Positions 1 to 64,000 of a DNA stretch of 64,000 nt are shown here, piece by piece (the stretch's first letter is position 1; every line of letters begins with the position of its first letter). The notes beneath the pieces were generated by a model that was given only the letters and a program-made list of their open reading frames with translations, ran no database searches and had not been told where the DNA came from. A program made the position numbers and the translations under genes. Origin of the DNA: Nitrospira sp. (GTDB lineage: Bacteria > Nitrospirota > Nitrospiria > Nitrospirales > Nitrospiraceae); assembly GCA_029194535.1 (NCBI GenBank), contig JARFXR010000001.1:310001-374000 (forward strand), written 5' to 3'.

Positions 1-614
1 AGTACGCGGAGCGGGTTGCTGTCCAGCCGCCGGAGGCAGTTGGCACAGAGGCGGTCGGTGCGCCCCTTCAGAAACGCGACAAGGACCGGAAGATACGCAG
101 CTCGGTCGGCCGCGCTGCCGAGACTGTTGACTTCCAGCGTCAAATCCGGAAGGCCAAGGTCCGACAGAAAGCGCCACAGCAGCGAGATGACTTCCACGTC
201 GGCCCTGGCATCCTGCGTGCCGAAATGTTCGACACCGAACTGGTGAAACTGCCGGAGGCGGCCGGCTTGCGGCCGCTCGTGACGGAACATCGGCCCGAGA
301 TAGTAGTATTTCTGCGGGACAGGATCGGCTGCTCGATTGTGTTCGACGAACGACCGGACCGTGCCCGCCGTGCCCTCAGGCCGCAAGGTCAGCAGGGTGC
401 CGTCGCGATCGGGAAAGGTGTACATCTCCTTCTCCACGATGTCGGTGGTGGCTCCGATGCTGCGGGCGAAGAGCGCCGTCACCTCGAAAATGGGCAGACG
501 GATTTCCTGAAATCCGCACCGTTCCGCCCACCGGCGGGCGGCCTCCTCGATGACGCGCCACCGCGGAGTTTCCTCGGGCAAAATGTCCTTGACGCCTTTA
601 ATTCCCTTGATCAT
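1..614 (-). CDS. hisS: Histidyl-tRNA synthetase, 5' part (C-terminus beyond window)
   Basis: Reading the minus strand from an ATG at 614 gives an open frame that leaves the window at base 1. It opens MIKGIKGVKDILPEE, typical of HisRS, which charges tRNA-His in the cytoplasm. Class II motif 2 is clear in the stretch YLGPMFRHERPQAGRLRQFH, followed by QFGVEHFG, and the glycine/threonine-rich TLRPEGTAG block precedes it. About 204 residues of a family that usually has roughly 420 are visible. It is transcribed away from the thyX-like gene, with 158 bp between the two starts. No damage is visible. Confidence 0.96.
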   Translation of the reverse strand, partial: MIKGIKGVKDILPEETPRWRVIEEAARRWAERCGFQEIRLPIFEVTALFARSIGATTDIVEKEMYTFPDRDGTLLTLRPEGTAGTVRSFVEHNRAADPVPQKYYYLGPMFRHERPQAGRLRQFHQFGVEHFGTQDARADVEVISLLWRFLSDLGLPDLTLEVNSLGSAADRAAYLPVLVAFLKGRTDRLCANCLRRLDSNPLRV

Positions 615-772
615 GAGCAATCTCGCACGTCTCGCCGATGCGAGCGGACTATAGCGACGGCTTCGCGGCCAAGTCAACGAGCAGGCGGACATCGCTGCGC
701 TTGCACGCGGCGGACGCGGAGCGCTATAGTGGCCTCCTTCCACCCTTGTCTCTCCCTGAACCGGAGCGTTGC

Positions 773-2260
773 ATGAGCGCAGACCGTCCAAGTCGTCGCG
801 TGATCGCCGTGGCCCCGATGCCGCCTGAAAAATCCGCCTATGCCTTGGCCCGGTACAGCCGGTCTCCCGACTCGATCGAGAACAGCATCCAATGGGTCCA
901 CGGCCATTCCTCGGAAAAGTTCTGGGAACAGTTCTACTTCGATTACGGTCACGCCTCCATCGCCGACCTCGGTCACGTCATCGTCTGCTTCGAGGAGATC
1001 ACCGAATTGGCGGCGATCCGCCTGGAGGACGAACCGCTGTGGGACGGGCAGGCGAAATCGAGCCGGTATCAAAACTTTGCCTCGAGCGGGTGGTATGTAC
1101 CGGACGCGATTCACGGCAGTGAAACGGAGGGAGCCTACCAGGGCATTCTTCGGAGCCTGGGGGAAATCTACCGCCTTCTGCACGGACCGCTGGTGGAATT
1201 TTTGTCGGAGGGCGATCCGCGACCGGAATCCATGAAGCCCGGCGATTATCAACGCACGATCGCCGCCAGGGCCTTCGATGTCACGCGCTATCTGTTGCCG
1301 CTCGCGTCCCGCACCAACGTCGGCCAGGTGGTCAGCATCAGAACGCTGGAGAAACAGATCACCCGGCTGTTGTCGTCGCAGCTGCCGGAGCTCCGCATGA
1401 TCGGCGAAGATTTGAAGGACGCCTGCCAGAGGTCTCCGATGAACGTCTGGGGCGAGCTGAACGGGCAATCGACCGGCGCCCACGAACCGCTGGCCCCCAC
1501 GCTGGCGCGCCACGCCAAGGCCAACGAGTATCAAGGGACCGTCTACACGGACCTGGCCCGGTATGCGAAAGAGGCGCTCCGCGGAACAGGACTCGACGAG
1601 ACCGCCACGTGGGGCAGCCAACAGGCGGTCGAGCTGATCGACCCGCACGACCCCTGCGACGAAGTGGTGGCGACGCTTCTCTACCGCGTGTCCCAAGCAC
1701 CCTACCGACACATCCTGGCCGTGGTCCGCGACTGGACCGAGAAGCAGAAGCAAGAAACGATCGAGGTCGCGCTGAACAGACGGGGTCCGTATGACGAACT
1801 CATCAGGGAATTCCGCAGCGGCTATCCGTTCACGTTCGATATTCTCATGGACATCGGCGGGTGGCGCGACCTTCACCGGCATCGGCGATGCCAGCAGATC
1901 CAGCAGAACTTCACGACCCGGCATGGGTACGATACGCCCAAGCCGCTCATGCAGGCCGGTCTCGACGGGGAGTATCGGCAAGCGATGGACGCCGTGCAGG
2001 CCGACATCGAGCAGCTCAAGAAAGTCAACGGGGAAGCCGCCCTCTACGCCATTCCGTTCGGATTCAAGGTCCGCTGCCTGTTCAAGATGGATTTTGCCGA
2101 GGCCGAGTACATCGCCAAGCTCCGCTCCGGCGTGAAGGGACACTGGTCCTACCGGTCCATCGCCTGGCAGATCAAGGAGAAGGTGACGGAGCGCTACCCA
2201 TCCCTCGGCCGGCACATGCAGGCGACCTCACCGGATATCGAAGACACCTTGACCAGATAG
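773..2260 (+). CDS. Two-domain ThyX-like flavin-dependent thymidylate synthase homologue
   Basis: A 495-residue protein related to ThyX, which methylates dUMP using FAD and methylene-tetrahydrofolate. Standard ThyX is about 220-250 residues, so this is a double-length form with two ThyX-like halves. The first half has HASIADLGHVIVCFEEI and then SSRYQ near residues 96-100, but the usual RHR just before is replaced by EPLWDGQ. The second half has LHRHRRCQQ near residue 367, with the RHR but without the usual serine spacing. The start at 773 is chosen for GGAG at 763-766; the open frame extends upstream without support. Family membership is clear. Whether it makes dTMP is uncertain, because each half lacks part of the signature. 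Confidence 0.8.
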   Translation: MSADRPSRRVIAVAPMPPEKSAYALARYSRSPDSIENSIQWVHGHSSEKFWEQFYFDYGHASIADLGHVIVCFEEITELAAIRLEDEPLWDGQAKSSRYQNFASSGWYVPDAIHGSETEGAYQGILRSLGEIYRLLHGPLVEFLSEGDPRPESMKPGDYQRTIAARAFDVTRYLLPLASRTNVGQVVSIRTLEKQITRLLSSQLPELRMIGEDLKDACQRSPMNVWGELNGQSTGAHEPLAPTLARHAKANEYQGTVYTDLARYAKEALRGTGLDETATWGSQQAVELIDPHDPCDEVVATLLYRVSQAPYRHILAVVRDWTEKQKQETIEVALNRRGPYDELIREFRSGYPFTFDILMDIGGWRDLHRHRRCQQIQQNFTTRHGYDTPKPLMQAGLDGEYRQAMDAVQADIEQLKKVNGEAALYAIPFGFKVRCLFKMDFAEAEYIAKLRSGVKGHWSYRSIAWQIKEKVTERYPSLGRHMQATSPDIEDTLTR

Positions 2261-2279
2261 CCGGCCGGTTCTTCTCGTC

Positions 2280-3317
2280 ATGAACGACCATCGAACAGTA
2301 TGCGAAACCGCTCTCCTGGAGGGAGACTGGGAGCGCGCGGCTCAGGCGGCGCTGGCCTGGGCACGCCATCCCCAGACCGTCAAGGCGCGTGACCCCCGCC
2401 CGCATTTCGTGCTCAACGTCACCCATCTCCTCAAGGGGCGATTCGCCGAAGCCTGGGCAAGCCACGCGCACAGTCTTCAAGAGGAGGAGGACATCACGCA
2501 GATCAAACAGTGGACGGAGGACCTCGTCGCGATGCACGGCGATCAGGCCTTCGCCCACCTCATCATGGGTCTGTTCCTGGCGCAATCGGGCCAATCGGAG
2601 CAATCACAGCAGAGTTACAAGGAGGCCGCGAAGCTGGCGCCGGCGTCCGCCTATCCGCACTATTTTCTGGCGCAGATCCACGAACGGGCCGACCGTCCGG
2701 ATATGGCGATCAAAGAATATCGAGAAGCCGTCCGGCTCGATCCCGGCTTTGCGCCGGCCCGAACCAACCTGGGCGTGGCCTATCAGGAGCAAGGGCGGTT
2801 GGAAATGGCGATTCCCCAATATCGCGAAGTGATCAAGCTGGACCCGAGCGACAGCGTGGCCCATGCGAATCTGGCCTGTGCCTTGGCGGAACAGGGTAAG
2901 CAGGAAGCGGCCGTGCAGGCCTACAAGGAAGCGCTCCGGCTGAATCCCCACGACGCCGAAGTGCGGTTTGCGCTGGGCGGCTTGTACGAAACGCGCAACC
3001 GGATGGACCTGGCGCAGAAGGAGTATGCCGAAGCGCTCCGGTCGAATCCCGATTTCGGGCCGGCGCATACGGCGCTCGGATGGATCTCGCTGCGGAAGGG
3101 GCACTTGCAGGACGCGTATGAGGCCTTCAACCGCGGCCTCAAAGTCAACGAGCAGGACGCCCGCGCCTATCACGGCATCGCCGAATATTATGCGCAACGG
3201 CGCAAACCGGAAAGCGCGATGGACAATTACACCAAGGCGCTCAAGTACTACAAAGACCCCGACATGAAGAACGCCATCATGAATCAGCTCTTCCAGGAAG
3301 GGCGAGTCGGGGATTAG
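2280..3317 (+). CDS. TPR-repeat protein
   Basis: A 345-residue soluble protein with no signal peptide. From about residue 75 to 330 it is built from seven or so tetratricopeptide repeats, for example the units beginning AYPHYFLAQIHERADRPDMA, APARTNLGVAYQEQGRLEMA and SVAHANLACALAEQGKQEAA. TPR arrays are protein-binding scaffolds, so no enzymatic role is implied. It starts 19 bp after the ThyX-like stop and is probably co-transcribed with it. No strong Shine-Dalgarno is visible before the ATG. The partner is unknown. Confidence 0.85.
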   Translation: MNDHRTVCETALLEGDWERAAQAALAWARHPQTVKARDPRPHFVLNVTHLLKGRFAEAWASHAHSLQEEEDITQIKQWTEDLVAMHGDQAFAHLIMGLFLAQSGQSEQSQQSYKEAAKLAPASAYPHYFLAQIHERADRPDMAIKEYREAVRLDPGFAPARTNLGVAYQEQGRLEMAIPQYREVIKLDPSDSVAHANLACALAEQGKQEAAVQAYKEALRLNPHDAEVRFALGGLYETRNRMDLAQKEYAEALRSNPDFGPAHTALGWISLRKGHLQDAYEAFNRGLKVNEQDARAYHGIAEYYAQRRKPESAMDNYTKALKYYKDPDMKNAIMNQLFQEGRVGD

Positions 3318-3440
3318 CGCGCTGCTCAACAGACCGCCAGCGTCGTTCTCGCGTCGCGCAAGAACGATCCGCCGCTCGCTCGTCATCACCTGCCCGCACA
3401 TCTTCACGCTTGACGAGGTCATCGAGCCCAAGATAGCATC

Positions 3441-3458
3441 CATAACGGATTCGTTATG
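3441..3458. promoter_or_regulatory. Perfect inverted repeat, candidate toxin-antitoxin operator
   Basis: The half-site CATAACG at 3441-3447 is repeated as CGTTATG at 3452-3458 around a 4-bp spacer, 21 bp before the antitoxin start. Ribbon-helix-helix antitoxins of the FitA/VapB type usually bind such palindromes to repress their own operon. The position and symmetry are seen directly; the operator role is inferred. Confidence 0.55.
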
Positions 3459-3479
3459 GAACCATCCAGGAGGAATCTC

Positions 3480-3722
3480 ATGGCGACCTTAACCATAAAG
3501 AATATCCCGGAGCCGTTGGTGAAGCGCCTCAAGCAACAGGCTGCTGCTCATCGCCGGAGCCTGAATTTTCAAGTTATCTCTTATTTGGAGCAAATGACCC
3601 ACAGCGTCCCAGTCGATGCCGATGCGCTGCTGGCCAGAGCGCGGGCCCTTCGACGGATGCCCAAAGGTATGAAACTAACCGATCGGGTGCTCGACGAACT
3701 CAAGGAGGCCGGGCGGCCATGA
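3480..3722 (+). CDS. FitA/VapB-like ribbon-helix-helix antitoxin
   Basis: An 80-residue protein opening MATLTIKNIPEPLVKRLKQQ, the beta strand plus first helix of the FitA-type RHH fold, followed by AAAHRRSLNFQVISYLEQM. The C-terminal part (about residues 45-80) would wrap the toxin. The ATG at 3480 has a perfect AGGAGG at 3468-3473; an in-frame ATG at 3456 lies inside the palindrome and lacks a ribosome site. It overlaps the PIN toxin gene by four bases (ATGA at 3719-3722), the usual translational coupling of such pairs. Confidence 0.88.
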   Translation: MATLTIKNIPEPLVKRLKQQAAAHRRSLNFQVISYLEQMTHSVPVDADALLARARALRRMPKGMKLTDRVLDELKEAGRP

Positions 3723-4120
3723 TCGTGGCCGATACCAATCTGCTGATCTATCTCTATGTGCAAGGCCAACGAACGCAGGACAGCGAAGCTGTGCTGCGTC
3801 GGGATGCCGTATGGGCGGCCCCGTTGCTGTGGCGGTCCGAGTTTCGGAATGCGCTGATCGGACTGGTGAGAAAAGCTGTGCTCCAACTGGATGAGGCCCT
3901 TTCCATCCTCGACGAAGCCGAACGATGGGTGGCCGGACACGAGTACAGCGTGATCTCTCGCCATGTGTTGACGCTCGCCGATCAGTCCGGATGCTCCGCA
4001 TATGACTGTGAGTTTGTCGCCCTTGCACAGGACCTAGGGGCGCCCTTGGTCACAAGCGACCGCCAGTTGTTGAAAGCCTTCCCCGTCGTTGCCGTTTCAC
4101 CCTCGGCCTTTGTGGCTTAA
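3719..4120 (+). CDS. vapC: PIN-domain ribonuclease toxin (VapC/FitB type)
   Basis: A 133-residue PIN protein. The four acidic positions expected for metal-dependent RNA cleavage are visible: the aspartate in MIVADTNLLIY, the glutamate in LLWRSEFRNAL, the aspartate in SAYDCEFVALA and the one in LVTSDRQLL. PIN toxins cleave RNA and are held inactive by the antitoxin encoded immediately upstream with a 4-bp overlap. Length and motifs are intact, so the toxin is likely functional. The RNA target cannot be read from the sequence. Confidence 0.9.
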   Translation: MIVADTNLLIYLYVQGQRTQDSEAVLRRDAVWAAPLLWRSEFRNALIGLVRKAVLQLDEALSILDEAERWVAGHEYSVISRHVLTLADQSGCSAYDCEFVALAQDLGAPLVTSDRQLLKAFPVVAVSPSAFVA

Positions 4121-4427
4121 AACAGGCCCTCGCTCGAGGCGCGCAGTGGAAGGACCAAAACCTGACTCGCTAGATCCGAAGAGAGGGGATGGGCAAGTTG
4201 CATCATATGTATGAACACCTTTGAGCAGTTGCAAACCCTCCTACGGACGGCCCGCACCATCTTCATCGAAATTCCGGCAACACGTTTCATTTCGGGCTAT
4301 CAAAGAGACCGGGAGAAGCCATAAAAGCGAGAGAACTATACTCGATACTCCTTTGTGGTCACGGACTGGCAAGTCGTTGGGCGACGAGCGGAAGCTTATT
4401 GGAACCCTGTCGCCTGCCTCAACAATT

Positions 4428-4526
4428 ATGGGATTTCTTGCCTTCGGAACAATCTTGGCCTGGATTCTAGCGATTATTGCCGCAGTGGTTTGGGTAGGAA
4501 TAGTGTTGTGGCACGCAATAGCGTGA
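4428..4526 (+). CDS. Possible 32-residue single-span membrane peptide
   Basis: An ATG at 4428 opens a 32-residue frame that is almost entirely one hydrophobic helix (GFLAFGTILAWILAIIAAVV followed by WVGIVLWHAIA). No good ribosome-binding site is visible and the surrounding 4121-4630 stretch holds no other gene. It could be a real small membrane peptide like those beside stress loci, or chance. Confidence is low. Confidence 0.3.
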   Translation: MGFLAFGTILAWILAIIAAVVWVGIVLWHAIA

Positions 4527-4633
4527 ACAATATCCTGATGATAGTATCACCCGTACTTCCTCGGAGATGCATTTCACAAGATTTGCGGTGACTCGGGCAT
4601 TTAGAGACCGGAGGAATGAATTTCCAGGATTTC

Positions 4634-4759
4634 GCAGGTATTCAAAGGCGACGCTGGCAAGGCCGCAGCGAACGAGAAGGCGAGGCGTATGGTTGCTGAT
4701 ACGTTGAGCCTTTGAGTAATGCGAGAACGTAGCCGGTGGCGTTTTTCAACGCCTGATTA
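4634..4759. repeat. Miniature inverted repeat, same family as 56928-57135
   Basis: About 126 bp whose ends are imperfect inverted copies: GCAGGTATTCAAAGGC on the left and GCGTTTTTCAACGCC near the right end. The interior (CAAGGCCGCAGCGAACGAGAAGGCGAGGCG, then TACGTTGAGCC, then GCGAGAACGTAGCCGGTGGC, each block read separately) matches the element at 56928-57135. The right end carries the stop codon of the minus-strand gene at 4757-5026. It is non-coding and looks like a short mobile or REP-type repeat. Confidence 0.6.
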
Positions 4760-5026
4760 CAGTTCGCGGATGGCGCCCTGAAGAACCGTAATCTGCGTCA
4801 CCGGATCGCCGGAACTCCGCAGTTCGGCTCGGATCTGATCTTTCAGGTAGGAGGAATAGCCGACGCGATCCAGCAGCAAGTCGAGAAACCGCTCGGCGGG
4901 AAGCAGACTCTGGGCTTTGAGCTCGTCGATGGTCTCGTCGCTCACCGGGACGTACGTACTGCCCAGGTGGAACACCACGTTGTAATAACGGCCTTGCCCG
5001 ATTCGTTCGAACCGCAATCCTTTCAC
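4757..5026 (-). CDS. Hypothetical protein, 89 residues
   Basis: I do not recognise this family. The GTG at 5026 is preferred as start because AGGAG lies six bases upstream (5037-5033); an earlier in-frame GTG at 5074 lacks a site. The product opens VKGLRFERIGQGRYYNVVF and has alternating polar/hydrophobic stretches, no signal peptide and no membrane span. It lies downstream of the PII-like gene on the same strand but separated by about 235 bp that contains a REP-like pair, so membership in the DAB-like operon is uncertain. Its stop codon lies at the end of the neighbouring repeat. Confidence 0.65.
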   Translation of the reverse strand: MKGLRFERIGQGRYYNVVFHLGSTYVPVSDETIDELKAQSLLPAERFLDLLLDRVGYSSYLKDQIRAELRSSGDPVTQITVLQGAIREL

Positions 5027-5123
5027 GATAGACTCCTGACCGTGGACGGACCGCCATTCTAGACAATCCGTCACGGGAAAGACAAGGCCGGAAACCAGTC
5101 GGTAGTGGGTCGGTTCCCTCTTG

Positions 5124-5217
5124 CGTCATGCCCGCGACGGCGGGCATCCACTCCTCGATCAAGACTCGATGCTGACCAGAAGGCCTTGACTGGATTCCCG
5201 CTTCCGCGGGAATGACA
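5124..5217. repeat. REP-like pair of hairpins
   Basis: Two 8-bp hairpins face each other: ATGCCCGC/GCGGGCAT at 5128-5147 and ATTCCCGC/GCGGGAAT at 5194-5213, each with a 4-base loop and flanked by GTCAT/ATGAC. The same pair occurs at 27884-27946. This GTCATTCCCGC type is a widespread bacterial extragenic repeat. It fills the gap between the PII-like gene and the small gene downstream. Confidence 0.7.
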
Positions 5218-5260
5218 CACGTCAGTGCTGCTGATGGCCCACTGACTCGCTACCAGCCGG

Positions 5261-5602
5261 TCAGGAATTTTTGTTCTTCTTGCCGAAATACTCCTGACGG
5301 CTGACCGCCACGTCGGCCACGAACATGACGCCGGAGTGCCGCTCGAACAGCGGCCTCAGGCCGGCCAGAATGGGTTCGACTTTGTCTTCGGGCACGACCG
5401 TCATGATCATCTCCAGGCTTTCCTGCTCGCTGAACATGAAATGCGCTTCACGCACCCCATGATGCCCCTTCCCCGACACGTTGCCGATGATGGTATAGCC
5501 GGTCGCATTGACGCGGTCGAGCAACTCCGTCACGAACGCCCGATGCTCCCCGGCGACGATCACACGAATTTCCTTCATCGGATGCAGGACTAGCCCGCCC
5601 AT
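5261..5602 (-). CDS. PII-like signalling protein of the DAB-like operon
   Basis: A 113-residue protein with a PII-superfamily pattern: MKEIRVIVAGEHRAFVTELL as the first strand-helix, a loop GNVSGKGHHGVREAH, then LEMIMTVVPEDKVEPILAGL and a C-terminal HSGVMFVADVAVSR. PII-like proteins form trimers that bind nucleotides or bicarbonate-related effectors and gate transporters; small PII-like proteins are known beside bicarbonate transporters and in some DAB operons. The ATG at 5602 is chosen because AAGGAG lies just upstream; the ATG at 5578 has none. It follows dabA on the same strand, after a 310-bp gap holding a miniature element. The regulatory role is inferred from context. Confidence 0.75.
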   Translation of the reverse strand: MGGLVLHPMKEIRVIVAGEHRAFVTELLDRVNATGYTIIGNVSGKGHHGVREAHFMFSEQESLEMIMTVVPEDKVEPILAGLRPLFERHSGVMFVADVAVSRQEYFGKKNKNS

Positions 5603-5712
5603 CTCACGTCTCCTTCTCCCGGCTAGACATACTCGACGCTCGGTGGTCCTCGCGTCTGGGACGTTGCTGCCGGTGCCGGACGTTCCTCGGACAGCTTCGT
5701 CTGCTCGAATTC

Positions 5713-5901
5713 CTAAGCGTCTGTCCGAGTCATCCTTCGTAGCGAGGCGAAGGAGGTGCGGGCAGATGAGCGGCGCAAGGCTCGAAAAAACCGGACGCGT
5801 ATTCGCTGGAATACGTTGAGCATTTTTTCGGGCCGAGCACGAGGCAGATACCCGCAGATCGTTTGCCGCAGTAGAATGGCATGACTCGGACAGACTCCTA
5901 G
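5713..5901. mobile_element. MITE-like element with 21-bp terminal inverted repeats
   Basis: A 189-bp non-coding segment bounded by CTAAGCGTCTGTCCGAGTCAT at 5713-5733, whose complement recurs at 5881-5901 with 19 of 21 positions matching. It has no transposase and sits between dabA and the PII-like gene. No clear target duplication is visible. It resembles a miniature element mobilised in trans. Confidence 0.6.
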
Positions 5902-5912
5902 CTCACGATGAG

Positions 5913-8900
5913 CTACGACATCGACTCGATTCGACTCCAGCCCCCCGTGGGGCGATACCGATACCATACCGCATCTTCGGGATCGAGCGCGACGAGATGG
6001 ACCCATTCATTGTGGTAGAAGTGCTGCAGCACCTCGTGCCGTCCGATCAGTTTGTCGATGCGCCCGCGCGGCGCCTCGACGATGGTCAGCAGCCGCATCG
6101 GCTCGTGGTAGGGCAGGTCGCCGTTCATGACGGTCTGCCGCGCGAGCCCCAAACGAAGATCGCTCCAGGGTCCCGACATGATCCCCAGTCGCCCGACGAC
6201 ATTGTGGTAGATCTTACTCGCGCTCCCGTAGACCTCGTTGTCGGTGGTGGAAAAATAATGCTCCATGTTGATCCACTGGGCCACGACCTGCGGCGCGGTC
6301 AGGAGCACCTCCAGCAGGCGATTGGACGGATCTTCCCGATAGTCGTAGGAATGGAGGAACACCCGGCCCTCGAGATCGAGACCCTTGGTCAACTCCCGGC
6401 GACCGAAGATGATCGCCGTGTTACCTGAGAGCCCCCATTCCGGGCGGACCTGACTCCAGTCGGCGCTGCGTCTGCGCACGTGGGCGACCGCCTGCTGTCC
6501 CGTCGGGGGCGGCTCGAGGTCGGGAAGCCGCGCGCAGCGTTCTTGGCTCGTCAGTTCGGCCGCCTCCTGAAGGTCTTCCTGCAGCCGGGCCAGATCGGCA
6601 CGGTGGGTCGGCGGCACGTCTTCCAGGTCGAACAGCGTGACATGGTCGGTCGTGGTATCCATCTGGCCGGCCACGAAATGGGTGTCGGCCGGGATGTCGA
6701 GGCCGTTTTTGGCCAGGCGTTCCCGCACCGTCCGATTGTTCGCCATCATGGCCAAAACCCGCGCGTTGGGGTTGCCTTCATTGCCGCCGCAGGCTCCGCA
6801 ATCGAGCGCGGATTCATAGGGATTGTTGTCGGACGTGCTGCCGTGCGCGCAAAACAGCACCAGCCGAGCGAAGTTCCGAGTCAGGCCCATCATCCGCAAG
6901 GCTGTATCCACCGTCAGGACCTGTTCATCCGTCGTGAACCCGGTGCGCGTGATCCGTTCCCGTTGATGGGAGGCGGAGCGCGCGCTGATGCCGTACTGCC
7001 GCTGCAGAAGCCCGACGAGCCGGTCGAGCGTGTCCGCCGTGAGTCCCGACTGCGTGGCTGCGTCCAGGAGGAGCGGATCGGCTTCTCCCGCGCCGCTCAG
7101 CGCCCGCTGACGAAGGCCCTCGACGAGCCCGGGCGTGATCCGGGATTTGCGCAGACCCGTATGTTCTTCGAGCGCCGCCCTGATCCTGGCTTGCTGCTGC
7201 GCCGCCAGCATCTCGGCGGTTTCGTCTGGGGCCATCTTGCCGACCGTGAGCGTCGTCGCGATGGACGGGACGAACAGCCGCCGTAGCCAGGATGTCCATC
7301 GACGGTAGAGCGACGGCCACAAGGTCTTGCCGAAGATGGGAATCGCATAGACCCATCCCAACGATTCCACCATGACGTAGGGCGTGACCACGTTTTCTTT
7401 GAGATCGTGGAGGAGCGTGTGGCCGGCATGGACCCATTTCGTCCGGGCTTCATGAGTGGAGACCTTGTGATCGAGGTAGCTGCGTGGAATCTCACGCACC
7501 TCGTTCTTGGCGCGCATGATGACGGGAAACTGTTCCGTGTCGTGTTCTTTTCCCCAGGCCCTGAACCGGATGAAGGCGGCGAAGAAGCCGGCGAAGCCAT
7601 AGGTGTCGTGCGCGCCGGTCGATTCCAAGTGCCGGCGGAACGGTTCCGATCGCACGTCGATGCAGTAGACCGACTGTGAGTAGGGTCGACTGATCGTAGG
7701 GGCTCGCGTCGCCCCCTCCGCCGGCTTCACCGGCGGAGCCTCCCCCTCACGCGCGTTGCGCGCGAGTCTTCCGATCAGCGTGTCCTGATAGCCCGCCTCA
7801 AAGGCCTTGAGCCAAACCGGCCCATGAGCGGACTCCGGAAAGGCCTCAATCCATTGCACGAGCTGTTTCAGCGTATCGGGCGGGGCGGCGACGAGCTGCT
7901 CCGGGTCGAGACCGAGCGATTGCGCGAGCGCCAGCAGCGTTCTGGCTGCGCCACGACGAGACGCCGACGCCTGTCGGGGAACCACGTCGATGTGGTAGCG
8001 ATCGAGCACCGCCTTCCATCCGTTGCCTCTCTGGTGAGCCAGACGATCGACCTCCTCCGCATACAGGGCCGGTAATCGCCCCGCGACCCGTTGCTTTCGC
8101 AAATAGTACTCTTCCGGATGGCTGCGCATGTACTCGGTTACGGCCTCGTAGCGACCGTCGATACCGAGTTCGGCGCGGCAGGCTTTCTGGACGAGCTCGC
8201 GCGCGTACCAGAGGCGGATGGCCAGGAACTTCACGAGCCCGGCCGGATACGCCTGTTGCCAAGGATAATCTCGTTCTTCGCCGCGCCACTTGATGAACCC
8301 GGCCCAGCCGGGCAGGGCGGTCAATTGCAATGACAGATAGTCTTGCCGCAGGTTGGCGGGAATGCCGAGCATGTCGAGGCTCTCGATCAGCGCATCTTCC
8401 GGGTACTCGGGCAGTTCCGCGATTTTGCGCGCGCTGTCTTCGATGCCGCAGGGTGACCATTCGTGCGCGGCAATCGTCTTCCAGGCCTGGTACAGACCCT
8501 TGTCGCGTTCCGGCATGGCCCAGGTCGCGTGTCCTTCGTCGAGAAAGGCTTCGCACCATTTGATGAGCTGGTCGTTGATCTGGCGGACGACCTGCGTACC
8601 CAACGTATCGTCGCACCAGTGCGAGAGGGTGAGCCACTGACCCAACGCGGCTTCATCGGCCTCCACGATGGCGCGTATCCGCGTCCGGAGGTCGGGATAG
8701 ATGAGCGCGGACTCAAGGCGGGTCGCGAGCCGTTCGATCGGCACATGGGAGGGATCGGGCAGCTGGCTGTCGAGAGGTTCGATGGCGGGCGATCCCAGTC
8801 CCTCGGTCAGACAGGCGCGCAGCACCTCGCGCTGCGAGACGGTGCGGGCGCCGATCGCGACACCGGTATCCTGCGCCAGCGGGCCCAAGACCTCATCCAG

Positions 8901-9116
8901 GTGTTCGGGACGGATCCGCCCCGACCGGACGTAGCGGCGATAGAGGTCGCCGGGAAGATAGCCGCTCCCGCCCATGAATTGCTTGCCGCGCCGGACCGTT
9001 TCCTCGAACGGAAGGTATTCGAGACTGTGGAGCGGATTGTGATGCACGAACGTCCGCATCGGCCAATATTGCGCGATCACCTCCCCGGCGAGGCGAACGA
9101 CCCCGCGCAATTCCAT
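5913..9116 (-). CDS. dabA: DabA, inorganic-carbon accumulating complex catalytic subunit (DUF2309)
   Basis: A 1067-residue DUF2309 protein. DabA is a carbonic-anhydrase-like zinc protein that, with a NuoL-like partner, performs energised one-way conversion of CO2 to bicarbonate at the inner face of the membrane. The expected zinc/catalytic residues are present: C485 and D487 in YCIDVRSE, H758 in CAHGS and C773 in LDCGACGG. The 15-residue gap between His and Cys agrees with what I recall for Halothiobacillus DabA, while the Cys-to-His distance is about 100 residues longer. The ATG at 9116 matches the conserved N-terminus; the frame stays open far upstream only as an overlap with the NuoM-like gene. 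It starts 29 bp after that gene's stop. Confidence 0.9.
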   Translation of the reverse strand: MELRGVVRLAGEVIAQYWPMRTFVHHNPLHSLEYLPFEETVRRGKQFMGGSGYLPGDLYRRYVRSGRIRPEHLDEVLGPLAQDTGVAIGARTVSQREVLRACLTEGLGSPAIEPLDSQLPDPSHVPIERLATRLESALIYPDLRTRIRAIVEADEAALGQWLTLSHWCDDTLGTQVVRQINDQLIKWCEAFLDEGHATWAMPERDKGLYQAWKTIAAHEWSPCGIEDSARKIAELPEYPEDALIESLDMLGIPANLRQDYLSLQLTALPGWAGFIKWRGEERDYPWQQAYPAGLVKFLAIRLWYARELVQKACRAELGIDGRYEAVTEYMRSHPEEYYLRKQRVAGRLPALYAEEVDRLAHQRGNGWKAVLDRYHIDVVPRQASASRRGAARTLLALAQSLGLDPEQLVAAPPDTLKQLVQWIEAFPESAHGPVWLKAFEAGYQDTLIGRLARNAREGEAPPVKPAEGATRAPTISRPYSQSVYCIDVRSEPFRRHLESTGAHDTYGFAGFFAAFIRFRAWGKEHDTEQFPVIMRAKNEVREIPRSYLDHKVSTHEARTKWVHAGHTLLHDLKENVVTPYVMVESLGWVYAIPIFGKTLWPSLYRRWTSWLRRLFVPSIATTLTVGKMAPDETAEMLAAQQQARIRAALEEHTGLRKSRITPGLVEGLRQRALSGAGEADPLLLDAATQSGLTADTLDRLVGLLQRQYGISARSASHQRERITRTGFTTDEQVLTVDTALRMMGLTRNFARLVLFCAHGSTSDNNPYESALDCGACGGNEGNPNARVLAMMANNRTVRERLAKNGLDIPADTHFVAGQMDTTTDHVTLFDLEDVPPTHRADLARLQEDLQEAAELTSQERCARLPDLEPPPTGQQAVAHVRRRSADWSQVRPEWGLSGNTAIIFGRRELTKGLDLEGRVFLHSYDYREDPSNRLLEVLLTAPQVVAQWINMEHYFSTTDNEVYGSASKIYHNVVGRLGIMSGPWSDLRLGLARQTVMNGDLPYHEPMRLLTIVEAPRGRIDKLIGRHEVLQHFYHNEWVHLVALDPEDAVWYRYRPTGGWSRIESMS

Positions 9117-9145
9117 CCGTCTCGATTCGATATCGGTCGCGCGCC

Positions 9146-10456
9146 CTACCGATTCCACGTGGTCAATTCTCCGATGGTGGAGGTCCCGAGCCAGGCTTGG
9201 TCGGACGCGAAGAGGGTCGAGGGTGCCAGTCCCAACGCGAGCAGGACCAGCACGATGATCAACAGCGACGCCAACTCGGCGTGAAGCAGATCGGTGTATC
9301 GCAGTTCGGGCCGCTGGACGCCGAAGAGCAGCCGTTGCACCAACTGCATGATGTACCAGGATGCAGCGAGCCATGCCAGAAGTGTGACGAACAGGCCGGC
9401 CAAGGACGGAAGCGGCGAGTTCAGCAACAGCCCCATAAATCCGGCGAACACACCGAAGGGCGGCAGGCCCATCGCGGCCAGCGCGATCAAGGACAGCAAG
9501 ACCGCATAGTGCGGCATGCCGCTCGCCAGGCCGCTGATCGCCTGTGGATCCACGTCGTCGCCGTATCTGGTGCGGACGACCTGCCAGCCGATCATGAGCC
9601 CGCTGGTCGCCAGGCCCACCGCCCCGACCAGGAGCGCGGCCCGGGGCGTCGTCGTTCGCGAGGCTGCGGCGAACCACCAGAAGATGGAAAGGAACGAAAG
9701 ACTGCCGTAGGCCAGGAGGAGCCGGACTCGGGATTGCGCCAAGGCCTTGAGCGCCCCGTAGGAGGCGCCCACCAGGGCGAAGAGACTCACGGTCCAGGCC
9801 ACCGTGTCCGGAATCGTGGGCAGGGCAGCCGCAAGCTGGTGGAGACCGGCGACCGGGAGGAGGACGACGATGAACGAGGGGAGGCTGCCCGGCAACCGCG
9901 TCAGCGCCGTCAGGTACCCATCGTGAAAGGGTACGAGGGGAAGCAAGACCGCGCAAGCCAGTAAGGAGGCGACCGATGACAACGGCACGTCCGCAGCGAC
10001 CGACGCGGCGGCACAGAAAGCGCCGAAGCCGTAGGCGCCGATGCCCCACCAGGACCTGGGCCAGAGTGCGCTGTGGTGACGGTAGAGCAACCCCGCGATC
10101 AGAGCCAATAGGAGGGTCACGCTCAAGGGAGCGATCGGCTGTGGGCTGCTCAGGGCGGACAAGCCGAGTCCGAGACACACCAATGTCAAGATCCACGAAA
10201 GCCGGTGCTGTTCGTGAACCGGTTGGCCCAAGATCGAAATCGTGGCGGCGAGCGGCAACAGGTAGAGCGGCAACAATCCCTCGGGGGGCGCATCGATCAG
10301 CCCGGCGCATCCCGCGACTGAGGCGAGGCTCACCACGGCCCAGGCGACGGAGGACTGTTTCAACCGTTCCGACTCCGAGCGGAAGGGCAGACAGGCGAGC
10401 GCCCCCAGCAACGGGAGGCCGGCCAGCAGCCACGGTATCAGCGCGCCGCCTGTCAT
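9146..10456 (-). CDS. NuoM/MrpD-like membrane subunit of the DAB-like complex
   Basis: A 436-residue, very hydrophobic protein with about 12-14 membrane spans, shorter and more diverged than the two NuoL-like proteins upstream. Motifs such as LLPLVPFHDGYLTAL and LIALAAMGLPPFGVFAGF recall the proton-translocating subunits of complex I and Mrp antiporters. The ATG at 10456 overlaps the stop of the upstream NuoL-like gene by four bases (ATGA), so translation is coupled. DAB complexes are normally described with a single NuoL-like DabB, so this is an extra antiporter-like subunit whose job (ion path or assembly) is inferred only from the operon. Confidence 0.75.
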   Translation of the reverse strand: MTGGALIPWLLAGLPLLGALACLPFRSESERLKQSSVAWAVVSLASVAGCAGLIDAPPEGLLPLYLLPLAATISILGQPVHEQHRLSWILTLVCLGLGLSALSSPQPIAPLSVTLLLALIAGLLYRHHSALWPRSWWGIGAYGFGAFCAAASVAADVPLSSVASLLACAVLLPLVPFHDGYLTALTRLPGSLPSFIVVLLPVAGLHQLAAALPTIPDTVAWTVSLFALVGASYGALKALAQSRVRLLLAYGSLSFLSIFWWFAAASRTTTPRAALLVGAVGLATSGLMIGWQVVRTRYGDDVDPQAISGLASGMPHYAVLLSLIALAAMGLPPFGVFAGFMGLLLNSPLPSLAGLFVTLLAWLAASWYIMQLVQRLLFGVQRPELRYTDLLHAELASLLIIVLVLLALGLAPSTLFASDQAWLGTSTIGELTTWNR

Positions 10457-12153
10457 CGCGACCAGCCCCCCTCCCGTTTGTCGACCTGATGAACCAGGCG
10501 CATGATGGTCTGCCCGATCAGCGCGTAGCATTCGTCGGCGTAGAGCCGGTTCATGAAGGGCAGGTAGAGGCGTACCCGCAAATCCTCGACCCATGCCGGC
10601 ATCCGCAGCGTCATTCCATGGGCGCTCATATAGAGGTACGCCCAACTGGCGACGGTGAGAATCGTGGCCGTTACAATGATGAGGTCGAACAACCAGTCGG
10701 GGAGATCGGCGGCTCTGAAGTACGAGGCCGCTTCATCGGGATTCGGGTACAGAAATTCCGTGAACGACTCGACGGCGAACAGATAGACGAACACGACGAA
10801 CAACAGGGTCAGCAGCATGGCGGCCGAGACTTTCCAGGACGCCACCTGGCGCAGCCGCGTCAGCGTCAGGATGGCCTGGGACGAGGTGATCCAGATAAAG
10901 AACAGAAAAATCACCGTCCCTTGCGATTCCAGCAGGGGGATGCGCAGGACCCCATGCGTAACCAATAAAATGAGCAGCGGGATGAACAGCGTGGTCACGG
11001 CTCCGGTGAACCACGTGAGGCGGGACAAACCCGGTTCCTCTGCCTGATGATCGACGTGCGGGAAATGCGGTTCCTGCCTGGCCTTGTGGATGACATTGCC
11101 GCAATTGAGGAACACGGTCGCCTTGAACAGGCCGTGGGCGATCAAATGGAAGACGGCGAGCGAAAAGGCGCCCAGGCCGCATTCCATGATCATGTACCCC
11201 ATCTGGCCGATCGTCGAGAACCCGAGCGTCTTCTTGATGTCGTTCTGCGCCAGCATCATCGTCGCGCCGAGTACGGCGGTCAACGTGCCGATGAGAAAGG
11301 CGACGTGCAGGGTCGTGGAGCTGAGCCCGAACAACGGCGCGAGCCGGTTGATCAGAAAGCCGCCGGCGTTGATGATGCCCGCGTGGAGCAACGCGTGTAC
11401 CGGCGTCGGCGCGAACAGCGACCCCGGCAGCCACAGATGGATCGGAAACTGAGCCGATTTTCCCATCGCCCCGACGAAGAGGAGCAGCGTGACGGCCGTG
11501 GCGCCGCTCATGTCCATGCCGGGCCACAACGACAAGATGACCGGCATATCGGCGGCTCGCGCGAAGAGCTCCTGGAATTCGAGCGTGCCGTACAATTGAT
11601 GGGCGAGTGCGATTCCTGCAAGAAATGCCGTATCGGCCACGCGCAGGAGCGTGAAGGTCTTGAAGGCTCCCGCCAGCGTCCCCGCATGGGCGTGATTGTG
11701 GGCGAGCACGTAGAGCAGGTAGCTGAGCACCTGCCAGAAGAGAAACAGCATCATGAGATTGGCGCTCGACACCATGCAGATGAGGACGAAATCCGTGAGG
11801 CAGATCATGGCCAGATACCGACGGGCGTGCCGATCCTGGTACATGTAGGCCGTCGAGTAGCGGTAAATGATGACGCTGACCCCGGTGATCAGCGTCATCA
11901 TCACTGCGCTCAGCCTGTCGACGTAGAATCCGATGGGGATCGCAAAGGAGGCGATCGAGGATAGATCGTAGAACCGGATCGAGACGGGCCCGCCGGTCGT
12001 CACGAGATACAGCGTCGCCACGGCGCCAAGGAAGGCGGCCCCGATGGGATAGGCGGCCAGCTTCGCCCGCGCATGTTCGGAGCCGCCCCGTCCGAATACG
12101 ACGATACCGGCGGCTGCGAGGAGGAGAAGCGGTACCAGCAAGACGAGCGTCAC
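10453..12153 (-). CDS. dabB: NuoL-like DabB subunit, copy 2
   Basis: A 566-residue polytopic protein of the NuoL/MrpA antiporter family. Landmarks are FWQVLSYLLYVLAHNHAHAG, the ion-channel segment GAMGKSAQFPIHLWLPGSL with its lysine, HALLHAGIINAGGFLINRL and MMLAQNDIKKTLGFSTIGQM. In DAB systems this subunit carries the cation flux that drives DabA. It starts with GTG at 12153, about 20 bases after a promoter-like box pair at 12177-12204. It is a paralogue of the gene upstream, sharing stretches that are identical at the DNA level. The next gene overlaps its stop by four bases. Confidence 0.85.
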   Translation of the reverse strand: MTLVLLVPLLLLAAAGIVVFGRGGSEHARAKLAAYPIGAAFLGAVATLYLVTTGGPVSIRFYDLSSIASFAIPIGFYVDRLSAVMMTLITGVSVIIYRYSTAYMYQDRHARRYLAMICLTDFVLICMVSSANLMMLFLFWQVLSYLLYVLAHNHAHAGTLAGAFKTFTLLRVADTAFLAGIALAHQLYGTLEFQELFARAADMPVILSLWPGMDMSGATAVTLLLFVGAMGKSAQFPIHLWLPGSLFAPTPVHALLHAGIINAGGFLINRLAPLFGLSSTTLHVAFLIGTLTAVLGATMMLAQNDIKKTLGFSTIGQMGYMIMECGLGAFSLAVFHLIAHGLFKATVFLNCGNVIHKARQEPHFPHVDHQAEEPGLSRLTWFTGAVTTLFIPLLILLVTHGVLRIPLLESQGTVIFLFFIWITSSQAILTLTRLRQVASWKVSAAMLLTLLFVVFVYLFAVESFTEFLYPNPDEAASYFRAADLPDWLFDLIIVTATILTVASWAYLYMSAHGMTLRMPAWVEDLRVRLYLPFMNRLYADECYALIGQTIMRLVHQVDKREGGWSR

Positions 12154-12176
12154 GACTCCCTCATCAGGGGCTAACC

Positions 12177-12204
12177 ATTAATACGACCATCAGATCCTCG
12201 TCAA
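12177..12204 (-). promoter_or_regulatory. Promoter-like box pair before NuoL-like copy 2
   Basis: On the minus strand TTGACG (12204-12199) is followed after 15 bp by TATTAAT (12183-12177). The same two boxes, with the same spacing and identical flanking bases, occur at 14159-14132 upstream of copy 1, whereas the spacer between them has diverged. Shared boxes with a drifted spacer are what a duplicated promoter would look like. Confidence 0.5.
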
Positions 12205-12210
12205 GCGCGA

Positions 12211-13929
12211 TCAGGACGTCCGTCCCTGCGCCAGCTCTTCGACTCGCCGGATGGCGGCCAACCGGGCTTGGCCCAGGCGCCGGACGCTTTCGTCGATGTG
12301 GAGCCGATTCAGGAAGAAGACGTAGAGCCGGAGGCGGATGCCGTGGATCCAGGCCGGCATCGGGAACGATCGGCCGTGAGCCTTGAGATAGACGTAGCAC
12401 CAGCCGAGGACGGTCATGAGCGTCGCCGCGCCGATCATCATGTCGAACATCCGGCTCGGCAGCTCCGCCGCCTTGAAGTAGGACGCGACGTCCTCCGGGT
12501 TGGGATACAAGAACGCCGTGAACGACTCGACGGCGAACAGATAGACGAACACGACGAACAACAGGGTCAGCAGCATGGCGGCCGAGACTTTCCACGACGC
12601 GACGGCCCGCAGGCGCGTGAGGGTCAAGATGGCCTGCGAGGACGTGATCCAAATGAAAAACAGAAAAATCACGGTGCCCTGCGCTTCGAGGAGGGGAATG
12701 TGCAACGCCCCGTGCGTCAGCAACAGAATCAGCAGCGGGATCAGCAGCGTCGTGACGAATCCGGTCACCCAGGTCAGGCGCGAGTAGTGTTCCTCATCCG
12801 TCTCCGGCTCGAGATGAGGGACATGCGGCTCCAGCCGAGCCTTGCCGATGACGTTGCCGCAATTGAGGAAGACGGTCGCCTTGAACAGGCCGTGGGCGAT
12901 CAAATGGAAGACGGCGAGCGAGAAGGCGCCCAGGCCGCATTCCATGATCATATAGCCCATCTGCCCGATCGTCGAGAACCCGAGCATGTTCTTGATGTCA
13001 TTCTGCGCCAGCATCATCGTCGCGCCGAGCACGGCGGTCAGCGTGCCGATGAGAAAGGCGATGTGCAGGGTCGTGGAGCTGAGCCCGAACAACGGGGCGA
13101 GCCGGTTGATCAGAAAGCCCCCGGCGTTGATGATGCCCGCGTGCAGGAGCGCCGTCACCGGCGTCGGCGCGTACAGATACCGCGGAAGCCAGATGTGGAA
13201 GGGAAATTGCGCCGACTTGCTCATGGCGCCGATCAGCAAGAGCAGCGTGACCACCGTGGCCCCGCTGCACTCGATGCCAGGTAGCGGCGCGATCGTGACC
13301 TGCGACTGAACGGCGGCGGCAAACAGCTCGGGGAACTCCAGGGTGCCATACCACATATAGGCCAGGGCCGTCCCGGCGAGAAAGGCGACGTCCCCGATCC
13401 GCAGCAACGTGAAGGTTCGGAAGGCGCTCTCCAGCGTCGCGGCGTGTGTGTGATTGTGAATGAGGAGATAGAGCAGATACGAGAGAAGCTGCCAGAAGAC
13501 AAACAGCATGATGAGGTTGGCGCTGGACACCATGCAGAGCAATACGCAGACGGCGACACCGAGCAGCGCGAAGTAGCGGCGTTCGTGCGGCTCCCGACTC
13601 ATGTACTGGATGGAATAGGCATAGATGATCGTGCCGATGCCCGAAATGAGCACCATCATGACCGCGCTGAGGCGATCCACGTAGAAGCCGAGCGGCAGAG
13701 GGAACGACCCGGTCAGGGCGGGATCATAGAAGCGGATCGAGACCGGCCCTTGCGTGGCGACGACATAGAGGGTTGCCACGGCGCCGGCGCAGGCGACGCC
13801 GATCGGCCACAGGGCGATGTTGATGCGGGCACGCAAGGCCGCTTCCCCGCCGGCCACCACGATGAGCGTGGTCAGCAGCGGCAGCAGCAGGACGAGCAGC
13901 ACGGCGAGCAGCACGGCGAACGTCCACAT
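12211..13929 (-). CDS. dabB: NuoL-like DabB subunit, copy 1 (first gene of the operon)
   Basis: A 572-residue NuoL/MrpA-family membrane protein, opening MWTFAVLLAVLLVLLLPLLT. It contains FWQLLSYLLYLLIHNHTHAA, the lysine-bearing GAMSKSAQFPFHIWLPRYLY, TALLHAGIINAGGFLINRL and AQNDIKNMLGFSTIGQMGYM. It is highly similar to copy 2 through the central region and diverges at both ends. The ATG at 13929 is preferred; an in-frame TTG at 13950 is possible. It is preceded by a roughly 200-nt leader holding a terminator-like hairpin and a promoter-like box pair. Role: membrane ion-coupling subunit for DabA, by family and context. Confidence 0.85.
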   Translation of the reverse strand: MWTFAVLLAVLLVLLLPLLTTLIVVAGGEAALRARINIALWPIGVACAGAVATLYVVATQGPVSIRFYDPALTGSFPLPLGFYVDRLSAVMMVLISGIGTIIYAYSIQYMSREPHERRYFALLGVAVCVLLCMVSSANLIMLFVFWQLLSYLLYLLIHNHTHAATLESAFRTFTLLRIGDVAFLAGTALAYMWYGTLEFPELFAAAVQSQVTIAPLPGIECSGATVVTLLLLIGAMSKSAQFPFHIWLPRYLYAPTPVTALLHAGIINAGGFLINRLAPLFGLSSTTLHIAFLIGTLTAVLGATMMLAQNDIKNMLGFSTIGQMGYMIMECGLGAFSLAVFHLIAHGLFKATVFLNCGNVIGKARLEPHVPHLEPETDEEHYSRLTWVTGFVTTLLIPLLILLLTHGALHIPLLEAQGTVIFLFFIWITSSQAILTLTRLRAVASWKVSAAMLLTLLFVVFVYLFAVESFTAFLYPNPEDVASYFKAAELPSRMFDMMIGAATLMTVLGWCYVYLKAHGRSFPMPAWIHGIRLRLYVFFLNRLHIDESVRRLGQARLAAIRRVEELAQGRTS

Positions 13930-13940
13930 TCCACACCCGT

Positions 13941-13998
13941 AAAAAGACAAAAAGCCAACCGGGTGTCTCGACGTTCCGGTCGAGCCCCGCGGTTGGCT
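13941..13998 (-). terminator. Terminator-like hairpin in the leader of the DAB-like operon (possible attenuator)
   Basis: On the minus strand AGCCAACCG (13998-13990) pairs with CGGTTGGCT (13961-13953), with an inner CTCGAC/GTCGAG stem, and is followed by TTTTTGTCTTTTT ending at 13941. That is the form of an intrinsic terminator, yet it lies only about 11 bases before the first start codon, and the nearest gene upstream is divergent. It is therefore better read as a transcription attenuator than as the end of another transcript. Confidence 0.6.
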
Positions 13999-14131
13999 TG
14001 CACTGCGACCGGCCGTCCAATCGAACTGCCGGCCGCCCTACGGCCCCTGACGGCCGACCGTGACATCCTGCTCGTCTGCGACACGAAATTCGGGACGAGC
14101 AACACTGCCGGCCGACCGATCGTGGTCCATC

Positions 14132-14159
14132 ATTAATACGGGGTCCTGATCAGCGTCAA
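14132..14159 (-). promoter_or_regulatory. Promoter-like box pair of the DAB-like operon
   Basis: On the minus strand TTGACG (14159-14154) and TATTAAT (14138-14132) are separated by 15 bp. This would start a transcript near 14125 with a leader of about 195 nt. The leader (13930-14125) also contains a 7-bp hairpin GCTCGTC/GACGAGC at 14070-14100 and three GGCCGGCAGT-like repeats. The pair is matched before NuoL-like copy 2. Confidence 0.5.
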
Positions 14160-14319
14160 GCAGGAATCGCGGCATGAGTCCACTCAACAACCGTCCGATG
14201 GTCCGAAAGACCTATCAACCACCGGCGCGGCCGGACTGCTTGTTCGAGCCACCGCGCAACTCTATAATCACGAGGACACGTGCGGGAGCGGACGGAGCCT
14301 CAGCGCCGGCAGTCGCATC

Positions 14320-14664
14320 ATGGAAAACGCCATACGCAACGCCATCATCAAATTCGAACAGGAGTTCATGGGACGCGGCCCCGACGACGTGCGGGCGTTC
14401 ATCGTGCGCGATCTCGTGGTGGTGCGGTTGAAAGGCGTGCTGACGCCCGCCGAGCGTCAACTGGCCAAGACACCCGAAGGGGTGGAGATGGTCAAGCGAC
14501 TGCGCCAGACCTTGATCGCCCAAGGACGCGACAAACTCTGCGAACAGGTCAGCGACATCACGGGCGCGAAGATCTTGGGCCTCTTTACCGACATCGACGT
14601 CCAGCTGGGGGAGCGCGTCTTCGTCTTCACTGTCGATCGGGACATCCAGCCCGTCGGCCGCTAG
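14320..14664 (+). CDS. DUF2294 family protein
   Basis: A 114-residue soluble protein opening MENAIRNAIIKFEQEFMGRG, with RAFIVRDLVVVRLKGVLTP in the middle and GLFTDIDVQLGERVFVFTVD near the end, the pattern of DUF2294. No biochemical role is established to my knowledge. It diverges from the DAB-like operon across a 390-bp intergenic region and precedes selO by 77 bp. Divergent placement allows shared control, but nothing in the sequence proves it. Confidence 0.75.
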   Translation: MENAIRNAIIKFEQEFMGRGPDDVRAFIVRDLVVVRLKGVLTPAERQLAKTPEGVEMVKRLRQTLIAQGRDKLCEQVSDITGAKILGLFTDIDVQLGERVFVFTVDRDIQPVGR

Positions 14665-14741
14665 GGCAGACCCAAGAACCGCTCCTCTCGTGACGCCGAA
14701 TCGCGGTTGCAAGCCGCTCGCCGGTCCTGGCATGCTGGACC

Positions 14742-16217
14742 ATGGCCGGTCGGACCCTTGAAACGCTCCGTTTCGACAACAGCTATGCCCGCCTGCCGGA
14801 TGCCTTCTTCGCCAGGCTCAACCCGACGCCGTTCAGCTCTCCCCCGCGGTTGATCCACGCCAATCCTGCCGCCGCCGCCCTGATCGACCTGGATCCGGCT
14901 CAGTTTGCTCGCCCGGAATTCGCGGGAACCTTCGGCGGAAGCTTGCTGGCACCCGGCATGGAACCGTTGGCCATGCTCTACTCGGGTCACCAGTTCGGCG
15001 TCTATGTGCCTCAGCTGGGCGACGGGCGGGCCATCCTGTTGGGCGAAGCCGTCAACGAGCGGGGCGAGACATGGGAGCTACACCTCAAGGGAGCGGGGAT
15101 GACGCCGTTTTCTCGGGACGGCGACGGGCGGGCGGTGCTGCGGTCGACGATCCGCGAGTATTTGTGCAGCGAAGCCATGCACGGTCTGGGCATCCCGACG
15201 ACGCGAGCGCTTTGCATCGTCGGCAGCGAGGACAAGGTCTATCGCGAACAGATCGAAACCGGGGCGATGCTGGTCCGGATGGCGCCGACGCACGTGCGCT
15301 TCGGCACCTTCGAGATTTTCTACTACCGCAAACAGCATGAGCGGCTGAGAATCCTGGCCGACTACGTGATCGACCGGCATTTCCCGCACCTCCGCGAAGC
15401 TGCCGACCGATATGCCCGATTTTTCGCCGAGGTCGTCGAGCGGACAGCCACGCTCATCGCGCAGTGGCAGGCCGTCGGTTGGGCCCACGGCGTGATGAAC
15501 ACGGACAACATGTCGATCCTTGGCCTCACCCTCGACTACGGACCGTTCGGCTTCATGGACGACTACGACGCCTCGTTCATCTGCAATCACTCCGACCACA
15601 ACGGACGCTATGCCTTCAACCAACAGCCGTACATCGGACTATGGAATCTCAGCTGCCTCGCGCAGACGTTACTGCCGCTGGCGCCGAAGGAGGCCTTGAA
15701 GGAGGCGTTGGACCGCTATACCCCGATCTTTGAGTCGGAGTTCCGGACGCGAATGCGCCTGAAGTTGGGATTGCGGGAAGCACGAAGCGGTGACGACGAC
15801 CTGATCGACGAGTTCCTCGGCATGCTGCAGGAGAGCCATGCGGATTACACGCGTGTGTTTCGAGAGATCGGCAGTTTCGACAGCGCACCCGGCGCGGTCA
15901 ACGAGCTCCTACGCGACTACTTTCTCAATCGTGATCGCTTCGCGGCCTGGGCGGTGCGGTACCGAGAGCGGCTGCAGGACGAGGGAAGCGCCGACGACGA
16001 CCGGCGCGAACGGATGAACCGGATCAATCCCAAGTACGTGCTGCGGAATTATCTCGCGCAGACGGCGATCGAGAAGGCGCAGCACCAGGACTTCACCGAG
16101 ATCGAGCGATTGTTCGATGTGCTGCAGGATCCCTACCGCGAACGAGCCGGAACGGACGCCTATGCCGCCTCGCCGCCCAATTGGGGCAAGCACGTGACGG
16201 TCAGTTGTTCGTCGTGA
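14742..16217 (+). CDS. selO: SelO/YdiU pseudokinase-fold protein AMPylase
   Basis: A 491-residue SelO/YdiU protein. This family has a kinase fold with inverted ATP binding and transfers AMP to protein hydroxyls, linked to redox stress. Family landmarks are LYSGHQFGVYVPQLGDGRA, LKGAGMTPFSRDGDGRAVLR, REYLCSEAMHGLGIPTTRA, GWAHGVMNTDNMSILG (catalytic and metal region) and GPFGFMDDYD. The last residues are SCSS, with cysteine at the third-from-last position, where animal SelO has selenocysteine. The length is normal for bacterial YdiU. The start ATG lacks a strong ribosome site but matches the family N-terminus. Confidence 0.93.
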   Translation: MAGRTLETLRFDNSYARLPDAFFARLNPTPFSSPPRLIHANPAAAALIDLDPAQFARPEFAGTFGGSLLAPGMEPLAMLYSGHQFGVYVPQLGDGRAILLGEAVNERGETWELHLKGAGMTPFSRDGDGRAVLRSTIREYLCSEAMHGLGIPTTRALCIVGSEDKVYREQIETGAMLVRMAPTHVRFGTFEIFYYRKQHERLRILADYVIDRHFPHLREAADRYARFFAEVVERTATLIAQWQAVGWAHGVMNTDNMSILGLTLDYGPFGFMDDYDASFICNHSDHNGRYAFNQQPYIGLWNLSCLAQTLLPLAPKEALKEALDRYTPIFESEFRTRMRLKLGLREARSGDDDLIDEFLGMLQESHADYTRVFREIGSFDSAPGAVNELLRDYFLNRDRFAAWAVRYRERLQDEGSADDDRRERMNRINPKYVLRNYLAQTAIEKAQHQDFTEIERLFDVLQDPYRERAGTDAYAASPPNWGKHVTVSCSS

Positions 16218-16365
16218 CCGGCCTGTTACAGGCTTGCGCAGGTCTCTGTGCCGTTCCCCTCAGACCCGCGTCCAAACCAGACGCCGCCGTCAGGCGCACG
16301 TTCCCACCTTGCAGGTCCCCTCATGGAGTGTTGTAGAGTGACTTCCGCACGGCAGGGGAGGACTC

Positions 16366-19300
16366 GTGGCCAAGACGCGCAGTGACTCGAAGCTGGCAGT
16401 GGCGGGAGCGCTGACGCTCGCGCTGGCCATCGCCGGGGTGCTTCTGGTCAAGGAGCCGTTGCGCAGCTCGCGACCGGCCGGATCCGCGCTCGAGCTGAAG
16501 CCGGGGTCGAGCGAGCAGATCGTTCGGGCGCGTCTGTGGGAGGATCCGGTTGCGGCGGTGGAGCGGGCCATCCGACGGTCAGGATCCAAGCCGTCGTCCG
16601 GCGCGGAAGCCTCGCTGGCCCGCCGGCTCATGCCGCTGCGCAAGGCCCTCGCCGAGCGGGTGGAGAACGGGCAACGGGTGACGGTGCTGCTGGTCACGAC
16701 CAGCGGCGGGCCCTACGTCGACAACATCGAATCCCGCATTCGCGACCGCTATGCCGTCGGCACCGCGCTTGGAGTGGGGTGCTATGCCCCGGAGGGCGAA
16801 GGGTACCTCTCCTTCGTCGATTGGGAACCGGGCGGCGCGATGCCCGGACTTCCGTACGAATGGTACCGGCTCAGGAAGACGCGGGTCTGCGGGGCGGACG
16901 AGGCGCGCGCCGACAGCGTGCTCGTGGTCTGGTTTGCCGATGAAGCGTTGCGGCGGGGATTTCTCGCGACCTTGACCTCTTTTTCGCAGGCGTTGGTCTG
17001 TGAGGACTCCGCGCAAGGCGAGTGCTTGCTGACTCAACAATCCCCCAAACTGGTTCGGATTCGTCTCGCGCTGCAACGGGCGGTGACCGTCAAGATCATG
17101 GGGCCGCGCAGCTCGTCCGCCTTCCGCGCCATCCTGGACGAAGTCGGTCAATTATATGGGCGGCCGCACGACGGGGTAGGGGTCTGGCCGAACGCCGACG
17201 GCACCGTCGAACTCTACTCGCCATGGGCGAGCGCGATGAGAGGATTGCTGGCGTACGGACTCAAGACGGAATCCGGACGGGGAGCGGCCTGCAGGACCTA
17301 TGAGGATTGCGAGCACGAATTCCACCGCCGGCTGGCCGACGCCAACATCCGGTTGGTCTATGAAATCGGATCCGACGATCTGCTCTTCGAAGGACTGATC
17401 GCCGAACTGGAACGGCGGCAGGTGAAGTTGGGATGGGATGCCGTCATCCTCATCGGGGAGTGGGATTCTTTTTACGGCAGGGCCCTTCCGATCGAGTTCC
17501 GCGCCGCCGCCTGCGTCAAGGTGGCCGCGCTTCCTGAGCAGCAACTCAAAGAGATTCTCGTTCCGGTCGAGATCAAGACGCGCTGTCCCACGGTCCCTCG
17601 CGCCGTCGATCTCCAGGTTCAACGCCCGGCCGACTATGAAGATCTCCGGCTCAACGTGTTTCGCTACAGTTACCTCAGCGGTCTGGACGGAGAAGTGCCG
17701 GGCGACGATGCGGCCCGCGCCGCTCGGGCGGCGCGGGCGAGCGCCGATCCATCGAAAGACTCGGTCGGGGATCGACCCGAAGGAACGAGCCAGCTCGATT
17801 ACGTGCGAGCGCTGACCGCGCGGATTTACGAGGAAGGAGAAGGAGCGAGGGCGATCGGGATCCTCGGTACGGATCCCTACGACGCGCTGCTGATCATCAA
17901 GGCGCTCCGGCCGTCGTTTCCCCACGCGATTTTCTTCACCGTCGATCTGGACGGGCGGCACCTCCACCCCAGCGAATACCGATCGACCCGCAACCTGGTC
18001 GTGGCTTCGCCGTTCGGGCTGCAGCTGGAAGGTGGCCTGCAGCGCGACGTGCCGCCGTTTCGCAGCAGCTACCAGACCGCCACCTATTTTGCCGCCCTGC
18101 AGGCGGTGGGACACGTCGTCTGTCTACCGAGGGGGCAGCCGCAACCGCCCGGCCGCTGTACCTCCTCATATCATGTGTCTTTGACGCCGGAAGACCGCCG
18201 GTATGATCCGGGTGTTCACCCTCGTCTCTTTGAAGTGGGACGGAACGGCGCCGTGGATTTGAGCGTCGTCGAGAAAGAACGGGTTCGGACCGTCCATCCG
18301 CTACGGGGCGATCTGGCCTCTACCGACGATCTCGGTCAGCTCAAGCAGGGGATCGGGTTCAACGACACGGCGGTGGCGGTGTCTGGCATCGTGGGCCTGT
18401 TGATCATGACCATCGTCGCCTGGAGTAATCAGCGGATCTGGAGTTGGGCGTCGGAAAAGCCCCGGCAGGTCGGCGCGTTGGCTCTGCTGGTGTTGGCCTC
18501 CTTCTTGGCGTTTGTGGCGCTGGGCGGCGCTCCTGCGCTCCTGTCCGGGCATGACGAAGGAGAGCCGTTCTCCTGGACGGACGGCGTGAGCATCTGGCCG
18601 AGCGAACTGCTGCGGCTCCTGGTGGTCGTCGTGAGCATGGTGTTTCTGGCGAAGGGTGCGCGCGACCTCGGGCACAACAGCGACCGGCTCGACCGGCGAT
18701 TCCGATTCCGGGACGACCAAGGACAACGAGGTCTCACGATCGGATCATTCTGGACGAACCTGCAGCGCGTCTACCATCCGTCCGCGACCAGAATCCCGGC
18801 CACCATGGATCAAACCTGGTCCTGGTATCGCGAAGCCGGGAGGCCGGCACAGCGAACCGCGCGGGCGCTCCTCCTGTTCCTACTCTATCTGGCGGTCATG
18901 TGGCCGCTGAAGCGATGGGTGCTCGACGAGGAAATGATTCACCCCTGTCGGGGAACGCTGAGCTGCGCGGTGGATTCGCTCATGGCGCTGGGCACGGCGG
19001 CCGTCGTCGTCCTCTTGAACCTCGCGGTGTTCGACGCCGTCATGCTGTGCCGGCGATGGATCGGCTGGGTGACGACCTCGACCGGCGGCTGGTCCGACCA
19101 GGTGCAGGACGAATATCTCCGCGACTACGGTCTCGACGAGGCACACAAAACCGAGTTCCAGAAGCTGAAATATCTGGCCGTGATCGATCTGATCGGCCTG
19201 AGAACCGAGGCCGTGAACCGCATCATCCGCTACCCCTTCATCGCCCTGCTCATCATGATCGCCGCCCGCAACGACTACTTCGACATTTGGAACTATCCCA

Positions 19301-19596
19301 AACTGTTGCTGCTCATGTGGTCGGTGAACATCCTGCTCGCGCTGATGGGCGCCTACCTGCTCTATCAGGCGGCGAACAACGCGAAAGCCGCCATGCTGGC
19401 CAAGTTGAGCCGACAGATGGTGCAGACGCTGGGGGTCGGAAAGGATCATGAGGTCCGGACGAAGCAAATCCAACACATCATCGGCGAGGTGGAAGCCAAC
19501 GAGCAGGGGGCCTTCGTGCCGCTGTACCAGCAGCCGGTGATCGAATCTTCGCTCTACGGCCTCATCGCACTGCTCCAATATCTATATGTCCGCTAG
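16366..19596 (+). CDS. Unrecognised 1076-residue multispan membrane protein with a large periplasmic region
   Basis: I cannot assign this family. One N-terminal span (residues 10-28) precedes about 630 residues likely to face the periplasm. The blocks VTVLLVTTSGGPYVDN, AVTVKIMGPRSSSAFRAIL and WDAVILIGEWDSFY look like alternating strands and helices of a periplasmic-binding-protein-like fold. A conserved-looking block spans residues 512-570 (IKALRPSFPHAIFFTVDLDG, then RNLVVASPFGLQLEGGLQ, then PPFRSSYQTATYF). The C-terminal third has about seven spans (668-686, 703-725, 748-763, 832-849, 870-893, 955-969, 978-1000). The GTG at 16366 follows GGGGAGG. A ligand-sensing membrane protein is possible but unproved. 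Confidence 0.7.
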   Translation: MAKTRSDSKLAVAGALTLALAIAGVLLVKEPLRSSRPAGSALELKPGSSEQIVRARLWEDPVAAVERAIRRSGSKPSSGAEASLARRLMPLRKALAERVENGQRVTVLLVTTSGGPYVDNIESRIRDRYAVGTALGVGCYAPEGEGYLSFVDWEPGGAMPGLPYEWYRLRKTRVCGADEARADSVLVVWFADEALRRGFLATLTSFSQALVCEDSAQGECLLTQQSPKLVRIRLALQRAVTVKIMGPRSSSAFRAILDEVGQLYGRPHDGVGVWPNADGTVELYSPWASAMRGLLAYGLKTESGRGAACRTYEDCEHEFHRRLADANIRLVYEIGSDDLLFEGLIAELERRQVKLGWDAVILIGEWDSFYGRALPIEFRAAACVKVAALPEQQLKEILVPVEIKTRCPTVPRAVDLQVQRPADYEDLRLNVFRYSYLSGLDGEVPGDDAARAARAARASADPSKDSVGDRPEGTSQLDYVRALTARIYEEGEGARAIGILGTDPYDALLIIKALRPSFPHAIFFTVDLDGRHLHPSEYRSTRNLVVASPFGLQLEGGLQRDVPPFRSSYQTATYFAALQAVGHVVCLPRGQPQPPGRCTSSYHVSLTPEDRRYDPGVHPRLFEVGRNGAVDLSVVEKERVRTVHPLRGDLASTDDLGQLKQGIGFNDTAVAVSGIVGLLIMTIVAWSNQRIWSWASEKPRQVGALALLVLASFLAFVALGGAPALLSGHDEGEPFSWTDGVSIWPSELLRLLVVVVSMVFLAKGARDLGHNSDRLDRRFRFRDDQGQRGLTIGSFWTNLQRVYHPSATRIPATMDQTWSWYREAGRPAQRTARALLLFLLYLAVMWPLKRWVLDEEMIHPCRGTLSCAVDSLMALGTAAVVVLLNLAVFDAVMLCRRWIGWVTTSTGGWSDQVQDEYLRDYGLDEAHKTEFQKLKYLAVIDLIGLRTEAVNRIIRYPFIALLIMIAARNDYFDIWNYPKLLLLMWSVNILLALMGAYLLYQAANNAKAAMLAKLSRQMVQTLGVGKDHEVRTKQIQHIIGEVEANEQGAFVPLYQQPVIESSLYGLIALLQYLYVR

Positions 19597-19630
19597 TGTG
19601 GTGTCCTTTAAGTTCCTGTAATAATCCGTT

Positions 19631-19702
19631 CACCCTGAGTCGGTCGAAGGGTGCCCACTTTCAAAGAGTTTCGTTCATGGTTCGACAGGCTCACCACGAA
19701 CG
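19631..19702. repeat. Bipartite hairpin repeat
   Basis: Two hairpins lie within the 318-bp gap after the 1076-residue gene: CACCCT/AGGGTG at 19631-19653 and CGTTCATGGT/ACCACGAACG at 19672-19702 (one wobble pair). The sequences around GAGTCGGTCGAAGGG and GGTTCGACAGGCTCACC belong to an extragenic repeat type found in many bacterial genomes. The remaining gap up to 19914 shows nothing else. Confidence 0.6.
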
Positions 19703-19914
19703 AACTTCTGGGACGCAACGCTAGCAAGTGGCTCATGCCTGAAAACCTACCGGGCGGTTTGAAGATCCGACTCTCGAGAGGAATGGGCGGCAGGGCTCGT
19801 ACTGCCCCCCTACTTCAGTAGAGGTAGTAAGCAATCGTGATAGATGCTAGAAACTTGCGGCCATAAGGGGCAAACGGAGAGTCGTCTGTCGGGCAGGAAC
19901 GAACAAGGGAGAGC

Positions 19915-22128
19915 ATGGCTACAAGAATTCTGCGAGCGCTTACCGGGGGCACAGCCCTCCTTCTATGGGTGGGTCTCTCTGCGTGCGGTTCCAGCAGCGA
20001 CAGTTCCCAGCCCGTGGCGACGACTCCGGGGCCCGGCTCGATCACGGGGACTGTCGCCGGCACGAGAATCGTGGCGATTGATTCAAACGACCAAATCGTC
20101 GCGGAGGACGACACGACAGGGAGGCCCCGCGATGCTCAAGGCCATGTCCCCTATCAACTCTCCGGGCTCCAACTCGGGACCCCGCTGCGGATATTTTTCA
20201 TCACCGGCGGGCGAATCTACCCTCTTTACATCGGCAATCCTGAAACAAATGTGTTCTCTCTGACACAAGCCGGGGCGATCGACCTAGGATTTGTGGCGAC
20301 CAGCGCGGCCCCGCCGGAAAAGGCAACTCCGGAACATGTCTCTCCACCTTCGTCTTACAATCCGGGTCAACCGAACACGACCCTCCCGGCCAGCATCGCC
20401 CCCACGATGACGGTGACGAGCCCCGCACAGAACGATGCGCTACCGGCCGGCCCCGTGACGGTCAACTTTGTGGTGCAGAATTTTTTCCTGGGCGGGGCGG
20501 GGGAACCGCATCTGCAGTTTAATCTGGATAGCGATCCGACTCCGTACGATTTCTTGAACGGGACGACGAATCAAGTCCAGCGTTCAGGGAACCCTGCGAC
20601 GGATGCCTCGTGGCAAAGTTCCACGGCAATACGCCTGAGCAATCTTGGGAGCGGGGCCCATCAGATTCGATTCACGCTGGTTGATGCGGCCGGTGTCGCG
20701 CTGAGCAATGCGCAGGCCACGACCTTGCTCGTCTTCTCCGTCGGTGTTCCGCCCAACACCATCCCGACCATCAGCGTCGTCAGCCCCTCGTCGGGCGCCA
20801 CCTTCCTGCCGGGAGCGGTGCCCATTTCCCTGGCGACCGCCAACTTCACCATTGGACTCCAGGGGCAGCCCCATGTCCATTTTTTCTTGGACAACGATCC
20901 GACTCCCTATGAGTTCTTCAGCGGACCCAATGAAGACACGGGCGTGCTCTATGAGGGGCAGCACACCCACGTCGTGCACTGGAAGACCAGCACGTCGTTT
21001 CAGATCTTCCAGCAACCCAGCGGTACGCATCGAGTCCGTCTGCAACTGGTGGACAGCGCGCATAATCCGCTTGGAAATCCCGAATCAACTCAAACAGTGA
21101 CATTCACGATCGCAGAACCGCCCGGAGGCGAATTCCGGTTAGAGTCAGTCCTCAGCGACCTAGATATTCCGGTCACGATGGCTGTTGCGCCGGATGGGAG
21201 GGTGTTCTTCAACGAACTTCTGACAGGAAATGTGAGGATCGTCGATATCGTGGGAGGCGCGTGGCAACTGCGCCCGACCACGTTCTATCATGTCGACGTC
21301 GGCCATGGTAGGGATCAAGGCCTGCTCGGCCTCGTGCTCGATCCGAACTTTTCGACGAACCACTACGTATATCTCTACCATGTCACCGCTGACCAATTGC
21401 ACAATCGACTCATTCGTGTAACGGAAGTCAACGGCCAAGGGACGAACGAAACACCCATTCTCGACGGTCTGCCCGCAGGGGACATTCACAACGGCGGAGT
21501 CCTGCGCTTCGGATCGGACGGCAAACTCTACGTCACGCTCGGAGAATGGGATCGCCGGCAATTGGCGCAAGACATCAATTCATTGGGCGGCAAGATTCTT
21601 CGTCTCAATCCCGATGGTTCAGCCCCGGCGGACAATCCTCCAGGATTCGGCGACCCCAGAATCTACGCCATGGGTCTTCGAAACAGTTTCGGGGCCGTGT
21701 TTCATCCTCAAACCGGAGACCTCTGGGTCACCGAAAACGGGCCGGAGAGCGACGATGAAGTCAATCGCATCGTGCCCGGTGGTAACTACGGCTGGCCTAT
21801 CGTCACGGGCATAGCCAACGATCCGCGGTTCCGCAATCCTATTGTGTCCATCACGCCCACGATCGGGCCGACGGGCATGACGACGATCCCGCAGAATTCG
21901 AATTATCCGTCCGCCTACCACAACAATCTGCTGTTCGCCGACGTCAACGGGGGTAAGCTTCGGCGGATTGCATTGGCCGGAGCACAGCTCGATCATCTTG
22001 GAGCCATGGCCGTCTCGTTCAACGGAGGATTGGGAGGACTGCTCGATGTCATTCAAGGACCGGGCGGGTTCGTCTACGCTTCCGGCTTCAATGCGATCTA
22101 TAAAGTGATTCCAAATTCCAATCCCTAA
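19915..22128 (+). CDS. Lipoprotein with two Ig-like repeats and a PQQ-type glucose/sorbosone dehydrogenase domain
   Basis: A 737-residue lipoprotein: the signal ends at the lipobox LSAC (Cys24), followed by a serine-rich linker. Residues 160-275 and 282-400 are tandem copies of one domain, each with a TSP or VSP start and HxxFxLDxDPTPYxF. Residues 405-737 form a six-bladed sugar dehydrogenase-like propeller of the GSDH type, with VTMAVAPDGRVFFNE, DIHNGGVLRFGSDGKLYVTLG and GLRNSFGAVFHPQTGDLWVT. Family members oxidise sugars outside the cytoplasm using PQQ. The PQQ supply is not visible in this window. The substrate is unknown; the repeats suggest carbohydrate or surface binding. Confidence 0.82.
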   Translation: MATRILRALTGGTALLLWVGLSACGSSSDSSQPVATTPGPGSITGTVAGTRIVAIDSNDQIVAEDDTTGRPRDAQGHVPYQLSGLQLGTPLRIFFITGGRIYPLYIGNPETNVFSLTQAGAIDLGFVATSAAPPEKATPEHVSPPSSYNPGQPNTTLPASIAPTMTVTSPAQNDALPAGPVTVNFVVQNFFLGGAGEPHLQFNLDSDPTPYDFLNGTTNQVQRSGNPATDASWQSSTAIRLSNLGSGAHQIRFTLVDAAGVALSNAQATTLLVFSVGVPPNTIPTISVVSPSSGATFLPGAVPISLATANFTIGLQGQPHVHFFLDNDPTPYEFFSGPNEDTGVLYEGQHTHVVHWKTSTSFQIFQQPSGTHRVRLQLVDSAHNPLGNPESTQTVTFTIAEPPGGEFRLESVLSDLDIPVTMAVAPDGRVFFNELLTGNVRIVDIVGGAWQLRPTTFYHVDVGHGRDQGLLGLVLDPNFSTNHYVYLYHVTADQLHNRLIRVTEVNGQGTNETPILDGLPAGDIHNGGVLRFGSDGKLYVTLGEWDRRQLAQDINSLGGKILRLNPDGSAPADNPPGFGDPRIYAMGLRNSFGAVFHPQTGDLWVTENGPESDDEVNRIVPGGNYGWPIVTGIANDPRFRNPIVSITPTIGPTGMTTIPQNSNYPSAYHNNLLFADVNGGKLRRIALAGAQLDHLGAMAVSFNGGLGGLLDVIQGPGGFVYASGFNAIYKVIPNSNP

Positions 22129-22239
22129 TCGCACATCGGACATCCCAATCTCCGGGGTCAACGGCACGACTCGGTTTGACGCCGCAGCGGAGCGGGGCTG
22201 CTTGCGGCGCGGAGTCGCTCGTCATAGAGTGGTTCACTG

Positions 22240-22959
22240 ATGAAGCAAGCGCGTGTTGGCGACCTCAATGTCCGCGTCACGGGCGGAACGGATGGGAAAG
22301 GCGGCGGGAGGGGTCCGGCCGTGATCCTGTTGCACGGCTTCGGCGCGCCGGGAGACGACCTGGTCCCGATCGGCGACGCGCTGGCCGTGCCGCCCGGTAC
22401 GAGATTTGTATTTCCCGAGGGCCCGCTCTCGCTGAGCTTCGGGTACGGAGATTCCCGAGCCTGGTGGTTGATCGATATGGCTCGATTGGAGGCAGACCGT
22501 TCGGCCGGGCGTCTCCGGGACCTCTCAACTGAGGTGCCGCGTGGACTGCTGCAAGCCAGGCAGACGATGGAACAGCTGCTGGCCGAACTTCCGCATGTCC
22601 TGCCGATCGACTACAAGCGCACCGTCATCGGCGGCTTCTCCCAAGGGGCCATGTTGACCTGCGACCTGGCCATGCGCACGGCCTATCCGTTTGCCGGGTT
22701 GGTACAATTATCTGGAACGCTCCTGGCACGCCATGAATGGCGGCCTGCCGTTGCCAAGCGAGCGGGCTTGCCCGTGTTTCAGAGCCACGGCACCCAGGAT
22801 CCGATCCTTCCCTATGAAATGGCAGAACGACTGCGGGACGAATTGACCCAGGCAGGGCTGGCGGTCGCCTGGCAGAGTTTCCGGGGCGGCCACGAGATTC
22901 CTGAGCCGGTCATGCGGCAACTGGGCGCGTTCCTGACGGGAGTCCTGAACCGGCCATGA
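22240..22959 (+). CDS. Carboxylesterase/phospholipase-type serine hydrolase
   Basis: A 239-residue alpha/beta hydrolase of the phospholipase/carboxylesterase group. The oxyanion segment is VILLHGFGAPGDDL, the nucleophile lies in IGGFSQGAML (GFSQG), the acid is in HGTQDPILPYEMA and the histidine in FRGGHEIP. The complete triad suggests an active cytoplasmic esterase acting on small acyl esters or lysophospholipids. It overlaps the following hydrolase gene by four bases (ATGA at 22956-22959), so the two are translationally coupled. Confidence 0.87.
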   Translation: MKQARVGDLNVRVTGGTDGKGGGRGPAVILLHGFGAPGDDLVPIGDALAVPPGTRFVFPEGPLSLSFGYGDSRAWWLIDMARLEADRSAGRLRDLSTEVPRGLLQARQTMEQLLAELPHVLPIDYKRTVIGGFSQGAMLTCDLAMRTAYPFAGLVQLSGTLLARHEWRPAVAKRAGLPVFQSHGTQDPILPYEMAERLRDELTQAGLAVAWQSFRGGHEIPEPVMRQLGAFLTGVLNRP

Positions 22960-23711
22960 AGCCTATGCGTCGATTCGATCTGAAGGGTGCCGACGGTAAA
23001 TTGATCCGGGGGGATATCGCCGAGGGTGCCGGACGCCAAGTCCTCTTCATCACGGGCTTCCTGTCCAGACGCTGGGGAAGTAAGAGCAAAGCCTTGGCCC
23101 AATGGTGTGCGGAGCAGGGATGGGGGTTTTGTTGCTACGATGTGCGAGGATTCGGAGATTCGGAAGGGTCGTTTGCGAAGTACAGTCTCTCAGACTGGCT
23201 GGACGACGCCCGGGCCGTGATCTCCATGCTGCCGCAGAGTCCGTCGCTCACGATCGTCGGGAACTCGCTGGGCGGTTGGATCGCCTGGCTAATGGCCCGA
23301 GAGTTCGACTATATCGATCGGCTGATTCTCATCGCGCCGGCGTTCAACATGATGGGTGTTCGCGCGAGGGACATCCCGGATCAGCGTCGACGCGACTGGA
23401 TCAGGTTGGGCTCGATGCCGTGGGACGACGATCCCCTCCACCAAGACTGGCCGCTGTCATGGAAGTGGGTCGAGGAAAGCGAGGCCGTCTGGCAGACGAC
23501 GCTCGATCGATTGAGGCCGGTGAGCACGAGCATCGTACATGGATTGAATGATGCGGCGATCGCTCCGGAAGGCAGCAGACGGTTCGTCGAACAGCTTCGG
23601 TTGAACGCCCCGTCGTTTCCTGTTGATCTTCACCTGATCCCTGGCGACCATCGATTGAGCGGCCCGGAGCATATCGAACTGCTGCGTCGGCTGCTGGTCG
23701 AGCAACGATGA
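22956..23711 (+). CDS. Alpha/beta hydrolase
   Basis: A 251-residue alpha/beta hydrolase. VLFITGFLSRRWGSKSKAL replaces the usual HG at the oxyanion loop; CCYDVRGFGDSEG and the nucleophile elbow IVGNSLGGWIAWL (serine in GNSLGG) are standard. HGLNDAAIAPEGS and PGDHRLSGPEH supply the acid and histidine. It is like the short-chain acyl hydrolases that sit in lipid or housekeeping operons. It overlaps both neighbours by four bases, giving a tight three-gene unit at 22240-23890. The substrate is unknown. Confidence 0.83.
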   Translation: MKPMRRFDLKGADGKLIRGDIAEGAGRQVLFITGFLSRRWGSKSKALAQWCAEQGWGFCCYDVRGFGDSEGSFAKYSLSDWLDDARAVISMLPQSPSLTIVGNSLGGWIAWLMAREFDYIDRLILIAPAFNMMGVRARDIPDQRRRDWIRLGSMPWDDDPLHQDWPLSWKWVEESEAVWQTTLDRLRPVSTSIVHGLNDAAIAPEGSRRFVEQLRLNAPSFPVDLHLIPGDHRLSGPEHIELLRRLLVEQR

Positions 23712-23890
23712 GGGCCCTCATGTTGACGCTCATCCACAGGGAGTGTGGAGGCCCGGCGCTGGAAACCGGCACCGCCGTCGGAGAAGTGTGTGCGCTTCCT
23801 GTAGATCGGTTCCCCTTTCCCTGTTTCACCTGCCTGGAAGACATTCTCGACGAGTCGGAAGTGCGACTGTCGGAAGACCTGGGGATATGA
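23708..23890 (+). CDS. Small cysteine-containing protein, possible zinc ribbon
   Basis: A 60-residue product starting inside the ATGA overlap with the upstream hydrolase; an alternative ATG lies at 23720. It holds HRECGGPALE and then FPCFTCLEDILDE, that is, one CGG knuckle and a CxxC spaced as in a small zinc ribbon with only three cysteines plus a histidine. No family is recognised. The tight overlap and lack of an opposing gene support it being real. Confidence 0.55.
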   Translation: MRALMLTLIHRECGGPALETGTAVGEVCALPVDRFPFPCFTCLEDILDESEVRLSEDLGI

Positions 23891-23985
23891 GCGTTTCTCA
23901 CGTGATGGTTTCGCTTTGCGTCGTGGGACGCGAAGGGGGAGCATTACGCATCGTTCAGCAGGACGGCCACTAGAACGGATTTCCT

Positions 23986-24918
23986 TCACGGGTTGGCTTG
24001 TTGGACACGGGAGACCCGCTCCTCCCTTTCGATCACGGTTTCAGGCGGCTTCCCCGCCGATCGGATGTTCACCAGCTTATTCAGGAGGTCAAACCAAAAC
24101 GGCGCGCCCAATGAAACGGCAAACACCGTGAGGGAGAGACCCACGAGTTTCATGAGCGCATCGCCCCATGAAGTCGGAACAGCTCGCGAGTCTCTCGCAT
24201 CCGCCGACCATCCGATCGGCAATTGCAAGGCATTGATCTGACTTCGGAGCGTTGTCACGGTTTCGGATGCCTGCCCGCCGCCTTGGGGCAGCGGTTGTGC
24301 CGCGGCTTGTTGCGCTGCCGCCACAATGGAAGCGCGCAATGTGGCATCACGCGAAAGCGCATTGACGATCATGATCGTGTCGGCGTTCACCAGCACCGTC
24401 AAGAGGAAGGCCAACACGAAGATAATCTTATGCGTTTTCTTCTTGTACCAGCCGGATACCCGATTCATCGACTCGTCGTACCAGTTTTCCAGAGACAAGC
24501 GTAACCGGTTCAATTCAGCGCCGGATTGGTCGATGAGAATCAGCAGAATTCGTTGAAGCTCGGTGTCGGCTATCTTCCCCACAAGCGTCCGCACATCCGC
24601 AAGCGATCGTGATGAGCCGGCGGCGTCGACGGGCGCGATCATGTCCAGAAAGGCCAGAGCAAAGACGCGCGAGGGAATATAGGAAGGTTTATGACCCTGT
24701 TCGGACAGCCCCCTGATCAATGGATGATCGTAGAGTCGCTTGGCGAAGCCGGTACCGGTTCGATCGTTCAGCAAATTGCGAATCCCCTGCTCCAGGGTTT
24801 TCGGTCGTAAGGCCATCAAACCCGCGATCCACTCATTGATCGCCGTGCACAATAAGCTGAGCAGGAGGTAGACAAAGACCATGCTGATCGCGAGCTCGAG
24901 CGCCATTGAGCCGAACAT
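23986..24918 (-). CDS. Hypothetical membrane protein, 310 residues
   Basis: The ATG at 24918 has an excellent AAAGGAGG six bases upstream. The protein opens with a membrane span (LAISMVFVYLLLSLLCTAIN), a cytoplasmic segment with LRPKTLEQGIRNLL, a second span near IIFVLAFLLTVLVNADTIMI, a glutamine/alanine-rich region with PQGGG, and a third span near LVGLSLTVFAVSLGAPFWF followed by DLLNKLVNIRS. Similar architecture is seen in uncharacterised bacterial membrane proteins; I assign no function. It is transcribed alone, convergent with the hydrolase unit. Confidence 0.75.
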   Translation of the reverse strand: MFGSMALELAISMVFVYLLLSLLCTAINEWIAGLMALRPKTLEQGIRNLLNDRTGTGFAKRLYDHPLIRGLSEQGHKPSYIPSRVFALAFLDMIAPVDAAGSSRSLADVRTLVGKIADTELQRILLILIDQSGAELNRLRLSLENWYDESMNRVSGWYKKKTHKIIFVLAFLLTVLVNADTIMIVNALSRDATLRASIVAAAQQAAAQPLPQGGGQASETVTTLRSQINALQLPIGWSADARDSRAVPTSWGDALMKLVGLSLTVFAVSLGAPFWFDLLNKLVNIRSAGKPPETVIEREERVSRVQQANP

Positions 24919-25299
24919 GAACAGCCTCCTTTCGAACCGCGCGCCTCTGGAACAAGAGGTCTGGAAAGAAAGAGGAACGACCACAAAAAAGTGGATTGAC
25001 TATTCAGCTATCAGATACGGCGTCGGTCAAGACATGCTGGGGGTCCGAAGCCTTCAGGTACAAAGGAGACGCGACGGCGGATACCGTATACCGAACGGCT
25101 TAAACCGGCAAGAGGGGCCGACTCGGATGTCCTGTGCAACGGGAATGCCTGCGCTCAGTGGAAATCGACGAAGCATCCGGGGTATGGTTGTCACTCGGCA
25201 ATCGGACCGACGACAGAGGCTTGCGTGACGGCATCGCTTTAGCGCACCAGCGTTCATACCGGCGCACCACCACTTCACATCATTGTTATAAAGGACCGT

Positions 25300-26985
25300 A
25301 TGGCCACCGCGAACGACAAACAAGTCATTTTCTCCCTCGTCAATGTCGGGAAGGTCTACCCACCGAAGAGGCAGGTGTTGCGGGAGATCTATCTCGGCTT
25401 CTATTACGGCGCGAAGATCGGCGTGCTGGGCTTGAACGGCTCCGGCAAGAGTTCACTGCTGCGAATCATCGCCGGCGTCGATCAAAACTATACCGGTGAA
25501 ATTTCACGTTCAAAGGGATACAGCGTCGGCCTGCTTGAACAGGAGCCGCAGCTCGACCCCGACAAGACGGTCAAGGAGGTCGTTGAGGAGGGCAAGAAAG
25601 AACTGGTCGCGTTGCTGAAAGAGTACGAGACCGTCAGCAACAAGATCGGCGAATCCTCGCCGGACGAGATGGAGAAGCTGCTGGACAAGCAGGCGCAGCT
25701 GCAAGAAAAGATCGAGGCGGCGAACGGGTGGGAATTAGAGAACCATCTCGACATCGCCATGGACGCGTTGCGTTGTCCCCCGGCCGATCAAAAAGTTGGG
25801 ACGTTGTCGGGCGGCGAAAAGCGCCGCGTGGCTCTCTGCCGATTGATGATCCAGGAGCCGGATATTCTCTTGCTGGACGAGCCCACCAACCATCTGGACG
25901 CGGAATCCGTACAATGGCTGGAGCAGCATCTGCAGCAGTACAAGGGCACGGTGATCGCCGTCACGCACGACCGGTATTTTCTCGACAATGTGGCAGGCTG
26001 GATCCTGGAGCTCGATCGCGGCCACGGCATTCCGTTCCAAGGCAACTACTCGTCGTGGCTGGAACAGAAGCAGGAACGATTGGAGAAAGAAGAGAAAGCC
26101 GAGTCCAAACGGAAGAAGACGTTGGAGCATGAGCTGGAGTGGATCCGCATGTCGCCGAAGGCCCGCCAGTCGAAGGGCAAGGCGCGCCTCAATCGCTATG
26201 AAGAACTGGTGAACCAGAAACAGGACCAGCGCAGCGACGATTTGGAGATTTACATTCCGCCCGGTCCGCGCCTTGGCGATATCGTGGTGGAGGCCAAGGG
26301 GGTGACGAAGGGCTTCGGCGATAAGCTGCTTTACGAGCACATCGACTTCAGCCTGCCGAAGGGCGGAATCGTGGGGGTGATCGGGCCGAACGGCGCCGGC
26401 AAAACGACCTTGTTCAAAATGATCATCGGCAAGGAGAAACCGGATGCCGGCAGCATCAAGGTCGGCGACACGGTGAAGCTCGGCTATGTGGACCAGGATC
26501 GGAGCCTCGACGGCACCAAGGCCGTGTACGAGGTGATCTCCGATGGGCAAGAGACCGTGAAGCTGGGCAAGGTCGAAGTGAATGCGCGCGGCTACTGCGC
26601 GCGCTTCAATTTCGCCGGGACCGATCAGCAGAAAAAGGTGAAGGATCTGTCAGGGGGCGAGCGGAACCGCGTCCATCTCGCCCGTATGTTGAAAGAAGGC
26701 GCGAACCTCATCATTCTGGACGAGCCGACGAACGATCTGGATGTGAACACGTTGCGTTCGCTTGAAGAAGGCCTCGAAAACTTCGCCGGCTGCGCGGTGA
26801 TCTCAAGCCACGACCGCTGGTTCCTCGATCGCATCGCGACGCACATTCTCGCGTTCGAGGGTGACAGCAAGGTCGTCTGGTTCGAGGGCAACTACAGCGA
26901 CTACGAAGCGGACCGCAAGAAACGGCTCGGCAAAGAAGCGGACCAGCCGCATCGAATCCGGTATCGCAAACTGACCAGAGATTGA
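25300..26985 (+). CDS. ettA: Energy-dependent translational throttle protein EttA (ABC-F)
   Basis: A 561-residue ABC-F ATPase that binds the ribosomal E site and gates elongation according to ATP/ADP ratio. Both ATPase cassettes are complete: Walker [12 protein letters not shown] and [11 protein letters not shown], signatures [11 protein letters not shown] and [11 protein letters not shown], and Walker [12 protein letters not shown] and [11 protein letters not shown]. The charged interdomain linker around [20 protein letters not shown] is the EttA-type P-site interaction motif region. The start is supported by AAAGGA. The 315 bp upstream (24985-25299) hold nothing I can identify. Confidence 0.95.
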
Positions 26986-26997
26986 GCGACCGGGAGG

Positions 26998-27378
26998 TCA
27001 GTAGCCGCTGTCCGCCGCAGCCGGGGCCACGGCAGGCGCGGCGGCCGTCACCTGAGAAAGATGCGTGGCGGCTTCCTCGGCTGCCTTCGTCGCCTCGGTG
27101 TTCTGACCAGCCCGCCCGTGCTCGATGGCGCGCTTTAGCGCGCCGATCCCGGATGCGAGATGGGGATTGTCGTTGCCCTTGGCAGCCTGTTCGGCATGCC
27201 GGAGCGCCTCCTTCGCCTGCTTGACCAACTCGTCGGGGTAGTCCTGCCTTCCCTGCATGGCTGCCGCCTGGGCGTGTTGCAAGGCCTCTTCAATGTGGGA
27301 CCCCTGGGACCAGGCCGGCGACACCGTGAACAGGACCACGCTCAGGACGGTCAGAATGGGGCTTCGATCGCATCGCAT
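26998..27378 (-). CDS. SmbP-like small periplasmic metal-binding protein
   Basis: A 126-residue exported protein: signal peptide through SPAWSQ, then helical repeats EALQHAQAAAMQGR, EALRHAEQAAKGN and GALKRAIEHGRAG. This matches the SmbP family, first described in the ammonia oxidiser Nitrosomonas europaea, which binds copper and other divalent metals through histidines and acids in a four-helix bundle. Histidines are fewer here than I recall for SmbP, so affinity may differ. The alanine/proline-rich tail is low complexity. It converges on ettA with 12 bp between stops. Confidence 0.72.
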   Translation of the reverse strand: MRCDRSPILTVLSVVLFTVSPAWSQGSHIEEALQHAQAAAMQGRQDYPDELVKQAKEALRHAEQAAKGNDNPHLASGIGALKRAIEHGRAGQNTEATKAAEEAATHLSQVTAAAPAVAPAAADSGY

Positions 27379-27417
27379 GGGAGGCCCTCCTCCGGTTTCA
27401 AATTGCTCGGTTCGTCC

Positions 27418-27798
27418 TTATGTGCCTTCGAGGACCAGCGCCCGCCGCTTGCCGTCCGGGCCGCGCTGCACGGTCATGCGCAATACCGTGCCCTTCGCCA
27501 GCGCCTTGAAGAACGCCATCATGTCGGAGCTTGCCGGGTAGACCACGAATTGCCGTCCGCTCGGAACGGTGTGCCACCGGTCTCCGTCGTGAACGGCGGT
27601 CCACTCGATCCAGAGCGCCTCGTCGTAGGTATCCAGATACAGCACACGGCCCTCGATCCTGGTCGCCCGATCGAACTTCATCTGCTCGATGGGGATTCTG
27701 ATTTCGGGCGGGAGGTCGTAGGGCGGGAGCGGCTGCTGCGTCCGTCCGGAAACCGGCAGCAGGACAAGCAACCCCGCGAGCGATATCAGCCAACGCAT
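27418..27798 (-). CDS. Secreted hypothetical protein, 126 residues
   Basis: An N-terminal signal peptide (MRWLISLAGLLVLLPVSG) is followed by a proline-rich start and a small beta-rich domain with RIEGRVLYLDTYDEALWIEW and VLRMTVQRGPDGKRRALVLE. No family is recognised. It lies directly upstream of the SmbP-like gene on the same strand (39 bp gap) and may be co-transcribed with it, which would suggest an envelope role. Confidence 0.65.
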   Translation of the reverse strand: MRWLISLAGLLVLLPVSGRTQQPLPPYDLPPEIRIPIEQMKFDRATRIEGRVLYLDTYDEALWIEWTAVHDGDRWHTVPSGRQFVVYPASSDMMAFFKALAKGTVLRMTVQRGPDGKRRALVLEGT

Positions 27799-27841
27799 GG
27801 CGCGATTATAGCACCGACTTCGTCAGAGACGTGTGCGCGGC

Positions 27842-27997
27842 CTAGCCCCTATCTCGAAATGGTTGTTCCACAAAGAAGTGGTCATGCCCGCGAAAGCGGG
27901 CATCCAGAATGACCCGAAAAGACTGGATTCCCGCCTGCGCGGGAATGACGACAACAGACCCCGCCCCATCATGAAAGAATTTTGAGATAGGTTCTAG
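27842..27997. mobile_element. CTAG-ended miniature element enclosing a REP-like hairpin pair
   Basis: A 156-bp non-coding segment with CTAG at both ends. The terminal repeats CTAGCCCCTATCTCGAAAT (27842-27860) and the complement at 27979-27997 match at 16 of 19 positions. Inside are hairpins ATGCCCGC/GCGGGCAT at 27884-27903 and ATTCCCGC/GCGGGAAT at 27927-27946, the same pair as at 5124-5217. There is no coding capacity. It looks like a miniature element carrying, or invaded by, a REP unit. Confidence 0.6.
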
Positions 27998-28054
27998 TCT
28001 TGCCGAACGGCCGGGCGCAGCGCTGCCGGCCAGGAGCATGAAACGCCTGGCCGG

Positions 28055-28477
28055 TTATGCCCTTTGCGGCATGATGGTCGGGATCATCTGGCGGCGGTGC
28101 TTCCGGTAAATACGAAAGTCTCCGTCCAAGGTGAGGAGGCGGCTCTTGGCGTGCCCTTCCGCCATTCGTACAAGGCAGGCATCGGCCAGGGACATGGGGA
28201 CAGTTTCGTATCGGCCCATAAGCTTGACGACGGACTCGACGTCGTCTTCGAGGTCGAAGCCGACTTGCAGCACGCCGCGATCGAGCAGGTGCACGACCGC
28301 TTGGCTGCCGCCGGGATGATGGCGGAGCAGGTAACAGGCTTCAGCCAACACGGCCTCGCACGTGAGAAGAGGCGGGCGCAACCGGTCGAATTGATCCGTG
28401 GCCCACTCGTGATGCCGATCGGTTCGGTTCAGAAACGCCACCAGCGGACCGGTGTCGAGCAGCAGGACCTCCCGCAC
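28055..28477 (-). CDS. vapC: PIN-domain ribonuclease toxin (VapC type), second system
   Basis: A 140-residue PIN protein. Acidic residues are in LLLDTGPLVAFLNR, CEAVLAEACYLL, SLADACLVRMAE and LLTLDGDFRIYR, all four positions expected. The GTG at 28477 is chosen because it lies four bases after the antitoxin stop and just before the conserved LLLDTGP; the frame stays open further upstream over the antitoxin gene. PIN toxins cleave RNA. Intact pairing with the RHH antitoxin suggests an active module. Confidence 0.87.
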   Translation of the reverse strand: MREVLLLDTGPLVAFLNRTDRHHEWATDQFDRLRPPLLTCEAVLAEACYLLRHHPGGSQAVVHLLDRGVLQVGFDLEDDVESVVKLMGRYETVPMSLADACLVRMAEGHAKSRLLTLDGDFRIYRKHRRQMIPTIMPQRA

Positions 28478-28481
28478 CGGC

Positions 28482-28721
28482 CTACCGTCCGAATCCGCGA
28501 AGGTGGGTCTTGTCGGTCGAGAGATCGGCGGGGCCGGTGACACAGCCGGCGAGATCCTTGGCGAGATCGAGCGCGGAACCGACGACTGCTCCCCGTCGCG
28601 GCGCAAGGCGGGCAAGAATCGCGTCGCGCACCACGTCGGACTGAGTCGTGCCGCGCTGCTTCGCTGCGGCGAGGACCCGGGCATAGAGCGCATCATCCAA
28701 CTTGAGGGACAGGGTCTTCAT
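28482..28721 (-). CDS. Ribbon-helix-helix antitoxin, second system
   Basis: A 79-residue protein opening MKTLSLKLDDALYARVLAAAKQ, the beta strand and first helix of an RHH DNA-binding domain, followed by GTTQSDVVRDAILARL. The C-terminal tail would bind the PIN toxin encoded four bases downstream. The usual role is autorepression and toxin neutralisation. Unlike the pair at 3.5 kb it is of the CopG-like subtype, so the two modules are not recent copies of one another. Confidence 0.85.
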   Translation of the reverse strand: MKTLSLKLDDALYARVLAAAKQRGTTQSDVVRDAILARLAPRRGAVVGSALDLAKDLAGCVTGPADLSTDKTHLRGFGR

Positions 28722-28866
28722 GGTTCAACTCCCCCGTCGTGGGCGCGGGAAGGTACTACGGTAGTGGCAGAATTGTATGACCGTAGGGCGGCTGTGTCAA
28801 GTCGCGCGGCATGACTCGTACAAACTCCCAGGCATCCGATCGTCATCCGGTCTCGTACATCATTGC

Positions 28867-30123
28867 ATGAAGACGATCTTGGCCAGGACCCTCTCCCACT
28901 CGATTCGTCTGATGGTTCTGCTTGTGTTCACCGCCGGCGGCTGCGCGTCGGCGAGACCGCCTGTCCCCACCCACTTCGAGGTGGTCGGGGCGTCGAACCC
29001 GACCAGAGCGAGTCATGAGCTTGGCGAGAAAGAACGACGCGATGGCCGCTTTATTGGGTTGGCGATCTCCGGCGGTGGCAGTCGCGCGGCAGTGTTCGGC
29101 GCGGCGGTGATGAAGGAGCTGGAGCGGCTCGGCATCCTTCAGCAGATCGATGTGCTGTCCGCCGTTTCCGGCGGCGCGCTGCCCGCCGCCTATTATGCGC
29201 TTGACGGGTACAAAGACATCGACTTTTCCAACGGTGTGCTGCAACGGATGGGCCAGGATTTTCAGGGGGAAGTGCTCGGTCGCTGGTTGTCGCCGCCGAA
29301 CCTGTTTCGCTATTGGTTCACGGAGACCACCAAGGCGGATACGGTCGTTTCTGTGCTCGATGAAGAACTTTTTCATGGAGCGACCTATGCCGACCTGAAT
29401 CCGGACAGACCGACGCTTCTGCTCAACAGCACCAACGCCCTGACTGGCGAGCCGTTCGTGATTTCCGACGAGAGTTTTGCCGGGTTGGAGCCGTCGCTCG
29501 CGTCATTCAGCGTCGCCCGCGCGGTTTACATGTCGGCTGCCTATCCGGGCCTGTTCGATGCGGTCGCTCTGCGCGGGAAATCCGGCGCAGCCGGCGCGTC
29601 CGCTGGACCGGCCGTGCTCGCGTATGACGGCGGTCCGGTCGACAATCTCGGCGTGAAGACCCTGGTCACGATGTTGAACCGGGCCGTGGAACGAGAATCG
29701 CTGGGGACCCAATTCTCAGAGGGATGCCTTCTCATTTCGGTGGATGCCACTCCACGCCTCAGACAGCACGACGGCAAACCGTTACCCGCTGCGACCGTCT
29801 TGCTCAAGAGCAATCGGCGGGAAGTCCTGGAGCGGGCCGGCATTCCGGCCGACCGGCAGGATCGCGCTCGGTTCGGCAGGTTTGCAGTGGGAACGGACAA
29901 CAGGCAGGGCTCCTGCAGCTCTTGGCACCTCGCCCTCCGTCAGTTGCCGGACGACGATCCGCTCGGCGCGAAGGTCACGAGAATCGAGACCAGTCTGAAG
30001 ATCGATGTGGAGGATCAGCAGGCGCTCATCGCGGCGGCAAAACGTCTTGTCGAAGAGAGCCTCGAAGTAGCGCGCCTCGAAGGTCGGACCAGCTTTCTGC
30101 CCCCTTCGCCTTCCGGCCACTGA
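28867..30123 (+). CDS. Patatin-like phospholipase lipoprotein
   Basis: A 418-residue patatin-family acyl hydrolase. A lipoprotein signal ends at FTAGGC (Cys26). The oxyanion loop is SGGGSRAA (residues 68-75), the nucleophile serine sits in LSAVSGGALP (Ser101), and the catalytic aspartate in YDGGPVDNLG. Family members hydrolyse phospholipids with a Ser-Asp dyad. Anchoring to a membrane facing the periplasm is inferred from the lipobox. The ATG at 28867 is placed just before the signal; the upstream in-frame ATG at 28777 would spoil it. It converges on the sigma-factor gene. Confidence 0.85.
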   Translation: MKTILARTLSHSIRLMVLLVFTAGGCASARPPVPTHFEVVGASNPTRASHELGEKERRDGRFIGLAISGGGSRAAVFGAAVMKELERLGILQQIDVLSAVSGGALPAAYYALDGYKDIDFSNGVLQRMGQDFQGEVLGRWLSPPNLFRYWFTETTKADTVVSVLDEELFHGATYADLNPDRPTLLLNSTNALTGEPFVISDESFAGLEPSLASFSVARAVYMSAAYPGLFDAVALRGKSGAAGASAGPAVLAYDGGPVDNLGVKTLVTMLNRAVERESLGTQFSEGCLLISVDATPRLRQHDGKPLPAATVLLKSNRREVLERAGIPADRQDRARFGRFAVGTDNRQGSCSSWHLALRQLPDDDPLGAKVTRIETSLKIDVEDQQALIAAAKRLVEESLEVARLEGRTSFLPPSPSGH

Positions 30124-30139
30124 TTCGCCGGCAAGGATT

Positions 30140-30853
30140 TCATCGTCCTGAGCTGGGCCTTTCCCCCCTGATCCTGGCCAGGACCCCGGCGACAATACGA
30201 TCACAGCGCGCGCCGTCAAAGGTGAAGACTTCAGCCAGCGTGACATCGAGATCGCCGGCCAAGCTCTCACGCAGCAGGGTGCGGGCGCGGAAAAACCGGG
30301 TTCGCACTGTGGCCTCGGGAATATTCAACGCCTGCGAAACTTCCTCCACGTTCATTTCTTCGACGGCACGCAGCATGAAGACGGCGCGGAACGCCTCGGG
30401 CAACAGATCAATGCGTGCTTCCAGCAACGTACGCAGCTGCGCCCGCATGGCGGCGTGCTCGGGTCTCCGACTGGGCTCGTCCGTCAGCGACGCTTGTATG
30501 TCGGGTTCAGGTGAATTCATAGCATCGTCCAGCGTGAGAATCTGCGGGCTCTTGCGGCGCAAGCGTCCAAGGGCTTCATTGGCCACAATGCGCACCAACC
30601 AAGTCGAGAGTCTGGCATCCGAGCGAAAGTTGCCGAGCGCACGCCAGGCGCGCATATAGGCCTCCTGCACCACATCCTCGGCCTCCTCGTCATTTCTCAA
30701 GATACTGCGCGCCGTGCGAAACAATTTTTGATTATAGCGCCGCATGATCAGTTCGAAGGCGGCCTCGTCTCCGCAGGCGGCGCGTGAAACGAGTTCCAGT
30801 TCCTGACTGTGCTCGGAACTGGGTGCTGATGATTGGCGGTCTGTGTTCAGCAT
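30140..30853 (-). CDS. ECF sigma factor, RpoE-like
   Basis: A 237-residue extracytoplasmic-function sigma factor. Region 2 is LVSRAACGDEAAFELIMRRY with the -10 recognition segment AEDVVQEAYMRAWRALGNF; region 4 is the helix-turn-helix NVEEVSQALNIPEATVRTRF. Both are complete. No anti-sigma gene is adjacent, so the trigger is unclear. The C-terminal 40 residues beyond region 4 are longer than usual. Upstream on the same strand lie a small open frame and a dihaem cytochrome gene. Confidence 0.9.
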   Translation of the reverse strand: MLNTDRQSSAPSSEHSQELELVSRAACGDEAAFELIMRRYNQKLFRTARSILRNDEEAEDVVQEAYMRAWRALGNFRSDARLSTWLVRIVANEALGRLRRKSPQILTLDDAMNSPEPDIQASLTDEPSRRPEHAAMRAQLRTLLEARIDLLPEAFRAVFMLRAVEEMNVEEVSQALNIPEATVRTRFFRARTLLRESLAGDLDVTLAEVFTFDGARCDRIVAGVLARIRGERPSSGR

Positions 30854-30940
30854 GTGTCCTAAAGCATTAGATGGGCTATGAGGCTCGCGCGTTCCCGGCT
30901 TCGGGGCCGCGAGAGTTGACTCCTGAAGAGTTCAATAACC

Positions 30941-31084
30941 CTAGAAATGTTCGCTGCTTACATCGTCCTTATCTACTGCGGTGTCCAGCGCATCCCTCGA
31001 ATAGCTATGGTAGCTCTCGCCGGTGGCGGTGCGCAAATTCTCGTCCTGAACGATCGCGCGGACCTCGCGCAAGCGGGAGGGCAT
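30941..31084 (-). CDS. Possible 47-residue protein between cytochrome and sigma-factor genes
   Basis: An ATG at 31084 lies seven bases past the cytochrome stop and opens a 47-codon frame beginning MPSRLREVRAIVQDENLRTA and ending in a TAG at 30941. The peptide is charged and soluble. There is no clear Shine-Dalgarno, so translation would rely on coupling to the upstream gene. It fills most of the 237-bp gap, but a chance open frame cannot be excluded. Confidence 0.35.
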   Translation of the reverse strand: MPSRLREVRAIVQDENLRTATGESYHSYSRDALDTAVDKDDVSSEHF

Positions 31085-31090
31085 CTGTGC

Positions 31091-32311
31091 TCACAGCGAC
31101 TTCAGGTACTGCACGAGGTCGGCGACCTGCTGGACGCTCAGCCCGAGCGAACGTTTCGTGTTATAGCTGTGTACGGCATCTTCCAGCGTCGCCGCCGAGC
31201 CGTCGTGGAAGTACGGCGGATGTTGCCACACTCCCTTGAGGGGCGTGGTCCGGAACTGCTTGGTCGCCGAGCGCAGCGCATAGTCCGTCTCGGCGGCCGC
31301 CGAGTCGCTGAGCGGATGCAGGGTTGAGTTGGCGTCGGTGAACAGCGTCCCACTATGGCAGATTGCGCATTGGCCCGGGCCTTCGTAGACCCCCTTGCCG
31401 CGCGCTGCGGCGGTTGGGTCGAAGCTGCCGGTCGGTGGGGGAGGCGTTTTCAGCGACAACTGATACGCCTGTAGAGCGGGCAGCTTGCTCGACACGAGAT
31501 CCTTGGTGCCGTTGGTGATATTCAGGTTGACGCGCGGATCGGAAAACGACCCTTCCCCGCCCATCTCGACCACGGCGACATAGCGGTTCCAGTAGGCCGG
31601 TTCCGTGCCGTCGCCCGTAAAGGTCACGCTGTGGATGCCTTCGAGCCCGTAAGCCGGAGGAATGACGACTGGGTTGCTGATGCCATCGACGTTGTGCCGC
31701 GGATCGAACTTACCTTTACCCCATGAGTTCAAGACCGCCTTTGTCGCGTCATTGACCGCGGGGGACAGCGCGATGATGGCGCCGGGGTTGAGATCGCGAT
31801 TGGCCCAGCCGTCGAGCCGTCTGCCGATGCCGGGGGCGAAGGAGTCGTCGACCGTCGAATGGCAGAGCGCGCAGGTGATGCCGACGCGGGTCAACCGGTC
31901 CACGCCGTTGACCGTCTCGACGGTGCCCTTAATGCCGACCACCGCGTCGAGCTTCAGCAGCGCGACCGTCGTGGCCGGGCTTTTCAGATCGACGCTGCCG
32001 TTCTTGATGCCGTCGGCGACGGCTGCCGGGAGCGCATCGGCATCCACCTTCAGCCCGACCGACAACGCCGTCGTCGGATCGACTGCCGCGCTGATGACCT
32101 CGTGCATCCTCAACGTGTCGGTCCATTGGCGCTCGTCGCCGAAAGTGTCGAATCGGAAGATCTGCTGGCCCTCTTGGACGGGGGAGGCCGAGGCGGGGGC
32201 GTTCGAGACGGGGGTGGCCAGGTCGTCCGAGCCACCACACCCAGCCGCCGTGATCGCGACCGCTACGACCGTCACTGCAATCAACGATGTTCGAGCCGTG
32301 CCTGTCAGCAT
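31091..32311 (-). CDS. Dihaem c-type cytochrome lipoprotein (cytochrome c peroxidase-related)
   Basis: A 406-residue lipoprotein: lipobox TAAGC (Cys25), then two haem-binding motifs, CALCH at 147-151 and CAICH at 315-319. The C-terminal part (TTPLKGVWQHPPYFHDGSAA, then TLEDAVHSYN) resembles the MauG/cytochrome c peroxidase superfamily. Such proteins transfer electrons or reduce peroxide in the periplasm. The first half is atypical, with QIFRFDTFGDERQW resembling uncharacterised dihaem proteins. It is transcribed towards the ECF sigma gene. Confidence 0.85.
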   Translation of the reverse strand: MLTGTARTSLIAVTVVAVAITAAGCGGSDDLATPVSNAPASASPVQEGQQIFRFDTFGDERQWTDTLRMHEVISAAVDPTTALSVGLKVDADALPAAVADGIKNGSVDLKSPATTVALLKLDAVVGIKGTVETVNGVDRLTRVGITCALCHSTVDDSFAPGIGRRLDGWANRDLNPGAIIALSPAVNDATKAVLNSWGKGKFDPRHNVDGISNPVVIPPAYGLEGIHSVTFTGDGTEPAYWNRYVAVVEMGGEGSFSDPRVNLNITNGTKDLVSSKLPALQAYQLSLKTPPPPTGSFDPTAAARGKGVYEGPGQCAICHSGTLFTDANSTLHPLSDSAAAETDYALRSATKQFRTTPLKGVWQHPPYFHDGSAATLEDAVHSYNTKRSLGLSVQQVADLVQYLKSL

Positions 32312-32428
32312 GTCGTCTCCTTTCTGCCTGCGTCCGCGTTCACATCACTTCATTGGATGCAGCGACTTCGCCCCACGTTCCCGTTTCATGATTTCTCCAT
32401 GCAGGTGGACGTCAGACATCGTCTGGCC

Positions 32429-32490
32429 TTCTGGAACCAGCGCGAGTTCCAGAAAGCCGCCAGTCTGGACGCAGCAGCCGCTGCGTCCAG
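32429..32490. terminator. Two tandem perfect hairpins after the lipoprotein gene
   Basis: TTCTGGAAC/GTTCCAGAA at 32429-32454 (9-bp stem) and CTGGACGCAG/CTGCGTCCAG at 32465-32490 (10-bp stem, 6-base loop). They lie between the stop of the minus-strand lipoprotein gene (32549) and the cytochrome start (32311). Neither has a clear U-tract, so rho-independent termination is only possible, and RNA stabilisation is an alternative. Confidence 0.45.
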
Positions 32491-32548
32491 GCTCGTCACC
32501 GCGGCGCATGGGCGGTTGCGGTAGAAGCGGTCATGACTGAAATGGGGG

Positions 32549-33283
32549 TTAGCTGGCAAACTTGTTCGGGAATGCGGCGATGAGCCCTGCGCTCAGCGCG
32601 TCGGACAGTTGCAGCATGTGCGCTTCGGCCTTGCCGTACTCACCGATACCGTCGGCGTATTTACCCTGCAGCACCGAGGTGGCATATACGAGCGTCGTGT
32701 CGATGTGGCCCTTCAGCATCGCGCGCACTTGGTCCTGTTTCCAATGGGGGTTCGCCTTTGCGAGGAAGTCCGCGATGTCCTGAGCGTTGGCGTAGGCTGC
32801 GGCGACAGCCTTGTCCGTGGCGGGCTTGTCGCCGGCTTTGGCTGCCTTCACCACCTCGACCGCGCCGGCAATGTGCTCCTTGAGCAGCTTGGTCAACGCC
32901 TCGCCGGCCGCATCACCGTAAAAGGGCTTGATGGCATTGCCGATGTCGGCCTGGTTCTGCATGAGGCGCGCAGCACTCGCATCGAACGCGGGCGAGCCGG
33001 AGACGAACGCGGTCACCGCTGCGTAGGTCCACTCCATGTGTTGCGCCCAGAGTCGCTGCATCGTGGAGTACAGCGCGCTCATGCTCGCGGTGCGCATGCC
33101 GGCTTGCCCCGTCATCATGCGCTCATGTCTAGCCGACACATCCGAGGACTGCGATTCATGAGCGCAGGCGGTCGTGAGCGTCAACAGAGACAGGGCCACG
33201 AACGCGGTTGCCGTGCCCGCAAGGGTGAGCTTTCGGACGATGGCGGGAAGGGAGATCTGCAAACAGGACATGACGGTCTCCAT
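32549..33283 (-). CDS. Lipoprotein, helical, unknown function
   Basis: A 244-residue lipoprotein with signal and lipobox LTTAC (ATVAF-type hydrophobic core before it). The mature part is mostly alpha-helical, with [20 protein letters not shown], then a repeated pattern of methionines and histidines ([19 protein letters not shown]), suggesting a four-helix bundle that could bind a metal. I do not recognise a named family. It lies upstream of the cytochrome gene on the same strand with hairpins between. Confidence 0.7.
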
Positions 33284-33535
33284 AAAATGGTATGGTTTGT
33301 GGTCTGGATGCCGCGAACGACCCTGTGGCCTGGGACACGTCGCGCGCGGTCCTACCTATTGGATGTTGAGGTCGCCCGCCGCGTTCCCGTATTCCGGCGA
33401 TTTGTGGAGGCTCCTTCCGGGACCATCCTTGATCGCGATCCTGGGCAGGTCTCTCTCAGCCTGGAAACATGGCGATAGGGCCGAAGGCGTGATGCACCCG
33501 CCTACGCAGGAAGCCACGGCTGTCCGGCCTTCGCA

Positions 33536-33552
33536 GCCGAAGCTGCTTCGGC
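33536..33552. repeat. Small palindrome in the 33284-33613 gap
   Basis: GCCGAAG CTG CTTCGGC forms a 7-bp stem with a 3-base loop. The 330-bp gap has no convincing gene; apart from this palindrome and a TATAAT at 33610-33615 overlapping the next start, I see nothing in it. Confidence 0.35.
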
Positions 33553-33613
33553 GGAGGAGGCTTAAGCCGTGGGGCTCCACCCTATCTGCTCTTTGGAACC
33601 GGATCACACTATA

Positions 33614-34300
33614 ATGGTCCGATCGATGGAGACGAAGCCACCATTGCAACGGATCTTCCTCACCGGCGGCACCGGTTATCTGGGGAGCCGATTGATTCCA
33701 CTCCTCGCTCAACGTGGCCATGCGATTCGTGCGTTGACCCGAGAGTCGTCGCGGACGCGACTCCCTGCCGGTTGCGAACCTGTGATCGGCAATCCGTTCG
33801 ACGCGCGGACCTTCCTCGAGCATGTGCGGAGGGGAGACACATTCGTGCAATTGGTCGGTACGCCGAGACCGGCGCCGTGGAAAGGCGACCAGTTTCGCGC
33901 TGTCGATCGGATCTCAGGGCTGGCATCCATCGAGGCGGCGCGGCAGACCGGAGTCGACCATTTCATCTATGTCAGCGTCGCCCATCCGGCGCCGATCATG
34001 AAAGACTACATTGCCGTGCGGTGCGAGTGCGAAGCCGTTCTGCGGGCCGGCGACATGCCGGCGACGATCCTGCGTCCCTGGTACGTCCTGGGTCCCGGCC
34101 ATTGGTGGCCGTTCTTCCTTGCGCCGATCTACCGGATCGCGGAACGATGGCCGTCCACACGCAAGGCGGCCGGTCGATTGGGGCTGCTGACCATCGGCGA
34201 GATGCTGAACGCGGTGGTCTGGGCCGTAGAGCATCCGCCGGAGGCGATGCGAGTGATGGATGTGCCGGACATCCGACTGCTCGCCGGCGGGACACAGTGA
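33614..34300 (+). CDS. NAD(P)-binding short-chain dehydrogenase-like protein (NmrA/NDUFA9 type)
   Basis: A 228-residue atypical SDR. The nucleotide motif is IFLTGGTGYLGSRLIPLLAQ near the N-terminus, followed by ALTRES, VQLVGTPRPA and FIYVSVAHPAP. The usual YxxxK is not evident, which is typical of regulatory or structural members related to complex I NDUFA9. Two ATGs (33614 and 33626) are possible and neither has a ribosome site. It overlaps the next gene by four bases and heads a three-gene unit. Confidence 0.78.
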   Translation: MVRSMETKPPLQRIFLTGGTGYLGSRLIPLLAQRGHAIRALTRESSRTRLPAGCEPVIGNPFDARTFLEHVRRGDTFVQLVGTPRPAPWKGDQFRAVDRISGLASIEAARQTGVDHFIYVSVAHPAPIMKDYIAVRCECEAVLRAGDMPATILRPWYVLGPGHWWPFFLAPIYRIAERWPSTRKAAGRLGLLTIGEMLNAVVWAVEHPPEAMRVMDVPDIRLLAGGTQ

Positions 34301-35169
34301 AACCGCTCGTCGTGGTGACCGGCGCGGGTGGATTAATCGGCCAGTATGTGGTCCGCACCGTCGTTCGCTGGGCGCCCGATTGGAAGGTGCGTGGGCTGAC
34401 CCGCCGGGACCTCGAGCTCACCGAGTTTCCGGCTGTGGAAGCGATGTGGAGGACGCTCAATCCGAGTGCCGTCATCCACTGCGCCGCGTTGAGCCGAACC
34501 AAGGACTGCGAGCAAGATCCGACGGCGGCCCGGCTGGCGAACGTGCGGGTCACGGCGCACCTGGCGGCGCTGGCTTGCGACATTCCCTTCATCTTTCTCT
34601 CAAGCGGAGAAGTGTTCGACGGCCGGAAGGGCTGGTACGACGAATCGGATGAGCCGGTCCCGATCAATGTCTATGGCCGGACCAAGCTCGAGGCTGAGCA
34701 GGTCGTGCTCCGCAATCCGAGGCACTCGGTCGTCCGGATCGTCCTGACCGCCGGCACCTCGGTATCGGGGGATCGGAGCTTCGTCGAAGACATGTGCCGG
34801 GCCGCCCGCGCCGGCAAGGATCTGAGGCTCTACGCGGACGAATTCCGTTGTCCGCTGCCGGCCGGCGTCATTGCGCGGGCCTTGTGGGACCTGCTCCACG
34901 CCGGGCGCCCCGGTCTCTACCATCTCGGCGGTGCGGAGCGCTTGTCACGCTGGGAGATCGGCGAGCTGCTGCTTCCCCGCTATCCGGTCCTGGCTGGGCG
35001 TCTGATCCGAGGCTCAGGACGCGATCATGTCGGGGCGCCAAGGCCCGCGGACCTGTCGCTCCGTTGCGACAAGATCCAGACGCTCTTGTCGTTTCAACTA
35101 CCAGGCCTTGCACAGTGGCTGAGGCAGCGGGGGTCGGACGGAGACCCATGGGACTATCCCGCGTCATGA
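34297..35169 (+). CDS. RmlD-like NAD(P)-dependent sugar reductase/epimerase
   Basis: A 290-residue extended SDR of the dTDP-4-dehydrorhamnose reductase type. It opens VKPLVVVTGAGGLIGQYVV; IHCAALSRTKDCEQDP, the serine in FIFLSSGEVFDG and the YGRTKLEAE (YxxxK) complete the active site. GRPGLYHLGGAERLSRWEIG matches the C-terminal substrate domain. It starts with GTG inside the GTGA overlap with the upstream SDR. No nucleotide-sugar genes are adjacent, so the true substrate is open. Confidence 0.82.
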   Translation: MKPLVVVTGAGGLIGQYVVRTVVRWAPDWKVRGLTRRDLELTEFPAVEAMWRTLNPSAVIHCAALSRTKDCEQDPTAARLANVRVTAHLAALACDIPFIFLSSGEVFDGRKGWYDESDEPVPINVYGRTKLEAEQVVLRNPRHSVVRIVLTAGTSVSGDRSFVEDMCRAARAGKDLRLYADEFRCPLPAGVIARALWDLLHAGRPGLYHLGGAERLSRWEIGELLLPRYPVLAGRLIRGSGRDHVGAPRPADLSLRCDKIQTLLSFQLPGLAQWLRQRGSDGDPWDYPAS

Positions 35170-35222
35170 TCGGACGAACCGGCGACGAGCCGCCCCGAGC
35201 GATCGCTTCGGCGGAGATATGA

Positions 35223-36029
35223 ATGGCTCCCGATCCGATCACGCTGATACTGGACGCCTATGCCGCGATGGTCGCGGTGATGGCCGGTCTCTGGGTGTGT
35301 CAGCTCCTCTATCGCAATGCCTCGCTCGCCGACGTCGGTTGGTGCGCCGGCCTGATCGCCGCAGTCTGCTGGTATGCCGTTCAGGCGTCGGGCGATGTCG
35401 AGCGGAAGGCGGTCGCGCTCGTGATGGTGTCGGTCTATGCAGGGCGCCTGGGGATCTACCTGCTGTTCGATCGAATCATCGGCAAAGTCGAGGACGCGCG
35501 CTATCGCCGCCTTCGGGTCGAATGGGGGCGCGCAGAACACCTAAAGATGTTCGGCTATTTCCAACTTCAGGCTGCGGCAGTCGCTCTGTTTTCCTTGCCG
35601 TTCCTCGTCATCATCCAGAATCCGCGCCCGCCCTTCGGTTTGGTCGAGCTGGCCGGGATTGTGATCTGGGTCGTCGCGGTGGGAGGGGAGGCTGCGGCCG
35701 ATCGCCGGCTCGCGCGGTTCCGCTCGGAGCCCGCAAACCAAGACCGTGTGTGTCGAGAAGGACTCTGGCGCTACTCACGGCATCCGAACTATTTCTTTGA
35801 ATGGCTCCACTGGTGGGCCTACGTCGTCATGGGGATCGGCGCTCCCGGCTGGCCGTTGACCTGGCTTGCGCCGTTGGGGATGGGCTGGGCGCTGTGGAAA
35901 GTGACAGGGATCCCGCCGGCTGAGCGGCAGGCCTTGATACGGCGAGGTGACGAGTATCGGATCTACCGGGAAACGACGAGCGCCTTCGTGCCCTGGCTTC
36001 CTCGGTCGTGGCCGACTAATCGCGATTGA
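35223..36029 (+). CDS. DUF1295 membrane protein (steroid 5-alpha-reductase-like)
   Basis: A 268-residue protein with about seven spans. The C-terminal signature CREGLWRYSRHPNYFFEWLHWW and the closing GDEYRIYRETTSAFVPW are diagnostic of DUF1295, related to steroid reductases and isoprenylcysteine methyltransferases. The family is thought to use NADPH or SAM on lipid substrates. The start is supported by GGAG before 35223. Placement after two SDR genes suggests a common lipid or terpenoid pathway, which is inference only. Confidence 0.85.
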   Translation: MAPDPITLILDAYAAMVAVMAGLWVCQLLYRNASLADVGWCAGLIAAVCWYAVQASGDVERKAVALVMVSVYAGRLGIYLLFDRIIGKVEDARYRRLRVEWGRAEHLKMFGYFQLQAAAVALFSLPFLVIIQNPRPPFGLVELAGIVIWVVAVGGEAAADRRLARFRSEPANQDRVCREGLWRYSRHPNYFFEWLHWWAYVVMGIGAPGWPLTWLAPLGMGWALWKVTGIPPAERQALIRRGDEYRIYRETTSAFVPWLPRSWPTNRD

Positions 36030-36264
36030 GCGCGGCCAGTCGTGAACGCGCGATGTCCGCTTCAGGGGTGGTCGGGTACTGTCTGACGAGGTCTTCGTAC
36101 AACTGTTTCGCGTGGGGCAGGTTCATCTGCCGTTCTTCAAACTCCGCGGTCTCCAGTAGTTCCTTCGGCTTGTCGCCGGTACAGCCGGTCAATAGGAACG
36201 TCAGGAACATCAGGACCAGCACGACTGCCGCTGCTCTGTTTATGGCGCCGATTCCAGGTCTCAC
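36016..36264 (-). CDS. Small lipoprotein with one TPR-like hairpin
   Basis: An 82-residue lipoprotein starting at GTG 36264, one base after the SulP stop. A hydrophobic signal (AAAVVLVLMFLTFLLTGC) ends in a lipobox. The mature part EERQMNLPHAKQLYEDLVRQ plus TTPEADIARSRL is a single TPR/YfiO-like helix pair. It is translationally coupled to the SulP transporter and may assist it at the membrane. Its end overlaps the convergent DUF1295 gene by 14 bp. Confidence 0.7.
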   Translation of the reverse strand: MRPGIGAINRAAAVVLVLMFLTFLLTGCTGDKPKELLETAEFEERQMNLPHAKQLYEDLVRQYPTTPEADIARSRLAALNRD

Positions 36265-36265
36265 G

Positions 36266-37837
36266 TCAGTGAATCCATTTCCGCCCGCCGGTGGCCGTGC
36301 GCGCATCCTTTCTCGCGTGATACGACAGCGCGTTGAGCTTGCCCCAGTCCAGGTCCACCCGGCCGCCTCCCGAGTTGTGAAGTTTCGCCCAGGACTCGAG
36401 GAGTTGCAAGCAGGCGTGATCGATGTGACGGAGCGATGAAAACCGAACCTCGAGGTCCGTGGCCGGCGGCACGTCCTCCAGCGCCGTCGCCAGCCGGGGC
36501 AGGCTGACGAAGGTGGCGATCCCCTGCAGTTTGAGCGTCAGCCGGCCGGTCGCCGGATCGTGCTCAAGGGAGGTGTCGAGATTCTGTGTCGTGTACAGCA
36601 GCTTGGCGAGGGCGAGGCCGACCCCGACGAGCACGCCGGTCAGCAAGTTGGTCACGACGATCGTACCGAGCGTGGCGGCATAGATCAGGACTTCGCTCGA
36701 GCCGTGCCGTCTGAGTTCCTGAATCACCTTGAGGTTCATGAGCTTGTACCCGGTGAACACGAGGACGGCGCCCAGGCTGGCCGTCGGAATCAAGCGCAGG
36801 ATGAATGGAAGAAACGACACGAACAGGAGCAGCCAGCCGCCGTGCATCATGGAGGATGCGCGGGAGCGCCCGCCGGCTTCGACGTTGGAGGCGCTGCGGA
36901 CGATGACGCCGGTCATGGGCAGGACGCCCAAAAACCCGCACAACAGGTTGCCGGTACCTTGCGCAAAGAGTTCTTTGTTGTAGCGGGTACGCGGACCATG
37001 GTGAAGCTGATCGATGGCGGTCGCCGACAAGAGCGTTTCCACGCTGGCGATCAGCGCCAGGGTCAGGGCCTCCCCGAGAATCGAAGGATCCAACAGGTGG
37101 CGCATAGAATCGAGCGTGGGAGGGTTGATGATCGTGAGGAGGTTGTCCCGTACCTTGATATGCGCGATGTCGAGGCCCAGCAGCGCCGTCGTGACGGTGG
37201 CGAGCGACACGCCGAACAGGACGGAAGGCAAGGCCTTGAGCATCCTCGGGGCGTACAGATTCCACATGACGATTCCCGCGATGGTCAAGACGCCGATTCT
37301 CGCCGCGAGATGGTGATTCATCGGCGTACTGTCGTCCTGTACCAAACCTTTCCAGATGGCCGAAGGGAGAGTCGCCAGATTCTCCAGCCCCGATCCTTTT
37401 GGTACGTCGTCGATCATGATGTGGAACTGGCTGGCGCAGATCAGCACGCCGATCCCGGCCAGCATGCCGTGGACGACGGCCGGGGAGACCGCGCGGAACC
37501 ATTGTCCCAGTTGAAGCCAGGCCCAGTTCATTTGAATGATGCCGGCCAGCACGATGATCAGGGCCAGTCGCTCCATCCCCTGCTCATGAATGATCTCGTA
37601 GACGATGACGGTAAGACCGGCGGCCGGACCGCTGACTTGAAGAGGACAACCGGCCAGCGCACCCGCGACCAGACCTCCCACGATGCCGGTGATGATGCCG
37701 GTGGCCGGCGGGGCGCCTGAAGCGACGGCAATGCCCATGCACAGCGGCAACGCGACGAGAAAGACCACGATCGAGGCCAACAGATCGTGCCCGAAGGTTT
37801 CCCACCGGAACTGAAGGCGAAGCGCCTGAGACGTCAT
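36266..37837 (-). CDS. SulP-family anion transporter with STAS domain
   Basis: A 523-residue SulP (SLC26-like) transporter: MGIAVASGAPPATGIITGIV, then GCPLQVSGPAAGLTVIVYEI as the core, about 12-14 spans, and a C-terminal STAS domain from about residue 430 (LPRLATALEDVPPATDLEVR). The family carries sulfate or, in cyanobacterial BicA, bicarbonate coupled to sodium. The substrate cannot be decided here; a bicarbonate role is attractive given the DAB-like operon elsewhere in the window. Lipoprotein downstream and zinc-ribbon regulator upstream are on the same strand. Confidence 0.88.
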   Translation of the reverse strand: MTSQALRLQFRWETFGHDLLASIVVFLVALPLCMGIAVASGAPPATGIITGIVGGLVAGALAGCPLQVSGPAAGLTVIVYEIIHEQGMERLALIIVLAGIIQMNWAWLQLGQWFRAVSPAVVHGMLAGIGVLICASQFHIMIDDVPKGSGLENLATLPSAIWKGLVQDDSTPMNHHLAARIGVLTIAGIVMWNLYAPRMLKALPSVLFGVSLATVTTALLGLDIAHIKVRDNLLTIINPPTLDSMRHLLDPSILGEALTLALIASVETLLSATAIDQLHHGPRTRYNKELFAQGTGNLLCGFLGVLPMTGVIVRSASNVEAGGRSRASSMMHGGWLLLFVSFLPFILRLIPTASLGAVLVFTGYKLMNLKVIQELRRHGSSEVLIYAATLGTIVVTNLLTGVLVGVGLALAKLLYTTQNLDTSLEHDPATGRLTLKLQGIATFVSLPRLATALEDVPPATDLEVRFSSLRHIDHACLQLLESWAKLHNSGGGRVDLDWGKLNALSYHARKDARTATGGRKWIH

Positions 37838-37939
37838 GAGCTGCTACCACGGGAACGAGGAGACGCGGCGTTCTTTCCCTACGCGAGTCCGGCTGATCCG
37901 GCCAGAACCATTGAGAAAAAGGTCGATGCCTGCTGCCGA

Positions 37940-38245
37940 TCAGACGCGCGACTCGATCATGTACTCCGGCGCGGAAATCGCCTCACTCCGACAGCGGGGG
38001 CAGCGGCTTGGGCGTGTCAGGCGGGTCCGCTCGCGGAACACGAAGTCGCAGTCTCGACAAGCCGAAGGCCGGAGCACAAACCGGCGGGAACGATCTCGCG
38101 CCAGAGACCTGACGACATGCTCGAGATGTTCTTCCACCTGTCGCTCGCCGATGTTTGCCGCCTCGGCAAGGTGTCGTGTGGTTCGGAACGTCCCAGCCAG
38201 TAACAGGGAAATGTGTTGCCGCAGGGTCCGATTCGCGGTCTGCAT
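37940..38245 (-). CDS. Transcription regulator with HTH and C-terminal zinc ribbon
   Basis: A 101-residue protein. Residues 1-55 form a winged-helix-like HTH (LLLAGTFRTTRHLAEAANIG, then ERQVEEHLEHVVRSL). The C-terminal part CRDCDFVFRERTRLTRPSRC plus PRCRSE has two CxxC pairs, a zinc ribbon. This two-domain arrangement occurs in small predicted regulators of bacteria and archaea. It lies 102 bp upstream of the SulP gene in the same direction and could control it. Confidence 0.8.
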   Translation of the reverse strand: MQTANRTLRQHISLLLAGTFRTTRHLAEAANIGERQVEEHLEHVVRSLARDRSRRFVLRPSACRDCDFVFRERTRLTRPSRCPRCRSEAISAPEYMIESRV

Positions 38246-38363
38246 CGTGGGGCCCCATAGTAGTGGTTCCCTCCGTGAAAGCCAAGCCCGTACAGATGCC
38301 GCCGGCCGCCCGGCGAAAGCGGATCCTTGACAGGGTGCAGGGGAGAGGACTACCTAGTCGGCC

Positions 38364-39410
38364 ATGGGCTCGGGTTTAAAGGTGTCGCTCGCGGCGGTTT
38401 CCGCCGCGGTCCTGCTGGCCGTGGGGCTGTGGCTGGGCTGCGGGATTGTCGGTGGAACGACGAGGGGAAAACGAGTCGCCCGGGCCCTCAGCATTCCTCG
38501 TCCCGCCGTCATCGCCCACCGCGGCGCTTCCTATCTGGCTCCGGAAAGCACGTTGCCCGCCTACCTGATGGCCCGTGAGCTCGGCGCGGACTACCTGGAG
38601 ATCGATCTGCAACGCACCAGGGACGGCATGTTGGTCGTCGTGCACGACGACGACTTGTCCCGTACGACCAACGTGGCGGACGTCTTTCCCGGTCGTGAGA
38701 AGCACACGGTGGACATGTTCACCTTTGAGGAACTGGCGCAGCTCGACGCGGGAACTTGGTTCAATCGGGCGTTTCCCGATCGGGCGCGTGAGTCGTTCAA
38801 GGGCCTTCGGATTCTCCGGCTGGACGAGGTGATCGCGGTGGCCGAGTCCGGGTCCAGGCGCCCGGGTCTCTACATCGAGACCAAGGCGGCCAGCCGGTTC
38901 CCGGGCATCGAGGAGCAACTGGTGAGCGTTCTGAGGAAACACGGGTGGGTCCAGGATGGCGGAGCAGCACCGTCCGGGCGTGTGATTTTTCAGTCGTTCG
39001 AGCCGAACAGCCTGGCTCGACTCAAGGCACTGGCACCCCACGTTCCGCGGCTGCTCCTGCTCGATGAAGTCATGGCCGGCAGAGAGGGCCTCGACGCCTT
39101 GATGAAGACCGCGTCGGAAGTCGGCTCCGGCGTCGGGACGTGGGGCGTCAGGTGGGCGTTCAGCCCGAAGTGGTCGGTTGCAGCCGCCCCCAGGCGATAT
39201 CTCACCACCTGGCCCTGGCACACGGGTCGGGCTCATCGGGCCGGATTATTCGTCCATCCCTGGACGATCAACGAGCGGTGGGAAATGTGGATGGTGACGC
39301 TGAGCGGAGCGGACGGCTTCTTCACCGATCGAGCCGACGTGGCGCTCTCGATCTATCGAAGATCTGAGCCGGATGATCATGAAGCATTCTGGAAGAAAAT
39401 TGGATACTAG
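38364..39410 (+). CDS. Membrane-anchored glycerophosphodiester phosphodiesterase
   Basis: A 348-residue GDPD. An N-terminal span (VSLAAVSAAVLLAVGLWLGC) anchors or exports it. The catalytic start VIAHRGASYLAPESTLPAYL and EIDLQRTRDGMLVVVHDDDL carry the HRG, ExD and second histidine expected. TGRAHRAGLFVHPWTIN and GADGFFTDR complete the TIM barrel. It hydrolyses glycerophosphodiesters from phospholipid turnover to glycerol-3-phosphate, here probably outside the cytoplasm. It is monocistronic. Confidence 0.9.
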   Translation: MGSGLKVSLAAVSAAVLLAVGLWLGCGIVGGTTRGKRVARALSIPRPAVIAHRGASYLAPESTLPAYLMARELGADYLEIDLQRTRDGMLVVVHDDDLSRTTNVADVFPGREKHTVDMFTFEELAQLDAGTWFNRAFPDRARESFKGLRILRLDEVIAVAESGSRRPGLYIETKAASRFPGIEEQLVSVLRKHGWVQDGGAAPSGRVIFQSFEPNSLARLKALAPHVPRLLLLDEVMAGREGLDALMKTASEVGSGVGTWGVRWAFSPKWSVAAAPRRYLTTWPWHTGRAHRAGLFVHPWTINERWEMWMVTLSGADGFFTDRADVALSIYRRSEPDDHEAFWKKIGY

Positions 39411-39482
39411 GAAAAACCCTTGTAGTGAAATCGAGCCGTTTCATGGTTGAACGGATTCCCTCGACTCTGTCAAGATTCCGTT

Positions 39483-41021
39483 ATGAAATTTCTCGCCGTG
39501 CATCCCGGCCCGCTCATGTACACCAAAATTTACCTGCGCCTGGAGCCGTTGGGGCTGGAGCTGGTCGCCCAGGCCGTTCGGCAGATGGGCCACGAGGTCC
39601 GGCTGATCGACCTGCAGGTGGAGACCTGGAAAGACTACGCCGCGCTCATTCGAACCTGGAAGCCGGATGCCGTCGCCTTCTCGTGCAACTATTTGGCCAA
39701 CGTGCCGGAGATCGTGGATCTCGCCAAAGCGACCAAGCGACAGGCACCGGACACATTTGTGTTCGTCGGAGGACACAGCGCGTCGTTCGTGGCCCACGAT
39801 CTCCTTCAGCATGCCGAGGGCTCGATCGATTGCGTGCTCAAGGGTGAGGGTGAAGTCTCGGTTCCCCTGTTGTTGCAGGCTGTAGAACATGATCGGAATG
39901 CCGTGGTGACTGTGCCCGGGGCGGTGACGGTCAAGGGCGAAGGTCCGCCTCCGCAGTTCGTCGGCAGCCTGGATGATTTGCGTCCGGCGCGGGATCTGCT
40001 CCGCCATCGGCGGAAGTATTTTATCGGCGTTCTGGATCCTTGCGCCTCGATCGAGTTTGCGCGCGGCTGTCCCTGGGATTGTTCCTTCTGCAGCGCCTGG
40101 ACGTTTTACGGACGCAGCTACCGGACGGTCAGTCCCGAGAAGGCCGTGGAGGACCTGTCGATGGTGGCGGAACCGGGGATCTTTTTGGTCGACGACGTCG
40201 CCTTCATTCAGGCGAAGCAAGGATTCGAGATCGGCGAAGCCATCGCGCGGCGGGGCATCAAGAAGCAATATTATCTCGAAACGCGCGGCGACGTGTTACT
40301 GCGCAACAAGGATGTCTTCAAGTTTTGGAAGACGCTGGGCCTGCAATACATGTTTCTGGGTGTGGAGGCGATCGACGAGGAAGGCCTCCGGATGCATCGG
40401 AAACGCATTTCCTTGGGACGCAATTTCGAAGCGTTGGAATTCGCCCGGTCCCTCGGCATCACCGTCGCCATCAATCTGATCGCCGATCCCGACTGGGACC
40501 GGAGGCGATTCGAGGTGATTCGGCAATGGTGTCTGGAGATCCCCGAGATCGTGAACATCAGCGTCAATACTCCTTATCCCGGCACCGAGAGCTGGCACAC
40601 CGAGTCGCGCAAGTTCAAGACCCGCGACTATCGCCTCTTCGACATCCAGCATGCGGTGCTGCCGACCAAATTGCCGCTTCCGGAGTTCTATGAGGAGCTG
40701 GTTAAGACCCAACAGGTGCTCAACAAGAAGCATCTGGGGTGGACGGCGCTCAAATCCACGGCGAAACTCGCGGCCGGGCATCTGTTGCGCGGACAGACGA
40801 ATTTCGTGAAGATGCTGTGGAAGTTCAACAGCGTGTACGACCCCAGACTGCAGATGGCCGACCATCAGCGTCCGGTGTCCTACGAAATGTCTCTGCCTGG
40901 GTCCACGCCGGGAAATTCGAAACTCTTATATATCTTGCCGCCGAAAGGTCGGAGGGGCCGCGCCCTCGACGAATCGACCGAGCAATTTGTCGAAGCCACA
41001 CGGAGCGGCACCGGGATCTAA
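39483..41021 (+). CDS. hpnR: Hopanoid C-3 methylase HpnR (B12-binding radical SAM)
   Basis: A 512-residue protein with an N-terminal cobalamin-binding-like domain (MKFLAVHPGPLMYTKIYLRL, then HEVRLIDLQ) and a radical SAM core. The cluster ligands are C196, C200 and C203 in RGCPWDCSFCSAWTFYGRS, a sequence I associate with HpnR. HpnR methylates ring A of hopanoids at C-3, giving 3-methylhopanoids of the membrane. The ATG at 39483 is the family start. No other hopanoid genes are adjacent. A related B12-radical SAM methylase is the alternative. Confidence 0.83.
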   Translation: MKFLAVHPGPLMYTKIYLRLEPLGLELVAQAVRQMGHEVRLIDLQVETWKDYAALIRTWKPDAVAFSCNYLANVPEIVDLAKATKRQAPDTFVFVGGHSASFVAHDLLQHAEGSIDCVLKGEGEVSVPLLLQAVEHDRNAVVTVPGAVTVKGEGPPPQFVGSLDDLRPARDLLRHRRKYFIGVLDPCASIEFARGCPWDCSFCSAWTFYGRSYRTVSPEKAVEDLSMVAEPGIFLVDDVAFIQAKQGFEIGEAIARRGIKKQYYLETRGDVLLRNKDVFKFWKTLGLQYMFLGVEAIDEEGLRMHRKRISLGRNFEALEFARSLGITVAINLIADPDWDRRRFEVIRQWCLEIPEIVNISVNTPYPGTESWHTESRKFKTRDYRLFDIQHAVLPTKLPLPEFYEELVKTQQVLNKKHLGWTALKSTAKLAAGHLLRGQTNFVKMLWKFNSVYDPRLQMADHQRPVSYEMSLPGSTPGNSKLLYILPPKGRRGRALDESTEQFVEATRSGTGI

Positions 41022-41087
41022 TCCGTCACATTCCTCGCGGCCGAACGGGCCCGTCTCCTGGTATACTGGGCGTCGGAACGATCTGGC

Positions 41088-42542
41088 ATGTTCGTGGCGA
41101 TGACGACGAATTGGGTTGAACTTGCCGAACTGGCCTTGGCCCGTATCCGGGCCGCGGGGGCCGACTACGGCGACGTGCGTGTTCAGCACAGCCTCACCCA
41201 GCACCTCGAGGGCGAGGATCGGCGGATTGCGTCCATCCGGGACATCGAGGATGCCGGCTTCGGCATCCGCGTCCTCTATCACGGCGGATGGGGTTTCGCG
41301 GCGAGCTCCGTCTTGTCGCTGGAAGAAGTCCCGCGCGTGGCCGAGCTCGCGGTGGAGATCGCCCGCGGCTCTTCCTCGCTGGCTCGGGAGAAGGTGGTCC
41401 TGGTCGAAGAGCCGGTGCATCGCGCCAGCGTCGAGACTCCCTTCCGCATCGATCCGTTCGGCGTCCCGCTCGAACACAAGACCGCCCTGTTGTGCGACAT
41501 CATGGAGTACGTTTACCGCCAGGCCGAAGTCGTCCGAAGCCGTGCCGCCCTCTGGGCTCGACGGGACCGGAAACTGTTCTTGTCGACCGAAGGCTCGCAA
41601 CTCGATTTCAATCTCCTGGCGGTGCAGGGAGAGTTTACAGCCGTCGCGCGGCACGACGGCAGGTTTGCGTCGCGCAGTTTCAGTACGCCACATCTGAGGA
41701 CCGGATACGAGCTGATCGAAGACGCCGGACTGCTGGCGGAAGCCCCTCGCATCGCCGCTCAGGCGGCGGAGAAGGTGCGCGCTCCGGCGGTAGAGCCGGG
41801 GCGCTACGATCTTGTCCTGGACGCCGAGCACCTCTCGTTGACCATGCATGAGTCCTGCGGGCATCCGAGCGAACTGGACCGCGCCTTGGGCTACGAGGCG
41901 AACTATGCCGGTACGAGCTTTCTCACCCCCGACAAGCGCGGGAGCTTCCGCTTCGGCTCGCCCTGCGTCTCCCTGGTCGCAGACAATACCGAGCCGGAGA
42001 CCTTAGCGGCGACGGGTTATGACGACGACGGCGTCGCCTGTCAGAGATGGGACATCGTGCGGGATGGCCTGTTCGTCGGATACTGTACAAATCGAGAAAC
42101 CGCTTCGAAAATCGGCGAGACGCGCTCGCGCGGCTCCAATCGGGCCGAGGGGTGGGGAAGCGTACCAATCGTTCGGATTGCGAACATCGGACTCGAGCCC
42201 GGCACGGCCGGCTTGGACGACCTGATCGGCGACATCAAAAAGGGCATCTACATCGAAGGACACGGGTCGTACAGCATCGACCAGCGGCGGTACAACTTCC
42301 AATTCGGCGGCGATGCTTTTTGGTTGATCGAGCACGGCAAGCGCACACACATGCTTCGCGACGTGATCTATCATGGGATCACGCCGGAGTTCTGGGGACA
42401 ATGCGACGGCGTCGCCGACCGGACCTACCGTCGTCGATTCGGCTTCATTACCTGTGGCAAAGGCCAGCCGGGCCAGTCCGGCTGGATGACGCACGCCGCC
42501 TCGCCTGCGCGGTTCCGGCAGGTCGACGTCATCAAGGGATAG
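41088..42542 (+). CDS. tldD: Metalloprotease TldD
   Basis: A 484-residue TldD/PmbA-family subunit. The zinc motif HESCGH (H254, E255, H259) is the HExxxH of TldD. ADYGDVRVQHSLTQHLEGED and EGHGSYSIDQRRYNFQFGGD are family landmarks. TldD and TldE form a heterodimer that degrades unfolded peptides and matures ribosomal peptides such as microcin B17. The partner tldE follows nine bases downstream. Two N-terminal ATGs (41088, 41100) are possible. Confidence 0.93.
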   Translation: MFVAMTTNWVELAELALARIRAAGADYGDVRVQHSLTQHLEGEDRRIASIRDIEDAGFGIRVLYHGGWGFAASSVLSLEEVPRVAELAVEIARGSSSLAREKVVLVEEPVHRASVETPFRIDPFGVPLEHKTALLCDIMEYVYRQAEVVRSRAALWARRDRKLFLSTEGSQLDFNLLAVQGEFTAVARHDGRFASRSFSTPHLRTGYELIEDAGLLAEAPRIAAQAAEKVRAPAVEPGRYDLVLDAEHLSLTMHESCGHPSELDRALGYEANYAGTSFLTPDKRGSFRFGSPCVSLVADNTEPETLAATGYDDDGVACQRWDIVRDGLFVGYCTNRETASKIGETRSRGSNRAEGWGSVPIVRIANIGLEPGTAGLDDLIGDIKKGIYIEGHGSYSIDQRRYNFQFGGDAFWLIEHGKRTHMLRDVIYHGITPEFWGQCDGVADRTYRRRFGFITCGKGQPGQSGWMTHAASPARFRQVDVIKG

Positions 42543-42550
42543 AGTCGCGC

Positions 42551-43891
42551 GTGAACGTGACGGTTAGATCATGGCCCCGGATGACCGGTCGCGAGGAGTT
42601 TCGTTTTCTCGCCGATCTGGTATTCCGTCGGTCGGCGGCGGACGCGACGACCGTGGCGCTTCACGATCACCACGGCGGGACGACCAGGTTCGCCAACAGC
42701 CAGGTCATCCAGAACGTGGATGCGAGACGGGGAACCTTGACGGTGACGGTCGCGCTTGAAGGCCGGCGAGGCACGGCCAGCACGACCGACTTCACGGCCG
42801 GAGCGATCAACAACCTCGTCGCCAGGGCCGAACAGGTCGCCAGACTGTCCCCGAAGGATCCGGAGTACCTGCCTCCCCCGGAGCAGACCACGTTCCCGCG
42901 TCGTGCCACCGCCCGGTCGGAGACCGGCGCCGCAGGGCCGGCGCGCCGGCTCGAATATGCCAATGAAGCGATCGGGCAATGCCGCATTGAAAACCTCCTG
43001 GCAGCCGGCATCGTCTCCTCGTCCCTCTCCACCGTCGGCATTGCGGCCAGCAACGGGCTATTCGCCTTCGAAGAACGGACTGAGGCGCGGTTCGGCGTCA
43101 CGGTTCAGGCCGGTGAGGCGACGGGATGGAACGCCGCGGCGCACCGTTCGCTGGATCATCTCAGGGTTCAGGAGCGCACACTCACGGCGATCGGGAAAGC
43201 CAAGCGGGGTCGCGATCTCAGGGAACTGCCGCCGGGCCGGTATCCGGTCATTCTTGAGCCTGCCGCCGTTTCGGGATTGTTGTCGTGGGTGCTCTGGACC
43301 TTGGACGCCAAGGACTACGACAAGGGGACCAGTCCGTTTAGCGGTAAGCTCGGCTGGCCGGTCTTCAACGAGCGGCTCACGCTCCGCAATCTTCCCGATC
43401 ACGCCGATCTCCTTGGAGTAGGATTCACGTCCGAAGGGCTGCCCAGCGAGGCGACGACCTGGGTCGAGAACGGGACGTTAAGACAGCTGTCATACGACCG
43501 GTTCACCGCTCTGCGCCATGGCATCGCAGTCGTTCCGACGATGGAGGCTCCGTTCCTGTCGGATTCCAAACCGTCTGCGGCGAAAGTTCAGGATCTCATC
43601 AAACAGACCGACCGGGCCATCCTGGTGACCAACTTCTGGTATATTCGGGTCGCGAATCCTTCGGACCTGACGCTGACGGGGATGACCAGGGACGGAACGT
43701 TTCTCGTGGAGGACGGGCAAATCGTCGCACCGGTCAAGAACTTGCGGTTTCACGAGAGTCCGCTTCGGGCCTTTACGCAGCTGGAATCCTGCACGGAGCC
43801 GGCCGAGGCCGTCACGTCTGAGACGAGCAAGTCGCTCGTCCCCGCGATGCTGATCCGGGATTTCAACTTCTCGAGCGTGACACGATTTTGA
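42551..43891 (+). CDS. tldE: TldE/PmbA, non-catalytic partner of TldD
   Basis: A 446-residue PmbA/TldE-type protein lacking the HExxxH of TldD. Landmarks are VSSSLSTVGIAASNGLFAFE, PGRYPVILEPAAVSGLLSWV, DYDKGTSPFSGKLGWPVF, ATTWVENGTLRQLSYDRF and NFWYIRVANPSDLTLTGMTR. It encloses the peptide channel with TldD. The start GTG at 42551 lies nine bases after tldD; the frame is open further upstream only as overlap. No RiPP precursor was spotted close by, so a general peptide-cleaning role is the simplest reading. Confidence 0.9.
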   Translation: MNVTVRSWPRMTGREEFRFLADLVFRRSAADATTVALHDHHGGTTRFANSQVIQNVDARRGTLTVTVALEGRRGTASTTDFTAGAINNLVARAEQVARLSPKDPEYLPPPEQTTFPRRATARSETGAAGPARRLEYANEAIGQCRIENLLAAGIVSSSLSTVGIAASNGLFAFEERTEARFGVTVQAGEATGWNAAAHRSLDHLRVQERTLTAIGKAKRGRDLRELPPGRYPVILEPAAVSGLLSWVLWTLDAKDYDKGTSPFSGKLGWPVFNERLTLRNLPDHADLLGVGFTSEGLPSEATTWVENGTLRQLSYDRFTALRHGIAVVPTMEAPFLSDSKPSAAKVQDLIKQTDRAILVTNFWYIRVANPSDLTLTGMTRDGTFLVEDGQIVAPVKNLRFHESPLRAFTQLESCTEPAEAVTSETSKSLVPAMLIRDFNFSSVTRF

Positions 43892-43924
43892 ACGGGATGA
43901 GCGTTCCACCGGGCAACTCATTGC

Positions 43925-45577
43925 ATGTCGCCCGATAACATGCATTCGCGGCAGTGCCGCGGCCGGATGGTCTGTTCAACGCTGGGCGCCCTCATTCTAC
44001 TGCTGACCTGCGCACAGGTTCAGGCCGCTCCGCCGATTTTCGAGAACCTCGGAACACTGCATCATCCGATCTCCACCACATCGGAATCGGCTCAGCGGTA
44101 CTTCGATCAAGGGCTGCGGCTGGTCTATGCGTTCAACCATGAGGAGGCGATCCGGTCGTTCGAAGAGGCGACCAAACAGGATCCACGGGCGGCCATGCCC
44201 TATTGGGGCGTCGCGCTGGCGCTGGGGCCCAATATTAATGCCGGCATGGCCAAGGACCACGAACGGCGCGCGGTCGAAGCTGTCAGACAAGCACGGAGTC
44301 GGATGGACCAGGCCGGCGAACGGGAGCGCGCCTATATCGACGCCCTGACCAAACGGTACGGCGCCACGAAAGGAGCCGGACGGGGCTTGTTCGCCAAGGC
44401 CTATGCCGATGCGATGAGGCTTGTCTGGCGGCGCTATCAGGACGACCCCGACGCGGGTGTCCTGTTCGCCGAGGCCTTGATGAATCTCCGGCCGTGGGAT
44501 TTGTGGACCGCGGACGGCAAGCCCAAGCCCGGTACGGAAGAGATCATCGCGACGCTCGAGGCGGTGCTGGCGCAGCATCCCGACCATCCTGGCGCCTGCC
44601 ACTATTACATTCATGCCGTCGAAGCCTCCTCGCAGCCTGAGCGGGCGCTGGCCTGCGCCGACCGATTGGCCGATCTCATGCCGGGCGCGGGCCACCTCGT
44701 CCACATGCCCGCCCATATTTATGCGAGAGTCGGAAAATATCACGAATCGGCCGAGCACAACGCCCAAGCCGCGCATGTCGACGAGACGTATCTCGCCGCA
44801 CATCACCTGGCCGGTGACTATGCCGATGGTTATTACAGCCACAATCTTCACTTCTTGTGGTCGTCGCTGTTGATGGAAGGCCGGAGTGCGGAAGCGGTCA
44901 AGATCTCCGGCTCGCTGTCGGCCACGATCAGCGAGGAGGAAGTCCGCAAGGATCGCTCGAAAGAACAATATTTGCCCTCCAAGCTCTTCGCTTGGATCCG
45001 GTTCGGACGCTGGGAGGATCTCCTCAAGGAGCCGCCTCCGCCTCGAGGGTTCCGCCTCATGGAAGGTGTCTGGCGGCTCGGACGCGGTTTGGCGCTCGCT
45101 GCGACCGGGAGGCTGCCCGGCGCAGCGGGGGAACACTATGCCTTGGCCGGGCTTACGAAGCAGATTCGACGGACGCGCCTGCCGCAGGAAAAGATTGAAC
45201 GGGATCAGCTCAAGATCGCCGAACGACTGCTCGCGGGCGATCTTGCGACCCGTCACGGACGTTACGACGAGGCGGTCCGTGCTCTCCAAGCGGCGGTCAA
45301 GCTTGAGGACGCCATGCAGTATTCCGAGCCGCCGCTCTGGCCTTTGTCGACTCGTCTGTATCTCGGCGCCGTTCTGCTGATGGCGCATCGTCCCGGCGAA
45401 GCCGAGCAGGTCTACCGAGCGGATTTGAAACGGTTCCCGGAAAACGGGTGGGCCCTGTTCGGACTGGGACAAAGTTTGAGGGCGCAGCAGCAGGACGAGG
45501 AGGCGGTGGATGTGGAACGTCGGTTCCAGGCTGCATGGAGTTATGCCGACGTGACCTTGACCGCCTCCCGATTTTGA
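43925..45577 (+). CDS. Exported TPR-repeat protein, 550 residues
   Basis: A signal peptide (MVCSTLGALILLLTCAQVQA after a basic N-region) is followed by a long TPR-like array. The opening HHPISTTSESAQRYFDQGLR and FNHEEAIRSFEEATKQDPRA are typical of a family of periplasmic TPR proteins often beside oxidoreductases. HPGACHYYIHAVEASSQPER and HMPAHIYARVGKYHESAEHN are histidine-rich helices that could bind a metal. Function is unknown; it is followed by an SLOG gene with 93 bp between. Confidence 0.8.
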   Translation: MSPDNMHSRQCRGRMVCSTLGALILLLTCAQVQAAPPIFENLGTLHHPISTTSESAQRYFDQGLRLVYAFNHEEAIRSFEEATKQDPRAAMPYWGVALALGPNINAGMAKDHERRAVEAVRQARSRMDQAGERERAYIDALTKRYGATKGAGRGLFAKAYADAMRLVWRRYQDDPDAGVLFAEALMNLRPWDLWTADGKPKPGTEEIIATLEAVLAQHPDHPGACHYYIHAVEASSQPERALACADRLADLMPGAGHLVHMPAHIYARVGKYHESAEHNAQAAHVDETYLAAHHLAGDYADGYYSHNLHFLWSSLLMEGRSAEAVKISGSLSATISEEEVRKDRSKEQYLPSKLFAWIRFGRWEDLLKEPPPPRGFRLMEGVWRLGRGLALAATGRLPGAAGEHYALAGLTKQIRRTRLPQEKIERDQLKIAERLLAGDLATRHGRYDEAVRALQAAVKLEDAMQYSEPPLWPLSTRLYLGAVLLMAHRPGEAEQVYRADLKRFPENGWALFGLGQSLRAQQQDEEAVDVERRFQAAWSYADVTLTASRF

Positions 45578-45670
45578 GCCTCGCCTCGGTATTTCTTTGG
45601 CGAACGAATCGGGGAACCGGCTACAATCGGCCCGGGCGGGATGGGCTGGTATGCGCGAAGGGGGCTTGGC

Positions 45671-46204
45671 GTGCGGTACATTGTTGGTGTCATGGGACCG
45701 GCCAAAGCGAGGAGAAAAGACATTGAGAACGCTCGGGCCCTGGGCGAATTGATTGCACGTCGTGAATGGGTTCTCCTCACGGGTGGTCGTGACGTCGGAG
45801 TGATGCACGCGGCGAATCAAGGAGCGAAAAAGGTGGCCAGGAGCTTGACCGTCGGGGTGCTGCCGTCGACACGGGATCGAGTTTCCAAATACGTCGATCT
45901 GGCCATCATCACTGAAATGGGCAGTGCGCGAAACAATATTTGCGTGCTGTCGTGTCAAGTCATTGTGGCCTGTGGACTCGGCGGATCAGGGACCGTGTCC
46001 GAAGTGGCCTTGGCCCTCAAAGCCGGCAAAGAGGTTGTGCTCCTTGGAGCCACGCCCGTCGAAGAAAAATTCTTTAAAAAGCTCGGGGGACGGCTCATCT
46101 CCAGTGCGCAGACTCCCGAAGATGCCATTGATGTAATCCTGAAACGGTTTGAACGACAGGATGGTCACGATTTGCGAGGACCTCAACCGTGGGGGCGGTT
46201 TTAA
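45671..46204 (+). CDS. SLOG/LOG-like nucleotide-binding protein (TIGR00725 type)
   Basis: A 177-residue Rossmann-like protein: YIVGVMGPAKARRKDIENAR, LLTGGRDVGVMHAANQGAKK and CGLGGSGTVSEVALALKAGK match the TIGR00725 branch of the LOG/SLOG superfamily. LOG enzymes release nucleobases from nucleotides using PGGxGTxxE; here it is LGGSGTVSE, so activity may differ. The GTG at 45671 is preferred because GGGGG lies six bases before it; an ATG at 45641 is possible. Confidence 0.8.
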   Translation: MRYIVGVMGPAKARRKDIENARALGELIARREWVLLTGGRDVGVMHAANQGAKKVARSLTVGVLPSTRDRVSKYVDLAIITEMGSARNNICVLSCQVIVACGLGGSGTVSEVALALKAGKEVVLLGATPVEEKFFKKLGGRLISSAQTPEDAIDVILKRFERQDGHDLRGPQPWGRF

Positions 46205-46285
46205 GGGTTGTTCCTGGATGAGGGCCGTGACGTTCGTGTAAGAACAGCTCGCGTGAACCGACGGAATCTGTAGGAGGACCCTATC

Positions 46286-46906
46286 ATGGTCGTATCACGA
46301 TGGGTTGCCGCTTTCTGCATAATCTTCACGGGAACAGAGCTCTTATATCCGGTGTCCGGGCAGGCGGCTGATCCACATCCTCCGTCCAAAGCCTACTTTG
46401 CCGGCGGGTGCTTCTGGTGCATGGAAGAGGCCTATGAGAAGGTTGACGGAGTCCTGGCGGTCATTTCCGGATTCATGGGGGGGACGGTGAAGGATCCGAG
46501 CTACGAGGACGTGTCGTCCGGCCGGACCGGCCACGCTGAATCAGTGGAAGTCCAGTATGATCCTGCAAAGGTTTCGTATAATCAGCTCCTGGACGCGTTT
46601 TGGAGGAACATCGATCCTGTCACGGCGAATGCGCAGTTTTGCGATCACGGAAGTCAGTACCGGGCGGCCATCTTCTATCGAAACGAAGAAGAGAAACGGG
46701 CGGCGGAGGATTCCAAGCGGGCGATCGAACAGTCGAAGCGATTCAAAGAGCCGATCGTGACTCAGATCGCGCAGGCAACGGAGTTCTATCCGGCGGAGGA
46801 GTACCACCAGGATTTTTACAGAAAGAATCCCATCCGGTACAAATTTTACAAGTCCACGTGTGGTCGTGTCCGGCGATTGGAAGCCTTGTGGGGTCCGTCG
46901 TCGTGA
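46286..46906 (+). CDS. msrA: Exported peptide methionine sulfoxide reductase A
   Basis: A 206-residue MsrA with an N-terminal signal peptide (through PVSGQA), unlike most cytoplasmic MsrA. The catalytic GCFWC sits at residues 41-45 (Cys42), with YEDVSSGRTGHAESV, FCDHGSQYRAAIFY and AEEYHQDFYRKN conserved. It repairs methionine-S-sulfoxide in periplasmic proteins, useful near nitrite-oxidising respiration. No MsrB or thioredoxin gene is adjacent, so the reductant is not visible. Confidence 0.92.
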   Translation: MVVSRWVAAFCIIFTGTELLYPVSGQAADPHPPSKAYFAGGCFWCMEEAYEKVDGVLAVISGFMGGTVKDPSYEDVSSGRTGHAESVEVQYDPAKVSYNQLLDAFWRNIDPVTANAQFCDHGSQYRAAIFYRNEEEKRAAEDSKRAIEQSKRFKEPIVTQIAQATEFYPAEEYHQDFYRKNPIRYKFYKSTCGRVRRLEALWGPSS

Positions 46907-46952
46907 ATCAGGGGAGGCGAGGGAGCGCCGGCAATAGGCTGAGAGGGGTGGG

Positions 46953-47279
46953 CTAGGCTTTGGCTTTCATCAGGATCGCCCGCAACCGTTCACGCTGAGC
47001 CGGTCGAATCCCCAGAAACTCCAGTCCGAATGTCCGGTCCTTGACCCAGCGCACGATGCTGTCGTCGATGCGGAGCGGCCAGGGCTGATCGTCTAGAAAG
47101 AGCGACAGTTTGAATACCATGCCGCACTGCACCTCCGTCATGGATGTGGCCTGGCAGCCTCCGGTGGAGATGTCCAGGATCGTCGCCTCTCCCTCGAACT
47201 CGTCTTCCCCGAAGAAGAACAGACGATGACTGACTTTGAGGCGTCGTCCGCGCCGATCCTGTCCTTCATTTCCGCTCAT
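46953..47279 (-). CDS. PilZ-domain protein (first)
   Basis: A 108-residue PilZ-type domain: RRGRRLKVSHRLFFFG followed by ATILDISTGGCQATSM and a C-terminal VRWVKDRTFGLEFLGIRPAQ. The DxSxxG motif for cyclic-di-GMP binding is present as DISTGG, and the N-terminal RRxxR-like motif as RRGRR. It is probably a c-di-GMP receptor for motility or adhesion. The 262-bp gap after it (47280-47541) shows no gene. Confidence 0.83.
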   Translation of the reverse strand: MSGNEGQDRRGRRLKVSHRLFFFGEDEFEGEATILDISTGGCQATSMTEVQCGMVFKLSLFLDDQPWPLRIDDSIVRWVKDRTFGLEFLGIRPAQRERLRAILMKAKA

Positions 47280-47541
47280 GTCTGCCGGCCGCCTTTCTCG
47301 CCCGAACGAGGTTCCGGTTCATCTACCCGCTGCTATCGAGCCTAGCCAATGAGTTCGCATAAAGCCTTCCCCAGGCGTGGTACCTCCGAGGAAGGACGAA
47401 ACGGCCTCTTTCAGCGCACTGTATCACAGGCGCCCCTGCAGCCTAGCGAAAACGGATAGCTGCCACCGGTCGGTCGAGGAACCTTGACCTTTTCGGTGGC
47501 CTTCTGCCAGAAGGGACGAAACCATCACCAGGAGGATCCCG

Positions 47542-48702
47542 GTGGGACGGACCGTCATCAATGAGCGATTGGCCCGACTCGGGCATTCTGAAATTCGGGC
47601 CATGACCCAGGCCTGCGCAAAGGCTGGGGGAGTGAATATGGCGCAGGGTGTCTGTGACACCCCGGTTCCTTCTGTCGTCATCCAGGCGGCGGAGCGGGCG
47701 ATGCGGAGCGGGAACAACATATATTCCCGCTTCGACGGGCTCGCCGAGCTGCGGCAGGCGATCGCCGACAAGTTGGCGAGGGACAACCGAGTTCAGTCTG
47801 ATGCCGAGATTGAGGTTACGGTCAGCGCGGGGGCGACCGGTGCGTTTCATTGCGCGTGCCTCGCCCTGTTCAACCCGAAGGACGAAGTCATCGTCTTCGA
47901 GCCGTATTACCAGTATCACTTGAGCGCGTTGCTCGCCGTGGAGGCGGTCCCTGTGGTCATCTCCATGCATCCGCCGGAATGGAGCCTTTCTCTCGAGGAC
48001 GTCGAGCGGGCCATCACGCCCCACACCAAGGCCATTCTCGTGAACTCACCGGGAAATCCATCGGGCAAGGTGTTCGACCGACGCGAACTCGAAGACATCG
48101 CCGCCCTTGCCTGCGAACACGACCTACTCGTCCTGACCGATGAGATTTATGAATACTTTCTGTACGACGGACAGGCGCACGTGAGTATGGCATCTTTACC
48201 GGGCATGGCCGACAGAACGATCACGATCGGCGGCTATTCGAAGACGTTCAGCATCACCGGTTGGCGCATCGGCTATGCTGTAGCGGCGCCTGAATGGTCG
48301 AAAACGATCGGCGCGATGAACGATCTGCTCTACGTGTGTGCGCCAACCCCGCTTCAAGTCGGCGTGGCGGCCGGGATCCGTGAACTGCCGCCTTCGTTTT
48401 ATGCTGAACTCGCGAAGGAATATCAGAGCAAGCGGGATCGATTTTGCAGGGCGCTGAGTCAGGCAGGCTTGCAGCCTTCCATACCGCAGGGGGCCTACTA
48501 CGTGTTGGCCGACGCATCACGGCTTCCGGGGACAAACGGAAAGGAGCGCGCCCTGCATGTGTTGGAGAAGGTCGGCGTAGCAGGAGTGCCGGGCGAGGCC
48601 TTTTTCTCCGCCCCGATGGGCGGTCGGTTCATCCGGTTCAGCTATGCCAAGACGGACACCGACCTTGAAGAAGCCTGCAGACGCTTGTCGGAGCTGGCAT
48701 GA
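47542..48702 (+). CDS. PLP-dependent aminotransferase, class I/II
   Basis: A 386-residue fold-type I aminotransferase. NPGNPSGK-type motif appears as NSPGNPSGKVFDR, the PLP lysine as GGYSKTFSITGWRIGY, and GAYYVLADASRL near the end. It resembles the methionine/kynurenine-type (YbdL-like) aminotransferases that use 2-oxo acids. The GTG at 47542 is backed by AGGAGG six bases upstream. The next gene overlaps it by four bases. Exact amino-acid specificity cannot be set from sequence. Confidence 0.88.
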   Translation: MGRTVINERLARLGHSEIRAMTQACAKAGGVNMAQGVCDTPVPSVVIQAAERAMRSGNNIYSRFDGLAELRQAIADKLARDNRVQSDAEIEVTVSAGATGAFHCACLALFNPKDEVIVFEPYYQYHLSALLAVEAVPVVISMHPPEWSLSLEDVERAITPHTKAILVNSPGNPSGKVFDRRELEDIAALACEHDLLVLTDEIYEYFLYDGQAHVSMASLPGMADRTITIGGYSKTFSITGWRIGYAVAAPEWSKTIGAMNDLLYVCAPTPLQVGVAAGIRELPPSFYAELAKEYQSKRDRFCRALSQAGLQPSIPQGAYYVLADASRLPGTNGKERALHVLEKVGVAGVPGEAFFSAPMGGRFIRFSYAKTDTDLEEACRRLSELA

Positions 48703-49214
48703 TCGTCATGCATACTTGCCGTGATCACAAGGCGATGATACAACCAACAATACGTATGCGATGGCCCATCGGTCGAACACTGCTCGCGTGCCTCCTGCTG
48801 TGGGGAGGTTTCGGATGCACCAAACCGGTGCTCAAGGAACAAGTCCCCGAGCCCGCGAGCGCCCCTTCTGATTCCTTCGAGGACCGCGGCGTCTTGGCCG
48901 GCGAATGGGAGTATGAGGAAGGCGCGGTCGTCACGCTGCGGCTCGATGAGCAGGGGAACGGCACTTATGCCTGGAAGGACGGACGGTTTACCACCATGGC
49001 CTTAAATGGACGGATCTGGGAAGGCCTGTGGTCGCAGCGCGAAAATGACCGGGAAGGCGGATTTCAAGTGGAGTTCTCGTCCGATTTCTCGGAAGGGGAG
49101 GGACGATGGTGGTACACGCGGATCGGCCAGGACCACAGTCCCTCACAGAAAGGAGGGACCTTCCATGTAACCAGAAAAAACGAGTCGGTCCCTCGCGGCG
49201 ATGTTCCTCGGTGA
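48699..49214 (+). CDS. Lipoprotein, unknown function
   Basis: A 171-residue lipoprotein with signal LLACLLLWGGFGC as lipobox; the start overlaps the aminotransferase stop (ATGA). The mature domain is small and beta-rich: LAGEWEYEEGAVVTLRLDEQ, GNGTYAWKDGRFTTMALNGR and GLWSQRENDREGGFQVEFS, suggesting a lipocalin-like or META-type barrel. No family is assigned. Confidence 0.7.
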   Translation: MIVMHTCRDHKAMIQPTIRMRWPIGRTLLACLLLWGGFGCTKPVLKEQVPEPASAPSDSFEDRGVLAGEWEYEEGAVVTLRLDEQGNGTYAWKDGRFTTMALNGRIWEGLWSQRENDREGGFQVEFSSDFSEGEGRWWYTRIGQDHSPSQKGGTFHVTRKNESVPRGDVPR

Positions 49215-49253
49215 TCCGTTCTTGTTGCAAATCCTCCGGTGGTGAAAGGATAA

Positions 49254-49580
49254 ATGCCAGTGATACAGAGGAAGTCACCGCGCTTCGCGGTTCAACTCCC
49301 TATTCGTTTCACCGACGACACCGCTGACGCCGGCGGGACGATCCTGAATATCTCTCACGACGGTTGCATGATCACGGCCGGACGAACACCGGACACGGCG
49401 ACGTATCTGCGTCTCGATATGCACCTTCGTGAAGGGGAGCCGCCGGTCAAGGTGAGTCTCGCGGCAGTTCGCTGGTCTTCGAAGAATCAATTCGGATTGG
49501 AATACATCAAAGTCGGTTCCGAGGAACGGGAACGGCTGAAACACTTCATGAACATGCTGGAGCAGTCGCCGGGGTTCTGA
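49254..49580 (+). CDS. PilZ-domain protein (second)
   Basis: A 108-residue PilZ domain: QRKSPRFAVQLPIRFTD with the RxxxR-like N motif (RKSPR), then GGTILNISHDGCMITAG as the DxSxxG-like motif in the form NISHDG, and AAVRWSSKNQFGLEYI. Asparagine replaces the motif aspartate, so c-di-GMP binding may be weak. It lies just before and convergent with the GspE/PilB-like ATPase gene, which fits a role in pilus or secretion control. Confidence 0.8.
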   Translation: MPVIQRKSPRFAVQLPIRFTDDTADAGGTILNISHDGCMITAGRTPDTATYLRLDMHLREGEPPVKVSLAAVRWSSKNQFGLEYIKVGSEERERLKHFMNMLEQSPGF

Positions 49581-49610
49581 CCGGTCCTCCCGCCACTCGG
49601 CCTGGTCGAA

Positions 49611-51374
49611 TCATTTCATCGCGACGGCTCGGACCTGCTTGAACGTCGTCAGGCCGCCGAGAGCCTTTCGAATCCCATCCTGCATCAGTGTGGTCATACC
49701 CGCCTGCATGGCCGCGCGCTGCATGTCCGAGGTTCTGGCTCGACCCTGAATCATGTTCTTCAACTCGTCGGAGTTGCAGAACATTTCGTGCAGCGGCACT
49801 CTCCCCTTGAATCCCGTGTGATGGCAGGATTCGCATCCCTGGTTCCTGTTCAACAGGAACGCCTCGTCATACGGGATGCCCAATCGTCCCCAGGCTTCCA
49901 CGCCGCAGGCAGCCACGAGTTCGTCGTATTCCTGCCGGGACGGATGGTACGACTGCTTGCAGGTCGCGCAGAGCCGCTTGCACAGGCGTTTGGCGATCAC
50001 GCACAGCATGGAGTCGGCAAAATTAAAGGAATCGCAACCCATGTCCAGCAGCCGCGACACGGTTTCGACGGCGCTGTTCGTGTGCAACGTGCTGAGCACC
50101 AAATGCCCGGTCAACGAGGCCTCGATCGCAACCTCGGCTGTCTCCTTGTCCCGCATCTCGCCGATCATGATGATGTCCGGATCTGCCCGGAGGAACGACC
50201 GCATCGCCGATGCAAACGTGAAGCCGATGCGCGGGTGGACCTGGACTTGCCGCAGCCCTTCCTGCGTGATTTCGATCGGGTCTTCGGCCGTCCAGATCTT
50301 GCGTTCATCCGTATTGAGATGCCGGAGTATGGCGTGCAGGGTGGTGGTCTTGCCGGACCCGGTCGGCCCGACACATAAAATGAGTCCGTGAGGCTTGTCG
50401 GCCAGTTCGAACAGGTTCGCCAGTTCACGGGGAGAAAATTCCATGGCTTCGAGCGGCAGCGGCTCTTTGGCGCTGAGAATGCGGAGGGCCACGTCCTCGT
50501 TGCCGCCCGCCGTGGGCAGCGTCGCCACCCGCAATTCAATCAGGCGATCGTCGCCGAGCTTGAAGCGGATCTTGCCGTCCTGTGGTTTCCGACGCTCCGC
50601 GATGTCGAGGCTGGCCATGATCTTCATGCGTGAAACCAACGCCCGTCGGTAGGCGGCTGGCACCCGCATGTAGGTGGAACATGTACCGTCGACGCGAAAG
50701 CGGACGACCGTCTCCTTGCGATCCGAATAGGGCTCGATGTGAATGTCGGAGGCTTCTTTACGGTAGGCCTCGACGATGATCTGATTGGCGAGCCGGACGA
50801 TCGCGGAATTGTTTTCGTCGATGGAATCGCTCTCTTCATCGGCTCCCCGCTCCGAACGGGCTTCTGACCGTAATTCTCCCAGGGTATCGCTGATCGATCC
50901 CATATCCCCGTCGCCGCTGGCCAGCTGGAGATAGCGCTCGATATCGCGCTGGAGACTGACCGAGAACCGGATGGTGAGGCCCGGGAACGCGCGACGAATG
51001 TCGTGGCCTTTTTCCAGGTCGTGGGGGTTGTCGATCAGTACATCGATGACCTGTTCATAGCGCCGGAAGGGGATCCAATGGTACTTCTTCAGGTAGTCGT
51101 AGCTGAGGTCCTTGAGCAGGCTCGGATCGGCGACGGATCGCTCATCGAACGACACGTACGGGCAGCCGAAAAACGTGCTGAGCGCTTTGCCGAGCTCGGT
51201 CTTTGGAACGCGATACTTATCCAGTAGGAGCGATTCCAACTCGGCGCTGCCTGCCAGGGCAGCCTGAAAGGCCTTGACCAAGTCCGCCTGGCGAATGAAC
51301 CCGTCGCTCACCAGAGAGTCGAACGCCTCAGGGTTGATGGGGGATCTGGCCGTCTTTTGCACAGTGGTACGCAC
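49611..51374 (-). CDS. GspE/PilB-type secretion/pilus assembly ATPase
   Basis: A 587-residue type II secretion or type IV pilus ATPase. The N-terminal MshEN-like domain covers the first 160 residues; the AAA-like core has Walker A in LCVGPTGSGKTTTLHAI and Walker B in DPDIIMIGEMRDKETAE, with the Asp box WTAEDPIEI. Zinc cysteines are in CKRLCATCKQSYHP and QGCESCHHTGFKGR. It drives filament assembly at the inner membrane. No companion gsp/pil genes are in the window, so it is a solitary copy. Confidence 0.9.
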   Translation of the reverse strand: MRTTVQKTARSPINPEAFDSLVSDGFIRQADLVKAFQAALAGSAELESLLLDKYRVPKTELGKALSTFFGCPYVSFDERSVADPSLLKDLSYDYLKKYHWIPFRRYEQVIDVLIDNPHDLEKGHDIRRAFPGLTIRFSVSLQRDIERYLQLASGDGDMGSISDTLGELRSEARSERGADEESDSIDENNSAIVRLANQIIVEAYRKEASDIHIEPYSDRKETVVRFRVDGTCSTYMRVPAAYRRALVSRMKIMASLDIAERRKPQDGKIRFKLGDDRLIELRVATLPTAGGNEDVALRILSAKEPLPLEAMEFSPRELANLFELADKPHGLILCVGPTGSGKTTTLHAILRHLNTDERKIWTAEDPIEITQEGLRQVQVHPRIGFTFASAMRSFLRADPDIIMIGEMRDKETAEVAIEASLTGHLVLSTLHTNSAVETVSRLLDMGCDSFNFADSMLCVIAKRLCKRLCATCKQSYHPSRQEYDELVAACGVEAWGRLGIPYDEAFLLNRNQGCESCHHTGFKGRVPLHEMFCNSDELKNMIQGRARTSDMQRAAMQAGMTTLMQDGIRKALGGLTTFKQVRAVAMK

Positions 51375-51484
51375 GTATCGATCGCTATGATTTTGTTATT
51401 GAGTTCGACCATTCCCAGTATAAAAGATTCCCGATGATCTACAAGGAATTTGCGAAGAGCCGACGAGGCGAGGCGGGCGGACCT

Positions 51485-51735
51485 TAGTGGAGCTTGCGCG
51501 CGGCGGACGGGTGGATGACCTCGAACAGCGCGGAGTAATCGAAATCCCGTAGACCTCTCGCCTAGGAAGATTCGGACTCCGTCGGCGGACTCAGACCAAA
51601 GATGCAGATCGGCCGCAAGGCGACCGAAGGGACGGAAATCCCTTGTAGGCCACGATGGAGAGGCCGTTGCGGCACAACCGTCCGGCAATGGCGCCTCCCA
51701 GCAAGCCCGTACCTGGGCGTGCGATCGCTTGGAGC
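51485..51735 (-). pseudogene. Remnant of a 3-hydroxyisobutyrate dehydrogenase-like gene
   Basis: Two minus-strand fragments with no complete gene between them. One frame, roughly 51733-51640, reads GTGLLGGAIAGRLCRNGLSI then VAYKG, the NAD(P)-binding GxGxxG start of beta-hydroxyacid dehydrogenases. A second fragment ending at the stop at 51485-51487 reads DYSALFEVIHPSAARKLH, matching the end of the same family. The roughly 250-residue middle is missing. This suggests a large internal deletion plus decay. Confidence 0.55.
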
Positions 51736-51739
51736 CGCG

Positions 51740-52537
51740 TCAGTTGGGTGTCTGCTTGCCGGCGCGAGCGACGTGGCTGCGCAAGAGAGGTCGAAGTTCA
51801 GGCTCGATCGTTCCTGCCAGAGCGAGCAAGCCGGTGAACCGAGGAACGGGCTGATTGAACGTCAGGGGATTGCGGTCGGCGTCTTCGACCATGCCGCCCG
51901 CCTCTTGGATCAGCAGCACGCCGGCCGCGAGGTCCCATTCGTTTTCCTTCTCGGCCGTGACCGCGGCTTGGGCTCGGTCGGTCGCGACGAGGGCCAGGGC
52001 ATAGGCGATGGAATGGAAGGAACTGGTTCGGATGCGTTCGCCCAATCCAGTGCAAGGACCTCCGCGAAACTCTCCCGGACTCACCATCACGAGCGGAGGA
52101 TCCGTCTTGGTCGACCTGGGGACCGGCTTGCCGTTGACCTGGAGGCCGCGGCCTCGAACGGCGGTGAAGAGCTCGTCGGTCGATGGATTGAAAATGACCG
52201 CCGCAAGGGGGTTACCTTTCTCGACCAGCGCGGCGGAGATGCAGAACTCCGGCAGTTTCTTGATGAAGGCCCTGGTTCCGTCGATGGGATCGACGATCCA
52301 GACGCGGGCGCGACCGAGTCGCGCCGGGTCGTCGGGAGATTCCTCCGACAGCCATCCGTCCTCGGGGAAGTGCTTCTGCTGCATCTCGTGAAGGATCCGA
52401 TTGACTTCGAGATCGGCGGTCGTCACCGGAGATCGATCGCTCTTGGTCTGCACGTCAAAACCGGTGCGCGCCAACTCGAGCGCTCGGGCACCGGCTTCGC
52501 GGACGGATTCGACCAGAAGGTGGAGTTCTCGATCCAT
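51740..52537 (-). CDS. CysQ/IMPase-like phosphatase
   Basis: A 265-residue inositol-monophosphatase superfamily enzyme. Metal ligands are in GWLSEESPDDPA, VWIVDPIDGTRAFIKKLPEF and ENEWDLAAGVLLIQEAGG. Members hydrolyse PAP (CysQ), inositol phosphates, fructose-1,6-bisphosphate or histidinol phosphate; the FIKKLPEF segment fits CysQ best. A lithium-sensitive, Mg-dependent activity is typical. The ATG at 52537 gives a normal length. Confidence 0.85.
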   Translation of the reverse strand: MDRELHLLVESVREAGARALELARTGFDVQTKSDRSPVTTADLEVNRILHEMQQKHFPEDGWLSEESPDDPARLGRARVWIVDPIDGTRAFIKKLPEFCISAALVEKGNPLAAVIFNPSTDELFTAVRGRGLQVNGKPVPRSTKTDPPLVMVSPGEFRGGPCTGLGERIRTSSFHSIAYALALVATDRAQAAVTAEKENEWDLAAGVLLIQEAGGMVEDADRNPLTFNQPVPRFTGLLALAGTIEPELRPLLRSHVARAGKQTPN

Positions 52538-52845
52538 GCACAAGATCCTCGACACCGTGCATCTCAGCCTATCAGGTCTCGAACTGCCGTCATAGGGGAA
52601 TGTCGCGGACCTCGCACTCGCAGGGTGCGCCCCTTGACCCACCGCCAAAACCTGCGTACAAGCAATCACGGGATGTGCCGTGAGTCTCCAAGCGATTGTT
52701 TCTAATCCATAGCTCCCGGTCGCGACGGGCGGAGAGGAGGCCGCGCGACCTCGGCATGGAGAGCGGGCGATGGACCAGCGGGCTATCCCAGCGATTCTGC
52801 CGCACAGGCGCGAGCGGCTTTATCCGACGGTTTGTCAGGTCACCC

Positions 52846-53901
52846 ATGAAACTGGTCCAGAAGCGTTCGAAGAAAATCGGACTTCCTCCGGGAACCATCG
52901 TTCACATCGGCGAGAAGAAGTCCGAGACCGTGACTATCACGGCCTTTCACTATGCGGGCGGGTACTGTGAAGAACGACAGGTTGAAGACGCGACCACTCT
53001 CGCGCCGCCGACCGACGAATCGGTGGTGTGGATCAACGTCAGCGGGGTACATCGGATGGACGTGCTGGAAACGTTCGGCAGGCAGTTCGGTCTCCATGCG
53101 CTCTTGCTGGAAGATATTGCCAACACCGATCAGCGTCCCAAGCTGGACGACTACGAGACATACTTTTTTCTCGTGACGAAGATGTTGACGCTCACGGAAC
53201 GCCAGGATGTGCAGGTCGAGCAGGTCAGCCTGGTCCTGGGGCGGAACTTCGTGCTGTCGTTTCAGGAAAACGGAACCGATGTATTCCAGCCCGTACGCGA
53301 GAGGCTGCGCGGTGGAAAAGGCCGCTTACGACAGGCCGGCGCGGACTCTCTCTGTCATGCGCTGATCGACGCGATCGTGGACCAGTACTTTGCTGTGTTG
53401 GAGGTGGTCGGCGAAAAGATCGAGTCCTTGCAGCAAATGGTGGTGGCCGATCCGCGACCGGAGACGCTCCGTGACATTCACGCGCTCAAGCGTCAATTGC
53501 TTCTTCTGCGCCGAGCCGTCTGGCCGTTGCGGGACGTGATGAATAACCTGTCGCGGTCGGATTGCCCCTTCCTCCAGCAACCGACCAAGGTGTTCTTCCG
53601 CGACGTGTACGATCACGTGGTGCAGATCGTGGATACGATCGAAACCTTGCGCGAAATGGTCTCGGCCAGTCTCGACATCTATCTGTCCAGCGTCAGTTAC
53701 CGGCTGAACAGCGTCATGCGGATGTTAACCGTGATCACGACGATTTTCATGCCGCTGAGCTTCATCGCGAGCATCTATGGTATGAATTTCGAGCACATGC
53801 CCGAGCTTCAGGCGCAATGGGGCTATCCGCTTGTCTTGGGAGTCATGGCCGCGGTCGGGATTTCGATGCTCGTGCTGTTCAGGAAGAAAGGGTGGCTCTA
53901 G
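52846..53901 (+). CDS. corA: CorA-type magnesium/cobalt transporter
   Basis: A 351-residue CorA: a large cytoplasmic domain, a long helix, then two C-terminal spans (TVITTIFMPLSFIASI and PLVLGVMAAVGISMLVLF). The selectivity motif YGMN is present in IYGMNFEHMPEL. It forms a pentameric Mg2+/Co2+ channel. The ATG at 52846 follows AGGT; the frame is open further upstream without support. No regulatory element is evident. Confidence 0.93.
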   Translation: MKLVQKRSKKIGLPPGTIVHIGEKKSETVTITAFHYAGGYCEERQVEDATTLAPPTDESVVWINVSGVHRMDVLETFGRQFGLHALLLEDIANTDQRPKLDDYETYFFLVTKMLTLTERQDVQVEQVSLVLGRNFVLSFQENGTDVFQPVRERLRGGKGRLRQAGADSLCHALIDAIVDQYFAVLEVVGEKIESLQQMVVADPRPETLRDIHALKRQLLLLRRAVWPLRDVMNNLSRSDCPFLQQPTKVFFRDVYDHVVQIVDTIETLREMVSASLDIYLSSVSYRLNSVMRMLTVITTIFMPLSFIASIYGMNFEHMPELQAQWGYPLVLGVMAAVGISMLVLFRKKGWL

Positions 53902-53907
53902 CGGACG

Positions 53908-54267
53908 CTATTCCTGGACCTCGACGCGATCCACAAAGTACGGCGTGTCGCCGAAACAGGTGGTGGGAAGATAGCGATATTCCTTGTAGTGCAACACGAT
54001 GCGCTTTCCCATCAACTGCGCCAATTGCGCCGCCACCGCCTCATCCCACACGGTGAATTCCCAGAGGACAGGGGCGATGCCCGGCACGGTCGTCATGGCC
54101 AGCTCGCCTTCCGTGGTCTTGCAGACCCAGCCCTTGGTCGACAGTTTTTGGATGTAGCCGGCTCGACTGCCGTCCGAATAGCTGTAGTTCAGGGCAACCA
54201 GCATATAGGCTGCGCCTACAAAGAACAGCAAGGTAAACCACAATCCCGGTCGCCAGAGCCACCTCAC
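53908..54267 (-). CDS. Hypothetical single-span membrane protein
   Basis: A 119-residue protein with one N-terminal span (WFTLLFFVGAAYMLVALNYS) and a small extracytoplasmic domain containing GWVCKTTEGELAM, FTVWDEAVAAQLAQLMGKRI and PTTCFGDTPYFVDRV. Two cysteines could form a disulfide. It lies 15 bp downstream of leuD in the same direction, so it is likely transcribed with leuCD, although no leucine role follows. Confidence 0.7.
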   Translation of the reverse strand: MRWLWRPGLWFTLLFFVGAAYMLVALNYSYSDGSRAGYIQKLSTKGWVCKTTEGELAMTTVPGIAPVLWEFTVWDEAVAAQLAQLMGKRIVLHYKEYRYLPTTCFGDTPYFVDRVEVQE

Positions 54268-54282
54268 GGAAAACCTCCTCGG

Positions 54283-54906
54283 CTAGGACAGCAGATCGAG
54301 AAAAAGCCAGGGTGCTTCGGTCTTCCGCTTGGCTTCATACGCGGAGATTGCCGCTGCGTGTTGCAGTGTGAGACCGATGGCGTCAAGACCCCGATACAGA
54401 CAATCTTTTCTGAACGGATCGATCTCGAATCGATAGGAAGCTCCGGTGGGGGGGGTGACGGTTTGGCGACCAAGATCTACGGCGAGCCTGTATCCTTCCG
54501 TGGCCAAGGCGTCCTTCATGATGGATTGGACCTCGTCGGAGGTCAGGACGACCGGCAGAATGCCGTTTTGAAAGCAGTTGTTGTAGAAGATGTCGGCGAA
54601 GCTGGAGGCGATCACGCAACGAAAACCCTGGTCCAGCAGAGCCCAGGGCGCATGTTCCCGCGATGACCCGCAACCGAAATTATCGCGCGTCAGCAGGATC
54701 GTCGCATCCTGATAGCGGCGCTGATTGAGAAAGAAACCAGGGTCCGGCGATCCGTCCTTCCGTTTTCGCCAATCGTAGAAAAGGCCCTCGCGGAGGCCGG
54801 TCCGCTTGATGGTCTTCAGAAATTGCTTCGGAATGATCTGATCGGTGTCGACGTTCACACGATCGAGCGGGGCCACGATTCCGGTCATCTGGGTGAATGC
54901 TTGCAT
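54283..54906 (-). CDS. leuD: 3-isopropylmalate dehydratase small subunit
   Basis: A 207-residue Leu[21 protein letters not shown] and [20 protein letters not shown] are diagnostic. With LeuC it isomerises 2-isopropylmalate to 3-isopropylmalate in leucine synthesis. The ATG at 54906 is the family start; the open frame extends further over the leuC end but is not used. It follows leuC after ten bases. Confidence 0.95.
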
Positions 54907-54916
54907 GAGTCCCTGC

Positions 54917-56320
54917 CTATGTCCAGTGTCGAATATCGACAAAATGCCCTTCGACCGCGGCGGCCACCGCCATGGCGGGTGACACCAGATGGGTTCGGCC
55001 TCCCGCGCCCTGACGCCCCTCAAAGTTTCGGTTGCTCGTCGAGGCGCAACGTTCACCCGGTTGAAGGATGTCGGCATTCATCGCCAGGCACATGCTGCAG
55101 CCGGCTTCGCGCCACTCGAATCCCGCCTCCAGAAAGACTTTGTCGAGCCCTTCTTCCTCGGCCTGTTGCTTGACCAATCCGGAGCCGGGAACGACCATGG
55201 CGTGCACGGTCTTGGCGACTCGTTTCCCCTTAGCGAGTCCTGCGGCGAGGCGAAGATCCTCGATGCGCGAATTGGTGCAGGATCCGATGAACACCCTGTC
55301 GATCGTAATCTCGGTGATCGGCATGTTTGCCGTCAAGCCCATGTACTCGAGCGCGCGCTCCACCGCCTGCCGGGCTTTGTCGTCGGCCAGGCTCCGGGGA
55401 TCCGGAACGCGGCCGTCCACGCCGGTCACCATGCCGGGGCTCGTTCCCCAACTGACTTGCGGCGGGATGGTTTCGGCTTGCAACGCGACCGTCGCATCGT
55501 ATCGGGCGCCGGGATCGGTCCCGAGCCGCTGCCAGGTCTCAACCGCCTGTTCAAAGAGGTTTCCTTGCGGCGCGAGCGGCCGTCCTTTGAGATACGCGAA
55601 GGTTTTGTCGTCGGGAGCGACCAAGCCGGCCCGCGCACCGCCCTCGATCGACATGTTGCAGAGCGTCATCCGGCCTTCGATGCTGAGGCCGTTGATCGTC
55701 GAGCCGGTGTATTCCACCACATAGCCTGTGCCGCCGGCCGTCCCGATCTTCCCGATGATCGCCAGGATGACGTCTTTGGCCGAACAGCGGGGAGACAGCA
55801 GGCCGTCGACTCGGATTTCCATAGTCTTGGGCCGTTTCTGCACGAGGCATTGCGTCGCAAGGACGTGCTCGACCTCGCTCGTGCCGATGCCGAAGGCCAG
55901 TGCGCCGAACGCGCCGTGGGTCGAAGTATGCGAATCGCCGCACACGATCGTCGTGCCTGGTAAAGTGAATCCCTGTTCAGGGCCGATGACGTGGACGATT
56001 CCTTGCCGTGGGTCATCCATGCCGAACAGCGTGATGCCGAACTCGCGGCAGTTGTCCTCGAGCGTCCGGATCTGCTTGGCGCTGATCGGATCGGCGATCC
56101 CCAGGCGACGGTCCGACGTCGGCACATTGTGGTCCGGCACCGCCAGCGTGGCGCCGGGTCGCCGAGGCCGACGGCCGGCGAGCTTCAGTCCCTCGAATGC
56201 TTGGGGTGAGGTCACTTCATGGACCAATTGGCGATCGATGTAGAGTAGGGTTGTGCCGTCGGGCTCCTGCCGCACGACATGGGAGTCCCAGATCTTGTCA
56301 AATAGGGTCCGGTTGGACAT
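54917..56320 (-). CDS. leuC: 3-isopropylmalate dehydratase large subunit
   Basis: A 467-residue LeuC, aconitase family. The [4Fe-4S] ligands lie in [15 protein letters not shown] and [31 protein letters not shown] is the canonical start and [20 protein letters not shown] the substrate-binding loop. First gene of a leuC-leuD-hypothetical unit. No leuB or leuA is in the window and no leader peptide was found. Confidence 0.97.
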
Positions 56321-56451
56321 GCACGTTCCTCCGTTACACTGAGTCGAGGGGAGCCCATTATACAGAGGTCGACCTAGGAATTGACAAGGGTGCTTCGTTC
56401 CTGCTTGTGTCGGGCCGGATGGGCGTGGTATCCCGCCCTGCTTGGTGGAGC

Positions 56452-56931
56452 ATGAATGAAGCGGCGGAGTCTGCAGACTGGATGGGGCCTTCGACGGTGC
56501 AATGGTGTCGGTGGCTGCTGGACAGCTATCGGCATTGGATAGGTCGGGACCTCATCGAACGGACCGGGTCGCCGGCGATCCAAGCACGCATACTGTTCGA
56601 TGCGCCTTTCGTGGTGGTATCCCATGGAGTTGAAGCGGACCCGATTCTGAACTACGGCAATCGTCGCGCCCTGGATTTGTGGGAGTCGACCTGGGAGCAG
56701 TTGGTCAGGACCCCGTCCCGCCTGACTGCCGAGCCGGTTCATCAGGCCGAACGGAAGCGGATGTTGGAAGCCGCGCGATCGCGCGGCTTTTTCAGCGGCT
56801 ATCGAGGAGTGCGCATCTCCATGACCGGTCGCCGGTTCCGTGTCGAGGATGCGTGTGTGTGGACGATCATGGATGTACAGGGAGCCAGGGTAGGTCAAGC
56901 GGCCAGCTTCTCACAATGGACCATGCTCTAG
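56452..56931 (+). CDS. MEKHLA-domain protein
   Basis: A 159-residue MEKHLA-domain (PAS-related) protein: [40 protein letters not shown], then [20 protein letters not shown] and [26 protein letters not shown] domains may sense light, redox or small ligands. Both ATG 56452 and 56456 exist; the N-terminus is not certain. Its stop codon TAG lies in the CTAG that opens the repeat at 56928. Confidence 0.82.
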
Positions 56932-57135
56932 CAGGCTGCGGGAAAACCATTTTCGACCCCTGAAGTCGTCACGGACATCAAGGTCTCAGACGACAACGGA
57001 CAGCTATGCAGGATGCTCAAAAAGGCCGTCCAGCAAGGTCGCAGTGAGTGAAGGGGCGAGGCGGACTCAGATCTGTACGTAGAGCCTCTGAGCGATGTGA
57101 GAATGCCTCTGGCGGACTTTTTCAGCATCCCGCTA
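56928..57135. mobile_element. CTAG-ended miniature inverted-repeat element
   Basis: A 208-bp segment opening CTAGCAGGCTGCGGGAAAA and closing, on the other strand, with CTAGCGGGATGCTGAAAAAG. An inner GCAGGATGCTCAAAAAGG (57007-57024) gives a second inverted copy facing the right end, so two units may be nested. The interior (AGCAAGGTCGCAGTGAGTGA, then GTACGTAGAGCCTCTGAGCG) matches 4634-4759. There is no transposase. Its two ends supply the stop codons of both flanking genes. Confidence 0.65.
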
Positions 57136-57334
57136 GAAACTGGAAACGGGGCACTTCCTTTCCTTCGACCACGACCGTCTGCTCAAACATGGCCCGAGGT
57201 CTGATCCACAGGGCCCGCGCTCCGTACAGGGCCCGATAGACCACGAATTCCTCCTCGGTCTCCGAATGACGGGCCGTCCCGACGACCTCGTATTCGTGTC
57301 CCTTGTAGTGGCGATAGCGTCCCGGCTCAACCAT
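57122..57334 (-). CDS. DUF1653 protein
   Basis: A 70-residue protein opening MVEPGRYRHYKGHEYEVVGT and containing VVYRALYGARALWIRPRAMF and EQTVVVEGKEVPRF, typical of DUF1653, a small SH3-like domain of unknown role. The last residues AGC and the stop are encoded by the end of the miniature element, so the natural C-terminus was probably replaced by repeat sequence. Confidence 0.82.
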   Translation of the reverse strand: MVEPGRYRHYKGHEYEVVGTARHSETEEEFVVYRALYGARALWIRPRAMFEQTVVVEGKEVPRFQFLAGC

Positions 57335-57383
57335 CCTGTAGTACTATACGGCAACCGGATGAGTTATCCCAGTATGGAGCAGC

Positions 57384-58769
57384 ATGGCCAACTCGCATGA
57401 CATCGTGATCCTCGGCGGAGGGTCTGCCGGCTATGCCGCGGCCAGGACCGCGGCCGAGCTGGGCGCACAGGTGGCGATCGTCGATCGGGGCCCGCTCGGA
57501 GGGCTCTGCATCCTGCGAGGCTGCATGCCGACCAAGACGATCCTGCGCACGGCCGAGATCGCCTCACTGATGCGGAGGGCCAAAGAATTTGGTCTCTCAC
57601 CGGTCGAGGTGACCGCTGATTTGGAAAAGATCGTCGACCGCAAGGATCGATTGGTTCGGGAGTTTGCCGACTATCGCATTGAGCAGCTTAGAGACCCGCG
57701 GTTCACGCTCCACCAAGGCGCAGCCTCCTTTCTCTCTCCTCACTGCATACAGGTCGGGTCCCAGGAAGTGAACGCGAAGGCCTTCGTCATCGCCACCGGG
57801 TCGGCGGCGAACGAGGTGCCGGTGCCGGGATTGAGCGAAACGGGATATCTGACCAGCGATACCTTGCTCGATCTGAGGGACCGACCCGCGTCGATGGTGG
57901 TCTTGGGGGGTGGTCCAGTCGCCTTGGAGTTCGGCCAGTTTTTTGCCCGGATCGGGACCGCGGTGACGATCATTCAACGGAGCGGTCATCTGCTCTCGCA
58001 TCTTGATGCGGATGTTGGGGCGGCATTGGAGCAAGCCTTGCTGGAAGACGGCGTCGCGGTGTTCACCGACACGACCCTGCAACGAGTCGAGCGATCCGAG
58101 TCGAGCAAACGAGTGCATTTCCGCCACCAGGGCCGCGAGGCCCATGCCGACGGAGCGCTCATTCTACAAGCGTTGGGACGGCGACCGCACGTCGACGGGT
58201 TGAGGCTGGACAAGGCCGGGGTCACGGTGATCGACGGTCGAGTGGCGGTGGATGAAACCATGCGGACGTCCCAGCCGCACATTTTTGCCGCCGGCGACGT
58301 GACCAACCTGTATGACATTGTGCACATCGCGGTGCAGCAAGGGGAGTTGGCCGGCTTCAATGCGTTCCAACCGGAGGGACCGCTGCGATCGTTCGATGGC
58401 CGCCTGGTGACGGAGGTCATTTTCACGGATCCACAGGTTGCGACGGTGGGATTGAGCGAAATGGCGTGCCGCGCGGGAGGGATTCCGCATCTCGCAGCCT
58501 CCTATCCATTTGCCGATCACGGGAAGGCCATGTGTCGCGGCGATCGTCACGGATTCGTCAAGCTGGTGGCGTCCCCGGCCGGCGGGACACTGCTCGGGGC
58601 CCAGATCGTCGGACCGGAAGCCGGAGAGCTCATCCACGAGCTCATTGCCGTCATGTACTATCACGGCACTGTTGCCGACTTGCTCCGTATGCCGCATTAC
58701 CACCCGACCCTGGCCGAAATCATCACGTATCCGGCCGAGTCGCTTGCCGAGCGGATAGGGCTGCTATGA
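57384..58769 (+). CDS. FAD-dependent pyridine nucleotide-disulfide oxidoreductase
   Basis: A 461-residue class I flavin disulfide reductase. The FAD motif is IVILGGGSAGYAAARTAAEL, the redox cysteines are in GGLCILRGCMPTK (CxxxxC), and NAD binding is MVVLGGGPVALEFGQFFARI. The C-terminal MPHYHPTLAEIITYP holds the His-Glu pair expected in lipoamide dehydrogenase or mercuric reductase-type enzymes. Without 2-oxo acid dehydrogenase genes nearby the substrate is unclear. The next gene overlaps by four bases. Confidence 0.88.
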   Translation: MANSHDIVILGGGSAGYAAARTAAELGAQVAIVDRGPLGGLCILRGCMPTKTILRTAEIASLMRRAKEFGLSPVEVTADLEKIVDRKDRLVREFADYRIEQLRDPRFTLHQGAASFLSPHCIQVGSQEVNAKAFVIATGSAANEVPVPGLSETGYLTSDTLLDLRDRPASMVVLGGGPVALEFGQFFARIGTAVTIIQRSGHLLSHLDADVGAALEQALLEDGVAVFTDTTLQRVERSESSKRVHFRHQGREAHADGALILQALGRRPHVDGLRLDKAGVTVIDGRVAVDETMRTSQPHIFAAGDVTNLYDIVHIAVQQGELAGFNAFQPEGPLRSFDGRLVTEVIFTDPQVATVGLSEMACRAGGIPHLAASYPFADHGKAMCRGDRHGFVKLVASPAGGTLLGAQIVGPEAGELIHELIAVMYYHGTVADLLRMPHYHPTLAEIITYPAESLAERIGLL

Positions 58770-59443
58770 GTATGAGACTGATGCTCTTGGTCTCGTTCCT
58801 CATGTGGTGGCCAACGGCGTGCCAGCAGACCACGTGGGAAGCTGCCATGGCCTCCGGGCAACAGGCTGTTCAGCAAGGAAATTATGCGGAGGCGGAGCGT
58901 CTCTTCCTCGTGGCGGTGCGCAAGGCGGAAGAGTTCGGCTTGCACGATCGTCGGGTCGCCATCAGTCTGTCGCAGCTGGCCCAGGTCTATGCCGGGCAGG
59001 GCAAACACGTCGAGGCCGAGCCGCTCTATCTGCAGGCGCTCAAGATTTATCAGGAGGTGCACGGCGAGGACCACCCTGATGTGGCGGCCACCTTGAACAA
59101 TCTTGGAGTGCTCCATCGTATGTACGGGCAATATGCCGAGGCCGATCCTTTGCTGACCCGAGCGCTGCTCATTAAAGAGCGGCTTCTGGGAGCGGAGCAT
59201 CCGGATGTCGCGCTCAGCGTGGCGAATCTGGCCCAGCTGCGGGTTTCTCAGGGCCAGCCTGAACGGGCTGAGCCTTTATATCGCAGGGCATTGAGCATAC
59301 GCGAAAAAGCGTTGGGCCCGTTCCACCCGGAGGTCGCCCGGACCTTGGAGGATCTGGCCAATGTCTTGAGGAAATTAGGCCGGCGGGAGGAGGCCGTCTC
59401 CCTGGAGGTGCGGGCCCGCGAGCTCCGAGCTGCACGGAGTTGA
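58766..59443 (+). CDS. TPR lipoprotein, kinesin-light-chain type
   Basis: A 225-residue lipoprotein (signal ending near MWWPTAC) followed by four to five 42-residue kinesin-light-chain-like TPRs: AEPLYLQALKIYQEVHGEDH, ADPLLTRALLIKERLLGAEH and AEPLYRRALSIREKALGPFH. The start lies in an ATGA overlap with the reductase. It is likely a membrane-anchored scaffold in the periplasm; partner unknown. Confidence 0.83.
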   Translation: MSMRLMLLVSFLMWWPTACQQTTWEAAMASGQQAVQQGNYAEAERLFLVAVRKAEEFGLHDRRVAISLSQLAQVYAGQGKHVEAEPLYLQALKIYQEVHGEDHPDVAATLNNLGVLHRMYGQYAEADPLLTRALLIKERLLGAEHPDVALSVANLAQLRVSQGQPERAEPLYRRALSIREKALGPFHPEVARTLEDLANVLRKLGRREEAVSLEVRARELRAARS

Positions 59444-59476
59444 ACCGGGGCCTCTTTCCAGTGTAGCGTACAGAGC

Positions 59477-59716
59477 ATGGATTCCCCACCTCCTGTCCGC
59501 GTGAATTGGCGAGTGAACGCCATGACGGCTAGGTTCGTCGGCGTCGTAGCCATCGCGCTGGGGTTCGTCATGGGGATCTACGGGCTGGATGAACAGGGAT
59601 CCCGATGGCTCCAGACGGCGCTGGGCCTCTTGGTCACGGGCATGTTGGCTCAGGGTTATGCGCTGTATTGTTCGATCAAGCGGATGCAGGAGCTTCACGA
59701 CCGGCCGAAACCATGA
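59477..59716 (+). CDS. Small two-span membrane protein
   Basis: A 79-residue protein with two predicted spans (FVGVVAIALGFVMGIYGL and ALGLLVTGMLAQGYALYC) and a basic C-terminus (IKRMQELHDRPKP). No family recognised. It overlaps the next lipoprotein gene by four bases (ATGA at 59713-59716), which supports it being translated. Confidence 0.7.
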   Translation: MDSPPPVRVNWRVNAMTARFVGVVAIALGFVMGIYGLDEQGSRWLQTALGLLVTGMLAQGYALYCSIKRMQELHDRPKP

Positions 59717-60138
59717 TGCGCCCTCACCGCGTTCGTCGCGTGCTTCTCCTCTTCGTGAGCGCACTGGTTGTGGCCGCCTGCGGCGGCCCCTGGCGCGACG
59801 GGTATTTCAACAAGGGTGTGAATCGACTCACGCAGGACGAGGTAACCGAGAAACTGGGCCCGCCTCATACCGCAAAAACGCCCGCACTCGGTGGAGATAG
59901 TATCTGGACGTATCGGGTGCCCCTTGCCGAGCGAGAACTGAGCCCTTTGCATTTTTCGGGGTTGGCCAACGCCACTAAACAGGCCACGTCGCTGCTGGGG
60001 AAACCAGGTGAGGGTCCCAAGGAAGTGCTCTACTGCTATCGATACACCTTGACGTTCAATGAACAGAAGGTGCTCAAGCAATGGAAGCGAGAGGAATGTG
60101 TGCCGGGTACCCGCGAAGCCCTACTGCAGAGCGAATAG
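59713..60138 (+). CDS. Lipoprotein, SmpA/OmlA-like hint, unknown function
   Basis: A 141-residue lipoprotein with lipobox VVAAC. The segment NRLTQDEVTEKLGPPHTAKT resembles the first helix-turn of BamE/SmpA-type folds, where a TxxxVxxxLGxP pattern is typical, and WTYRVP follows as a beta strand. A role in the envelope is plausible, but the resemblance is short. It ends 110 bp before the MscS-like gene. Confidence 0.68.
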   Translation: MMRPHRVRRVLLLFVSALVVAACGGPWRDGYFNKGVNRLTQDEVTEKLGPPHTAKTPALGGDSIWTYRVPLAERELSPLHFSGLANATKQATSLLGKPGEGPKEVLYCYRYTLTFNEQKVLKQWKREECVPGTREALLQSE

Positions 60139-60248
60139 ATCTCTTCTTGCCCCATATCGAGAGTCCCTTGAGCCGGTCCCGCCCGGAGTGACTCCGACGC
60201 GGATTCTGACGACGCCGTCCTCGAACCGGCCGTCCACCGTGGAGTGTT

Positions 60249-61094
60249 GTGAACCAATTCGAATGGATCCGCTTCGATAGCTCGGTGAGCTGGGATGGGC
60301 TCAAGTCGCTGATTCTGCTGGTGTCGCTCCTGATCATTCGCGCCCTGGTCGTGCGAGGAATCTCGCACAACACCGGGTTGTCGATGGAAGCGAAGCGGCG
60401 CTGGGTTGTGACGACCAGAAACTCGATTCTCTTCGCGTTTCTGATCGGCCTGGTGGTGATCTGGGCGCACGAGCTCCAGGCCTTCGCCGTCTCCCTCGTC
60501 GCGTTGGCCGCCGCACTCGTCCTGGCGACCAAGGAACTCTTGCTCTGCTGGAGTGGGTCGGCGCTGCGGGTCGGCGGCAAGGTCTACTCAGTCGGCGACC
60601 GCATCCAGATCGCCGGACATCGAGGGGTGGTATTGGACCATGATATTTTTACGACCAAGCTCCTGGAGATCGGTCCCGGCCAGGCGTCCCATCTCTATAC
60701 CGGTCGTGTGACGGTGTTTCCCAATAGCCTCCTTTTCACCAACGCTCTGGTCAAAGAAAATCCGGGCCAGGAGTACGGGCTCTATACGCTGACGGTGCCT
60801 CTTCATCCGGACGAGCACTGGCAGGAGAGGGAAAAGCGCTTGCTCGAGGCAGCCAAGGCGGAATGCGCGCCCTTCATGGCCGAGGCGAGCCGCCAGATGA
60901 AGCTCCTGGAACAGACCAACCTGCTCGAGGCTCCCTCTCCGGAGCCTCGCATCACGATCCAGCTGGTCGAAGCGGGACGTATCCACTTGATCTTGCGGTT
61001 TCCGGCTCCGGACCGCGGCCGTTCGAGAATCGAGCAGGCGATTCTCCGCCGATTTCTGGCTGCCGATCCGTCTTTCCCACCTCGCCTATCATAA
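60249..61094 (+). CDS. MscS-family mechanosensitive channel
   Basis: A 281-residue MscS-type protein. Three N-terminal spans lie near residues 18-36, 58-75 and 78-98; the third, alanine-rich span (VALAAALVLATKELLLC) lines the pore. The beta domain follows: SVGDRIQIAGHRGVVLDHDI and TGRVTVFPNSLLFTN. It opens under membrane tension to release solutes. The GTG start at 60249 precedes the conserved N-terminus. Confidence 0.87.
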   Translation: MNQFEWIRFDSSVSWDGLKSLILLVSLLIIRALVVRGISHNTGLSMEAKRRWVVTTRNSILFAFLIGLVVIWAHELQAFAVSLVALAAALVLATKELLLCWSGSALRVGGKVYSVGDRIQIAGHRGVVLDHDIFTTKLLEIGPGQASHLYTGRVTVFPNSLLFTNALVKENPGQEYGLYTLTVPLHPDEHWQEREKRLLEAAKAECAPFMAEASRQMKLLEQTNLLEAPSPEPRITIQLVEAGRIHLILRFPAPDRGRSRIEQAILRRFLAADPSFPPRLS

Positions 61095-61162
61095 GCAGCT
61101 GCTCCGCTTGTCCCCTCGGAGAGGCATCTGGTAGCATTGCGCTGCCTTCGGGATGTGACACT

Positions 61163-61939
61163 GTGAAGATCGCCACCTTCAACGTCAATTCGCTGCGCAA
61201 ACGTCTCCAGATCGTGCTCGATTGGCTGGAGCAACAGAAGCCCGATGTACTCTGCCTGCAGGAGACGAAGGTCCAAGACAGCGAATTCCCCCTGCTTGCC
61301 CTGGCGTCCTCCGGATATGAGATCACGTTTCGCGGAATGAAGTCCTACAACGGCGTCGCGATCCTGAGCCGAAAGAAACCCGACGCGGTTCGGGCGGGGT
61401 TGGACGACGGAGGAGAACCGGACGAGCCTCGGCTGCTGCATGTGGTGATTGAGGGGATTCCGATCCTCAATACCTATGTGCCGCAAGGGTTTGAAATCGA
61501 TTCGCCGAAATACGCGTACAAGCTGGCGTGGTACAGGCGACTCCGAGTCTACTTTGACAAGCATCTTTCCCCGGATACGCCGGCTATTTGGTGTGGGGAT
61601 ATGAATGTGGCGCCGAGACCCATGGACGTCCACAGTCCCGAAAAGCATCTCAAGCACGTCTGCTATCACGAGGATGCCAGGAACGCTTACCAGGCGGCTC
61701 TGGCCTGGGGATTCCAAGATGTGTTCGTGCGGCTGTATCCGGACCGCCAACAGTATACGTTTTGGGATTACCGGGCGCCGAGTTCGTTGGAAAACAATAA
61801 AGGATGGCGCATCGACCACATTCTTGCGACGGCGCCGCTGGCGGAAAAATGCATCAACGCCGACGTCGATATCGAGCCTCGTCGGGCCAAGGATCCCTCA
61901 GACCATACCTTTCTTTGGGCGGAGTTCTCGATTCCCTGA
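61163..61939 (+). CDS. xthA: Exodeoxyribonuclease III
   Basis: A 258-residue ExoIII/AP endonuclease. MKIATFNVNSLRKRLQIVLD, CLQETKVQD, SYNGVAILSRK, CGDMNVAP, GWRIDHILAT and DPSDHTFLWAEF provide the catalytic Asn, Glu, Asp-Asn and Asp-His residues of the EEP superfamily. It repairs abasic sites and trims 3' ends. The GTG at 61163 is the family start; the frame is open upstream over the mscS end. Confidence 0.95.
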   Translation: MKIATFNVNSLRKRLQIVLDWLEQQKPDVLCLQETKVQDSEFPLLALASSGYEITFRGMKSYNGVAILSRKKPDAVRAGLDDGGEPDEPRLLHVVIEGIPILNTYVPQGFEIDSPKYAYKLAWYRRLRVYFDKHLSPDTPAIWCGDMNVAPRPMDVHSPEKHLKHVCYHEDARNAYQAALAWGFQDVFVRLYPDRQQYTFWDYRAPSSLENNKGWRIDHILATAPLAEKCINADVDIEPRRAKDPSDHTFLWAEFSIP

Positions 61940-61999
61940 CCGGGGGCGAACATGTTCCCCGCCGACCGGTTCCGTCGCGTCCGAGAGGCAAAAGGGGGA

Positions 62000-62644
62000 C
62001 TACGTTTCCGAACGATGAGGGGCGGCGAAGGCGGCGAGCAACAGTTCCATCACCAGCACGCCGACGAATACGGCGCCGGCTTGGGCGGCCACCAACTGCC
62101 ACAGCGCTTTCTTCTGTCGCTCGAGCGGAGCCAGGTCGGCTTCCGGAAATTGCCTGGCAATCTTGCTTTCGAGATCATCGAAGACCGCCGAGATGGTTTT
62201 GGCCAGCGCCAATCCCTCTCCGGTCCGGACATAGGCCAGAACTTCGTCCGATTCCCCGTTGGCAATCTTCGTGGCAAGCCGCCGTTTGGTCGTGATCAGC
62301 TCATCAAGCCGTCGCTTGAGCACCTGGACGCTCCCCTGAAGCGCGGGGGTCTTGCCGGTCAGTCGTGTCAAGCGCTCCAGCGCCATCGGGATTTCTTCCT
62401 CGGCCATGACCATGGGCGCAAGGAAGTATGGTTGCCGCATTAAGACGTACCCGCGAAACCCGTTGTCGATATCCGCCGTCCAACGACGCAGGATGAGCAC
62501 CTCTTCGCGGATCGCACTGCGCTGCTGCTGCGAGACCAGGCCGTCCTGCCACTGACGGAGGAGCAACATCTGCTCGACGGAAAAAATCACGATCAGGATA
62601 ATTCCCGCACCGAGGTAGACCCACAGTTTGGATTTTTGTGCCAC
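62000..62644 (-). CDS. CHASE3-domain membrane protein lacking an output domain
   Basis: A 214-residue protein: span 1 (LWVYLGAGIILIVIFSV), a periplasmic helical CHASE3 sensor containing LRRWTADIDNGFRGYVLMRQ and PALQGSVQVLKRRLDELIT, span 2 (AGAVFVGVLVMELLLAAF), and only a few cytoplasmic residues. CHASE3 usually senses signals for histidine kinases or cyclases; here no kinase is fused. It lies downstream of nxrB on the same strand, past two hairpins. Confidence 0.82.
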   Translation of the reverse strand: MAQKSKLWVYLGAGIILIVIFSVEQMLLLRQWQDGLVSQQQRSAIREEVLILRRWTADIDNGFRGYVLMRQPYFLAPMVMAEEEIPMALERLTRLTGKTPALQGSVQVLKRRLDELITTKRRLATKIANGESDEVLAYVRTGEGLALAKTISAVFDDLESKIARQFPEADLAPLERQKKALWQLVAAQAGAVFVGVLVMELLLAAFAAPHRSET

Positions 62645-62705
62645 GAGTCCCTTGTGGAGGCCGTCATGCCGAGGCGAGGCCTCGGCGCGTGGGGGGCTGA
62701 TAGAC

Positions 62706-62775
62706 GAAGGGCAGAGTCTTGCGATGCAGACTCTGCCCTTCCGTGCTCGACCGCCCGCGGACCGGAGTCCGCGGG
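62706..62775. terminator. Two strong hairpins downstream of nxrB
   Basis: GAAGGGCAGAGTC/GACTCTGCCCTTC at 62706-62741 (13-bp perfect stem, 10-base loop) and CCCGCGGAC/GTCCGCGGG at 62754-62775 (9-bp stem, 4-base loop). They begin 15 bases past the nxrB stop. U-tracts are absent, so they may stop transcription with help or protect the abundant nxr mRNA from 3' decay. Confidence 0.6.
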
Positions 62776-62789
62776 CTTGCCGGGCCGGC

Positions 62790-64000
62790 CTACAGCCAGT
62801 TCACCCGTTCGGCGGGTCTGACATAGATCGGCTCTTCGACCTGAATGCGCGCCACTTCCTTGCCCGACTTGTTGAAGCCCAGCACGGTATCGTTGTACAT
62901 CTCGAACCGCTTGCCGTGAATCTGGGTCTCAAACACCTTCGGGCCCGGAATGACGTCATACCGGAAGACGATCTGCTGGCTGGCTCTCCAGAGCTGGAGG
63001 ACCGCCAACAACTCCCGGCTCGGCACCAGATACTTCTCAATGGCATTGTCCACGCCCGGGCCGAACATCTGCCGGGCATAGCCCCGCGGGCTGTGCCGCG
63101 GCGGAATGTAGTAGCCATTGGGCTCCGTGCCCCACTGCGGATACAAGGGCAGCGCCACCTGCTCCACCCGAATGGTGTAGTACAGGGGGTGCCACCGATC
63201 CTCCGCCCACAGGCCGTCCTCGCCGATGCGCACCAGGCTCTGCATGCGGATCTTCCCCACGCAGGCCGCCATACAGCGCGTTTCCATCGGCTCGCCGCCC
63301 GTCAGCGGGTCCTTCCCCTCGATCCGGGGATAGCACGCAATGCACTTCTCCGACACCCGGGTCGTCCCCCGGTACATCGGCTTCTTGAACGGACACTGCT
63401 CCACGCACTTCTTGTACCCCCGGCACCGGTTCTGGTCGATCAACACGATGCCGTCCTCCGGCCGCTTATAGATCGCCTTGCGCGGGCAGGCGGCCAAACA
63501 GCCGGGGTAGGTGCAGTGATTGCAAATCCGCTGCAGGTAGAAGAAGAACGTCTCGTGCTCCGGCAGCGAACTGCCGGACAGCCGCCACGGCTCATCGCGC
63601 GAGAACCCCGACCGATCAATGCCCTCCACCAACGAGCGCATCGAGGTCGCCGTGTCCTCGTAGATGTTCACGAAGCGCCATTCCTGGTCCGTCGGAATGT
63701 ACCCAATCGCCGCCTGGCCCACCTTGGCCCCCGCGTCAAAAATGGTCATCCCTTCGAACACCCCGTAGGGCGCATGGTGCTTGCGGCCCACCCGCACGTT
63801 CCACACCTGCCCCCCCGGGTTCACTTGCTCGATCAACTGCGTGATCTTCACGTCGTAGAACTGCGGATACCCCCCGTACGGCTTGGTCTCCACGTTGTTC
63901 CACCACATGTATTCCTGGCCCTTCGAAAACAGCCAGGTCGACTTGTCCGCCATCGAACACGTCTGACACGCCAAACACCGGTTGATATTGAACACAAAGG
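62790..64000 (-). CDS. nxrB: Nitrite oxidoreductase beta subunit, 5' end beyond window
   Basis: About 403 C-terminal residues of the iron-sulfur subunit of periplasmic Nitrospira-type nitrite oxidoreductase, which passes electrons from nitrite oxidation towards the membrane. Cysteine clusters are CLACQTC, CNHCTYPGCLAACPRK, CRGYKKCVEQCPFKK and CIACYPRIEG with CMAACVGK, ligating the expected [4Fe-4S]/[3Fe-4S] set. The reading frame continues unbroken to base 64000, so the true start, and probably nxrA, lie outside. Stretches such as MADKSTWLFSKGQEYMWWNN match Nitrospira NxrB. Confidence 0.97.
   Translation of the reverse strand, partial: FVFNINRCLACQTCSMADKSTWLFSKGQEYMWWNNVETKPYGGYPQFYDVKITQLIEQVNPGGQVWNVRVGRKHHAPYGVFEGMTIFDAGAKVGQAAIGYIPTDQEWRFVNIYEDTATSMRSLVEGIDRSGFSRDEPWRLSGSSLPEHETFFFYLQRICNHCTYPGCLAACPRKAIYKRPEDGIVLIDQNRCRGYKKCVEQCPFKKPMYRGTTRVSEKCIACYPRIEGKDPLTGGEPMETRCMAACVGKIRMQSLVRIGEDGLWAEDRWHPLYYTIRVEQVALPLYPQWGTEPNGYYIPPRHSPRGYARQMFGPGVDNAIEKYLVPSRELLAVLQLWRASQQIVFRYDVIPGPKVFETQIHGKRFEMYNDTVLGFNKSGKEVARIQVEEPIYVRPAERVNWL

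Follow-up and report, generated by a model that had tools for sequence, protein, structure and literature searches.

A conserved leader RNA upstream of inorganic-carbon uptake genes in the Nitrospirales is a candidate transcriptional attenuator

Introduction

Among the closest described systems are leader RNAs that respond to proteins or to an ion. LicT/BglG proteins act on RAT hairpins, which overlap a terminator and are kept closed by the bound protein, and the sites of ANTAR proteins need two hexaloops. In the Na+ riboswitch (DUF1646 motif), the aptamer stem and the terminator arm share bases; it is a predicted ON switch and precedes ion-transport genes (PMC9337991).

Here, we analyzed the leader of a dab operon in a window of 64,000 nucleotides from the genome of a Nitrospira species. 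The Nitrospirales are among the most abundant nitrifiers, but there appears to be no description of how they regulate the uptake of inorganic carbon. For Ca. Nitrospira alkalitolerans, in which Mrp genes adjoin a bicA-like gene, an uptake of bicarbonate driven by Na+ was proposed (PMC7784846). A first-pass annotation, made from the sequence alone, had interpreted the leader as a conditional terminator or riboregulator, perhaps sensing a carbon-status signal.

Results

The annotation had described a promoter-like box pair, a leader of about 195 nt with an internal 7-bp hairpin, and a two-part hairpin followed by a U-rich run that ends about 11 bases before an ATG. All of these elements were found on the minus strand (Table 1). 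The leader comprises about 197 nt, and the box pair is kept in relatives. A transcription start near 14126 is inferred; transcript data are not available. The predicted folding energy of the leader was -103 kcal/mol versus -83.3 kcal/mol for dinucleotide shuffles (z -4.24, 0/200), and that of the terminator hairpin was -29.3 kcal/mol. A generic promoter/terminator scanner flagged neither the promoter boxes nor the terminator, because its limits rule out a branched loop and a 15-nt spacer. The annotation had also stressed repeated GGCCGGCAGT motifs. The sequence does occur twice, but it is not conserved, and the emphasis was unwarranted: the first copy varies in relatives and the second lies within a variable part of P3. 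The repeats were thus rejected as binding sites and are incidental.

Table 1. Positions of the leader elements and the surrounding genes in the window
Feature	Position	Strand	Remarks
Promoter-like pair	TTGACG 14159-14154; TATTAA 14138-14133	-	Spacer 15 nt; from sequence, without transcript data
GGCCGGCAGT repeat, two copies	14113-14104; 14034-14025	-	
5' domain	14066..14112	-	Hairpin of two stems, P1 and P2, with a small internal loop between them; includes the 7-bp hairpin
7-bp hairpin in the 5' domain	GCTCGTC 14100-14094; GACGAGC 14076-14070	-	
P3 core hairpin	13995..14045	-	Putative sensor/antiterminator; near-invariant motifs, covariation, GGC/GCC complementarity
Predicted intrinsic terminator	13941..13999	-	Stem of 10 bp, 7 pairs of which show two-sided changes
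Terminator arms	AAGCCAACCG 13999-13990; CGGTTGGCTT (= CGGUUGGCUU) 13961-13952	-	
Inner hairpin of the terminator	13984-13967	-	CTCGAC/GTCGAG
U-rich run (T-run)	13953-13941	-	dabB ATG 11 bases further, at 13929
dabB	12211..13929	-	First controlled gene; DabB-type proton-channel subunit, PF00361/PF00662
Second DabB-type subunit	10453..12153	-	Same operon
DabA open frame	5913..10433	-	PF10070, E about 1e-262; domain starts near 9092
MpsC gene	14320..14664	+	Divergent, upstream of the leader; PF10057
SelO	14742-16217	+	Upstream

The order of the genes after the leader is dabB-dabB-dabA, and with DabA (PF10070) and a DabB-type proton channel it qualifies as a DAB operon. The DabA frame encodes 1506 aa, including about 440 extra N-terminal residues without a domain. 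It is overlapped by a frame of 499 aa (9146-10645, minus strand) that matches the proton-channel family PF00361. Probably, the true DabA start is near 9.1 kb and is preceded by a third channel-type gene.

It had been claimed that no upstream gene on the minus strand needs a terminator. Indeed, MpsC and SelO are both located on the plus strand and are divergent, which leaves no transcript from upstream that the terminator could end, and this function was ruled out. A bidirectional terminator was also rejected, because the plus-strand reading runs into GCACTG and not into T. Further upstream, an open frame of 1076 aa (16366-19596, plus strand) had no Pfam match. A divergent MpsC gene was found beside 67 of the 73 DabB copies for which enough upstream DNA was available. 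Since MpsC adjoins the leader divergently in most relatives, its pairing with DAB is conserved throughout the order Nitrospirales.

Next, conservation of the leader was analyzed at 78 Nitrospira-type loci, which were fetched by a DabB protein search. Directly before the dab gene, nearly all of the loci contained the block GGC(C/G)GUAGGG(U/C)..ACCGG...GGCCGGUCGCAGUACAAGCCAACCG...CGGUUGGCUUUU. In the core alignment of 51 chosen homologous leaders, 21 of the 125 columns were invariant, and the features of the leader are therefore not due to chance. Within P3, GUAGGG and AGU.C..GCCA were near-invariant. A TATTA[T/A] box was present 81-107 nt (mostly 96-98) upstream of the core in 36 of 67 leaders, all 36 of which also contained TTGAC at identical spacing, whereas the box occurred in only 4 of 516 control windows. 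According to the annotation, its proposal would be refuted if the hairpin were missing from the leaders of relatives. This was not the case, and a terminator was predicted in all 82 copies.

The 82 copies were also used to quantify pairing in P3 and the terminator. Overall, 95.6% of the cells were paired, and 15 of the 21 pairs exhibited two-sided changes; all 500 shuffles and all shifts stayed below the pairing value. It should be noted that the alignment (A4) had been fitted to the structure of the model and favors it, and part of the margin is therefore expected. For the terminator stem, 95.9% of the cells were paired, and the T-run was present in the copies. It thus has the properties of an intrinsic terminator, i.e. 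a conserved, G+C-rich hairpin with a U-run directly after it. The 5' domain is variable between families, and its sequence is poorly conserved outside family f1. Within f1, 78.6% of the cells were paired (shifted controls 41-49%), with two-sided changes in 14 of 15 pairs (shuffle mean 10.7). The domain is thus real in this family, but it was rejected as a family-wide aptamer because it could not be aligned across families.

P3 is composed of GGC-C-GUA-GG-(GCGGCCGGC...GCCGGUCGC)-AG-UGC-AA-GCC. The two sides of its internal loop GG/AG are nearly invariant (76/82 and 77/82). The P3 loop varies across the aligned leaders, and no fixed hexaloop is apparent in the second hairpin from this alignment. 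The invariant GG/AG loop is small and would suit a protein site, and the imperfect hairpin with small internal loops and a foot overlapping the terminator arm has a RAT-like geometry. It therefore has to be considered that an RNA-binding protein, and not a small ligand, recognizes P3 and keeps it closed, in a LicT/BglG-like antitermination. However, CAT_RBD (PF03123) was not found in the genome itself, while control genomes were positive. The sole ANTAR protein is encoded far away, and its type of site requires the two hexaloops. In the operon itself, we noticed no RNA-binding gene; an unknown protein is not excluded. We regard control by a protein as possible, but rather doubtful. The only ANTAR-domain frame of the genome has a length of 465 aa (G000:C2:176162-176317; L178).

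In 77 of 82 copies, the GCC in the 5'-arm of the terminator has its complement in a GG[C/U] that stands 0-2 nt ahead of GUA, while at the control offsets 4-8 complementarity to GCC was found at 3 of 410 positions. The GGC/GCC pair at the P3 foot was not part of the covariance model. Because the GCC strand is shared, the P3 foot and the terminator exclude each other; two mutually exclusive folds that share one strand are the hallmark of an attenuator. The contact is short and nearly invariant, and for this reason its covariation is weak and the evidence consists mainly of complementarity. In one copy preceding a SulP gene (L133), all three segments have changed together, to GGU in P3, ACC in the shared strand, and GGU in the terminator. 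When folding of the nascent RNA without the 3' arm was predicted, the median probability of the GCC-GGC pairing was 0.99, versus 0.30 in a control with the 5' 12 nt shuffled. For the complete RNA, all 82 copies were predicted to have GCC in the terminator. The terminator always wins in equilibrium folding, and switching would therefore need kinetic or ligand help.

Both folds were predicted to be stable without ligand, and no signal is known. This would also be compatible with a constitutive attenuator or an mRNA-stability element, in which the terminator would ensure a fixed low dab transcription and P3 would only tune the folding, without sensing. However, GUAGGG and AGU.C are invariant beyond the needs of pairing, and the element has been retained before four different gene types, both of which suggest recognition of something. 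We consider an element without any sensing quite unlikely.

A covariance search of homologous leaders, as the annotation had proposed, revealed a structured RNA family across the Nitrospirales. The model (R1) was used for genome searches. The genome under study contains one full copy (E 4.4e-26); the remaining matches were antisense or weak. The element was detected in 94 of 118 genomes of the sampled family and, for the order Nitrospirales, in 184 of 236 genomes, 30 of 37 genera, and three families. Extending the search to the class did not change the tally of 184, as none of the 34 added genomes from outside the order had the element at E below 1e-4. Outside the class, but within the phylum Nitrospirota, only weak matches were obtained; other phyla were not covered. 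The weak matches outside the order (L136, L137, L138, L139) were judged to be terminator-like or due to chance and not to be members, and two weak matches inside the order (L140, L123) were not regarded as convincing either. In another family of the phylum, L136 (1896-1997, minus strand) and L137 (1736-1829, plus strand) have similar terminator hairpins (AAGCCAGUC...GGCUGGCUUUUUU) before ATG codons, which are possibly distant relatives or unrelated terminators. DabA is present in 209 of the 236 genomes of the order. Many genomes have two to four DabA genes, and the element is usually present just once or twice.

A known Rfam family was ruled out as the identity of the leader: no Rfam 15 family, including T-box and DUF1646/Na+, matched at its gathering score, and the best matches had E values of 1.7-1.9, far below the cut-offs. 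Our literature search also found nothing on this leader. From the sequence comparisons, we conclude that the leader represents a genuine, undescribed family of structured RNAs in the Nitrospirales.

The first gene downstream was assigned by Pfam and tblastn for 115 distinct copies. It encoded DabB in 79 cases, MrpE in 12, DabA in 10, and SulP in 6, and thus 107 of the 115 copies directly precede inorganic-carbon genes. The remaining 8, several of which are weak matches, were either located at a contig end or followed by something different. The SulP proteins match PF00916, but the NCBIfam BicA model was matched only far below its cut-off, and bicarbonate as their substrate is therefore only inferred. 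Copies located between DabA and MrpE could also be ordinary DabA terminators. Some genomes contain three or four copies, all of which precede a DIC-related transcription unit of their own; in one of them (L122), three copies precede SulP, DabA, and MrpE in turn. A variant leader with a GUAMGGU / AAUAC core is found before SulP in L129 (15227-15333) and before DabB in L174 (4878-4984), L175 (4774-4881), and L176 (1187-1292). The visibly similar upstream sequences of these four leaders, before SulP as well as DabB, suggest that the element moves as a module. A second full copy in L043 (540-647; = L170 1513-1620) has its own divergent MpsC and precedes a 798-aa frame without a Pfam match, not a dab gene.

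The promoter-like box and the strong terminator could also belong to the gene of a small trans-acting RNA, with the terminator located before dabB by chance. However, the copies recur 0-200 nt before the start codons of several unrelated transport genes, which is expected for control in cis and not for a free sRNA, and a trans-acting RNA is highly improbable.

The identity of the downstream genes also bears on the signal. The signal is inferred to report the status of inorganic carbon or of a related ion (Na+), as DabA, DabB, SulP transporter, and Mrp antiporter genes all have this element upstream. An ion riboswitch for Na+, in place of a carbon signal, would fit the 12 copies before MrpE and the 6 before SulP, as Na+ is required by Mrp antiporters and for SulP/BicA-type symport, and the known Na+ class likewise uses an aptamer stem that excludes a terminator (PMC9337991). 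However, most copies precede DabB, which is not a Na+-dependent transporter, and the Na+ class was among the Rfam families without a match. A Na+ riboswitch thus seems unlikely.

Discussion

Computation established the structures of the leader and their conservation, showed that the two folds exclude each other, and identified the genes downstream. The earlier proposal of a conditional terminator is strongly supported by the conservation and covariation of the leader, by the mutually exclusive pairing, and by the coherence of the downstream gene set. We consider it likely that the leader acts in cis as an attenuator of transcription and is probably a riboswitch, in which a stabilized P3 blocks the terminator and the uptake genes are on.

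According to this model, RNA polymerase would start at the inferred site and synthesize the variable 5' hairpin and then the core hairpin P3. The GCC of ...UGC-AA-GCC would close the foot of P3 by pairing with the GGC beside GUA. With P3 closed, the 5'-arm of the terminator, AAGCCAACCG, would be occupied, leading to read-through and expression of dabB-dabB-dabA. With P3 open, AAGCCAACCG would pair with CGGUUGGCUU, and transcription would stop in the U-run. A signal that stabilizes P3 would thus turn the genes on, and P3 with a closed foot would be the antiterminator. Promoter activity, actual switching, the direction of control, and the ligand are inferences, made without transcript-end, expression, or ligand data.

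As a conserved structured leader before functionally related genes, the element is a riboswitch candidate, which would bind a ligand directly and without a protein; a protein sensor is not excluded. Two features count against a riboswitch: a metabolite pocket would be expected to be larger than the invariant GG/AG internal loop of P3, and conservation of the 5' domain between families is poor. The carbon-status signal suggested by the annotation is plausible, but neither a ligand nor switching has been tested. Only tentatively, we suggest that the leader could represent a novel class of riboswitches for bicarbonate/CO2 itself or for a carbon-status metabolite from the reductive TCA cycle, which would induce the entire DAB, SulP, and Mrp uptake set in nitrite-oxidizing and comammox Nitrospirales. 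If the ligand were DIC, this would be the first DIC riboswitch that we know of; the phrase "bicarbonate riboswitch" was not found in our literature search. One RNA element before DabA, DabB, SulP, and Mrp genes constitutes a candidate carbon-uptake regulon for the order, and it points to SulP and Mrp genes serving carbon uptake. The leader is directly testable in vitro.

In comparison with the DAB/Mps inorganic-carbon accumulation complexes, the controlled genes are homologues of DabA and DabB with a divergent MpsC, but we found no paper that connects dab genes with a leader RNA. Attenuators under ANTAR control (NasR/EutV type) likewise contain two hairpins followed by a terminator, and the genome encodes one ANTAR protein; in contrast, the alignment shows no fixed hexaloop in the second hairpin of the leader and there is no ANTAR gene at the locus. 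As in the BglG/LicT RAT antiterminators, the foot of a hairpin overlaps the 5'-arm of an intrinsic terminator, but the genome lacks a CAT_RBD protein and the genes are not PTS-sugar genes. From the Na+ riboswitch (DUF1646 motif), the leader differs in the absence of an Rfam match, in the DabA/DabB/SulP/Mrp genes, and in its conserved sequence, whereas the two are alike in the bases shared by stem and terminator, in being predicted ON switches, and in the ion-transport genes downstream.
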